Assembly: GCA_001784285.1 (NCBI GenBank)
Contig: MFQC01000008.1
Location: 168,896 to 216,747 of the forward strand
Length of the DNA stretch: 47,852 bases
Direction of reading: 5' to 3'
From: Candidatus Magasanikbacteria bacterium RIFCSPHIGHO2_02_FULL_48_18
GTDB lineage: Bacteria > Patescibacteriota > Patescibacteriia > Magasanikbacterales > UBA922
Shown here: piece after piece, positions 1 to 47,852 of the stretch
How the letters are laid out: each line of letters begins with the position of its first letter
How positions within the stretch are numbered: the first letter of the stretch is position 1
Position numbers and translations under genes: made by a program
The notes under the pieces: model-generated
What the model saw: only the letters and a program-made list of their open reading frames with translations
Databases searched by the model: none
Told to the model about the DNA's origin: nothing

Positions 1-2
1 CG

Positions 3-641
3 GCCCAGCTCGCGGCCGTCGCGGAGATCGAGCGCGAGCTCGGCCTCCCGATGGAGGGGCTGTTCGGGGTTACGGCCGAACAGCGCCGGCGGAACGTCCG
101 GATGCTCGTCGAGATCCGTGGGATCTACGAGCGTCTGGCGCGGCGGTATGCCGTCCGCCAGGGCTGGGACGACACGTGTGGACTCGCTGAGTTCGTCAGC
201 GAGGTCGGGATGGAGTTCCTTCGTCCCGATCGTCCACCGGTCGTCTCGCGGAAGGTGCCCGCCGTCGTCCGCGGCGGGCAGGAGGGCCGAGTGGTGGAGG
301 CGCACCCGTGCGCCGGCGGGGTGGTCGAGCTGTTCGCCTATGAGCAGCCCGGCTACCGGGCGCTGTTCTTCTGGCTCATCTGGAGGCCTGCCTCCGCTGA
401 CCAGGAGACGGCACATGCCCGTCAGCCGTCCGCGGCTCCGTCCCAGGAGCCCACGGCGGCGGTCGAGTCCGCACAGCCCTCGGTGGCGTTCGTCCACCAG
501 GGCAAGCGGGACTTCCGCTCGTCGTGCCACGGGGCCTACCCGCAGGTGACCAAGGGGCAAGCGGCCGATTTCCAGGCCGGCAAGCCTCTTCGGCTCACCT
601 GCCCGACCTGTGGCAAGTCGGGCACGGCCACCAAGAGCTAG
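3..641 (+). CDS. Hypothetical GC-rich protein, open at left window edge; C-terminal Zn-ribbon-like domain
   Basis: Frame open from base 3; C-term FVHQGKRDFRSSCHGAYPQVTKGQAADFQAGKPLRLTCPTCGKSG shares a pattern with the 2378-4801 product. Confidence 0.7.
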   Translation, partial: AQLAAVAEIERELGLPMEGLFGVTAEQRRRNVRMLVEIRGIYERLARRYAVRQGWDDTCGLAEFVSEVGMEFLRPDRPPVVSRKVPAVVRGGQEGRVVEAHPCAGGVVELFAYEQPGYRALFFWLIWRPASADQETAHARQPSAAPSQEPTAAVESAQPSVAFVHQGKRDFRSSCHGAYPQVTKGQAADFQAGKPLRLTCPTCGKSGTATKS

Positions 642-908
642 TCTTCCGTCGAGAGACGCAGGACTAGCACCACACAACGCACTCTCCGGTTGTTGGATTA
701 CCAACCGGCGAGCGCAACACTGTTTCAATTTCGAGACAGTGTTAACCCAAGTAATCCCCCAATAGTTCCCGCATCATGGGTGAAGTGATGCAAAGGTTAT
801 ACGCGTTGTACCTAGTAGAAAAAACAACGCATGCACTCGGACGGCAAGATTAGCACCCTTGCCGACCGATCAGAGTTGTGGATGATTCCAATATTCTGAT
901 CGGGTCCG
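642..908 (+). repeat. Structured repeat element copy A (multi-hairpin RNA candidate)
   Basis: Starts at the preceding stop codon. Hairpins agtcttccgtc/gacgcaggact, ccggttg-TTGGATTAC-caaccgg, aacactgtttc/gagacagtgtt, gcatca-TGGGTGAAG-tgatgc and cggcaag/cttgccg recur in copies B and C. Confidence 0.8.
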
Positions 909-967
909 AAATGGATTCGAGAAAGGGCGTTGGCCAGTATGGATGAACAGGGGAAACCTCGAAATGA

Positions 968-2095
968 TCAAGAGACCAAGAGGGTAGAAAAGAGGTTTTC
1001 TTTATTGACCAACGTCAACGTGCGTCCGCCTATGTCAGCAAACGCATGGTGTATAGCGGTCGGAAGAACATCTTTTTTGTACTTCATCTCAAACCCCGAG
1101 AGTGTTCCTCCCGCCTCTTCGATAAGGTCAATCTCTTGCCCAGTGTATGACCGCCAAAAATAATAGTTTGGCTGTCGGCGAAGTTGCGCGTTGTGTTTCA
1201 TCCGTTCGATGACGCAGAAATTTTCCCAAAGCGCGCCGACATCGCCTCGCAGGTCGAGCGGATTGAAGTTATTGATGAGAGCGTTGCGAAGCCCAAGATC
1301 GAGAAAATAATATTTTCGTTTCTTGCGAATACTCTGGCGTTGGTTTGTGGTGTATGGTCTCAGCGATGTGAGAAGAAATATCTCTTCGCAAAGATTGAGA
1401 TATTTTTTGATGGTTTGTTTATGGAGGCCAAGGAGAGTCGCAAGTTCTTCGTATGATGCTTCTTGGCCGATCTGGAGCGCTACAGCCTGAAGAAGGTCGA
1501 GAATCAGATGCGGTTGTTTGATACGTTCAATCGTGAGAATATCTTTGAGAAGAAAACTGTCGCGCAACTCTCGCAAAAGCTGTTCTCGGTCAGACATATT
1601 CTTGGTCGTGACGATGTCTGGATACGAACCATAGATGAGACGTTCTGCGAGTTGCTCGCGCAACGCTATGGGGTCACATTCATTCTGAAGCTCAGACAGA
1701 CTCAAAGGATACATGAGAAATGAAAAATGTCTGCCAGTGAGCGGCTCGACAACGCGATTGGCCAAATCCAATGACGATGAGCCAGTGACGAGGAATTGTT
1801 TTTTAGGATACGTGTCGATCAAAATTTTGAGGGTGAGTCCAATATCGCGCACTCTTTGCGCCTCGTCAATAATGACCCGTTCGTACGGCTCGACGAGACT
1901 AGAGAGGGCGGTGAGATTGGTGGTTTCAAATGCATTGCGTGTCTCTCCCCGGTCGCAATTGTAGAGAATCGTCGTATCGGACATGAATGTTTGTGCGAGC
2001 GTTGTTTTCCCCACCTGTCTTGGGCCATAGAGAATAACAATTTTGCCTTTATTGAGAGAATTCTCTATGATTTTCTGAAGATATCGTTTGATCAT
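968..2095 (-). CDS. AAA ATPase, DUF4143 (AAA_14) family
   Basis: Walker A GPRQVGKTT, Walker B RVIIDEAQ, C-terminal nuclease-like FWRSYTGQEIDLIEEAGGTLSGFEMKYKK. Confidence 0.88.
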   Translation of the reverse strand: MIKRYLQKIIENSLNKGKIVILYGPRQVGKTTLAQTFMSDTTILYNCDRGETRNAFETTNLTALSSLVEPYERVIIDEAQRVRDIGLTLKILIDTYPKKQFLVTGSSSLDLANRVVEPLTGRHFSFLMYPLSLSELQNECDPIALREQLAERLIYGSYPDIVTTKNMSDREQLLRELRDSFLLKDILTIERIKQPHLILDLLQAVALQIGQEASYEELATLLGLHKQTIKKYLNLCEEIFLLTSLRPYTTNQRQSIRKKRKYYFLDLGLRNALINNFNPLDLRGDVGALWENFCVIERMKHNAQLRRQPNYYFWRSYTGQEIDLIEEAGGTLSGFEMKYKKDVLPTAIHHAFADIGGRTLTLVNKENLFSTLLVS

Positions 2096-2165
2096 ATTGT
2101 ATATAAAAAAATGAATACAATATACAGATTATACTTAATTTGGTGATTGAAGTCAAGAAAATCAA

Positions 2166-2215
2166 TTGCCGACCGATCAGAGAAGTTTATTTTAGTATGA
2201 CTTTTGTGATCGGGA
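2166..2215 (+). repeat. 50-nt tail of the structured repeat, identical to 7225-7274
   Basis: ttgccgaccgatcagagaagtttattttagtatgacttttgtgatcggga present exactly at both sites. Confidence 0.93.
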
Positions 2216-2377
2216 TTTATTCTCGAAATGTCCTTTTCAATCAAAAAGCAATGCGCTCCTTTGATTATTTTTATAAAAAATACTTTCTTGGAGCGCATTG
2301 TAAATTTGCCCAACAGTGTTGAGTCCTCACCGGGTGGTGAGAATTTGACATGGGCACGCCACGACCAGGAGGTCATC

Positions 2378-4801
2378 ATGGCGACGCAGAACACGCAGAA
2401 GGGGATTGAGACGACGGCGACCACCAGCACGCTGGTGGTCTGGAGCCGGCAGGGCGCCGAGCTCCGGGCAACGATCGTGGCCGACCCGCGTGGTCGGTGC
2501 AAGATCGTGTTCCTTGCAGGCTACCGGCCCGAGACGGCCGGAGCCTACCGCGGCGAGCTCCCGGCCGACGGGGAGCTTTGGGTCGTGGACGTCGTCCGCG
2601 ACACCAACGAGACGAATGCCCACAAGGGGGCACTCATCGTCCGCCTGGTTCGCCAGGCACGGTGGGAGCTCTGCTCCCTGGGCGAAGAGGTCTTCGGGGT
2701 GCGACGGTTCGCCCCCGTCTGCCTCGACGGGGAGGCATCGGACGTCTACTGCTCCTCGATTTCGCGCGAGGAGATCAAGACGGCCAACGCGCCGTTCCGG
2801 GCGGCCGAGGAGAAGCGGATGCTGTGGCAAATTGGGCCACAGAATCCGGCCTTTTTCCCGACGTTCGGGCGACCCGACGAGACGAGGGTGGACGACCGAG
2901 GCATCGTGACCTTGGTCTACCCACATGGCGAGAGGATGACGCAGACTTCCTCGCTCTCGCGCGAGTACGCGATCGAGCCTGCGGGCTGGTCGTGGGATGA
3001 GACGAAGGGTGAGGTCATCCTCGAGCAGAGCTTCCCGGAGATCCCGGGTGCTGTGCTGCGCGAGACGGTCGCCAATTTGAGTGGCGTCCGTCACGGCTGG
3101 GAGCTCGTGCCCGAGGGGATGAAGGCCGAGATCGTCGCCTTCATGACGCCACGGATGCCGAGCCCGGAGGAGGTCGGCAGGCAGGCAGGGGCTGAGCGCG
3201 TTGGGTGGGTTGCGAAGTCGCTCGACAAGCTCATCACGCTTGTTGATGTGCTCCGCCACCCCTGCGAGAAGGGGCTGGTCACCGAGCGCTACGAGACGAC
3301 CTCGTACTCGGTTCCCGTCAGCTATGGGGATGAGACGTGGTACGAGACCTCTTCCCGGGGGGTCAGGACGGCATGCTACTCCACGCACGTCGTCCTCCTC
3401 GACGACGGGGTTCAGGTAGGCCGTCTTGAGGGGTCGGTCACGACCGGGGAGACGCCTGAGGCAGCGGTGCGTCGGATGATGGCGAAGGAGAAGGAGGACA
3501 TCAAGAGTTCTCTTCGCCCTGCTTCCGACTGGCGCCGCGTCCCGGTGCCGTTCCTCGGGGAGCTCACCGAGGCCGAGTGGAGCCGTCGGGTCTTCGCGGC
3601 ATTCCGAGCCGCCCGGAAGGAGGCGATGTCGGCGTGGGGTGAGCGCCTCACGGCGTGCCTCCGAAGCACGCAGGAGGTCTGGGCTGAGTACCGCACGCTC
3701 AAGCCCGAGCTCCTCCAGGCGTGTAACCGTCGCTGGCTGTCCACCCCCACACCGGAGACCATGCCCGAGCTCCGGAAGATGGTGGCCGACCATCGGGAGT
3801 ACGGCCGGGTCGCCGCCGAGGCCGAGGCGCTCCGGAAGGCCATTCGCGCGGTCGAGAATTGGTCGGAGTACGGCGACTTCTCTCGGAGCCTCGCTCAGGA
3901 GTTCTCCGAGTGGAGTTCGTCGTGCGGCGATCACCGGATCCCCACCGACCTCGAGGTTATCCGCCAGTGGATGCCCGAGGCTCAGGCGGTCTTGGCGCGA
4001 GCCGAGACAGCGCGGGACGAGATTCGGCAGCGACGCGACGAGGCTCGTCGTCGCTTCGCCGAGATCACGTCGGCCACGGGAGCGACGGTCGGCCACTTCG
4101 CCCTGCCCGAGTCGGGTTGGGGCGATCACGATGCTTCGCTCGCGGGTCGGATCCGTGGGTTGAAGATCGTCGTCCCGGAGGGCATGGCGAGTGCGACCAC
4201 GCTGCCGGGCGTCGACCGGGTCGAGGCTAAGACCCTCATCCCGGGCGACAAGGCCTTGGTGCTTTACTCCTTTGGGGGTGGCACCAGGCGATACGGGGCT
4301 CGGGACCACATTCAGAGTGGTCTCACCCAGATCGTTTCGGTCGGCGGCAGTCGACGTGAACCAGTCGTGGTTCTCGCAATCGTCGAGACACCGGACTGGC
4401 ACGTGGCGTGGCAGAACACCCACGACGGCGAGGTGACGAATTTCGTCTTCGCCGATCGGCGTGGGATTCACACGCTGTACCTCGACGGGGACGACGTCTG
4501 TACCGAGGCGTGGGAAGGCGTGGAGCCGACCTCGCCGTCGGTAGCAGAGATGCGCGCGTTCTTCGGCCTCGGTAGTGGTACGCTTCGTGCCACCACCGCG
4601 TCGGAGACAGTGCAGTCTGTGCCGTCGACCGTCCCGGAGATCAAGACGGTGACCTTCGCCCACGATAGCAAGCGGGACTTCCGCTGCTCATGTGGGGTCT
4701 TCAACCGGATGACCTCCGGTGACTTCGCCCGCTACAACTCCGGCGAGACTATTGCACTCACGTGCATGGTTTGTGACGGGGTTGGGGAGGTCAAGAAGTA
4801 G
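2378..4801 (+). CDS. Large orphan hypothetical protein with C-terminal Zn-ribbon-like domain
   Basis: RBS ccAGGAGGtcatcATG; GC-rich codons; C-term FAHDSKRDFRCSCGVFNRMTSGDFARYNSGETIALTCMVCDGVG matches the tail of CDS 3-641. Confidence 0.8.
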   Translation: MATQNTQKGIETTATTSTLVVWSRQGAELRATIVADPRGRCKIVFLAGYRPETAGAYRGELPADGELWVVDVVRDTNETNAHKGALIVRLVRQARWELCSLGEEVFGVRRFAPVCLDGEASDVYCSSISREEIKTANAPFRAAEEKRMLWQIGPQNPAFFPTFGRPDETRVDDRGIVTLVYPHGERMTQTSSLSREYAIEPAGWSWDETKGEVILEQSFPEIPGAVLRETVANLSGVRHGWELVPEGMKAEIVAFMTPRMPSPEEVGRQAGAERVGWVAKSLDKLITLVDVLRHPCEKGLVTERYETTSYSVPVSYGDETWYETSSRGVRTACYSTHVVLLDDGVQVGRLEGSVTTGETPEAAVRRMMAKEKEDIKSSLRPASDWRRVPVPFLGELTEAEWSRRVFAAFRAARKEAMSAWGERLTACLRSTQEVWAEYRTLKPELLQACNRRWLSTPTPETMPELRKMVADHREYGRVAAEAEALRKAIRAVENWSEYGDFSRSLAQEFSEWSSSCGDHRIPTDLEVIRQWMPEAQAVLARAETARDEIRQRRDEARRRFAEITSATGATVGHFALPESGWGDHDASLAGRIRGLKIVVPEGMASATTLPGVDRVEAKTLIPGDKALVLYSFGGGTRRYGARDHIQSGLTQIVSVGGSRREPVVVLAIVETPDWHVAWQNTHDGEVTNFVFADRRGIHTLYLDGDDVCTEAWEGVEPTSPSVAEMRAFFGLGSGTLRATTASETVQSVPSTVPEIKTVTFAHDSKRDFRCSCGVFNRMTSGDFARYNSGETIALTCMVCDGVGEVKK

Positions 4802-5047
4802 TCGCCGTCAATACAACGCCCTCTCCCAGCTTTTGGATTACCAGCTGGGAATCGGGCGCACTCGCTCCATGTCGGGGCAGTGCAAAAATTGGTAGTCTCC
4901 CAATAGTTCCCGCATCATGGGTAAAGTGATGCAAAGGTTACACGCGTTGTACCTATAAAAAAACAACGCACGCACTCGGACGGCAAGATTAGCACCCTTG
5001 CCGACCGATCAGAGTCTTGGATGATTCCAATATTCTGATCGGGTCCA
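4802..5047 (+). repeat. Structured repeat element copy B
   Basis: Same order of hairpins as copy A; cccagct..TTGGATTA..agctggg has a changed but still paired stem. Confidence 0.8.
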
Positions 5048-5064
5048 AAGTGTACCCCAATTGG

Positions 5065-6207
5065 TTATGCAATACCAAGAAAATGGTCGCGCGCTGTCGC
5101 ATCGTCGCTTGCAATACACGAGAATGATGCATGCGGGTAAAGCGTGGTAAATTCTTTTGGAGCTATGGCAAAACGGCCGACGCTCTGTTTGAATTCAAAT
5201 GCGGTAACCTTGCCGTTCTTTTCGCAGACAAGATCAACTTCTTGTTGGCTATAGCTCCGCCAAAAATACATATTGCTTGGCTGTGCTTCGTTTTGTTCAC
5301 GCTTCATTCGATCAGCAATCATCGCATTTTCAAACAGCGCGCCGCTGTCGGTGCGAAGCGTGAGTGGATTGAAATTGCCAATGATGGCATTGCGCACGCC
5401 ACAGTCGAAGAAATATATTTTCACTTTGCGTGAAAGTTCATTTCTGGCGTTTTTAGTGAAAGCGCGTAGTCGAAATATAATGAATGATTGTTCGAGAAGT
5501 CTGATATATCGTTCAACAGTTTTATATGACAGGCCAATTTTCCTTCCGAGTTCGTTGTACGATACTTCGCTTCCGAGCTGGAGTGCGAGCGCCGCAAGGA
5601 GATGCCTGAGCGGTTCGCTGTCTTTCACCCGGTCAAATGCGACAATATCTTTGTACAGATAATTGTCGGCTATAAATCGAATGCGCTCAATCTTGTCTTC
5701 ATGTCCTATGATTGTGGCGATTTCCGGATAGCTTCCATAGATGAGGAGTTCGTGAAGTCGTGTGGTGCGGTTCACGACCATTTCGGATTGGACGAGTTCC
5801 TTGAAAAGAAGAGGAGAAAGGAAAAAGGCAAAATGCCGTCCTGTAAGCGGTTCTGAGAGGGTGTTTCGAAGTTCAAATGCGGCAGAACCGGTCGCAATAA
5901 TCTGAGTATCTTTGAGGTGATCTGTAGCGATTTTGAGGATGCGTCCAATCTCGTGCACCTGATGGGCCTCATCAAGAACCACGAGACGCACATTCCCAAA
6001 AAGTCGCTGGAGCGCGAGCGAGTCCGGAATGAGCGCATCTCGGACACGGGCTTCATCGCAAGAAAGAAAAAGCATGTCTTTTTCATGTTCAAACATCTGT
6101 TGGAGCATGGTAGTCTTTCCTACCTGTCGGGCACCATAAATAATAAGAATTTTGCCTTTATGGAGATATTTTTTTAGGATCTCTTCAAGATTTCTTTTTA
6201 CATACAT
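5065..6207 (-). CDS. AAA ATPase, DUF4143 (AAA_14) family
   Basis: MYVKRNLEEILKKYLHKGKILIIYGARQVGKTTMLQQMF; Walker B LVVLDEAHQV; FWRSYSQQEVDLVCEKNGKVTAFEFK. Upstream ORF extension rejected. Confidence 0.87.
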   Translation of the reverse strand: MYVKRNLEEILKKYLHKGKILIIYGARQVGKTTMLQQMFEHEKDMLFLSCDEARVRDALIPDSLALQRLFGNVRLVVLDEAHQVHEIGRILKIATDHLKDTQIIATGSAAFELRNTLSEPLTGRHFAFFLSPLLFKELVQSEMVVNRTTRLHELLIYGSYPEIATIIGHEDKIERIRFIADNYLYKDIVAFDRVKDSEPLRHLLAALALQLGSEVSYNELGRKIGLSYKTVERYIRLLEQSFIIFRLRAFTKNARNELSRKVKIYFFDCGVRNAIIGNFNPLTLRTDSGALFENAMIADRMKREQNEAQPSNMYFWRSYSQQEVDLVCEKNGKVTAFEFKQSVGRFAIAPKEFTTLYPHASFSCIASDDATARDHFLGIA

Positions 6208-6357
6208 AATCAAAAATAGTTTAAAAAATAGAATACATATACTAATTTTAGTACAAAAAATAGAAGTTGTCAAATTGTCATGTGCGCCGTATGGGTTTAT
6301 TCCCTTAAATATTTCATAGGCAAAATTAAGGATGGAATATTTGAGGGAGTGATATCC

Positions 6358-6380
6358 CCGGTTGTCCCAACCGGCGAGCG
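6358..6380 (+). repeat. Fragment resembling hairpin 2 of the structured repeat
   Basis: ccggttgtcccaaccggcgagcg versus ccggttgttggattaccaaccggcgagcg in copies A/C (shortened loop). Confidence 0.45.
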
Positions 6381-6465
6381 TGTGCTCGAAAGAGGGAACA
6401 AAGTCTGTCCCGGTCACGATCGGGAGCCGCTGTTGCCATGGCGGTTGCCTCAAAAGGAGGAAATC

Positions 6466-7035
6466 ATGGCGAACCACACGATGACGAAGGCAGAGTTGGT
6501 GGGGATTCTTCTGGCCGGAGGGATCAATGTATCCCTTTATGGCCTGGGGAAGGCCAAGACACTGGACCACCTCCTCAGGGAGGTGGAGAGCGGAGAAGCC
6601 GAACTCCGCAAAGACGAAAACGGCAGGCTGACCCGCGTGACGCGGGTCGCCAAGGGCGAGGTCCTTTACCGGACGCCGGCCGGAGGACTCCGTCTCTGTG
6701 AGGACCGGCAGGTCTTCACAGATTGCCGCGAGCGCCGGCGCTGGGCCGATCTTGCCCCCAACGCCGTGAGCGAGAAGCTTGCGGTGGGCGAGGACGCGGC
6801 CGGGGGCATCCGGCGCGCGCTCCTGGAAGAGCTCGGCATCGACCCCATGCTCGCGGCCATCGAGCCGAAGGGCATGCGGGTCGAGACCGTCGTGAGCCCG
6901 AGCTACCCGGGGCTCTTGACGGTCTATGAGCTCTACGACCACCGCGTAGAGCTCACGGCGGAGGCCTACCGCCCGGAGGGTTACGTGGAAGTCCAGGAGG
7001 ACAAGTCCACGTATTTCCTCTGGGAGGAGGTGTAG
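6466..7035 (+). CDS. NUDIX-like hypothetical protein
   Basis: RBS aaAGGAGGaaatcATG; GEDAAGGIRRALLEELGI resembles a NUDIX box, with the RE pair replaced by RA. Confidence 0.6.
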   Translation: MANHTMTKAELVGILLAGGINVSLYGLGKAKTLDHLLREVESGEAELRKDENGRLTRVTRVAKGEVLYRTPAGGLRLCEDRQVFTDCRERRRWADLAPNAVSEKLAVGEDAAGGIRRALLEELGIDPMLAAIEPKGMRVETVVSPSYPGLLTVYELYDHRVELTAEAYRPEGYVEVQEDKSTYFLWEEV

Positions 7036-7274
7036 CCCTCCGTCTAGAGACGCAGGGCAAAAACAACGACGCGCTTTCCGGTTGTTGGATTACCAACCGG
7101 CGAGCGCAACACTGTTTCAATTTTGAAACGGTGTTACACCAAAGTAATCTCCCAATACTCGCGTATTGTGGGTGAAGCAATACCTGTTCTGTAACAACGC
7201 ACTCGGACGGCAAGATTAGCACCCTTGCCGACCGATCAGAGAAGTTTATTTTAGTATGACTTTTGTGATCGGGA
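7036..7274 (+). repeat. Structured repeat element copy C (uninterrupted tail)
   Basis: gccctccgtc-taga-gacgcagggc, ccggttg/caaccgg, gtattg-TGGGTGAAG-caatac, cggcaag/cttgccg. Confidence 0.8.
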
Positions 7275-7534
7275 AAAGTTTCCGATGGCTCTTGTTCACT
7301 GGCGGCCAATTCGCTTGGTCATTCAGAAAAAATATCATCCTTCAACGTCAGTCGGCCTTCCATATGTCAGAACCTCGACGCCAGATCGTGCGCGACGATG
7401 ATAAGGACAGTGTTTTTACTCTCTCCAAAAACGCTATGCCTATCACCGCCACGGTTTGGTGCAGGGGTTTTGTCTGTTCATCTTCATGTCTTGGTGCTAC
7501 ACTATTTGATAGTGTATTCGTACCAGCCTGCAGG

Positions 7535-7618
7535 ACAACACCGATACGAACAGTACTTTTACATCCCGACGTAGTCGGGAATCTCTCTCCGTAAAAATAT
7601 TATGCGTATCGGTGCTGT
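7535..7618. repeat. Long inverted-repeat element with nested hairpin
   Basis: acaacaccgatacg ... cgtatcggtgctgt arms, inner cttttac/gtaaaaa and tcccgac-gta-gtcggga. Confidence 0.6.
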
Positions 7619-7741
7619 GGGTTGATACGAGTTTTTTTGTTCCACAACCTATCGGTTGATTTTTTTATTGGTTTTGGTATAATCAACGGCTCTTTTCTTG
7701 CGTTGAGAAAATGGGCAAAAAATTGAAAAAAAGAGAATTCG

Positions 7742-8179
7742 GTGGAAACTCTTACTTGTCCTTTTTGTTTCGCTGTCGTTGAGTATGTTTTTGAATATCG
7801 CCATTGTTCTTGCGGCGCTACCTACACCGCCATTCTCGATGATGGCGGGGTAGATCTCATGGATGAACTCCTTCATCTCGTGGCCTTCGTGTCCGGGATC
7901 GATGAGGATGAGGTCTATCCAGATGGTAAGGCGCTCGCCGAGGGGGTGGGTGAGGATGAGGATGGTATTCCGGCTTTTGTCGGGTATGATGCCATTCCTC
8001 GGTCGCTCGGTCTTGACCCCAATGACTTCGAGATCGAGGTGGTCAAAGGGGTCGACATGCTCAGCCCGGTCGAAGACGAGACCGGCGAAGGCCTCGACTG
8101 GGAGGGGTTCGAGGACGAGTGGCCGGTTTCCATGATCTTCGCCCGCCGCCGCCTCGACGACGGTAGCCATCTCCACTAA
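7742..8179 (+). CDS. Acidic hypothetical protein with N-terminal zinc ribbon (GTG start)
   Basis: METLTCPFCFAVVEYVFEYRHCSCGATY; very acidic remainder; followed by a terminator hairpin. Confidence 0.6.
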   Translation: METLTCPFCFAVVEYVFEYRHCSCGATYTAILDDGGVDLMDELLHLVAFVSGIDEDEVYPDGKALAEGVGEDEDGIPAFVGYDAIPRSLGLDPNDFEIEVVKGVDMLSPVEDETGEGLDWEGFEDEWPVSMIFARRRLDDGSHLH

Positions 8180-8182
8180 ATG

Positions 8183-8236
8183 CACGCGGGACAGCGTTCG
8201 CTTTGGCGACCGTCCCGCGTGTCCTGCCTCTTTTTT
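8183..8236 (+). terminator. Rho-independent terminator
   Basis: cacgcgggac...gtcccgcgtg followed by a T-run. Confidence 0.7.
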
Positions 8237-9808
8237 CTACAGATCATTTCCCGAGTACGACAAATTGAAACTTTTGTTAATAAGAGGAAAATCAGGGACC
8301 ACATTGTCAAATCCCGCATCTCCGAGCGCGGGCCAATTGAGAAACGATGGATCGCGCGGAGCGACTCTCTTGATACGTCCATTTGAATCTGTCGCGATAA
8401 AATACACAATATCTCCTCGCCAGCCCTCGACGATACCGACTGCAATGGCATTTTTTTTGAATATAATATCTTTGTCTGATGCCATGATATTTCCTTCCGG
8501 CAGTTTGTCGAGCGCATCGTGTATGGCCTTGACTGAGGCGTGCACTTCCTCAATACGAATACGAAATCGGGCATACACATCACCGCCATGTTCGATTGGA
8601 ATGTTGCCGATAGAAATTTCGTTGTAGGCCGAGTACGGATAGTCAATACGCGCGTCATGTTGTATTCCGACAGCCTTTCCCGCAACTCCGACGACGCCGC
8701 GATCTTTGGCAATTTGAGCGGAAAGAACACCCGTGCCTTTGAGACGGTTTGACAACGATGCGCTATTTTCAGCAATACCTATGACTTCTGAAAAATCCTT
8801 CAGTATCTTTGAGAGATCAATGAATAGTATCTCTTTTTCTTCATGGTTGATATCCCGAGTTATCCCGCCCACCGTATTCACTCCCCGCAAAAATCTGCTT
8901 CCGGTAAGCCTCTCATGTATGCGCATCACCATTTCTCGCAGGCGCGCCCCATGCGCACCCCCAAAATTAAACCCCGTATCAAGCATGATCGCCCCAATGT
9001 CTCCAAAATGATTGGCTAACCGTTCCAATTCAGCATAGATAAGGCGAAGGTATTCCGCGCGTTTTGGCGCAGTGTTTCCGCTGAGTCGTTCGAGCGCTTG
9101 GCAGAAAGCCAGCGAATGACTAAAGGAACTATCACCAGAAATTTTTTCTGACAGACGGATTTTATCATCAAGAGAAAGCGTCTCAAATAATTTTTCGCTT
9201 CCTTTGTGCGTAAATCCGAGCCGCGGTTCCAACAGCACGATGCTTTCTCCGGCAACGCTAAACCGAAAATGTCCCGGCTCGATAATGCCGGCGTGAATCG
9301 GGCCTACAGGAATTTCATATATTCCTTCACCCTCCACCTTTTGAAATGCGTACGTTCCCCTCGACTCTTTTGGTCTTGTGTCCCAGGCAAAATTTTTTCT
9401 GAGCGGGAAAATATCAGTCGGCCAATTTTCATGAAGAAGGATTGGTTTTGGGTCCGGATGCCCGACCGGTGTCAGGCCGAAAAACGTTTGTATGACTCGT
9501 TCATAATTCCACGCTTCGTGGATGCGCGGGGTGAGCGAAGGAAATTCCGTTGTCTTTTGTAATCGAATATATGGGACAATAAACGCATTTTCCTTGGGCA
9601 CGCCAAAAATATACCACATGTTGAAACACTCGTTTTCTCCGTTTTCATCTGTCGCAGTTATGAGCTTGAGTGGGAGATGGTTGTTGTTGTATAAACCAGA
9701 GACGACTTCTTCTATGCGGGAAGCGGAAACCTCAACCATGGCGACGTTATCGCAAAATTTTATGTTTTTTTCCTTTGGGAGGTGCTGTTGTACGTTTTGT
9801 TGGTTCAT
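8237..9808 (-). CDS. HycE/HyfG/NuoCD-like large subunit lacking NiFe ligands (Ehr-type)
   Basis: EPRLGFTHKGSEKLFE, ERLANHFGDIGAI, NKSFNLSYSGNDL; L1 motif is EKISGDSSF and L2 is NLSYSG (no Cys). Confidence 0.88.
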   Translation of the reverse strand: MNQQNVQQHLPKEKNIKFCDNVAMVEVSASRIEEVVSGLYNNNHLPLKLITATDENGENECFNMWYIFGVPKENAFIVPYIRLQKTTEFPSLTPRIHEAWNYERVIQTFFGLTPVGHPDPKPILLHENWPTDIFPLRKNFAWDTRPKESRGTYAFQKVEGEGIYEIPVGPIHAGIIEPGHFRFSVAGESIVLLEPRLGFTHKGSEKLFETLSLDDKIRLSEKISGDSSFSHSLAFCQALERLSGNTAPKRAEYLRLIYAELERLANHFGDIGAIMLDTGFNFGGAHGARLREMVMRIHERLTGSRFLRGVNTVGGITRDINHEEKEILFIDLSKILKDFSEVIGIAENSASLSNRLKGTGVLSAQIAKDRGVVGVAGKAVGIQHDARIDYPYSAYNEISIGNIPIEHGGDVYARFRIRIEEVHASVKAIHDALDKLPEGNIMASDKDIIFKKNAIAVGIVEGWRGDIVYFIATDSNGRIKRVAPRDPSFLNWPALGDAGFDNVVPDFPLINKSFNLSYSGNDL

Positions 9809-9809
9809 A

Positions 9810-11252
9810 TTAAAAGGGTACGGCCGCATTATGAAGTAATATCTGTAAAAATTGCGGCTGGTAGAAACCGATACACAGCGCCAAGACAAAAAGAACAAGG
9901 GGCGGAAGAATAAGCCATGTGTCTTCCTTTTTTTGTTGCATTTCAGGCGGTTTGTCTCCGAAGACCATACTCGTGGCATGTTTAAAGAGCCCGATGAATA
10001 CCAGAGTCGTCAAAAGAACGGCTATGACCGTAACGGCGGGATGCGTAAGTATCCCGGCAGAAAAAGTAAACAATTTTGTCAAAAAAATTCCAAATGGCGG
10101 AGCGCCAGTGATAATAAAAATTCCTGCAAAAAACAGGACGCTCGTTATTGGCAAAACGCGGAGGACGCCTTTGACATTGGCGATTTTTGTTGAGCCATAT
10201 GTGAGAAATATATTTCCTGCAGTCAAAAAAAGAGCGGACTTGACGAGCGCGTGGTAGAGCATATGGAGAATGGCCGCAAAAATTCCCAAACCGCCGAAGC
10301 CGAAGCCGAGTGCGGTGATTCCCATATTTTCGATACTTGAATAGGCAAGCAGGCGTTTATAATTTTTTTGCGTCAACATGATCAACGCGGAAACAAGAAT
10401 CGAAAGGAGACCAAAGGCGATAAATAATTTCTGTGAAAAATCGGACCCAATCGCCGCATCAGTGATTACTTTAAATCGCAGTACCACAAGAAGCGCGACA
10501 TTGAGAAGCACCCCTGACAATAATGCGCTAATCGGCGCCGGGGCCTTGCTGTGCGCATCCGGAAGCCATGTATGCATCGGCGCGAATCCAACTTTCGTGC
10601 CATACCCAATCAAGATGAAGATAAACGCAATTTGAACAATCATGGGGTCAAGACGCGCGGCGTGTGAAAGCAGGTCATGCCATGTCGCAAGACCGGCTCC
10701 GCTCTCTATTTTTGACGCGGTAAAATACAAGAGCGTCCCAAAAAATCCCAAGAGCAGTCCTATGGAATTGATGATCAGATATTTCCACGCCGCCTCCATT
10801 GCCGACGGCTTGTTGTAAAAACTGATGAGGAAGGCGGTGGAAAGTGTCGTGGCTTCAATGGAAATCCACGCAAAAATGGGGTTGCTCGTTGATACCGCAA
10901 GAAGCATCGCGGACAAAAAAAGGTTCAATAAGATAAAATACTGTTTGACACGAGTGAACCCAATAATCTTTTTTGCAGTCTCTTTTCTCAGATATTGGAT
11001 GGAGTAGGCGACCGCGGCGCACCCAACGCAGGAGATAATAAGCATGACGAGAGCCCCCAGGGCATCAATGATAAAAAATCGTGATGGGGCGTAGTCTCCC
11101 GATGAAGCAACTTTGAGAGCGACGGTAATTGACGCGATGCACACAAAAAGCGCGGCGCTTATCGATGCGCACTCAATGACGCTTCGACGTTTCGCAATCA
11201 TTGCAATCAACGCCGCGACAGGGAACAGGGAAATGACAATGATGAATTCCAT
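9810..11252 (-). CDS. HyfF/NuoN-like proton-translocating antiporter subunit
   Basis: WISIEATTLSTAFLI, GYGTKVGFAPMHTWLPDAHSKAPAPISALLSG, LYHALVKSALFLTAGN. Confidence 0.92.
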   Translation of the reverse strand: MEFIIVISLFPVAALIAMIAKRRSVIECASISAALFVCIASITVALKVASSGDYAPSRFFIIDALGALVMLIISCVGCAAVAYSIQYLRKETAKKIIGFTRVKQYFILLNLFLSAMLLAVSTSNPIFAWISIEATTLSTAFLISFYNKPSAMEAAWKYLIINSIGLLLGFFGTLLYFTASKIESGAGLATWHDLLSHAARLDPMIVQIAFIFILIGYGTKVGFAPMHTWLPDAHSKAPAPISALLSGVLLNVALLVVLRFKVITDAAIGSDFSQKLFIAFGLLSILVSALIMLTQKNYKRLLAYSSIENMGITALGFGFGGLGIFAAILHMLYHALVKSALFLTAGNIFLTYGSTKIANVKGVLRVLPITSVLFFAGIFIITGAPPFGIFLTKLFTFSAGILTHPAVTVIAVLLTTLVFIGLFKHATSMVFGDKPPEMQQKKEDTWLILPPLVLFVLALCIGFYQPQFLQILLHNAAVPF

Positions 11253-11256
11253 AGCG

Positions 11257-11904
11257 CTAATCTTTTAAATGTCTCATTAAGCTGGTATCGAGGGACTGAA
11301 ATTGTCTGTAAATCATCGATAGAAAAACCGCGGCAATGATGATCCACACAAAAATATCAAATATAATGCCAATCTGGAGTATTGGCGATTGTTCGAGACC
11401 TGCAAAGATGGCAAAAACAACGATGCCATTTTCAAAAGAAAGAATGCCAAGCGCTTGGGATACGGCCTCTTTGCGGTTGATAATCAAAAAAAGAGAAATA
11501 AAAATCGCTGAAAGCGCAAGGGACAACAAGGCGTGGTGTGCGGGGACGATAGTGGTAAGCGGTAAAAATTTTTGGGAATGAGCCAGGGCGGTCAACACGG
11601 CGAGGACAATAAGCGTGAGCGGCGTGCTCAGATAGGTGCTTGTCAAAAACGTCAACTCGTGTTTTTGGATCAATGTGATAAAAAATATGGGCGCAAGAAT
11701 GACTTTGATGGCGAAGGCGACAAAAATCACGAGAAGCAGGGATACGTTTTTGGTTTCAAAGAAGAAGCCAAATAATATCAGCACCGTCGCAAACGATTGA
11801 ATTCCGTAGGCAATGACGGCGCCAAAATTTTTTCGTATGAGATGCAAAAAAATGATGGTTAAAAACACCACTCCCAATAAAAATTGCAAGGAGAGAATGT
11901 TCAT
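11257..11904 (-). CDS. HyfE-like (NuoK-type) membrane subunit
   Basis: Hydrophobic; position in operon; LSFENGIVVFAIFAG resembles HyfE. Confidence 0.82.
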   Translation of the reverse strand: MNILSLQFLLGVVFLTIIFLHLIRKNFGAVIAYGIQSFATVLILFGFFFETKNVSLLLVIFVAFAIKVILAPIFFITLIQKHELTFLTSTYLSTPLTLIVLAVLTALAHSQKFLPLTTIVPAHHALLSLALSAIFISLFLIINRKEAVSQALGILSFENGIVVFAIFAGLEQSPILQIGIIFDIFVWIIIAAVFLSMIYRQFQSLDTSLMRHLKD

Positions 11905-12833
11905 AGTGTTTGGCTAAGACCAATGGCGACAGCGCTCAAAATAAAGGAGATGATGAGCAGATCGGGGAGGCGGAAAAATCGTAATTTCGCCATACTCGAT
12001 TCAATGAGTGCAACAATACAACAGATGCCGAGTATTTTTATGAGGAGTGCGGCGACTCCGATAAACAGCGCGCCCATGCTCGCGCTTTGAGCAATGCCAT
12101 AGGGGAAAAAGAGGTTGACTCCCAACGCGGCAAAAATAAAAAATTTATTCGCTGCCGCCCACTCTATCAGCGCCAATTTTTTGCCCGAATATTCCAAAAT
12201 CATAGCTTCGTGTATCATCGTCAATTCCAAATGTGTCGCGGGATTATCAAAAGGGAAACGTCCGGTTTCGGCCAGCAAAATAATAAAAAAACCGATGAAT
12301 GCCAGCATGGCAGGCAGGAAAAAACTGGTTGAAAGCAGGATGCCAGCGCGAGAAATGGTAAAAAGATTTGTTGTGCCGATAATCACTGAAACCGCAAAAA
12401 AGGAAAGGATAAGGCCACCTTCTGCCAATGCGGAAATGGTCGCTTCTCGGCTGGAACCAAATCCGCCAAATGCGCTTCCGGTGTCCATGCCTGCAAGAGC
12501 CAAGAAAAACGTGCCAAGAGCGAATGTATATGCCACGACCAGGAGGTCGCCAGTGAGCGCGTTCTTTAAGAAAGAAGCAAAAAGCGGAATGCTCAACCCC
12601 ACAATAATGGTAGTCGTGAAAATAATATATGGCGCAGAGCGAAAAATCCATGATGCGTCAGGGCTTATCACTTCATCTTTATGCATAAGCTTCCAGATAT
12701 CTTTGTATGGTTGCACAATGCTTGCCCCTTGACGATTTTGGAATTTTGCTTTTATTTTTTTGATAATACCAATACACAGCGGGGACAGGGCGGGGGTCGC
12801 AATGAGTTGTATTATCCAGAAAAAAATCGTCAT
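11901..12833 (-). CDS. HycD/HyfC/NuoH-like membrane subunit
   Basis: NRQGASIVQPYKDIWKLMHKDEV; AETGRFPFDNPATHLELTMIHEAMILEYSG. Confidence 0.93.
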   Translation of the reverse strand: MTIFFWIIQLIATPALSPLCIGIIKKIKAKFQNRQGASIVQPYKDIWKLMHKDEVISPDASWIFRSAPYIIFTTTIIVGLSIPLFASFLKNALTGDLLVVAYTFALGTFFLALAGMDTGSAFGGFGSSREATISALAEGGLILSFFAVSVIIGTTNLFTISRAGILLSTSFFLPAMLAFIGFFIILLAETGRFPFDNPATHLELTMIHEAMILEYSGKKLALIEWAAANKFFIFAALGVNLFFPYGIAQSASMGALFIGVAALLIKILGICCIVALIESSMAKLRFFRLPDLLIISFILSAVAIGLSQTL

Positions 12834-12840
12834 ATCAGGA

Positions 12841-14880
12841 TTATGACAAAAATAGGGCTGTCACCACAGCAATGAAAATATACAGAACGTACATGTTGAT
12901 GTTGCCGCTTTGAATTGCCTTTATGCGCAACGACAACGCAGTAATGAATTGGATCAGTGGCACATAAAAATATGATTGGTAGACATCTCTCATCCGCAAG
13001 TTCACTATTCTGGATTTTGGCACATATCTTGTATGAGCATCGTGGTATTGTATTTCATGCTGAAGACTTGGCTTTAAAATACCGGAAAAAATACACACGA
13101 TTGATCGCGCAAACCCGGTCGCGGTAATTTCCGTGCGCGGAGTGAGATTAGCGCCGCAGTCCCATGTCGCGCCGATGTTTATTTTTTGTTTTTTGTTGAC
13201 AATATATTTGGCCGCCGCAATAACACACAGCAGTATGAACACGAAAAGGATAAAAAATACCGGGCCTGACACAGAGCCGAAACCATTTGGCGCCAAGAGA
13301 GCGCTCGCGGCCGATGGAGCGGTATTTGCAGAAGCAAGAAATGAAGAGGCTCCTGTGCGCGCCAGGAGCGGCGCCAGGTACCCTGAAAATATTCCAAACA
13401 AAAGACACACCGTTGCTAGCGCCCCCATCCCTGCTCTCAGCGGCCAGGACGATTCTCGTGCGCGAGGAACATCACTATTTCTTGGGCGGGCAAGAAACGT
13501 GACGCCAAATGCTTTGACAAAACAGGCCAATGCAAGCCCCCCGGTCAACGCAAGCGCACCGGTCGCCAATACAAAAATTGATTTTACAACAATTTCCGCA
13601 GACAGTATCCCTTGTAACAACACCTGGAACGTCATCCATTCGCTAAAAAATCCGTTGAATGGCGGCAAGGCGGATATTGCCATAGAGCCAATAAGAAAGA
13701 AAAATGCTGTGAGAGGCATATATTTGATCAGGCCGCCATATTCTTCCATGTTTCGCGTATGCGTTTGGTTAATAATCGAGCCGGCGCTTAAAAATAACAG
13801 GGATTTAAAGACAGCATGATTGACGGTGTGGAAAAGGGCGGCTCCCAGGCCAAAGAGCGCAAGAGGCGTGTTGCCAACCGACGCAAAGACCATGGCACTG
13901 CCAAGACCGAGGAGTATTATTCCAATATTTTCAATGCTGTGGTATGCCAAAAGTTTTTTGATATCGTGTTCCGTAAGCGCGTATAAAACCCCAAGTAAAG
14001 CGGATACTGATCCGATAATAAGCACGGTCAGCCCCCACCAGAGCGGCGCCGGCTCAAGGATGTCCATAAACATTCGTATCATCATGTAGATGCCCGTTTT
14101 TATCATAACGCCGGACATGAGGGCAGACACATGGGATGGGGCGGCAGGATGGGCGGCAGGGAGCCAAATATGAAAGGGAATGATGCCGGCTTTGGCGCCA
14201 AAACCAATGAGTGAGAGCACAAAAATGGCATTTTTTACAGACACAGGAATGAGTGCCACACTCGACGTTATCGCCGCAAAGTCGAATGAGCCGGTATATG
14301 CATATAAGAGGAGAAGGGAAAGAATAATACAGCTCGTGCCGGCGTACGTCATAATCAGGTAGAGTGAGCCGGCTTTGACCGTGTCATTGTCGTTATGGTC
14401 ATAGACAACAAGGAAATACGACGCGATAGCCATGATTTCCCACGCCACGAGGAAGAAGAGCCCGTTCGAAGCCGTTACAACCATGAGCATGCCCGCAATA
14501 AATAAGTGATAAAAAAATCCCAAGGCGCCAATGTTGTATTTTTTATAAAAATGTTTGATATACCCAATGCCATATATGGAACAAAAGAGGGTGATGAGCG
14601 AAATCACAAAAATGAAAAAGGCAGACAGTTTGTCAATATGAAATGAAAAAGAAAGAAGCGGGAAAACCGATGAAGTGGCGGCAAAAGATATGCCGCGCGT
14701 CACAAAAAATGCTCCGATTGAAAAAATGATGCCCCACAAAGAGCCGATAATCGCGAAAAAATTCTGCCACCCGTTGGCCAATGTGTCTCTCTTTTTGAAA
14801 CACAAAGACCCGGCCGCTCCCATCGCAAAAAGTGAGAGTAAAAAGACAAAGCCAATTTCGGATATCATGGCGTCTATCAT
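12841..14880 (-). CDS. HyfB/NuoL-like antiporter subunit
   Basis: LVAWEIMAIASYFLVV, GFGAKAGIIPFHIWLPAAHPAAPSHVSALMSGVMIKTGIY, LFHTVNHAVFKSLLFLSAGSI. Confidence 0.94.
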   Translation of the reverse strand: MIDAMISEIGFVFLLSLFAMGAAGSLCFKKRDTLANGWQNFFAIIGSLWGIIFSIGAFFVTRGISFAATSSVFPLLSFSFHIDKLSAFFIFVISLITLFCSIYGIGYIKHFYKKYNIGALGFFYHLFIAGMLMVVTASNGLFFLVAWEIMAIASYFLVVYDHNDNDTVKAGSLYLIMTYAGTSCIILSLLLLYAYTGSFDFAAITSSVALIPVSVKNAIFVLSLIGFGAKAGIIPFHIWLPAAHPAAPSHVSALMSGVMIKTGIYMMIRMFMDILEPAPLWWGLTVLIIGSVSALLGVLYALTEHDIKKLLAYHSIENIGIILLGLGSAMVFASVGNTPLALFGLGAALFHTVNHAVFKSLLFLSAGSIINQTHTRNMEEYGGLIKYMPLTAFFFLIGSMAISALPPFNGFFSEWMTFQVLLQGILSAEIVVKSIFVLATGALALTGGLALACFVKAFGVTFLARPRNSDVPRARESSWPLRAGMGALATVCLLFGIFSGYLAPLLARTGASSFLASANTAPSAASALLAPNGFGSVSGPVFFILFVFILLCVIAAAKYIVNKKQKINIGATWDCGANLTPRTEITATGFARSIVCIFSGILKPSLQHEIQYHDAHTRYVPKSRIVNLRMRDVYQSYFYVPLIQFITALSLRIKAIQSGNINMYVLYIFIAVVTALFLS

Positions 14881-15398
14881 ACGTGCATTTCAAGAATACG
14901 AAGAAGATGGGTGAGGATGGTCATGGGCGATGGCGGATCTCCCGGAATGCCATAATGCACGGGAACGACCGTATCGACCCCATCGAGCACCGCATAGGAC
15001 CCTCGGAATATGCCGCCGTGTATCGCGTCGTCCCCTACCGCGACAACAATTTTTGGATTTGGTGTTGCCTCGTATGCCCGGCGCAATGCCTCGGCCATAT
15101 TGCGGGTTACCGGGCCGGTAACCATGAGCATGTCAGCGTGTTTTGGCGAAGCGACAAAATGAATGCCAAAGCGTTCAACATCATAAAAAGCGTTTGAAAG
15201 AGCAACAAGCTCCTGTTCGCATGCATTGTCAGAACCGGCATCTACTTGCCGGATTGCAAGGGAACCCCCAAATAATCGTTTGACGTTGTCTTGTATTTTT
15301 TCGCCGAGAACAAACACTTCCGACTTCTTCTCCTCGGGAATAGGCAAAACGACTATATTTTTCGGTGTTTTTAATATTTTTAAAAAAAGTTTTGTCAT
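14877..15398 (-). CDS. HyfI/HycG/NuoB-like small subunit with Cys-to-Asp cluster ligands
   Basis: QVDAGSDNACEQE, FVASPKHADMLMVTGPVTRNMAEALRRAYEATPNPKIVVAVGDDAIHGGIFRGSY, GIPGDPPSP; ATGA overlap with next gene. Confidence 0.9.
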   Translation of the reverse strand: MTKLFLKILKTPKNIVVLPIPEEKKSEVFVLGEKIQDNVKRLFGGSLAIRQVDAGSDNACEQELVALSNAFYDVERFGIHFVASPKHADMLMVTGPVTRNMAEALRRAYEATPNPKIVVAVGDDAIHGGIFRGSYAVLDGVDTVVPVHYGIPGDPPSPMTILTHLLRILEMHV

Positions 15399-15800
15399 AA
15401 CAGAGAAATGATACCGCCAACATGATAGCTGATTTGAGAAAAATTGTCCATACGAAAAGTGGATTACCATTTTCTTTTTTAGTCCCCAAATTTTGTTGCA
15501 TATAAAATGTTTCGGACCATAGCATGTGCTTTCCCAACTGGTCGTATGAGATGAAAATTTGGCTCAACCAAAACAAATAGAGGGCGTTGGCGCCCTCTAT
15601 TAATGCTATCTAGTTTATGATTTATTTTCCCTCGTATGCTTTCTGTAAATCTACACAAATAACCTTCAAATCTACTCAAAAATACAGCAATCTACTCATT
15701 AATTGCTTATAAATTCCCTATCTTTTTCCCTTTCTCTTCACATTACTCGTCTCCTCAAGAAATGTATTGAGATCAGATTTTCTCTGAAAGTACAAATTGG

Positions 15801-15887
15801 CGGAGAGGGGGAGATTCGAACTCCCGAGCCGCTTTCACGACTAGCGGTTTTCGAAACCGCCGCAATCGACCACTATGCGACCTCTCC
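15801..15887 (-). tRNA. tRNA-Ser (CGA), 3' CCA apparently encoded
   Basis: Acceptor ggagagg/cctctcc; anticodon arm gcggt-ttCGAaa-accgc; long variable arm; T arm gggagTTCGAATctccc. Confidence 0.92.
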
Positions 15888-15918
15888 ATTTTTTCATAAA
15901 CCTTCTTCGCCCAAGGCG

Positions 15919-15939
15919 CCTGCCTGCCGGCAGGCAGGG
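15919..15939. repeat. Short palindrome cctgcctgccggcaggcagg
   Basis: Perfect inverted repeat in sequence. Confidence 0.8.
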
Positions 15940-15980
15940 ATCAGCCTCGGGCTGAAACCACTCAGACACCTCTCCGTTTT

Positions 15981-16075
15981 TGACAATTGACCGTTGGCAA
16001 TAAACAATTGGTAGTTGGATGCGGGAGCAATATGGATTGTTATGATTGTTTCAATTGCCAATAGCCAACTGTCGG
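15981..16075. repeat. Imperfect inverted repeat with ~27-bp arms
   Basis: gacaattgaccgttggcaataaacaat versus reverse complement of right arm gacagttggctattggcaattgaaacaat. Confidence 0.6.
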
Positions 16076-16086
16076 ATCCTATCAGA

Positions 16087-17274
16087 TTATAGGAGAAAAA
16101 TCAACGGCCCAAGCTTTTTTTTTGTTTTATATTGATCTCCAAAAAAAGACTTATGATGCGAAACATCGGACAATGTTTTTTCCACATTTCGAATAAGTCG
16201 GACGCGCTTACCGTGTTTCGTTAAATGTTGGATTCCCGCGCCATTGATGTGCTCATCGGCCGTGTCTTTTTGTCCGATCACCACCCAGCGAATTTGTGGA
16301 ATTTCTGCGATAAGTTCACTGCAGGCCGTGTGACCTTCATTTTTTCTCCACGTGCATGGCTCAAGTGTGGAATACAGCGTAAAGCGGCGCGATGACCAAT
16401 CAGGACAGTTTTGTTTGAGCATGGCAATAGCGTCCTGTTCGGCGTGAAGGTCGCCCCTTCTTGATCCCCATGCTTTGATTTCAAGGGTGTCAGAATCCAG
16501 AATAATGGCGCCTACCTGGTAGCCGTTTTTCGAGACGTTGGAAAAGCTTGCGATATTTTCTGTTGCGGCGTAGACTCTTTCGTCAATTGATTCCCACAAT
16601 GTTTGTTTGCCGTGTTTGGAGAGAGAGCAGTTGACGGTTCCCGATTCTTCAATGCGCGTGTCAAACACGTAGCGGTAGGGAAATCCATCAAAGTTGTCTG
16701 TTTTGACGCGGTAATTATCTTTGTTGTTAATACAATAAATGCCGGTGAGGGTAGTCTGAGAAAGCTGGTCCAATCCTTCGATCATGCCGCGAACCGTGCC
16801 GCCGGTTGACATCATGCAGTCCACAATCGCCACCTTTTTTCCTTCAACCACTTTTGGCATGTACATGGTCCGTTCATAGTAGCCGGTTTTTTGCGGCAGT
16901 GGAATGGACGGCATGTGGTAATGAAATGGTTTGCAAATAACGAGCGGCAATCCGAGAGATGCGGCCACAAACGCCGCAACGCTGATCCCGTCGGTTTCCA
17001 CTGTGAGTATGACTTCTGTCTCCGGCGCAACCATTTTGCCAAGATGGCTGGAAAGCGTCTGTAACAGCCGAAAGTTTGAAAGCGCGATGCCTTTGAATGG
17101 GTAGATGTAATAATGATAGTTTTGGACAGATCCGCCGCGGTCTTCGGTGGTATAGGTTTTTGCGTCTTTGAAGAGCTGGACCGCTTCGTCAAATTCTTTT
17201 TTTTCTTGGACCAGTTCGTTGCTGATGTCTTGGATATGGGCCTCAAGCGCGTTTGGGGCAAAGTAATGGTTCAT
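16087..17274 (-). CDS. Phosphoribosyltransferase - cytidine/RibD-type deaminase fusion
   Basis: PRPP loop VAIVDCMMSTGGT; deaminase HAEQDAIAML ... LEPCTWRKNEGHTACSELI. Confidence 0.8.
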   Translation of the reverse strand: MNHYFAPNALEAHIQDISNELVQEKKEFDEAVQLFKDAKTYTTEDRGGSVQNYHYYIYPFKGIALSNFRLLQTLSSHLGKMVAPETEVILTVETDGISVAAFVAASLGLPLVICKPFHYHMPSIPLPQKTGYYERTMYMPKVVEGKKVAIVDCMMSTGGTVRGMIEGLDQLSQTTLTGIYCINNKDNYRVKTDNFDGFPYRYVFDTRIEESGTVNCSLSKHGKQTLWESIDERVYAATENIASFSNVSKNGYQVGAIILDSDTLEIKAWGSRRGDLHAEQDAIAMLKQNCPDWSSRRFTLYSTLEPCTWRKNEGHTACSELIAEIPQIRWVVIGQKDTADEHINGAGIQHLTKHGKRVRLIRNVEKTLSDVSHHKSFFGDQYKTKKKLGPLIFLL

Positions 17275-17445
17275 AAGAAAAAAGCAAAAAAATACCACGA
17301 ACAAAGGCGTGGGTTATGGAGAAAAGGGAGAGAGCGTGTGCATACCAGAAGGTAGGATACCAAAAAGAATATTGCCGTGCAAGGCTTTGTATCCTTGGCT
17401 TTTTTCCTTGTCAAACAGCAAAAAATAGTGTTTCATGAGTAGTAT

Positions 17446-18876
17446 ATGCATGATATGGTTCTTCCTTTTGATCCGCAAAAAGAGATTTTTTCCTGGGGGC
17501 CGATTCCTGGGAAATTTTTCTTTGTGTCTGCCTTTATATATGCAAATATGCAGACATTTCGCGATCGGTATCCTGGCTTTGGCTGGCCGCTTTCTTTATT
17601 TCTGTTTCAGAACGATGCAATGGTATTTTTTGAGGAGCCGGAGCCGTTGGCACGCGAAGGGCGGCGCGTGTTCCAATCGTTCATGATGCCGTCTGCGATT
17701 CGAGAAGCAGAATATGAACAATGGCAAAAGGCGGTGCATCGGTTAGTTGAAATGGAAACAACCATCGCCTCGGCCAATCTGCCGCTCCTCAACGAGGCCG
17801 AGCTCTCCTCATTGTGGGATTCGTTTTACGATATCTATCTTGATTTTTGGGCAATATCGCTCATTCCTGAGTTGGGCAATTATGGGTCCCTTCAGCTTTT
17901 GGAAGAGCTTCTTCTGGCTGAGCTTTCATCTGCGTCGGTGCGGGCGGACATGATGGAGACACTCACTGCGCCGGAGAAGCCGTCATTTTATCAGGAAGAA
18001 GAAATTGCTCTCGCGGAAACTGTCGATTTTTTGGCGCATCAGGAAGATTTTTTTTGGCTCCAAAACAGCTATGCCGGAACACGCGTATTGCCGATTTCTT
18101 TTTTTGAAGAACGAAAAAAAATTATCTCTCCTGCCATACGGACAGATATTGCCGGTCGTATGAACGAAACGAAGAACAAAAGAGACAACATGATCGAGAT
18201 GCACCATTTGTCGGATGATATCCAATGTATTGCCGTCGCCGTTCGGAAAGGAATCGAATGGCAGGACGAGCGGAAAAAATATATTTTTATCGCGCTTCAT
18301 TATCAGGATATGTTGCTTCACGAGGTGGCGCGTCGATATGATATCCCCAAAGAGGAATTGCTGAATGCCGGGACGTTTGAAGTGTCTGATTTTTTGAAAG
18401 GAAAAGAAATGAGGGATGAATGGAGAAAGCGGGCGGACGGCTTTGGTATTCTCTATGAACATTCCTCCGAATTTTTTTATGGCGATGCGGTTGCCTCTTT
18501 ATGGAATGTTTATAGCAAGCATCCTCCTGAACCGACGCAAGAAAAAGATGTCGTGCTCCGGGGCACGGTCGTCAGCATAGGGGCGGGAACCATTATAGAA
18601 GGGGATGTCCGGATTGTTCGTGATCCGTTCGCGCATCCGATATTTGAGGATGGCGCCATTTTGGTTGCGTCCATGACGAGTCCCGAATACGTGTTTCTCA
18701 TGAAAAAAGCATCGGCGGTTATTACCGATGTCGGCGGTTTTACCTCTCACGCGGCAGTGGTCAGCCGCGAGCTCGGTATTCCGTGTATCGTCAATACGAA
18801 GCGGGCGACGTCGCTATTAAAGGACGGCGACCGTGTCCGGCTCGACCCAAGAACAGGGATAGTTGAAAAATTATGA
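17446..18876 (+). CDS. PEP-utilizing enzyme mobile (phosphohistidine) domain protein
   Basis: C-term AVITDVGGFTSHAAVVSRELGIPCIVNTKRATSLLKDGDRVRLDPRTGIVEKL; no recognizable ATP-grasp or PEP-binding barrel domain. Confidence 0.8.
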   Translation: MHDMVLPFDPQKEIFSWGPIPGKFFFVSAFIYANMQTFRDRYPGFGWPLSLFLFQNDAMVFFEEPEPLAREGRRVFQSFMMPSAIREAEYEQWQKAVHRLVEMETTIASANLPLLNEAELSSLWDSFYDIYLDFWAISLIPELGNYGSLQLLEELLLAELSSASVRADMMETLTAPEKPSFYQEEEIALAETVDFLAHQEDFFWLQNSYAGTRVLPISFFEERKKIISPAIRTDIAGRMNETKNKRDNMIEMHHLSDDIQCIAVAVRKGIEWQDERKKYIFIALHYQDMLLHEVARRYDIPKEELLNAGTFEVSDFLKGKEMRDEWRKRADGFGILYEHSSEFFYGDAVASLWNVYSKHPPEPTQEKDVVLRGTVVSIGAGTIIEGDVRIVRDPFAHPIFEDGAILVASMTSPEYVFLMKKASAVITDVGGFTSHAAVVSRELGIPCIVNTKRATSLLKDGDRVRLDPRTGIVEKL

Positions 18877-20178
18877 TGATGTTGTCTGACTTTTTTGAGG
18901 AGACACCACCATTCCCGCAAGGAGCAACCAAAAAAACAGCGCAAGATCATTTTTCATATACGGCGAATCCACAAGGCCGGTGATGAGAAGCGCAGTCATT
19001 GAAGACAGAAGGAATGGCGTATAGAGTGAATATTTTTGTTGAGGGAATATGGCGGTTCGGAAAAACCAAAAAATGATCATAAGAAATCCAATGAGTCCGA
19101 GGATGCCTATGTTCACCCACATCGTGAGCAATATATTATGCGGGTGATGAAAAATTTCAATTCCTTCGCCGTTCACCGTTCTATGGTATGGCGCGATGCG
19201 CTCGCTATACGACGCAAGACCTGCGCCGAATACGGGCCGCTCTTTCAACAACGCAAGCGTTTCGGCATAGATGGCAATCCGAATTTGTCCGGATCGGTCT
19301 TGAAACAGGAGTTCTTGTTTGAGCGGGTTCGCGGCAGGTAGAAGAAATAAGGCCATAATGCCGACAATCCCAATAGCCGCGGCCGGCCATCGTGTTTTTT
19401 TGTATACCAGCAAAAGAAATCCAATGCCGCCGACAGCGCCGATAAGTCCGCCGGTTGATTGTGCGAAGAAAATTGCGAGAATCGCGGCGGGGATGAAGAG
19501 GAGCGCCATGAAAAAAAGGAATGGAGAACGGTCCTTGACGGTGCGCCAATAATTATGGATCTGGAACATCGCAAGCGGAATGAGCGGCGCCAGGAAGAGG
19601 CCAACCGCATTTGGAAATCCGTACCAGCCGGTCACGCGGTAGGTATGTCTATTTTCCCAAAACGCATAGGGCACCAAAAAGCCGGTGAAATGTTGGTAGA
19701 TCGCAAAGAGGGACGTGGCAAGACCTACAAAAAGGAGCGCGCCAATAAGGCGCGCGACAAATAGGTTTTTTTCTTCTGCCGTTTTTTTCCCTGCGGTAAA
19801 GATAATAATGAGAAAAATCAAAAAAGGTTCTATAAAAAACGCTTTCCATACGCCGGCCGCGCTTCGCATGTTTACTGCCGTCAATAGTGACACCGTCGCC
19901 GCAAGAAGAAAGAGGGCAATGCCGATCGCCAGCGTATTTTTTTTGATATGTTCCAGGCCGATGGTTATTTTTTGATAGTCATATCTGTGTTGAATTGCAA
20001 AAATGATGAGAATAATCCAGATCATGTTTTCCAAGAGCGTGGTCGGCAAGGGACCAAGAGCATATCGGATGAGATAGAACGGCAGAAGCGCAAACAGCGC
20101 GACCAGGGCAACAGAAAACCGGAACCAAGTGAGAACCGCAAAACAGACAAGAAAGAGAAGAATGAATGCAGAAATCAT
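18871..20178 (-). CDS. O-antigen ligase/polymerase (Wzy/WaaL-like) membrane protein
   Basis: Multi-TM; RPVFGAGLASYSERIAPYHRTVNGEGIEIFHHPHNILLTMWVNIGILGLIGF. ATGA overlap with upstream flippase. Confidence 0.82.
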   Translation of the reverse strand: MISAFILLFLVCFAVLTWFRFSVALVALFALLPFYLIRYALGPLPTTLLENMIWIILIIFAIQHRYDYQKITIGLEHIKKNTLAIGIALFLLAATVSLLTAVNMRSAAGVWKAFFIEPFLIFLIIIFTAGKKTAEEKNLFVARLIGALLFVGLATSLFAIYQHFTGFLVPYAFWENRHTYRVTGWYGFPNAVGLFLAPLIPLAMFQIHNYWRTVKDRSPFLFFMALLFIPAAILAIFFAQSTGGLIGAVGGIGFLLLVYKKTRWPAAAIGIVGIMALFLLPAANPLKQELLFQDRSGQIRIAIYAETLALLKERPVFGAGLASYSERIAPYHRTVNGEGIEIFHHPHNILLTMWVNIGILGLIGFLMIIFWFFRTAIFPQQKYSLYTPFLLSSMTALLITGLVDSPYMKNDLALFFWLLLAGMVVSPQKSQTTSS

Positions 20179-21605
20179 ATGGGCGGCTTTCGGAAAGAAA
20201 GGATTTCTTGCATGGTTTGTTTTGAAATCGCGCCAAGACCAAAGACAAAGGATCCATACGCCGCGATTCCTATGGGAATAAGGAGAAACAGCGATTGTTC
20301 GCGCAACAGCCAGATAATGCCGCCCATGACGAGCGCGGAAAATATTATTTTTCCTGCGGCCGCAAACTGCAAGGACTCTTTTGCATAATGGCGAACGACC
20401 AAGAAGAGGAGCGTCCCGGTAAACATTTCTGAAAAAACCGTCATCCATGCCGCTCCAGACATGCCAAATTTTGGAATAAAAATGAGATAGCCAAGCAAGG
20501 TCAGCCCTGCGCTTGAAATGTAAATCCACAGCGTTTGTTTTTGTTTATTGATCGCGACGGCCGTGTGCCCAAAGATCGCCCCAAGATAGAGACCGAGAAC
20601 AGCGAGCGCCAAAACGCGGAGCGGCGCGCCTGCGGCGGCAAAATTGTTGCCTGCCACAAGCACCATAATTTTTTCAGAAAGAGCCGCGACGCCGATCATC
20701 ATGGGGGCGCCGATGAATATCATGACATCGAATGACTGTTGGAGACGCTGTCGAAATTCATTTTTGAGTCCCCGACTCCAGGAATATGCAAGAAGGGGGA
20801 GAAGGACGCCCATAAGCATCATGGCAATTTGGGTCAAAATATCAATGACGCGGTACGCCGCGCCATAGAGCCCCACCTCTCCCTGCGATCGATAGAGTGA
20901 CAATAATAATGTATCACCGCGAAGGTAGATAACGTTGAATACGATGGCGAGGGTAATGGGCCACATTTTGGTCATGATTTTTTTCCAGACCGGCCAATCA
21001 AAACGGAACGTGGGTTTGATATATGTTCCTGCCGAACCCCACAACACGGCCGTAAAGATAAGACTGGCGCCAGTGACCGCGCCCATAAGAGGGAGAAAGC
21101 CCTGTTTCATGGTTATAAGAAGCCACACACTCACAACGAGCGCGATTCTTCCGGCAATTTCTCCCAATACCGGAATATGCATCGCCAATTTTTCTTGGTA
21201 CAAGCCGGTAAAAATTTGGTTCATGGAAATGGCCAAAAATGAAATGGTCATAAACCCAATGGCAATTTTGACTTCGGATGGATACGGAAAGAAAAGCGCG
21301 ATAAGCGGCGCGATACCCAAAAAAATAACAGCTGTGACAAAACGGAAACCAAGAAGATTTTGGAGGAGTGTTTCTTTGTTTTCCGTTGCCTCGCTCACCA
21401 TCTGTGCGGTCACTGGGATAAGGCCAAAATCAATAAGAATGCCGACAAACTGGAGAAACGTGAGCGCGGTGATATACCATCCAAATTGTTCATTCCCGAG
21501 ATAGCGGGTAAGCATGCCAAGCGCTACGAGTCCAAACAGCGTGGAAACGGCTTTGCCTACTATTTGAATCGCGGTATTTTGGGCGATTTTTTTCGTCGTT
21601 GACAT
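20175..21605 (-). CDS. Polysaccharide flippase (Wzx/RfbX-type, MOP superfamily)
   Basis: ~12 TM; NTAIQIVGKAVSTLFGLVALGMLTRYLGNEQFGWY. Confidence 0.88.
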   Translation of the reverse strand: MSTTKKIAQNTAIQIVGKAVSTLFGLVALGMLTRYLGNEQFGWYITALTFLQFVGILIDFGLIPVTAQMVSEATENKETLLQNLLGFRFVTAVIFLGIAPLIALFFPYPSEVKIAIGFMTISFLAISMNQIFTGLYQEKLAMHIPVLGEIAGRIALVVSVWLLITMKQGFLPLMGAVTGASLIFTAVLWGSAGTYIKPTFRFDWPVWKKIMTKMWPITLAIVFNVIYLRGDTLLLSLYRSQGEVGLYGAAYRVIDILTQIAMMLMGVLLPLLAYSWSRGLKNEFRQRLQQSFDVMIFIGAPMMIGVAALSEKIMVLVAGNNFAAAGAPLRVLALAVLGLYLGAIFGHTAVAINKQKQTLWIYISSAGLTLLGYLIFIPKFGMSGAAWMTVFSEMFTGTLLFLVVRHYAKESLQFAAAGKIIFSALVMGGIIWLLREQSLFLLIPIGIAAYGSFVFGLGAISKQTMQEILSFRKPPI

Positions 21606-21714
21606 AGATTACGTATGTTGTACTGTTGCCAATCGTACCATTTTTTATATGCTTCGGCAATTGACCGGTCTATCATTTTTTAGTATATTTTGAGGGCACT
21701 CTTTTCTTTTTTCT

Positions 21715-23577
21715 ATGCATCTTTTACAGCGTTTCACTTTTTCACTTTCCTTTTTTTCTTTTCTTGCATTATTTTTTTTCATTGGGGTTGCTGCAACGTA
21801 TGCCGCGCCAGACATGGTGGTAAAAGATTCGGCGTATCAGGCTCGGTATGTGAGCCAGTCGGTTCCGGATCCTGTCACCATGACGGTTGGCGAAACCAAA
21901 ACGGTTATCGTCCGGTTTAAAAATACGGGAACCGCATCGTGGAACGCGTCCGGCGCGCGGTTTGTATCTGCGTTTACCGTGGAACCAAAATATCGGGCAT
22001 CTTCCTTTTTTTCCGGCAATCAAACCAAATCCATTACCACAAAAACAGAGCCGGGAGCGGTTGCGGAATTGCCGGTGACACTTACGGCAACAAAAGCCGG
22101 GACGTTTCGTGAACCGTTTTTTTTGGCCGCGGAAAATTATACGTGGATTGACGGCGGCTATTTTTATTTGGATATTGTGGTGTCTCCTGCCGCGCCTTCC
22201 AACACCCCTTTGGCGCCTCCTCAAGACAATGAGAATTCAGAAAAGACTCCGGACGCGATACCAGCATCAAATAATGCAAAAAAATTATATATCAGCCAAA
22301 AGTCGGTATCAGCAACCGGCGGAGACAGTATTCCCATTGTGGCGGGATTTCGGAATACCGGTAGCGCGGAGTGGACGCAGTATCGTCTGCTCGCTCTTTC
22401 TTCCGGGTCATCGTTTGCGGAGAGTAGCTGGAAATCTCAGTCAGTCGTCCTCGATGAAACGGCACACATTCCACCGAATGGCATTCTTCGGACAAAATTT
22501 TCCTTCCGCGCGCTGGCAAAAAAAGGAACCTACGCCGCGACGTTTGTCCTTGAGGTCAATGGCACGCGCGTTGATACCGAACCGATTATTCTTGAGGTCA
22601 ATGTGGTCGAGGATGCGCCATTTGGGTATGACGCGCCGGTCGTTTCTCAAGATGAGGAATTTATTGCAACGGCACGGCTTGCCGAAGAACCAATCATCCG
22701 CGTTGGCCTTTGGGAAAATCCAAAAACCGTTCGCGCGGTCTTTGAAGACGATACCCGCGTTATGAATGGCGGTGCAGAAGCAGGTATTCTTCCAAAATCA
22801 ACGGCCGCCACACTCACGAGTGACGGCGGACTGTTTCGTTTTGTGAGCGATGCCATCCTTTTTGATACCGCCAACCCTATTCGGCTGGTGCCGGTCAACG
22901 ACCCGCATGCGGTGTTTACGTTGCCCGATTTTGAGCGGACCGTTTCGTGGAAAAAAGGAATTTCCTATAATCAATATCGTGGAGTCCTCGAGTACAATCG
23001 TGGGAAGACTGATGGAAAGCCCTGGGTTATCAATGAAACCCTTCTTGAAGATTATGTGGCGGGCGTTGCTGAAACCGGTAATACGTCGCCTTCCGAATAT
23101 CAAAAAGCGCTGGTTACCGCGGCACGCACGTACGCGTATTATCTCAAAACGTGCAATTGTAAATATGGGATTTTTGACGTGGTGCCGAGCACGGCCGATC
23201 AATTATTTTTGGGATACAAAAGCGAAGTGGATCTTCCCAATATAGCGGCGGCCGCGCAACAAACGCGTGGATTTATGGTGACGTATGATACCGACCTTAA
23301 TACGGCGACCCCGAACGACGCCGTGATTACCCCGTATTTTTCTCAGACCGATGGCCGCACGCGCGCGTGGCAAGAAGTGTGGGGCGGCAAAGCAAAGCCG
23401 TGGCTGGTATCGGTCGTGGCGACCTACGACAAGCGGGATGGGAAAGCAAAGTGGGGGCATGGGGTGGGCATGAGCAATCGCGACGCGATTATCCGAGCAA
23501 AAGAAGGCGGCGCGTCGTGGAAAGAGATTTTGCAGTATTATTATACCGGTGTTGCGGTTGAGAAGATGTATCAATAA
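21715..23577 (+). CDS. SpoIID/LytB-domain secreted protein with two N-terminal NBR1-like Ig domains
   Basis: Signal peptide; NTGTASWNASG and NTGSAEWTQY Ig motifs; ETLLEDYVAGVAETGNTSPSEYQKALVTAARTYAYY; GHGVGMSNRDAIIRAKEGGASWKEILQYYY. Confidence 0.87.
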   Translation: MHLLQRFTFSLSFFSFLALFFFIGVAATYAAPDMVVKDSAYQARYVSQSVPDPVTMTVGETKTVIVRFKNTGTASWNASGARFVSAFTVEPKYRASSFFSGNQTKSITTKTEPGAVAELPVTLTATKAGTFREPFFLAAENYTWIDGGYFYLDIVVSPAAPSNTPLAPPQDNENSEKTPDAIPASNNAKKLYISQKSVSATGGDSIPIVAGFRNTGSAEWTQYRLLALSSGSSFAESSWKSQSVVLDETAHIPPNGILRTKFSFRALAKKGTYAATFVLEVNGTRVDTEPIILEVNVVEDAPFGYDAPVVSQDEEFIATARLAEEPIIRVGLWENPKTVRAVFEDDTRVMNGGAEAGILPKSTAATLTSDGGLFRFVSDAILFDTANPIRLVPVNDPHAVFTLPDFERTVSWKKGISYNQYRGVLEYNRGKTDGKPWVINETLLEDYVAGVAETGNTSPSEYQKALVTAARTYAYYLKTCNCKYGIFDVVPSTADQLFLGYKSEVDLPNIAAAAQQTRGFMVTYDTDLNTATPNDAVITPYFSQTDGRTRAWQEVWGGKAKPWLVSVVATYDKRDGKAKWGHGVGMSNRDAIIRAKEGGASWKEILQYYYTGVAVEKMYQ

Positions 23578-23598
23578 TAATACTTTCTGGAAGTGTCC

Positions 23599-23640
23599 TT
23601 GACATCTGTTTTTTGATTATATATACTTTGTCTATATAAT
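23599..23640 (+). promoter_or_regulatory. Promoter and putative autoregulatory operator of TA module
   Basis: TTGACA-17 nt-TATACT; perfect inverted repeat attatata...tatataat (23616-23640) overlaps -10. Confidence 0.65.
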
Positions 23641-23649
23641 GTATTCCCT

Positions 23650-23943
23650 ATGAAACAAGCCGTGATTACTGTAAAAATAGAGCCGGAAGTAAAAAAAAAG
23701 GCGCAAAAAGTGGCCAAACAGCTCGGACTCAGTTTGAGTGGAGTCGTCAATATCTACCTCCACCAGTTTATTGATACCAAAAGCATTCTTTTTTCAAAGC
23801 GGGAGCTGGAAGAACTGGAGGAGGACAGAGAAATGTTGCAGAGTAAAGAATTAAAACGGCGTGCGAAAGAAGTTCGAGATGGCTGGATTCCAGAAGATCA
23901 GTATATTCCTCTTAAGGACCTGACAAAAAAATATGGTTTATGA
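23650..23943 (+). CDS. RelB/DinJ-family antitoxin
   Basis: ITVKIEPEVKKKAQKVAKQLGLSLSGVVNIYLHQFI; overlaps toxin ORF. Confidence 0.85.
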   Translation: MKQAVITVKIEPEVKKKAQKVAKQLGLSLSGVVNIYLHQFIDTKSILFSKRELEELEEDREMLQSKELKRRAKEVRDGWIPEDQYIPLKDLTKKYGL

Positions 23944-24196
23944 GCTCCGGCTCACTCCTGGCGCGGGAAAACAACTGTATCGATTACAAAAGGAGGAGCA
24001 AAAAAGAATTATTGCAAAATTAGAATGGTTTGTGAGTCAAACAAACCCGCTTATTTTTGCAAGGAAAATTCATGATGTAGAGGCCGGAGATTATCGATTT
24101 CGTGTTGGGGATTATCATATAATTTTTGTAGTTGAAAAAAATGGAGAACTATTCACAGTAACGTCGATTGGGCATCGGCGTGATATATACAGATGA
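23933..24196 (+). CDS. RelE-family toxin
   Basis: KQLYRLQKEEQKRIIAKLEWF ... DVEAGDYRFRVGDYHIIFVVEKNGELFTVTSIGHRRDIYR. Confidence 0.88.
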   Translation: MVYELRLTPGAGKQLYRLQKEEQKRIIAKLEWFVSQTNPLIFARKIHDVEAGDYRFRVGDYHIIFVVEKNGELFTVTSIGHRRDIYR

Positions 24197-24212
24197 TTAA
24201 ACATAAAAAAGA

Positions 24213-24246
24213 AAAAAAAGACGAAGCCTTACGCTCCGTCTTTTTT
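24213..24246. terminator. Bidirectional terminator between relE-like gene and recA
   Basis: aaaaaagacgaagccttacgctccgtctttttt. Confidence 0.8.
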
Positions 24247-24253
24247 GTTTGTG

Positions 24254-25324
24254 CTACTCCACTATTTCTTTCTCCCCAGGTTTTGATTCTTCTTCATCCG
24301 GCGCATCGCCGCGCTTCACGGCTTCCCATATTTGTTCATTTATTTTTTTCATGAGTTTTGAATTTTCTCGAAGATATTGTTTGGCTTTTTCTCTGCCGAC
24401 ACCGAGTTTTTCTTCTCCGAAACTATAACTATTCCCCAATTTTGTAACGACTTTATGGAGAACACCGGTATCAAGAAGGTCGCCCGAAAGGGAAATGCCT
24501 TCATTATACATAATATCAAATTCGGTGGTTCGAAACGGCGCGGCAACTTTGTTTTTCACGACTTTTGCTTTCACTCGATTCCCAATTACTTTGTCTCCTT
24601 GTTTTATTTGTGCGCTCCGGCGAACCTCAATGCGGATGGATGAATAAAATTTGAGCGCCGTGCCGCCGGTGGTGGTTTCCGGATTCCCAAAGAAGACGCC
24701 GATTTTTTGTCTGGTTTGGTTGATAAAAATAACCACGGTTTTTGTTTTGCTCACAATACCGGTCAACTTGCGCAAAGCCTGGCTCATGAGGCGCGCCTGG
24801 AGTCCCATGTGCGACTCTCCCATTTCTCCTTCTATTTCCGCTTTTGGCACAAGCGCCGCGACCGAGTCAACCACCACCACGTCAACGGCATTTGAACGGA
24901 CGAGGGTTTCCAGAATTTCCAGCGCCTGTTCTCCGGTGTCAGGTTGGGAAATAAGAAGGTTGTTGACGTCAATACCTATTTTTTTCGCGTAGTCCGGGTC
25001 GAGCGCGTGTTCCGCGTCAATAAACGCGGCAATGCCGCCTTGGCGCTGTACTTCGGCAATAACATGCTGAGCCAGCGTGGTTTTTCCGCTCGCTTCCGGT
25101 CCAAATATTTCTATCACTCTTCCGCGGGGCACGCCGCCAACGCCAAGCGCAATGTCCAAGGAAACAGACCCGGTCGACACGGCCTCGACCTGCATGGCAG
25201 AGGCTTCTCCAAATTTCATAATGGCATTTGCGCCATATTTTTGTTTGATTTGATCAATCGCGGTTTCCGCCGCTCGAAATTTTGCTTTGACTTCTTCCGT
25301 GACAGGCGACGATGTTTTTGACAT
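24254..25324 (-). CDS. recA: Recombinase RecA
   Basis: [47 protein letters not shown]. Confidence 0.98.
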
Positions 25325-25475
25325 AGAATTGATAGAGTCAATATTGAGAGTAAGACATCAGTTTTTTTGGTTTTAAAAAAGAGGGAATAATCCTCTTCGT
25401 GGGGTAGCATAGCGGAAGACAAAGTACTGTGTCAACTCCTTTGTGCGCCCCCTCCTTTTGGTGCATTACATAGGG

Positions 25476-26174
25476 TTACGGGTTACGAAATGAGAATTGT
25501 GACGGGGTTCGAACCGTAACGTGCCGTGTTTCCGTTTTGGTTTTTCCGTATTTCTTTTTTGCGGAAATGATAATGGTATTGACTCCGACGCCAAGGTCAA
25601 GCTGTTCTTCAAATTGGCCGTTATTTTTATTTACGATTTCTTTTCCATTGATAAATACCGACACTTCTTTTTCAGTTTCGCCTTGAATAACGAGCGATCG
25701 GTTTTCGGTGATCATTCCATCGGTTGGGGAATGTACGGTCAGCGTGGGCGGCTCCACAATATGTTTCACCTGGAGTCCGAGATATCCAATCAGCGAAAGC
25801 ACAATCATTGCCGTGACTGTGGATCGGATAAGCTGTGGCAAGTTATGAAAATACATTGATCGAACCGGCGGCGCAGGATGCGTATGGCGTGTTTGGTCCG
25901 CGGATGGTATTTCTTCGCGGAGATATTGATGAATAAACGGGTCGGGGTGAATGCCGAGCGCCGTCAGATATGTTTTGATAAAATTTTTTTGATACAGCGG
26001 AGATACCGGCAAATCATCAAATCGGCATTCTTCCAATGCGCGCAGATACTGTGTGTTGATTCTCGTTTTTTTTGAGAGCGAATCGAGCGATATTCCCGCC
26101 GCTTCGCGCGCTTCCTTGAGCCGAATACAGATGCGTTTGCTCTCTTCAATTTCTTTTTTGACAAACATGGACAT
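25476..26174 (-). CDS. RodZ-like HTH / single-TM protein with Ig-like domain
   Basis: LKEAREAAGISLDSLSKKTRINTQYLRALEECRFDDLP; TM; extracellular glucodextranase-B-like segment. Confidence 0.78.
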   Translation of the reverse strand: MSMFVKKEIEESKRICIRLKEAREAAGISLDSLSKKTRINTQYLRALEECRFDDLPVSPLYQKNFIKTYLTALGIHPDPFIHQYLREEIPSADQTRHTHPAPPVRSMYFHNLPQLIRSTVTAMIVLSLIGYLGLQVKHIVEPPTLTVHSPTDGMITENRSLVIQGETEKEVSVFINGKEIVNKNNGQFEEQLDLGVGVNTIIISAKKKYGKTKTETRHVTVRTPSQFSFRNP

Positions 26175-26222
26175 AGGGGGCGTTCATTTGGCTATGAGTA
26201 TATCAGAGAATGGAGGCATGCT

Positions 26223-28679
26223 TCAAGTAAACGATCGCGTGTCTCCTCTCCCATCTTCCGGCTCTGTGTCATCGTCTTTCTCTTCTTGGCTCTCTTCTTC
26301 GTCTTGCATGCCTTCTTCATCCGCGCCATCTTCTTCCGCGTACACGCTTTCCTCGTCGGCCTCCCCCAAAGGCGGGGTGGTATTTTCTTTTTGTGTGCGA
26401 GGATGAAGAGAAGGACGCGTGTATACATTATATTGGCCAGCTTCTTCCATCATGCCATCATCAATGTCAGTTTCGGTCACTAAAATTTCTCTTGGTTTTG
26501 CCCCTTCTCCAGGGCCAATGATCCCCGCGTCTTCCAACTCATCCAAAATTCTTGCCGCCCGCGCGTATCCGATTTTCAGTCGGCGCTGAAGAAATGATGC
26601 GCTGGCTTTTCCGGCCTGAAGAATGGCTTTTTTGGCCTCTTCAAAGAGCGGATCCTGATCGTCGGTCGGGCCGCCAAACATATTGACCGTTCCTCCTTGT
26701 TTGCCGACAATCGAATCAATATAGATGGGTTCCTCATCGCCGCGCAGATATTCGACGATTCTCCCGACCTCTTCTTCGGAAATAAAGGCGCCTTGGATAC
26801 GGACCGGTTTGCTTAATTCCGCCGTCGCAAAGAGCATGTCGCCGCGGCCAATGAGTTTTTCCGCCCCGGGAGTATCGAGAATGGTGCGGGAATCGATAAG
26901 AGATGCCACCGAAAACGCAATACGGGTGGGGATGTTTGCCTTCATGAGTCCGGTAATGACGTCAACGCTCGGACGCTGGGTGGCAAGAATGAGATAAATG
27001 CCCACTGCTCGCGCCATTTGCGCCAGACGAATAATACCAGCCTCGACTTCGTTCGCCGCGGTCGCCATGAGATCCGCAAGTTCATCAATAATAAAGATGA
27101 TATGCGGCAGTTTTTGCTTTGGGAATTTTCGATTATAGGAATGAATGTCGCGGCTTCCGTTTTGAGAAAGCACTTCAAACCGGCGATCCATTTCGCCAAT
27201 CGTCCACTTTAATGCATTAATGGTTTTTTGCGTGTTTGTGATAACAGGAGTCAGAAGGTGCGGAATGCCATTATAGAGTGTCAGTTCGACGCGTTTTGGG
27301 TCAACCATAATCATGCGAAGCGTCTCCGCCGTATTTTGGTAGAGGAGACTCATGATAATCGTGTTCACGCACACCGTTTTTCCGGATCCGGTTGCGCCGG
27401 CAATAAGGAGGTGGGGCATTTTGGGCAGGTCCGCAAACCATACTTTGCCGGCGACATCTTTTCCAAGCGCAATCATAAGGTTGTGCGGCCGATTTTGAAA
27501 TTCTTTTGCTTCCAACAGCTCTTTCAAAGAGACCATGGCCGCCTTTTGATTTGGCACTTCAATGCCGACGAGAGATTTTCCCGGGATAGGGGCCTCAATA
27601 CGGATGGGGTGCGCCGCAAGCGCCAAAGCGAGGTCGTTTGAAAGGGTGGTAATTCGGGACAACTTTACTCCTTTTGCCGGCTTGAGCGAATATTGCGTCA
27701 CGGTGGGGCCTACCCGTACTTCTCCCATGTCCACATCAATATGAAATTGGGCCAGCGTATCCTTGATAATTTCCGCGTTTGCCTGAATATCTCCGCTCGT
27801 TGGCTTGCCGCGTTTGCTTGACAACAGAGAAAGAGAAGGCGGACTTTTGACAATCACATGCTGTGTCCAATCTGTTTCTTGGGGGGGTGCCGGAGGATGT
27901 TGTCTGTCTCGGTATACGGCGCCTTCTTCTGCGCCCGGCGTTTCTGTTTCGTCAGCTTCGATTTCTTCTTCATCCGGTTCAATGTGTTTGGTAAAAAATT
28001 GTCTTTTGGGTTCCCGGATGTCTTCCGTGTCTTCTTCATATGCGTCATCAGTTTCTAATTCGGAATCTTCTTCGTAGTCTCCCCCAACCGTCACATTGGA
28101 TGATTGAGACGGAGCAAAGAGTTTTTTTCCAGCGTGTGCCATGGTTGTTCCGGCGCGATGGATATGGGGAAAGAGATTTTTGAAAAATGCGGCAAGTTGT
28201 GGAAAAGAAATATTGAACATTAAAAGAACAGAAACCAGTGTCAATCCGATAAGAATGACGATACTCGCAATAGCGCCAAGATAGCTCTTGAGCGGCCACG
28301 CCCCCATGCCAAAGATGCCTCCGCCATGGCCTTCCAGCGCTTCACGCCACATGGTTTGCGGGTCAAATCCCAAATGAAACAGGCTTGCGAGGGCCAGAAA
28401 AAAAATACCCGCCCCGACTGCATGGGTTTTGTGGTATTCGTATGTTTTTTCTTGCACAATAAACCACACCATGACGAGGATGACGGCAGGCGCCGCAAAT
28501 CGTATCGATCCAAACAAAAAGCTCAACACCCATTCATCGAGCACAATGCCGATGGTTCCTGCTTTGTCAAAAAAGCTGAGTATCATGATCACTGCGGCAA
28601 TACCGAGAAGGACGGCAATAATACCGCGAGAAATGTCCGGATCGTGGCGTGTCTGCGTGTATTTTTTTTGTCGGGCCAT
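26223..28679 (-). CDS. ftsK: DNA translocase FtsK/SpoIIIE
   Basis: GATGSGKTVCVNTIIMSLLYQ, FIIDELADLMATAANEVE, C-terminal winged helix QRRLKIGYARAARILDELEDAGIIGP. Confidence 0.96.
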   Translation of the reverse strand: MARQKKYTQTRHDPDISRGIIAVLLGIAAVIMILSFFDKAGTIGIVLDEWVLSFLFGSIRFAAPAVILVMVWFIVQEKTYEYHKTHAVGAGIFFLALASLFHLGFDPQTMWREALEGHGGGIFGMGAWPLKSYLGAIASIVILIGLTLVSVLLMFNISFPQLAAFFKNLFPHIHRAGTTMAHAGKKLFAPSQSSNVTVGGDYEEDSELETDDAYEEDTEDIREPKRQFFTKHIEPDEEEIEADETETPGAEEGAVYRDRQHPPAPPQETDWTQHVIVKSPPSLSLLSSKRGKPTSGDIQANAEIIKDTLAQFHIDVDMGEVRVGPTVTQYSLKPAKGVKLSRITTLSNDLALALAAHPIRIEAPIPGKSLVGIEVPNQKAAMVSLKELLEAKEFQNRPHNLMIALGKDVAGKVWFADLPKMPHLLIAGATGSGKTVCVNTIIMSLLYQNTAETLRMIMVDPKRVELTLYNGIPHLLTPVITNTQKTINALKWTIGEMDRRFEVLSQNGSRDIHSYNRKFPKQKLPHIIFIIDELADLMATAANEVEAGIIRLAQMARAVGIYLILATQRPSVDVITGLMKANIPTRIAFSVASLIDSRTILDTPGAEKLIGRGDMLFATAELSKPVRIQGAFISEEEVGRIVEYLRGDEEPIYIDSIVGKQGGTVNMFGGPTDDQDPLFEEAKKAILQAGKASASFLQRRLKIGYARAARILDELEDAGIIGPGEGAKPREILVTETDIDDGMMEEAGQYNVYTRPSLHPRTQKENTTPPLGEADEESVYAEEDGADEEGMQDEEESQEEKDDDTEPEDGRGDTRSFT

Positions 28680-29118
28680 AGTTTCTTATAAGGGGACGAA
28701 AGAATAGCGTCATTGTATCATATTTTATGATGGTGAGCATGCTGTGGACAGATTGGGCATTTTTTTTGTGCGTCGGCGCGAAAAGTTCCTTTTTTAGCTT
28801 TGTAGAGGAAAAAAATATCTTTTCTTGACAAGAACGTGTCCACATGTTTCTGTTTGACAGAATGGAGAGACCATAGTATGATACGCCCGTCATGAAATGT
28901 TGCGAGTTTTCATGAGACATTCTCAACACGTACACGCCGCCCGCCGCTTGGCTTTTTGTCTGAAACAGATCTCTTCAAGAAGAGAATGAAGCGTTCGTGT
29001 GCAAGGCAGTTCCCATGCACATGCAGATCGTTTATTCTTTAGCACAATAACACACCGCAACTCCCAAACAAAAAGGGATTTTTTTGTTATCCAGCAATAC
29101 AAAATAATATTTTCTTGT

Positions 29119-32100
29119 ATGCCCATTTTTCGACGTCAACCCAAAAAGGCCACAGAACGAAAATTTTTTACAGAAACCAGAGACTCCCTGCCTCTTCCCG
29201 ATCTTACGGAAATTCAAAAAAAATCGTACGATTGGTTTTTAAAAAAAGGAGTTGCGGAATTATTTGAAGAAATTTCTCCCTTGACCGATTTTACCGGAAG
29301 AGACTTGGAACTCTTTTTTGAAACCTATTATATTGACGAGCCGAAATTTGACGAAGTGACGTGCCGGGAAAAAAATATCAGCTTTGAGGCGCCTCTTCGA
29401 GTCAATGTCCGTCTTTCCAACAAACGCACGGGAGAAGCCTCCACGCAAGAAATTTATTTGGGAGACATCCCAATTATGACCAATCGCGGGACGTTTATTA
29501 TCAACGGCATTGAGCGCGTGGTCGTGTCCCAGCTCATTCGGAGCGCAGGGGCATTTTTTACCGCGAGCACGGTTCGCGGCAGACGATATTATGGCGCAAA
29601 AATTATTCCCAATCGCGGAGCATGGATTGAAATAGAAACCGACCAGAATAATGTCATCTGGGTCAAAGTGGATCGCAAAAGAAAAGTCGCGGCAACGTCT
29701 GTGTTGCGCGCATTTGGCATGGGAGGCGGTGACGACATTGCGCGCGCTTTTGAGACGGTCAACACGCACCCGAATATCGATTTTGTTGAAGCGACGCTCA
29801 AGAAAGACGCGGCGACCAATGAAGATGAAGGGTTGATTGAAGTCTATCGCCGTATTCGTCCCGGCGATTTGGCCACCGCCGATAATGCGCGCAGTCTGAT
29901 TCATTCCATGTTTTTCAATTTTGATCGGTATGATCTTGGGCGAGTCGGCGTGTATAAGTTTCACACCAAGTTTGATCTCAAATTAACGGATGACGCGTTT
30001 GATCACAAAGAACAGCGCGTTTTATCGCTCAACAAATTATTGCTCGTCCTTCAAGAAGTGGTTCGCTTGAATGTCACGCAGGAAGAGCCCGACGATATCG
30101 ATCACCTCGGCAACCGCCGCATCCGAGCGGTGGGTGAATTGGTTCAGAATCGTTTTCGCGTGGGCCTTGCGCGCATGGAGCGCATCATCAAAGATCGCAT
30201 GAGCACCTATGAATTGGAATCATTGACGGCAAACAAATTGATCAACGCGCGTCCGGTTATCGGGGCCGTTCGCGAATTTTTTATGAGTTCGCAGTTGTCG
30301 CAGTTTATGGATCAGATCAATCCGTTGGCAGAGCTCGAACACAAACGCCGCGTGAGCGCGCTTGGCCCCGGCGGGTTATCGCGCGATCGAGCCGGATTTG
30401 AAGTGCGTGACGTGCATACCACCCACTATGGCCGCATTTGTCCGATTGCAACACCGGAAGGACCGAATATCGGATTGGTGGGCCATTTGGCCAGTTTTGC
30501 AAAAATGAATAATTTTGGGTTTTTGGAAACACCCTATCGAAAAGTGGTGCGCGACGTTCCAAACGAAGCGCGGTTCACCGAAGGAGAAACTGCTCGGGAT
30601 GCCGTAAAAGGAATCGTTGACGCAGGACAGCGCATCACCAAGGAAATTGCAAAAAAATTGGAAGCGCAAAAAAACCATGCAACGGTTGCGGTCAAACCGC
30701 GCGTCACAAATGAGATTGTATTTTTAAATTCCTTTCAGGAAGAGCGTGTCATAACCGCGAGCGCGACCATGCCCCTTGATGCGGATGGGTTCTTTTTGGT
30801 TGAACGCGTCCCGGCCCGCGTCTACGGCGCCCCTTCTGTTGTGTCGATTGATCGCATTGATTATCTCGACGTGGCGTCAAATCAAATTTTGAGTATTGCG
30901 ACCAGCCTTATTCCGTTTTTGGAACACGATGACGCCACACGCGCCCTTATGGGAACAAATATGCAGAGGCAAGCGGTGCCGTGCATCTCCGCCGATGCGC
31001 CCTTGGTTGGAACGGGCGTGGAGCGTCAAGCGGCGGCAAACAGCGGATATGTGCTGTTTGCCGATCAGGACGGAGAAATCACAGAAGTGGATAGCGCGCA
31101 TATTGTTCTCACCACGAAAAAAGGCGAATCGTTCACGTATCGATTGAATAAATTTGTCCGTTCAAACGCATCAAGTTGTATCAACCAGCGCCCCACCGTT
31201 GTCTTGGGACAAAAAGTAAAGAAAGGGCAGGCCTTGTGCGATGGCCCGGCCATTGATAACGGCGAACTTGCCTTGGGGCAAAATGTTCTTGTCGCGTACA
31301 TGGTATGGGATGGATATAATTATGAAGACGCGATTATTATTTCCGAGCGGTTAGTCCAGCAGGATCGATACACGTCCATTCATATTGAAGACTACACGAC
31401 CGATGTCCGTGAAACAAAATTGGGTCCGGAAGTGGTGACCAGCGATATTCCAAACGTCAGTGAAGAAAAATTAAAAAATTTGGACTCGGAAGGCATCGTT
31501 CGTATCGGCGCTGAAGTGCATTCCGGCGACATTTTGGTTGGAAAAATTACGCCGAAAGGCGAAACGGAATTAACGCCGGAAGAGCGACTGCTTCGCGCCA
31601 TTTTTGGAGAAAAAGCGCGCGATGTGCGGGATTCTTCTCTCTATCTTGAACATGGAGAACATGGAAAAGTGGTTGACGTCAAAGTATTTTCCGCAGAAGA
31701 AGGTGACCGTCTTCAGCCCGGCGTTATCAAACAAGTGCAAACCACGATTGGCGACCTCCGCAAAATTCAAGTGGGAGACAAGATGGCCGGACGCCATGGA
31801 AATAAGGGCGTTATTTCCCGCGTGGTTCCGGTTGAGGATATGCCGTTTTTGGACGATGGCACGCCGGCCGACATTATTTTGTCCCCTCTCGGGGTCATTT
31901 CTCGTATGAACTTGGGGCAATTGCTCGAAACCCACCTGGGGCTTGCCGCAAATGCCAAAGGGTATACGGCCGCAACGCCAACGTTGAATGGCATCCACGA
32001 AGAACAAATCAAACAGGAGTTGGCAAGCGCCGGCTTCCCGACGGATGGAAAATTACAGCTCTACGATGGACGAACCGGCGAACCGTTTGACCACAAAACA

Positions 32101-32562
32101 ACCGTCGGATACAACTATATGCTAAAGCTGAACCATATGGTGGAAGATAAAATTCACCAGCGCTCGATTGGACCGTATAGTTTGATTACTCAGCAACCAT
32201 TGGGCGGAAAAGCGCAGTTTGGCGGACAGCGTTTTGGAGAAATGGAAGTATGGGCGCTTGAAGCCTATGGCGCGGCGCATACCCTGCAAGAAATGCTGAC
32301 CATCAAATCCGACGATGTGCCGGGACGATCCAAGGCATACGAAGCGATTATCAAGGGCCAAGCTATTAGCCGCGTCAATCTTCCCGAATCGTTCAATGTG
32401 TTATTAAAAGAATTAAAAGGATTGTGTCTTGACGTCCAGCTTCTTGCCAAGGACGGTGATGGGTATGTGCCGGTCGAAGACGCACGGACACGCGCGTCCG
32501 CAGGGTTATATGCTCGCGATACGTACGAAGAGAATACAACGCGCGACGGGACAAACGCCTAA
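29119..32562 (+). CDS. rpoB: RNA polymerase subunit beta
   Basis: ICPIATPEGPNIGLVGHLA, GDKMAGRHGNKGVISRVVPVEDMPFL, GGKAQFGGQRFGEMEVWALEAYGAA. Confidence 0.98.
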   Translation: MPIFRRQPKKATERKFFTETRDSLPLPDLTEIQKKSYDWFLKKGVAELFEEISPLTDFTGRDLELFFETYYIDEPKFDEVTCREKNISFEAPLRVNVRLSNKRTGEASTQEIYLGDIPIMTNRGTFIINGIERVVVSQLIRSAGAFFTASTVRGRRYYGAKIIPNRGAWIEIETDQNNVIWVKVDRKRKVAATSVLRAFGMGGGDDIARAFETVNTHPNIDFVEATLKKDAATNEDEGLIEVYRRIRPGDLATADNARSLIHSMFFNFDRYDLGRVGVYKFHTKFDLKLTDDAFDHKEQRVLSLNKLLLVLQEVVRLNVTQEEPDDIDHLGNRRIRAVGELVQNRFRVGLARMERIIKDRMSTYELESLTANKLINARPVIGAVREFFMSSQLSQFMDQINPLAELEHKRRVSALGPGGLSRDRAGFEVRDVHTTHYGRICPIATPEGPNIGLVGHLASFAKMNNFGFLETPYRKVVRDVPNEARFTEGETARDAVKGIVDAGQRITKEIAKKLEAQKNHATVAVKPRVTNEIVFLNSFQEERVITASATMPLDADGFFLVERVPARVYGAPSVVSIDRIDYLDVASNQILSIATSLIPFLEHDDATRALMGTNMQRQAVPCISADAPLVGTGVERQAAANSGYVLFADQDGEITEVDSAHIVLTTKKGESFTYRLNKFVRSNASSCINQRPTVVLGQKVKKGQALCDGPAIDNGELALGQNVLVAYMVWDGYNYEDAIIISERLVQQDRYTSIHIEDYTTDVRETKLGPEVVTSDIPNVSEEKLKNLDSEGIVRIGAEVHSGDILVGKITPKGETELTPEERLLRAIFGEKARDVRDSSLYLEHGEHGKVVDVKVFSAEEGDRLQPGVIKQVQTTIGDLRKIQVGDKMAGRHGNKGVISRVVPVEDMPFLDDGTPADIILSPLGVISRMNLGQLLETHLGLAANAKGYTAATPTLNGIHEEQIKQELASAGFPTDGKLQLYDGRTGEPFDHKTTVGYNYMLKLNHMVEDKIHQRSIGPYSLITQQPLGGKAQFGGQRFGEMEVWALEAYGAAHTLQEMLTIKSDDVPGRSKAYEAIIKGQAISRVNLPESFNVLLKELKGLCLDVQLLAKDGDGYVPVEDARTRASAGLYARDTYEENTTRDGTNA

Positions 32563-32594
32563 TTACTTTTTCTTACCGTATAACTCCTTCTTCT

Positions 32595-35500
32595 ATGACA
32601 CGCGACGCTATTCATTCTATGGAATTTGACGTTTTGGCGCTCAAAGTCGCTTCGCCCGACACCATTCGCAAATGGTCTTTCGGCGAAGTCAGCAAGCCCG
32701 AAACCATTAATTATCGAACCCAAAAGCCGGAAAAGGGCGGGCTGTTTGCCGAAGAAATTTTTGGACCGACCAAAGATTGGGAATGTTATTGCGGAAAGTA
32801 TAAAAAGATCCGGTATAAAGGCATTGTGTGCGACAAGTGCGGCGTTGAGGTGACGCATTCCATTGTTCGGCGCGATCGCATGGGGCATATTGAACTGGCA
32901 ACGCCGGTTTCTCATATTTGGTTTTTGCGATCCATTCCTTCCAAAATCGGCCTTATTTTGGATTTGTCCATTCAGGCGCTCGAGCGGGTGATTTATTTTG
33001 CATCCTTTATCATTTCCCGCGTGGACGAAGCCGGTGTTGCCGACGTGCACGCCGAATTGAAAAAAGAATACAAAACAAAAGTAAAACAAATTGAACATGA
33101 ATACGAGCAAAAACGCAGTGCCGCTGAAACAGAAAAAAAGAAGGCCGCGGAGTTCAAAGCCATTGAAAAAGAAAAGGAGAAAAAGATGAAAGCCCTGGAA
33201 GAAGATCTGAAGGCCGCGGAACAAGAACTCAAGGAAATCCGCATCTTAAATATCATTTCAGAAAATCGCTATCAGGAACTGTCGCTCCGCTATGGGCATT
33301 TGTTTGACGCGGGAATCGGCGCGGGTGCCATCTGCGCCCTGCTTGAAAAATTGGATTTGTCCGAAACCGCCAAGCGCCTTGAACACGAAATTGAAAAAAG
33401 CAAAGGCGCCAAGCGGGATCGATTGGTACGGCGAACCAAATTGGTTAAAAGTCTCTTAAAAAATCAAATTCGTCCGGAATGGATGACCTTGACGGTTATT
33501 CCCGTGATCCCGCCGGATTTGCGGCCCATGGTTGCTCTTGACGGGGGACGATTTGCGACAAGCGACCTCAACGATTTGTATCGCCGCGTGATCAACCGAA
33601 ACAACCGGTTGAAACGATTGCTGGAATTGAATGCGCCCGAAGTGATTTGCCGCAACGAACGGCGGATGCTCCAGGAAGCGGTGGATGCGCTTATTGATAA
33701 CAATGCCCGAGCCAGTAAAACCGTGACAGCGTCAACCGGACAAAAAAGACAGTTGCGTTCCCTTGCCGACGTCTTGAAAGGAAAACAAGGACGGTTTCGG
33801 CAAAATTTGCTTGGGAAACGCGTGGATTATTCCGGCCGTTCGGTTATTGTGGTCGGACCAAAATTGAGAATGAATGAATGCGGATTGCCAAAACGCATGG
33901 CGCTTGAGCTTTTCAAACCATTTGTCATGTCCGAGGTTATTAAAAAAGAGCTGGCCCACAATGTGCGGAGCGCTTCCCGTTTTATTGAATCAAACGCGCC
34001 CGAAATTTGGGACATTTTGGAATTGCTCACCAAGCAAACACGCGTGCTTCTCAACCGCGCGCCAACCCTGCACCGCCTGGGTATTCAGGCATTTCGTCCG
34101 CGGTTGGTTGAAGGAAAAGCGATCCAATTGCATCCATTGGTTTGTCCTGCCTTTAACGCGGACTTTGATGGAGATCAAATGGCGGTTCACTTGCCGCTGA
34201 CGGATGAAGCAAAACAAGAGGCGGAAATGCTTATGAGCGCCGAAAAAAATATTTTGAAGCCGTCCACCGGCTCTCCGGTGACGACGCCTCAGCAAGATAT
34301 TGCGTTAGGATCATATTATCTCACCAAATATAGAGAAGATGACGCGGCAGAGCAGAAAAAATATTTTTCATCCGTGACGCAGGCGAAGTTTGCGTACAAA
34401 AATCGGATGATTTCGCTCAAAGAACGCATTGTGGTTCGTTTTTCTGACATGTCCAAATTTTCTGTGGAGCAGGGGTCCCTCGTCGAGACATCAATTGGAC
34501 GTGTTTTTTTCAATGCCATTTTGCCGGATAAATTGCCGTACTACAATGAAACCATCACCAAAAAACACTTGAGCGCGATTATTCAGCTTCTTTTGGAACT
34601 CTACGGGCAAGAAGAAACCGCGAACGTATTGGATAACATGAAAGATCTTGGGTTTAAATATGTGACCAAATCGGGATATTCATTGGGGATGGATGACTTC
34701 GCGCATATTAAAGAAAAATCCGCGCTTCTTGAAGAAGGAGACAAGCAAATTGAAATGGTTCAAGAGCAATACCAAGAAGGGTTGCTGACGGACTCGGAAC
34801 GGCACAGCAAAGTTTTGGAAATCTGGACGGAAATAAAAGATCGCGTGGTCTCTCACAATAAAGAAGGACTCGATAAAGATGGATCGGTTTTTGCCATGAT
34901 TGATTCGGGCGCTCGCGGAAGCTGGGGACAGCTTGGCCAAGTTATTGGCATGAAAGGTCTCGTGGCGTCTCCGAGCGGAGAAATTATTGAGTTGCCGGTG
35001 AAAGGAAATTTTAAAGAAGGGTTTGATGTCCTCGAGTTTTTCATTTCAAGCCATGGCACGAGAAAAGGGCTTTCGGACACCGCGCTTCGAACCGCCAATG
35101 CCGGATATTTAACAAGACGATTGGTTGACGTGGCACAGGATGTCGTGATTATGAAAGACGACTGCGGAGACACGGTCGGGGAAGTATTTACGAAAGAGCA
35201 GTCGGAACAGATGGGGCAAACGCTTGCGGATCGCGTTCTCGGGCGGTTTGTGCTTGAAGATGTGAAAGACGGCCGCAAGACACTGATCAAAGCGGGGGAT
35301 GTCGTCACGGAAGAAATGGGGCGGCAAATTCAGCAAAAGGGAATTGAATCGATTCGCGTGCGAAGCGTTCTGCAATGTTTGATTCCCAAAGGAATTTGCA
35401 TAAAATGTTACGGATTTGATTTGGCGCTCAACAAAGTGGTGAAGATGGGAACCGCGGTCGGCATTGTCGCCGCGCAATCCATTGGAGAGCCTGGGACACA

Positions 35501-36476
35501 GCTCACCATGCGAACGTTTCACCTTGGAGGTATTGCTGGTGGCGATATCACACAAGGCTTGCCTCGCGTGGAAGAGTTGTTTGAAGCGAGACGGCCAAAA
35601 CGGAAAGCCGTTTTGTCGGAAGTCTCTGGCGTTATTGAAATTGAAGATGCGGATGGAAAGATCATTACAGGCCCAACCGGCAGGAAAATTTTTGAAGGCA
35701 GACGAGGACAGAAAATCATTAAGGTCCATTTTGAAGGTCTTGACGAAGTAGCGATAAAAGTAAAAAAGGAAGATGAAGTCAAGGCAGAAGAAGGGCAGAA
35801 AGTAAAGAAAGGCGACGTGTTATTGGTTCGCGGAAGTTCTGGTGAAGAAGTGCTGGCCGCGTACCCCGGGAAGGTTCGTCTTGATGAAGGGAAAATTATA
35901 CTGTCCTATGAAGGAAAACATTCGAAAGAATATATTATTCCGCTCGGATACAAATTATGGGTCAAAGACGGGGACGCCGTTGAAAAGGGAGATCAGCTGA
36001 CCGAAGGAAGCGTCGATCTTCATGAATTGTTTGATCTCAAAGGACGCGACGCGGTCCAGCGGTATATTCTTTCGGAAATCCAGGAAATTTATGCGTCCCA
36101 AGGACAGCGATTGAACGATAAGCATATTGAAATTATCATCCGCCAAATGTTTAGCCGCATGTATATTGAAGATCCGGGCGATACCGATTTGTTGCCGGGT
36201 GAAACCGTGGAGCGCGCGCAATTGCTTTTGGCCAATGAGGACACAAAAAAAATAAATGCCGCATCGGCAAAGGGACGGGTGTTGTTTCTTGGAATCAGCA
36301 AGGTTTCTCTTTCAACGCAGAGTTTCCTTTCCGCCGCTTCGTTTCAGGAGACATCCAAGGTACTTATCAACGCGGCCATTACCGGCAAGATTGATCCACT
36401 TGACGGGCTGAAAGAAAATGTGATTATCGGTCGGCTGATTCCGGCGGGGACCGGGTTTAAGGAAAAAGGCGAATAG
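32595..36476 (+). CDS. rpoC: RNA polymerase subunit beta'
   Basis: ERDYNLL-type N-term region, CPAFNADFDGDQMAVHLPL, GEPGTQLTMRTFHLGG. Confidence 0.98.
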   Translation: MTRDAIHSMEFDVLALKVASPDTIRKWSFGEVSKPETINYRTQKPEKGGLFAEEIFGPTKDWECYCGKYKKIRYKGIVCDKCGVEVTHSIVRRDRMGHIELATPVSHIWFLRSIPSKIGLILDLSIQALERVIYFASFIISRVDEAGVADVHAELKKEYKTKVKQIEHEYEQKRSAAETEKKKAAEFKAIEKEKEKKMKALEEDLKAAEQELKEIRILNIISENRYQELSLRYGHLFDAGIGAGAICALLEKLDLSETAKRLEHEIEKSKGAKRDRLVRRTKLVKSLLKNQIRPEWMTLTVIPVIPPDLRPMVALDGGRFATSDLNDLYRRVINRNNRLKRLLELNAPEVICRNERRMLQEAVDALIDNNARASKTVTASTGQKRQLRSLADVLKGKQGRFRQNLLGKRVDYSGRSVIVVGPKLRMNECGLPKRMALELFKPFVMSEVIKKELAHNVRSASRFIESNAPEIWDILELLTKQTRVLLNRAPTLHRLGIQAFRPRLVEGKAIQLHPLVCPAFNADFDGDQMAVHLPLTDEAKQEAEMLMSAEKNILKPSTGSPVTTPQQDIALGSYYLTKYREDDAAEQKKYFSSVTQAKFAYKNRMISLKERIVVRFSDMSKFSVEQGSLVETSIGRVFFNAILPDKLPYYNETITKKHLSAIIQLLLELYGQEETANVLDNMKDLGFKYVTKSGYSLGMDDFAHIKEKSALLEEGDKQIEMVQEQYQEGLLTDSERHSKVLEIWTEIKDRVVSHNKEGLDKDGSVFAMIDSGARGSWGQLGQVIGMKGLVASPSGEIIELPVKGNFKEGFDVLEFFISSHGTRKGLSDTALRTANAGYLTRRLVDVAQDVVIMKDDCGDTVGEVFTKEQSEQMGQTLADRVLGRFVLEDVKDGRKTLIKAGDVVTEEMGRQIQQKGIESIRVRSVLQCLIPKGICIKCYGFDLALNKVVKMGTAVGIVAAQSIGEPGTQLTMRTFHLGGIAGGDITQGLPRVEELFEARRPKRKAVLSEVSGVIEIEDADGKIITGPTGRKIFEGRRGQKIIKVHFEGLDEVAIKVKKEDEVKAEEGQKVKKGDVLLVRGSSGEEVLAAYPGKVRLDEGKIILSYEGKHSKEYIIPLGYKLWVKDGDAVEKGDQLTEGSVDLHELFDLKGRDAVQRYILSEIQEIYASQGQRLNDKHIEIIIRQMFSRMYIEDPGDTDLLPGETVERAQLLLANEDTKKINAASAKGRVLFLGISKVSLSTQSFLSAASFQETSKVLINAAITGKIDPLDGLKENVIIGRLIPAGTGFKEKGE

Positions 36477-36498
36477 CCCGCCAAGGGCACACGTCATC

Positions 36499-36527
36499 GA
36501 AAAGTCCCCGGCCCGGGACTTTTTTTG
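36499..36527 (+). terminator. Rho-independent terminator after rpoC
   Basis: aaaagtccccggcccgggactttttt. Confidence 0.85.
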
Positions 36528-36585
36528 TCCACTGGTTGGGGTATACTACTCCTTGTTCTTTGGCGCTTCATTATAGTAATAGTAT

Positions 36586-37317
36586 ATGAGCGGACATTCT
36601 AAATGGCATAATATCCAGGCAAAAAAAGGCAAAGCCGACGCTACGAGGAGCAGTATGTTTACCAAGCTCTCCCGCGCAATTACCATGGCCGCGCGGCAAG
36701 GCGGTGGCGATCCGGAGATGAATTTTTCGTTGCGTCTTGCTGTAGACAAAGCAAAAGAGACAAATGTTCCGAGAGAAAATATCGAACGCGCGATCAAACG
36801 CGGTACCGGCGAATTGACAGATACGGCGGAATTACATGAGGTTTTGTATGAAGGATTTGGTCCGGGCGGTGTGGCGGTTCTTATTGACACCGTCACCGAC
36901 AACACCAATCGAACCGTTTCTGACGTGAAGCATCTCTTGTCAAAGCATGGCGGGTCCTTGGGCGGTCCGGGAAGTGTTTTGTGGCAATTTACCCGTTCTG
37001 GCGTGATCCGGTTTTCTTCAAAAACAAAACAGCAGTTTTCCGATTGGGACGCGGCGCAACTCGCGTGCATGGACGCGGGCGCCGAGGATATTTTGGACTC
37101 TCCGGAGGGCGCGGAAATTATGACGCCCTACACCAAACTCCAATCGGTGTTGCGCGCACTTGCCCCGTTTGGCATTGTGGCGGATGATTCGGGTTTGGAG
37201 TGGCACGCAAAAGAAATCATCACCGTGGATAGAGAGGCAGAAGAACAGCTTGATGCGCTCTACAGTGCGCTTGAAGCATTGGATGATGTCCGTGGCGTTT
37301 TCACCAATCTCGCATAA
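36586..37317 (+). CDS. yebC: YebC/PmpR family protein
   Basis: MSGHSKWHNIQAKKGKADATRSSMFTKLSRAI. Confidence 0.97.
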   Translation: MSGHSKWHNIQAKKGKADATRSSMFTKLSRAITMAARQGGGDPEMNFSLRLAVDKAKETNVPRENIERAIKRGTGELTDTAELHEVLYEGFGPGGVAVLIDTVTDNTNRTVSDVKHLLSKHGGSLGGPGSVLWQFTRSGVIRFSSKTKQQFSDWDAAQLACMDAGAEDILDSPEGAEIMTPYTKLQSVLRALAPFGIVADDSGLEWHAKEIITVDREAEEQLDALYSALEALDDVRGVFTNLA

Positions 37318-37333
37318 CAATAATTGTGTATTC

Positions 37334-37852
37334 ATGTCCTCCGTCAAACCGTCGCAACGCATTCTCGGTATTGATCCCGGCTTTGGCAGGGTTGGGTTTG
37401 GCGTCATTGAGGGATCGGGACATGCATGGAAAAGTATTGACTATGGATGTATCGAAACACAGCCGTCATCTGATTTTTTATCTCGCCTGGAAACCATACA
37501 CAAAGAAATAACAAAAATTCTTGGCCGACATCATCCAACGCACGCCGCGGTGGAGCAATTGTTTTTTGCCAAAAATGCCAAAACCGCGATTCAGGTTGGC
37601 GAAGCCCGCGGAACTATTTTACTGACATTGCAACAAGCCGGTCTTCCTATTTTTGAATACACGCCGCTTCAAGTGAAACAGGCGGTGACCGGCTATGGAA
37701 AAGCGGATAAAAAACAAATTCAGGACATGGTTCGGCTCACGCTTCATCTTCCAAAAATGCCTCTCCAGGACGACGCGGCCGATGCGCTCGCGGTGGCGCT
37801 GACGTGTGGTGTGAGTCTCACGTTTTTTGAAAAAACAAACAAATCCTCTTGA
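37334..37852 (+). CDS. ruvC: Holliday junction resolvase RuvC
   Basis: RILGIDPGFGRVGFGVIE ... VEQLFFAKNAKTAIQVGEARG ... DDAADALAVALT. Confidence 0.95.
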   Translation: MSSVKPSQRILGIDPGFGRVGFGVIEGSGHAWKSIDYGCIETQPSSDFLSRLETIHKEITKILGRHHPTHAAVEQLFFAKNAKTAIQVGEARGTILLTLQQAGLPIFEYTPLQVKQAVTGYGKADKKQIQDMVRLTLHLPKMPLQDDAADALAVALTCGVSLTFFEKTNKSS

Positions 37853-37929
37853 TTTTCTCTTTTTTGTGTGGTAAGAACAAACCACTCCTTTTTGTTTTCT
37901 TCACTTTTTTTGGTAAGAGGAGGTTTGTC

Positions 37930-38607
37930 GTGGGCGACGAAAAAAAAGGGAACGGGCGTCTGCGCCACCTGACCCACATCCCGCCAGGGCCGGCAGGGGT
38001 GGTCCTGGTCCAGATCCTAGGGATCTCGGATCAGGCGATCTGGTATGCGCTCTGGGCAGTTGCTGGAGTACTTTTTTTCGTTTTTGAAGTTCTCCGGCAT
38101 GGCTTCCGGTGGCTTCAACGGCGGTTCCCGGGGACACATTTTGAGTGGTATACGCGTGTCGAGGCGTGGGCGCTTCGGCACGGGTGGTTGCGTGAAGTTG
38201 AGGTGGATAGCCTCACCGCGCTGACCACGTATTCGGTCGGCATCGCGATTACGTTCGCGCTGTTCGGCCGAATTCCGACGCTGATCGGTCTCCAGGTCCT
38301 GGCCTTGGGCGATCCGTTCGCCCGCGAGGTCGGGATGGAGGCAAAGCGCCGCGGGCGGGCGCACAAATTGTACAACGGCAAAACATGGGAGGGAGCTCTC
38401 GGTTTTGTCGTCGCGAGCATGGCCATGCTCGTCGCCATCGACATCCTCCACATCTGGTGGCCGCTGTTCCATCAGTTTGGGTGGCGGATCGTCGCTGTCG
38501 AGCTTCTGGCCGTTCTCGCTGGCGCGCTTGTCGAAGTGTTCGCCAAGCGCTATGACAACATCTGGATCCCGCTCGCCTCGGCGAGTGTGGTCTGGGTGTT
38601 GCTATGA
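37930..38607 (+). CDS. CTP-dependent lipid kinase/cytidylyltransferase-like membrane protein (dolichol/phytol kinase type), GTG start
   Basis: RBS AGGAGGtttgtcGTG; GDPFAREVGMEAKRRGRAHKLYNGKTWEGALGF. Confidence 0.65.
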   Translation: MGDEKKGNGRLRHLTHIPPGPAGVVLVQILGISDQAIWYALWAVAGVLFFVFEVLRHGFRWLQRRFPGTHFEWYTRVEAWALRHGWLREVEVDSLTALTTYSVGIAITFALFGRIPTLIGLQVLALGDPFAREVGMEAKRRGRAHKLYNGKTWEGALGFVVASMAMLVAIDILHIWWPLFHQFGWRIVAVELLAVLAGALVEVFAKRYDNIWIPLASASVVWVLL

Positions 38608-38627
38608 GAAATAAAAAGGGGAAAAAG

Positions 38628-38660
38628 GAACGCCGCTTCGGAAATGAGGCGGCGTGTGTG
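38628..38660 (+). terminator. Hairpin terminator
   Basis: acgccgcttcggaaatgaggcggcgtgtgtgtttt. Confidence 0.6.
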
Positions 38661-38796
38661 TTTTACGCTTGACAAACGAAACCCCGCTTGCTATACTTCT
38701 TTCGTCTTTTTATTCCCCTAACCGGGTCGGACCTGGGAGTTCTTGGTTTCAAGAACAATCATGCTCGCCCATGGCCCGATAATATCGCAGGCATGT

Positions 38797-39153
38797 ATGC
38801 TTTCAAAAAAGAAAAAGCAGGGAATTATCAAAAAATATCAAACGCACGAAGGCGACACAGGGTCGTCCGAGGTGCAGGTTGCGATTTTGAGCGCGGAAAT
38901 TGACGAACTCATAGCTCATTTGAAGTCGCACCACAAAGATCATTCCTCCCGAAGAGGACTTCTCAAAAAAGTGGGAGAACGACGGCGTTTGCTTCGATAT
39001 TTGAAAAAAGAAAATCAGAAAGCCTACGAAGAATTGGTCAAAAAACTCAAATTGAAACAGGCAAAAACATTACAAAAGGCGCAACAACCTTCCGTCGCGG
39101 AAGACGGTCTTGACGCCGAAAGTCTTGAAGAGAATGATACAGAAAACGAATAA
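38797..39153 (+). CDS. rpsO: 30S ribosomal protein S15
   Basis: KKYQTHEGDTGSSEVQVAILSAEIDELIAHLKSHHKDHSSRRGLLKKVGERRRLLRYL. Confidence 0.97.
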   Translation: MLSKKKKQGIIKKYQTHEGDTGSSEVQVAILSAEIDELIAHLKSHHKDHSSRRGLLKKVGERRRLLRYLKKENQKAYEELVKKLKLKQAKTLQKAQQPSVAEDGLDAESLEENDTENE

Positions 39154-39688
39154 TCGAAATCCTTTGAAACACCCCGACCAACGCGTGGGGGTGTTTATTG
39201 ATGTGCAGAATATGTATTATTCTGCGCGCAATGTCCATGGAAAAAAAGTCAATTTTGGCAATATTGTCAAAGAGGCGGTTGCAGGCCGAAAGCTGATTCG
39301 CGCTATTGCGTATGTCATTCGGACCGAGTCAAAAGAGGAATTGCCCTTTTTTGAAGCGCTCTACAACTTGGGTATTGAAACGCGGGAAAAAGATTTGCAG
39401 GTATTTACGACCGGCACCAAAAAAGCCGATTGGGACGTGGGGTTAGCCGTTGACGCCATTCGTCTTGCCCCCACGCTCGATGCGGTCGTGATTGTGTCCG
39501 GAGACGGGGATTATTTGCCGCTGGTAGAATATCTCCAAAAAAGTTCGGGAAAGCAAGTGGAAGTTGTCGCGTTTAGCGAAACGACGTCCAGCAGATTGTT
39601 GGAAGAGGCGGATGATTTTTTGGATTTGAGCGGACAGAAAGAAAAGTTTTTGATAGGAGAAAAAAAAGAAGATCGGAGGACGAAGTAA
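39134..39688 (+). CDS. NYN domain (LabA/DUF88-like) putative ribonuclease
   Basis: VGVFIDVQNMYYSAR ... KKADWDVGLAVDAIRLAPTLDAVVIVSGDGDYLPLVEYLQ. Confidence 0.9.
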   Translation: MIQKTNNRNPLKHPDQRVGVFIDVQNMYYSARNVHGKKVNFGNIVKEAVAGRKLIRAIAYVIRTESKEELPFFEALYNLGIETREKDLQVFTTGTKKADWDVGLAVDAIRLAPTLDAVVIVSGDGDYLPLVEYLQKSSGKQVEVVAFSETTSSRLLEEADDFLDLSGQKEKFLIGEKKEDRRTK

Positions 39689-39768
39689 TTTATTCACGCG
39701 CTGGTCGGAAGACATCTAGGTCCGTACGGATCTATCGTATTCTGATCAGCCGACAAGATGGTTGATCT

Positions 39769-42024
39769 ATGCTCAACATAAAACAGTGGTCGCTCGAGTG
39801 GGGCGGACGGAAGCTTACCGTTGAAGTAGGAAAATTTGCGCTTCAGGCCGATGCCTCGTGCACGGTGCAGTATGGAGATACGGTCATGATGGCGACCGTT
39901 GTCAAAAGTTCCGGCATTCGGGAAGGGATTGATTATTTTCCTTTGCTGGTTGACTTCGAAGAAAAATTATACGCGGCCGGGAAAATAAAAGGATCGCGCT
40001 TTATCAAACGTGAAGGCAGGCCGAGCGACGATTCGATTCTTTCGGGCCGCCTGATTGATCGCGCGATTCGTCCATTGTTTGACGAGCGCGTTCGCAATGA
40101 TATTCAAGTGATTGTCACCGCTCTTTCAGTTGACGGCGAGAATGATTCCGCGCTCGTTGGACTTATTGCCGCAAGCGTTGCATTGTCCATTTCGCCGATT
40201 CCATGGAGCGGGCCCATTGCGGCCGCCCGTGTCGGCCGCGCAAAAGATGGAGCGTATGTTCTCAACGTCACCGATCAGCAAATGGAATTGGGAGAGAGTG
40301 ATTTGGATCTCGTGGTTGCAGGAACTCCCGACAAGCTTATTATGACCGAAGCGGGCGCGCGGGAAGTTCCGGATACGGTCATGGTTGAGGCCATGCGCTG
40401 GGGATCCGAACAGGTGCGTCCGGTGTTGGATTTGATTTTTGCAATTCAAAAAGAAATCGGCTCGGCAAAAGAAATGCCGCCTGCTGTTGCCGACGACCAG
40501 CGTGGCGTGGAGGATTCGGCGGAAGAGCACATTCGCCGCGCGGCCAAGGCGTTTGTTACAGACAATGCGGACCGCATGATTTTTGATTCTCCCAAGGTTT
40601 CTCGCGCGGAGCGAAAAGCAATGGTGGAATCCATCAAAACAGCGCTGAAACAGCACCTTCTCGAAAAAGGTTTTGCAGAGGGAGATCTCGCGGTTGGTCT
40701 CAATAAAATAAAAGAATATGTATCCGACGAAATCAGCAAAAGAATTTTGGACAAAGAACAGCGGTTGGATGGCCGGTCGTTGACCGACATTCGAGAATTG
40801 CAAATGAATATTGATTTATTGCCTCGCGTGCACGGGTCGGGCATGTTTATGCGCGGCGACACCCAGGTGCTTTCGATTGTCACACTGGGCGCGCCGGGAG
40901 ATGTTCAAACACTCGATGGCATGGAAGAAGAAGGAACCAAGCGATACATGCACCATTACAACGACGCGCCATTTACGTATGGCGAAGCCCAACCCCTCCG
41001 GGGTCCGGGCCGGCGGGCCATTGGCCATGGCGCTTTGGCCGAGCGCGCGCTCGAGCCGGTTTTGCCCACCGAAGAAGCATTTCCGTACGCCATCCGCGTG
41101 GTGTCCGAAGTCATGGGTTCAAACGGTTCAAGTTCCATGGCATCCACATGCGGATCAAGCCTTTCTCTTATGGCGGCGGGCGTTCCGATCAAAAAACCGG
41201 TCGCGGGAATTGCCATGGGACTTGCATCGGACGATCAAGGCCGATGGAAGATATTGACCGATCTTCAGGACGTGGAAGACGGCAAAGGCGGTATGGATTT
41301 TAAAATTACCGGAACCGCTGACGGCGTTACCGCGGTTCAAATGGATACAAAAACAGGGGGCTTGTCGTGGGATATTGTGGAGCAAACATTTTTGCAGGCG
41401 CGTGCGGCTCGTTTGGCGATTTTGGCCCATATGGCCAAAACGATTGCGGAGCCGCGTTCTGAACTCTCGCCGTATGCGCCGCGCATTGAAACCGTGCAGA
41501 TCAATCCGGAAAAAATCGGAGATGTCATTGGTCCTGGCGGTAAGACCATCAAAAAAATTATTGAAGACACGGGAGTACAGATTGATATTGAACAAGACGG
41601 ACGCGTTTTGATTACGTCTGTTGACGGCGCGGCCATGGAAAAAGCAAAACAAATAATTATTGAGCTGACCAAAGAAATCATGCCCGGCGAAATATATGAG
41701 GGAAAGGTTATCCGGCTTGAAGATTTTGGGGCATTTGTCCAGTTATTGCCAAACAAGGACGGCTTGGTGCATGTGAGTGAAATTTCTTGGGAGAGAGTGA
41801 ACAAGCCAAGTGATGTGTTCCATATTGGCGATGTCGTTCAGGTAAAAGTAAAAGAAATTGATCAGCTTGGCCGAGTGAATTTGACCATCAAAGAGCTCAA
41901 GCCAAAACCGGAAGGCTATGTGCCGCCACCGCCCCGCCAACCTGGCGGACCGTCTCGCGGCGGCGGTTTTCGTAGGCCTGGTGGCCCGGGCGGACGAGGC
42001 GGATTTCAGCGCAATCGGCCGTAA
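39769..42024 (+). CDS. pnp: Polyribonucleotide nucleotidyltransferase
   Basis: RNase PH folds, KH GPGGKTIKKIIEDTGVQIDI, S1 GEIYEGKVIRLEDFGAFVQLLPNKDGLVHVSEIS. Confidence 0.98.
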   Translation: MLNIKQWSLEWGGRKLTVEVGKFALQADASCTVQYGDTVMMATVVKSSGIREGIDYFPLLVDFEEKLYAAGKIKGSRFIKREGRPSDDSILSGRLIDRAIRPLFDERVRNDIQVIVTALSVDGENDSALVGLIAASVALSISPIPWSGPIAAARVGRAKDGAYVLNVTDQQMELGESDLDLVVAGTPDKLIMTEAGAREVPDTVMVEAMRWGSEQVRPVLDLIFAIQKEIGSAKEMPPAVADDQRGVEDSAEEHIRRAAKAFVTDNADRMIFDSPKVSRAERKAMVESIKTALKQHLLEKGFAEGDLAVGLNKIKEYVSDEISKRILDKEQRLDGRSLTDIRELQMNIDLLPRVHGSGMFMRGDTQVLSIVTLGAPGDVQTLDGMEEEGTKRYMHHYNDAPFTYGEAQPLRGPGRRAIGHGALAERALEPVLPTEEAFPYAIRVVSEVMGSNGSSSMASTCGSSLSLMAAGVPIKKPVAGIAMGLASDDQGRWKILTDLQDVEDGKGGMDFKITGTADGVTAVQMDTKTGGLSWDIVEQTFLQARAARLAILAHMAKTIAEPRSELSPYAPRIETVQINPEKIGDVIGPGGKTIKKIIEDTGVQIDIEQDGRVLITSVDGAAMEKAKQIIIELTKEIMPGEIYEGKVIRLEDFGAFVQLLPNKDGLVHVSEISWERVNKPSDVFHIGDVVQVKVKEIDQLGRVNLTIKELKPKPEGYVPPPPRQPGGPSRGGGFRRPGGPGGRGGFQRNRP

Positions 42025-42042
42025 ACATATTCTGTGAACGTC

Positions 42043-42077
42043 AAACAATCCCGCCGCATGGCGGGGTTGTTTTTTTG
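42043..42077 (+). terminator. Terminator after pnp
   Basis: aacaatcccgccgcatggcggggttgttttttt. Confidence 0.9.
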
Positions 42078-42126
42078 TTTTTTTTATGATGTAATACTCG
42101 CGATTCCAACCAACAGGAGGTGGATC

Positions 42127-42774
42127 ATGACACGCGACGCGTGTGTCACGGCCGCACTCCTGGTGTTGGTCGTGGCGAATTTTTTTGGAGGTTTGTGGGA
42201 ACTGGTTGTTTTGTTCCCGGATTCCTCCGTTGTTTTTTCTTTGGTTCGGGGATTGATGTATGTGGGCGTTCTTCTCGCCCTTCCCCTGCTTCCTCTCCTG
42301 AAATGGAGAGAAGCACGGCGATGGGGAGCGCTCCGGACGCTCGCGTTGCCTGCCATTGCCGGTCTCTGCGTCTATTACGCAGGGTGGGGACTCGCGGACG
42401 GCGCGCGTCCTTGGTCGGCTCTTGTCGGCTTTGTCCTCTTCGCCGTGGGCTTTGCGTTCCGTACATGGGCGCAGGTGACGCTTGGCGCGAACTGGACGCC
42501 GGCAGTGAAGACGCCGGCGACACTCGTCACCCACGGGCCGTACGCGATCGTCCGCCATCCGATTTACAGCAGTTATCTGCTCGTCGGTTCGGGCGTTTCG
42601 TTTATGGTCGGTTCGTGGGCGCTTGCGGTCGCAACCGGCCTTTATATCCTCAATTCGCTCTGGCGAATTCGAGAGGAAGAGGCCGAAGTCGAGCGGCGGT
42701 TCCCGGAGTATCGCGCGTATCGGACGCGCGTTCCGGCGGTATTCCCCCACGTTCGAAGGAGACGACAGCCCTGA
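42127..42774 (+). CDS. Isoprenylcysteine carboxyl methyltransferase-like (ICMT/PEMT) membrane protein
   Basis: RBS acAGGAGGtggatcATG; THGPYAIVRHPIYSSYLLVGSG ... RIREEEAEVERRFPEYRAYRTRVPAVFP. Confidence 0.85.
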   Translation: MTRDACVTAALLVLVVANFFGGLWELVVLFPDSSVVFSLVRGLMYVGVLLALPLLPLLKWREARRWGALRTLALPAIAGLCVYYAGWGLADGARPWSALVGFVLFAVGFAFRTWAQVTLGANWTPAVKTPATLVTHGPYAIVRHPIYSSYLLVGSGVSFMVGSWALAVATGLYILNSLWRIREEEAEVERRFPEYRAYRTRVPAVFPHVRRRRQP

Positions 42775-42831
42775 CTGCCTTATATCACTGTCAGGATAGC
42801 AAGGCAGTCAGATGGAGGTTATTATAAAAAT

Positions 42832-42912
42832 GCCGAGGTGGCGAAATTGGTAGACGCACTTGCTTTAGGAGCAAGCGGAGCAATCCTTGGGAGTTCGATT
42901 CTCCCCCTCGGC
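42832..42912 (+). tRNA. tRNA-Leu (TAG)
   Basis: gccgagg/cctcggc acceptor; anticodon loop ctTAGga; long variable arm; gggagTTCGATTctccc T arm. Confidence 0.93.
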
Positions 42913-42914
42913 AC

Positions 42915-43193
42915 ATGCATATGATAGAACTTCTTGCCGCGTCAGACGATGAAAATATCCCTGTCATTGATCTTCATGCCGCAGAAACAACTCATGACGC
43001 GCTCGATCAATTGGAGAGCGGATTATTTTTGTTTTCTCAAAAGAAAGAACCATATTGTCGCGTTGTCCATGGAATTGGCGGCGGCATTTTGAAGGAAGCG
43101 GTTCATACCGCGCTTAAAGAAAGTCCTCTCGTAAAGGACTTTTGTCTTTCCTTCGATGGAGGGAGCACCATGGTCGGGTTCTATGACGAATAG
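42915..43193 (+). CDS. Smr-domain protein
   Basis: IPVIDLHAAETTHDALDQLE ... CRVVHGIGGGILKEAVHTALKES. Confidence 0.82.
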   Translation: MHMIELLAASDDENIPVIDLHAAETTHDALDQLESGLFLFSQKKEPYCRVVHGIGGGILKEAVHTALKESPLVKDFCLSFDGGSTMVGFYDE

Positions 43194-43234
43194 AGCAAAT
43201 ATGCTGTTGATGAAAACAATCCGATTCGGGGTTT

Positions 43235-43705
43235 TTAATAGTGGTATGGTTTGTTTTTTATTATAGTGGCGACGCGATAAAGTTGCTCAAGCAAAATAAT
43301 TCGTGTCATTTGGTGTGGAAACGTCAGCGAAGAAAGAGAGACGACATGGTGCGCCTTCGCAATAAGCGAGGGATCCAGTCCAAGCGGTCCGCCAATAATC
43401 CAGGTTATTCTTTCGCCGCGAGATGAGAGCGACTCCACAAATGCGGCGAATTCTTTGGAAGAATAGTGTTTGCCTTTTTCATCAAGCGCAACAGTAATAT
43501 CATTTTTTTTGATATATTTTTTTATTGTTTCCGCTTCTTTTTTTTGGATCTGTTTTTTTTCCGAAACATCGCGGAATGGTTGTTCGGAGAGTTCAGTTAT
43601 GGTTATCTTGGCGTAGGGCTTCATCCGTTTGAGGTATTCCTGTTCCGCTCCGTTCCAATAGGACTCCTTCAATTTTCCAAGACACGCAATGTGGAGGTTC
43701 AGCAT
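43235..43705 (-). CDS. rlmH: 23S rRNA (pseudouridine1915-N3)-methyltransferase RlmH
   Basis: IACLGKLKESYWNGAEQEYLKRMKPYAKI ... WIIGGPLGLDPSLIAKAHHVVSLSSLTFPHQMTRIILLEQLYRVATIIKNKPYHY. Confidence 0.95.
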   Translation of the reverse strand: MLNLHIACLGKLKESYWNGAEQEYLKRMKPYAKITITELSEQPFRDVSEKKQIQKKEAETIKKYIKKNDITVALDEKGKHYSSKEFAAFVESLSSRGERITWIIGGPLGLDPSLIAKAHHVVSLSSLTFPHQMTRIILLEQLYRVATIIKNKPYHY

Positions 43706-43796
43706 AGAAACGCATAGTTTTGTTGAGTATAAGGGAGGGAGTAAAATACTGCAATGAAGCGATTTTTTATCCACACATTTTCCCCAAGGTTTCCTC

Positions 43797-43825
43797 TTGA
43801 CAAGGTTTTGAGTCTCAGGTATTAT
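43797..43825 (+). promoter_or_regulatory. Consensus-like sigma70 promoter
   Basis: TTGACA-17 nt-TATTAT. Confidence 0.75.
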
Positions 43826-43831
43826 GATGGA

Positions 43832-44028
43832 GCGTTTAAAATCAATTTCCCTATTGGGGACCATGTCCAAAGAAAATATTTTTTTGCAAGATACTGCTTG
43901 GACCTCTGGATATTGTCTGTAACACTTTAAGCCATACAAGCATGTTACTCTCTATCACATTGCAGAGGTTTCAAAGCAGGTAGCCCCCACATTTTTTTGT
44001 GGTTGATACCGCTTCCAGGCGGTTTTTT
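43832..44028 (+). ncRNA. Candidate ~200 nt non-coding RNA (family unassigned)
   Basis: Starts after promoter at 43797; ends at accgc-ttccag-gcggttttttt terminator; internal long-range pairing acctctg/cagaggt; no convincing plus-strand CDS. Confidence 0.6.
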
Positions 44029-45440
44029 AAAACTCAAATTTTCTCCACGAATGGTTGAACAGAAATATTTTCGCCATTCGTGAGGATGATTTGACACACA
44101 AGACAGAAACGTATTGGCCTTTACAATTCAGAACCAGAGTATAATTGTAAGTTTCAAGAAAGCACAATTGTGTGTTTTCGTAGTGCGCAATAAAAGAGCG
44201 TACGGTGGATGCCTCGACACGAAATGACGATGAAGGACGTTGCAGGGTGCGAAAAGCCTCGGTGAGATCCCAAGCAATCTTTGACCCGGGGATGTCCGAA
44301 TGGGGAAACCCCTCCGATGTAATAATCGGAGATCGTGCACTGAATTCATAGGTGCATGAAGAAGACCTGGTGAAGTGAAACATCTCAGTAGCCAGAGGAA
44401 AAGAAGACAATCAAAAGACCACTAAATTCTTTGCACGAATTTTTCCCGATGTAAATCGGGATTGATTCGTGATAAAGATTGGTGGTTGTGATTCCCTTAG
44501 TAGTGGCGAGCGAACGGGGAAGAGCCTAAACCTATAGTGTATTGTAGCAGATGCAGATAAGTTTCGACTTATTGAGATCTGTTACTCAAAGGACAGGCCG
44601 TTGCACTATAGGTGTTGTAGGGTACAACATCGACTACCTGTTATGTCGGTCTTTGTATGAATCTTGTATAGTCGAAGAAGCCTGGAAAGGCACATCATAG
44701 AAGGTGATAATCCTGTAGACAAAATACGTTTCATACCAAGAGGTTGTATCCCTGAGTAGGGCGGAACACGTGAAATTCCGTCTGAATCAGCCGCGACTAT
44801 GCGGTAAGGCTAAATACATTTCGTGATCGATAGTGAACAAGTACCATGAGGGAAAGGTGAAAAGCAGCCCGGTGAGGGCGATGAAATAGTATCTGAAACC
44901 GTATGCTTACAATGAGCTGGAGCCCGGCCCCGCAAGGGGTTTAGGGTGACAGTGTTCCTATTGAAGAATGAGCCTGCGAGTATGCTGTATGTTGCAAGCT
45001 TAACTCCGTCTCGGAGGTAGGCGTAGGGAAACCGAGTCTTAACGGGCGTTTAAGTAGCATACACATAACCCGAAACCGGGTGAGCAATCCATGACCAGGT
45101 TGAACCCCGACGAAAGTCGGGGGGAGGACCGAACCCACGCGCTGTGCAACACGCGGGGATGAGTTGTGGATAGCGGAGAAATTCTAATCGAACTCGGTAA
45201 TAGCTGGTTCTCCTCGAAATAGCTTTAGGGCTAGCTGTATATGTTCCCTCTGGGGGTAGAGCACTGGATGAGGTCGAGGTCCTTCGGGATACTCACTTCA
45301 ATCAAACTCCGAATACCAGAGATTAATAATATGCAAGTCAGACAGTGGGGGCTAAGCTTCATTGTCAAAAGGGAAACAGCCCAGATCGCAAACTAAGGTC
45401 CCAAAGTCATCACTAAGTGTAAAAGGTGGTGTTAATTCTC

Positions 45441-45477
<37 letters not shown>

Positions 45478-46286
45478 TAAAGATAGCGTAATAGCTCACT
45501 GGTCAAGAGTTTTCGCGCCGAAAATGTACCGGGGCTAAGTGATGCACCGAAGTTGCGAACCCCGCCGTATGGCGGGGTGGTAGAGGAGCATTCTTATCGC
45601 AGTGAAGTCGGACTCGCGAGAGCCGGTGGAGCGATGAGAAGAGAGAATGCAGGCACAAGTAGCAAGAATCCGGATGAAAGTTCCGGACGCCGAAAACCTA
45701 AGGTTTCCAGGGCAACGTGAATCGTCCCTGGGTTAGTCGGTCCTAAGGGGAGTCCGTCATCTGGCGGGGTACCCGATGGAAAAGCGGGCTAATATTCCCG
45801 CACTTGGTATCGTTTGTTATACAATCCGTATTTCAAAGGCAAGAGCGTTGTATGGCTACACGTTTCGCAAGATAGAGACTGCGTCTTCGGATAATGTCAA
45901 TTTTTGTTGGAGAAGTACCAAGAAAAGTTTTATAACGTTCGGCGATATCAAACCGTACCGGAAACCGACACAGGTGGGTAGGTCGAGAAGACTAAGGCGC
46001 ACGAGAGAAACATGGTTAAGGAACTCGGCAAAACAGCGGCCGTAACTTCGGGATAAGGCCTCCCCGATGTCGTCGCAAGACGACTCATCGGGGCGCAGCG
46101 AAAGACTCCATGCAACTGTTTACCAAAAACACAGCTCCCTGCGAAAGCGTAAGCTGAAGTATAGGGGGCGATGCCTGGCCAGTGTCAGAACGTTAAGGGG
46201 AGAGGTTACCCGGCCCGCAAGGGCCAGGGGAAGCTTTGAACTGAAGCGCTGATGAACGCCGGCGGTAACTATAACCGTCCTAAGGT

Positions 46287-46548
46287 TGGATGCACTACCT
46301 ACATATTAGGTAGCGTATCCATGGACTGGGACGGTTATTGAAGAGATTATGGAGTAGCAGAGTTCCAAAAAAAGCTGCCTTAATTTACAGTAATGTAAAT
46401 AAAGTCCAATCATGGCTATATGCTGGGAATTCAATGACAGTGAATAATCAGCAGGGAAGTCCGTCATTTGGCGGATCCCTCAGAGACCACACGCCGTGCT
46501 CCCGATGTATCGGGATGAAGATATGGTCCTTCGCAAAAGGAAGCGAAA
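46287..46548 (+). other. Group I intron 1 (E. coli ~L1931 site), ORF-less, ~262 nt
   Basis: 5' exon taaggU pairs with GCCTTA at ~46376; adjacent agct can pair with 3' exon agc (P10); aagatatggtcc core-like motif near 3' end. Confidence 0.82.
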
Positions 46549-46568
46549 AGCGAAATTCCTTGTCGGGT

Positions 46569-47302
46569 GAACACGTTTCTGTGCGGAAACTATAAACTCG
46601 CCCGAAATCATGGTAACATGATAATAAGCATACCGGCTCATAACGGTGAAGCCCTCCTCCCGGTTTAATCGGGACGGGTAATACCGTGGGAAGTCTCCCT
46701 CCTTAAAAATAAGGATTGGAGACCCCGTAACGACTGACCCGAAAGGGGAGGACCGATGTCAATCGGTCAACACGCCGGCTCTTATTTTCAAGAGCACTCT
46801 ATGGAGGTAGGATCCTATATAACAGGATTTGTGGATGGAGAAGGAAGTTTCCTTGTTTCATTTTCAAGACGTTCAGCTATGGTATGTGGTATTGAAGTTC
46901 GACCTTCATTTACCGTAAGTCAGCATGAACGCAGTAAAGATATTTTGAGTATTCTGCAAAATTTTTTTGGGTGTGGTTCTGTTCGTTTTAATAGACGAGA
47001 TAGAACTTGGAAATATGAAGTAAGAAGTTTGGATAATCTTATAAAAAGAATTATTCCACATTTTACGGCATATCCACTCCAGACATCCAAACGCAGTGAT
47101 TTTGAACAGTTTACTCAAGTCTGTCTTTGGATGGAACAAAAGAAACATCTTCGACCAGAGGGGCTAAAACAAATTATCAGGAGCGCGTATAGAATGAATA
47201 ATTTTGGCGCTCGTCGTTATGTAAAACAAGATCTCCTAATGAGTGTGAATAAGATGAAGGTATAGTCTGATCCCCGCAGTAATGCGGGATAACAAAAAAT
47301 TG
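46569..47302 (+). other. Group I intron 2 (E. coli ~L1951 site), ~734 nt, with homing endonuclease ORF
   Basis: 5' exon tcgggU pairs with intron GCCCGA; preceding aactc pairs with 3' exon gagtt (P10); terminal G at 47302. Confidence 0.88.
46801..47265 (+). CDS. Single-motif LAGLIDADG homing endonuclease
   Basis: MEVGSYITGFVDGEGSFLVSFSRR ... CGIEVRPSFTVSQHERSKDILSILQNFFGCGSVRFN. Confidence 0.92.
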   Translation: MEVGSYITGFVDGEGSFLVSFSRRSAMVCGIEVRPSFTVSQHERSKDILSILQNFFGCGSVRFNRRDRTWKYEVRSLDNLIKRIIPHFTAYPLQTSKRSDFEQFTQVCLWMEQKKHLRPEGLKQIIRSAYRMNNFGARRYVKQDLLMSVNKMKV

Positions 47303-47817
47303 GAGTTCCGACCCGCACGAATGGCATAATGATGTGGAGACTGTCTTAACCATGTACTCGGCGAAAATGCAAGTGTCGTGAAGATGCGACATACCCGCAG
47401 CTAGACGAAAAGACCCCGTGAAGCTTTACTATAGTTTGACATTGGTACATTGTTCTACATGTTCAGTATAGGTGGGACCCGCAAGGGGCCAGTGAGATAC
47501 CACCCTTGTATTGCGATGTGTCTAATCCAATGCCGTGAATCCGGTGTAGGAGACAGTGTCTGATGGGTAGTTTAACTGGGGCGGTTGCCTCCCAAACAGT
47601 AACGGAGGCGTTTACAAAGGTTGGCTTGCTCCGGATGGAAATCGGAGTGGACGTGCAAACGCAGAAGCCAGCTTTACTGCAAGGGCTACCACCCGCGCAG
47701 TCACGAAAGTGGAAGTTAGTGATCCGACCGTACGATATAGGACGGCGGAAGCTCAACGGATAAAAGTTACTCCGGGGATAACAGGCTGATCCCACCCAAG
47801 CGTCCACAGCGACGGTG

Positions 47818-47852
<35 letters not shown>

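Follow-up and report, generated by a model that had tools for sequence, protein, structure and literature searches.

The window analysed here, 47,852 nucleotides of Candidatus Magasanikbacteria DNA, carries a gene for a NuoB/HyfI-like small subunit in which most of the cysteines expected to hold a [4Fe-4S] cluster read as aspartate, and the question is what a complex-I-type machine does once the usual ligands of that cluster are gone. In complex I, electron transfer at the terminal cluster is coupled to distant membrane ion pumping, and the coupling mechanism is still debated.

Operon structure and assignment of ligand positions

The gene, ehrS, is the first of six in a minus-strand operon with the order NuoB/HyfI-, HyfB-, NuoH/HyfC-, HyfE-, HyfF- and fused NuoCD/HyfG-like (ehrSABCDL; Table 1). 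The window comes from contig C8 of a Patescibacteria genome of 1.10 Mb, 99% complete. The ATG start of ehrS was picked by homologue alignment (MTKLFLKIL...), and ligand positions were assigned against MbhJ, HycG, human NDUFS7 and Ehr relatives carrying C-N-G-C, GDC and GCPP. In the minus-strand frame, EhrS reads ...AGSDNACEQEL...VAVGDDAIHGGIF...HYGIPGDPPSP..., with SDNAC, GDDA and GDPP as the ligand motifs. The alignment gives D-C-D-D, with the Cys at position 2 retained, and so upholds the sequence-only reading, which had proposed that three of the four cysteines were replaced by Asp; its codon coordinates were right for ligand 4 (14937-14939), and off by 1-2 bases for ligand 1 (15230-15232) and ligand 3 (15028-15030). 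Of the surrounding residues, G58, N61, E64, E66, G125, G156, P158 and P159 are unchanged across the tree. The DCDD set is not a product of chance, because each of the three TGY to GAY replacements takes two base changes while these neighbours stay the same. The Oxidored_q6 family has one member in the window genome, which is therefore without a second, Cys-bearing copy.

Table 1. The ehr genes and the ligand-related positions of the operon, in window coordinates.
Feature	Coordinates	Strand	Description
ehrS	14877..15398	-	NuoB/HyfI-like small subunit, [4Fe-4S] ligand positions D-C-D-D
EhrS ligand position 1	15228..15230	-	Asp, codon GAC
EhrS ligand position 2	15219..15221	-	retained Cys, codon TGC
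EhrS ligand position 3	15027..15029	-	Asp, codon GAC
EhrS ligand position 4	14937..14939	-	Asp (GDPP), codon GAT
ehrA	12841..14880	-	HyfB/NuoL-like antiporter-type membrane subunit; TM Glu and Lys retained
ehrB	11901..12833	-	HyfC/NuoH-like membrane subunit; E-channel region acidic residues retained
ehrC	11257..11904	-	HyfE/NuoK-like membrane subunit
ehrD	9810..11252	-	HyfF/NuoN-like antiporter-type membrane subunit; TM Glu and Lys retained
ehrL	8237..9808	-	fused NuoC-NuoD / HyfG-like large subunit without [NiFe] ligands
EhrL first [NiFe] motif, degenerate	9116..9145	-	KISGDSSFSH replaces RxCGxCxxxH
EhrL second [NiFe] motif, degenerate	8333..8356	-	RDPSFLNW replaces DPCxxC

No ferredoxin-like subunit is among the six gene products, and EhrL has KISGDSSFSH and RDPSFLNW where [NiFe] group 4 hydrogenases have RxCGxC and DPCxxC; the complex therefore bears the hallmarks of Ehr, a group of hydrogenase-like complexes that lack [NiFe] ligands and have no assigned function (PMC4378227, PMC10284858, PMC12342949). 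Ehr of Geobacter, Rhizobium, Nitrospira, Sulfobacillus and others have the same six subunit types, and likewise no ferredoxin-like subunit and no [NiFe] ligands, and rhizobial, azospirillar and burkholderial plasmid copies share 48-58% EhrS identity with the window complex. Since the small-subunit [4Fe-4S] ligands are missing, the complex is an Ehr variant rather than a typical member. Fold and subunits are common to complex I and the [NiFe] group 4 hydrogenases (Hyf, FHL, Mbh), whereas the ligands of the N2/proximal cluster, NiFe, NuoI/HyfH and the NADH module are absent from this complex. The soluble arm (S plus L) is thus without any predicted redox centre. That the partner large subunit also lacks metal ligands, and that the operon is tied to ATP synthase (see below), is context that the sequence-only reading had overlooked.

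EhrL strongly conserves a GPxHAGxxEPGHF motif together with SGDSSFSH and RDPSFxNW, indicating constraint on what was once the quinone/[NiFe] pocket; no clear CPR-specific charge-compensating change was found in this subunit. EhrB keeps a NuoH-type acidic stretch (AETxRxPFDNPxTHLELTMIHEAMILEYSG), which, together with the transmembrane Glu and Lys of EhrA and EhrD, we take to be the ion path by comparison with complex I and Mrp. Most CPR loci with sufficient flank have the full set of six ehr genes in collinear order. In one operon (L041:8560-15829), ehrS shares 78% identity with its window counterpart and the other five ehr genes only 42-56%, giving a mosaic-like appearance, and in two Magasanikbacteria loci (L028:15655-17427 and L031:12519-14338) a CBS-domain-like protein and a polytopic permease, ArsB/NhaD-like by eye, lie 3' of ehrL.

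Ligand states among relatives and origin of the loss

The set of EhrS sequences designated Cys-less comprises 65 CPR sequences, in which Cys never occurs at positions 1, 3 or 4, and position 2 is Cys in 44. Residue counts are D37/T23/S5 at position 1, C44/E16/A5 at position 2, D45/G16/E2/T1/A1 at position 3, and D57/N8 at position 4. Sequencing error as the source of DCDD is ruled out, because 24 of the 65 sequences share this identical set (window copy counted) and the rest carry related non-Cys sets. These genomes are MAGs, which may contain misplaced contigs; the pattern nonetheless recurs in many of them.

The frequency of each set depends on how relatives were sampled. A scan of close relatives seeded on peptides holding the motif returned mostly DCDD, whereas whole-genome searches of the phylum and of two classes, which used no motif seeds, yielded 35 complete sequences with TEGD (10), TCDD (9), DCDD (3), SEGD (3), DCDN (2), DCGD (2) and six singletons. 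The Asp triad was therefore dropped as a conserved signature, the seeded scan having favoured DCDD and the whole-genome samples being mostly TEGD and TCDD. In TEGD and SEGD, Cys is present at none of the four positions, and the same holds for DAxx/TADD. Glu or Ala takes the place of the retained Cys in 21/65 sequences, so the family can do without this Cys, as it can without the Asp triad.

In the EhrS tree, all 65 Cys-less sequences fall in one clade (support 100/96) with a single label change, inside CCCC-type Ehr, and their tree neighbours are from Cupriavidus and Paraburkholderia. CCCC is retained in Ehr copies of Rhizobium, Azospirillum, Methylovirgula and Cupriavidus; this state outside CPR rests on nine plasmid-borne proteobacterial copies, all of which keep the four small-subunit cysteines, unlike the CPR clade with none at positions 1, 3 and 4. 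In a small-subunit tree, EhrS nests with proteobacterial Ehr (95/89) and not with FHL, Mbh or NuoB. Since the Cys-less sequences form one clade inside CCCC-type Ehr, the simplest history is a single loss of the cluster in the ancestor of the CPR clade, with the positions then drifting within a limited residue set. The sequence-only reading had asked whether homologues with its Asp-containing set form a clade, and had regarded assorted residues at the ligand positions as a sign of simple relaxation. The Cys-less sequences are indeed monophyletic; DCDD is not the signature of their clade (3/35 in the unbiased sample), and the residues are largely assorted, being D/T/S, C/E/A, D/G/E/T/A and D/N at the four positions. 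A NuoB-like protein on a plasmid of Streptomyces sp. NBC_01483 (L059:8854-9381) has Arg at ligand position 1 (RCCC), and no other Ehr genes were found in that locus.

A related clade has been described from the large subunit: Jaffe et al. 2020 (PMC7304191) report a monophyletic group of CPR Ehr large subunits without metal-binding cysteines, considered unable to use H2. The Cys-less EhrS clade is almost certainly this CPR Ehr clade, which we therefore treat as known. The account of these large subunits in that paper mentions neither the small-subunit ligand loss nor the ATP synthase link, and searches of open-licence papers found neither.

Linkage to ATP synthase and redox inventory

In gene-neighbour clustering, ATP synthase genes were the commonest neighbours of ehr, with ABC transporter genes less often, and no co-conserved new peripheral subunit was present beside ehr. 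In 13 of 33 genomes drawn from the whole-genome searches, atpD precedes ehrS on the same strand at a distance of 0.8-5.3 kb, and in three more the two genes are within 20 kb of each other. Random placement would give about 0.1; the binomial P for the excess takes no account of relatedness, and several of the 13 are close kin. In four loci (L027, L041, L042 and L043), an almost complete atp operon leads directly into ehrS, and in another (L046:9091-18839) the six ehr genes interrupt the atp operon between atpG and atpD, the two gaps being 16 and 27 bases. The linkage is seen with DCDD, DCGD, DAEN, DCEN, DADD, TADD, TCDD, SEGD and TEGD versions of EhrS; the window genome has ehr on contig C8 and atp on contig C3, without linkage. 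The ATP synthase c-subunits are without the Gln/Ser ligands of the Na+ type, and by this motif they look proton-type. On the Methylovirgula plasmid pHY1 (L057:1-9426), a CCCC-type Ehr operon adjoins F-ATPase genes on the opposite strand.

The window genome has F-ATPase alpha and beta, and gave no match to Fer4_7, Fer4, NuoF or COX1 in searches that did match control genomes; relative to respiratory complex I, the N2 ligands in NuoB, NuoF and a Fer4-type protein are thus all lacking. Across the 33 genomes with Cys-less EhrS, F-ATPase was found in 33/33 and COX1 in 0/33, with no Fer4_7 match in 26/33 and a Fer4_7 protein in the other seven. One sequence (L064:9656-10402), a long-branch member of uncertain tree placement, is a divergent Cys-less EhrS (DADN) with an N-terminal fusion to a CxxCxxCxxxCP 4Fe-4S motif, and its genome has several Fer4_7 matches.

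Selection and fold

EhrS, EhrL and EhrA are under purifying selection, with dN/dS mostly about 0.07-0.15 and at most 0.17, except for EhrS of the closest pair at 0.27 on very few changes. A pseudogene is ruled out by the low dN/dS and by the six collinear genes in most CPR loci. The predicted fold of EhrS is confident (pLDDT 92.9), with an rmsd of 2.0 Å to MbhJ (6cfw_J) and a TM-score of about 0.7 to NuoB homologues.

The ligand positions change in 5-9 steps each on the tree, near the median column (6). Two or three acids are present among the four positions in 65/65 sequences, and column shuffling (2000 times) gave about 9 rows with fewer than two acids and never zero such rows; because this shuffling ignores relatedness, the result is only suggestive. 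It suggests a pocket constrained to stay acidic and polar, rather than to keep a fixed ligand set. The loss is neither pure relaxation nor pure repurposing: the view that it is not random decay agrees with the single clade, the purifying selection, the confident NuoB fold and the constant presence of two or three acids, and the proposed repurposing as an Asp3-Cys metal site is not borne out, the orthologues having no invariant ligand set.

Function of the CPR Ehr complex

The loss of redox ligands from a complex that selection has kept, and that is often clustered with ATP synthase, suggests ion movement without redox chemistry. The reading we prefer, with a probability of roughly 0.5, is a redox-silent six-subunit Ehr complex that serves as a complex-I-like ion translocator working alongside the F1Fo-ATPase, ion transport or antiport by CPR Ehr being suggested by homology and gene linkage. 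Such a complex would carry protons, and probably Na+ or K+ as well, with no electron transfer involved, and its partner would be the proton-type F1Fo-ATPase in cells without a detected heme-copper oxidase, so that, for example, an ATP-driven proton gradient could be exchanged for a cation gradient, or the reverse. Asp, Glu and Thr would fill the space left by the cubane where EhrS meets EhrL, at the junction to the NuoH-like subunit. This pocket, kept negatively charged and hydrated, may act as a gate for the complex or pass protons on to that subunit, or may simply stay hydrated and acidic. Against the redox-silent reading stand the separate contigs of ehr and atp in the window genome, the Fer4_7 proteins in 7/33 genomes and the 4Fe-4S fusion in L064. 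An analogue is found in the Mrp Na+/H+ antiporters, whose MrpA/D-like subunits with transmembrane Glu and Lys are matched by EhrA and EhrD, and whose redox-free ion exchange is the behaviour that CPR Ehr may share; however, no Mrp-type accessory subunits (MrpB/E/F/G) were seen among the six genes of the operon, and the NuoH-, NuoB- and NuoCD-like subunits are foreign to Mrp. Only tentatively do we go as far as a complex-I-superfamily machine without a redox centre that has the F1Fo-ATP synthase as its obligate partner, translocates ions by a driving force other than redox and uses the acidic pocket as a protonation switch.

Other explanations carry less weight. That the pocket has been repurposed, as a hard-metal site (Mg, Ca, Mn or Zn) or as a dedicated acidic proton relay, would fit the acids found in every member, with their swap between position 2 (Glu) and position 3 (Asp), the two base changes that each Cys to Asp replacement requires, and the Asp or Asn held at position 4 in 65/65; but no ligand set is fixed, the positions are about as variable as the median column, DCDD is rare in the unbiased sample, and the acid count was obtained with no control for relatedness, so that we consider this explanation doubtful. 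Its proton-relay half is compatible with the redox-silent translocator. Its hard-metal half, which takes only part of that modest weight because the orthologues share no ligand set, is unlikely, metal sites being normally invariant. Single Asp ligands to [4Fe-4S] clusters exist, and the window EhrS keeps one Cys, as a non-canonical Fe-S centre still bound through Asp and Cys would need; relatives with Cys at none of the four positions (TEGD, SEGD, DAxx/TADD) make such a centre extremely improbable. That the soluble arm is instead a vestige degenerating after the loss of redox function, with meaningless Asp residues, would agree with ligand positions evolving at about the median rate of the protein, but is very unlikely given the low dN/dS in three subunits, the six collinear genes, the invariant neighbours and the retained fold.

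The complex might also still be a redox enzyme, converting an organic substrate where quinone or [NiFe] was once bound, with no Fe-S relay and with its partner (a flavoprotein, NADH or another carrier) encoded elsewhere. The conserved EhrL segments imply constraint on that pocket, Ehr elsewhere keep their [4Fe-4S] ligands and presumably do redox chemistry, and a link between FDH and Ehr has been proposed in other bacteria (PMC6349859). However, no relay is left in S or L, no third peripheral subunit is encoded, and the window genome has neither NuoF nor a Fer4-type protein, which leaves a redox role unlikely.

If the redox-silent translocator is correct, CPR Ehr would be a natural experiment in which both arms of a complex-I-like machine are kept and the electron-transfer centres lost, leaving conformational or ion-driven coupling as the only basis for whatever the complex does. 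The use and retention of F1Fo-ATPase in Patescibacteria without a detected terminal oxidase would then also be easier to explain.

Other genes near the operon

Two plus-strand ORFs of the window (51-641 and 2228-4801) share a similar terminal zinc-ribbon-like module (KRDFRxSC ... C-x2-CGxxG / C-x2-CDGVG). On the minus strand, 968-2095 and 5065-6942 encode two related ATPase-like proteins near the ehr operon, with GPRQVGKTT and GARQVGKTT motifs, respectively (AAA/DUF4143 by eye).
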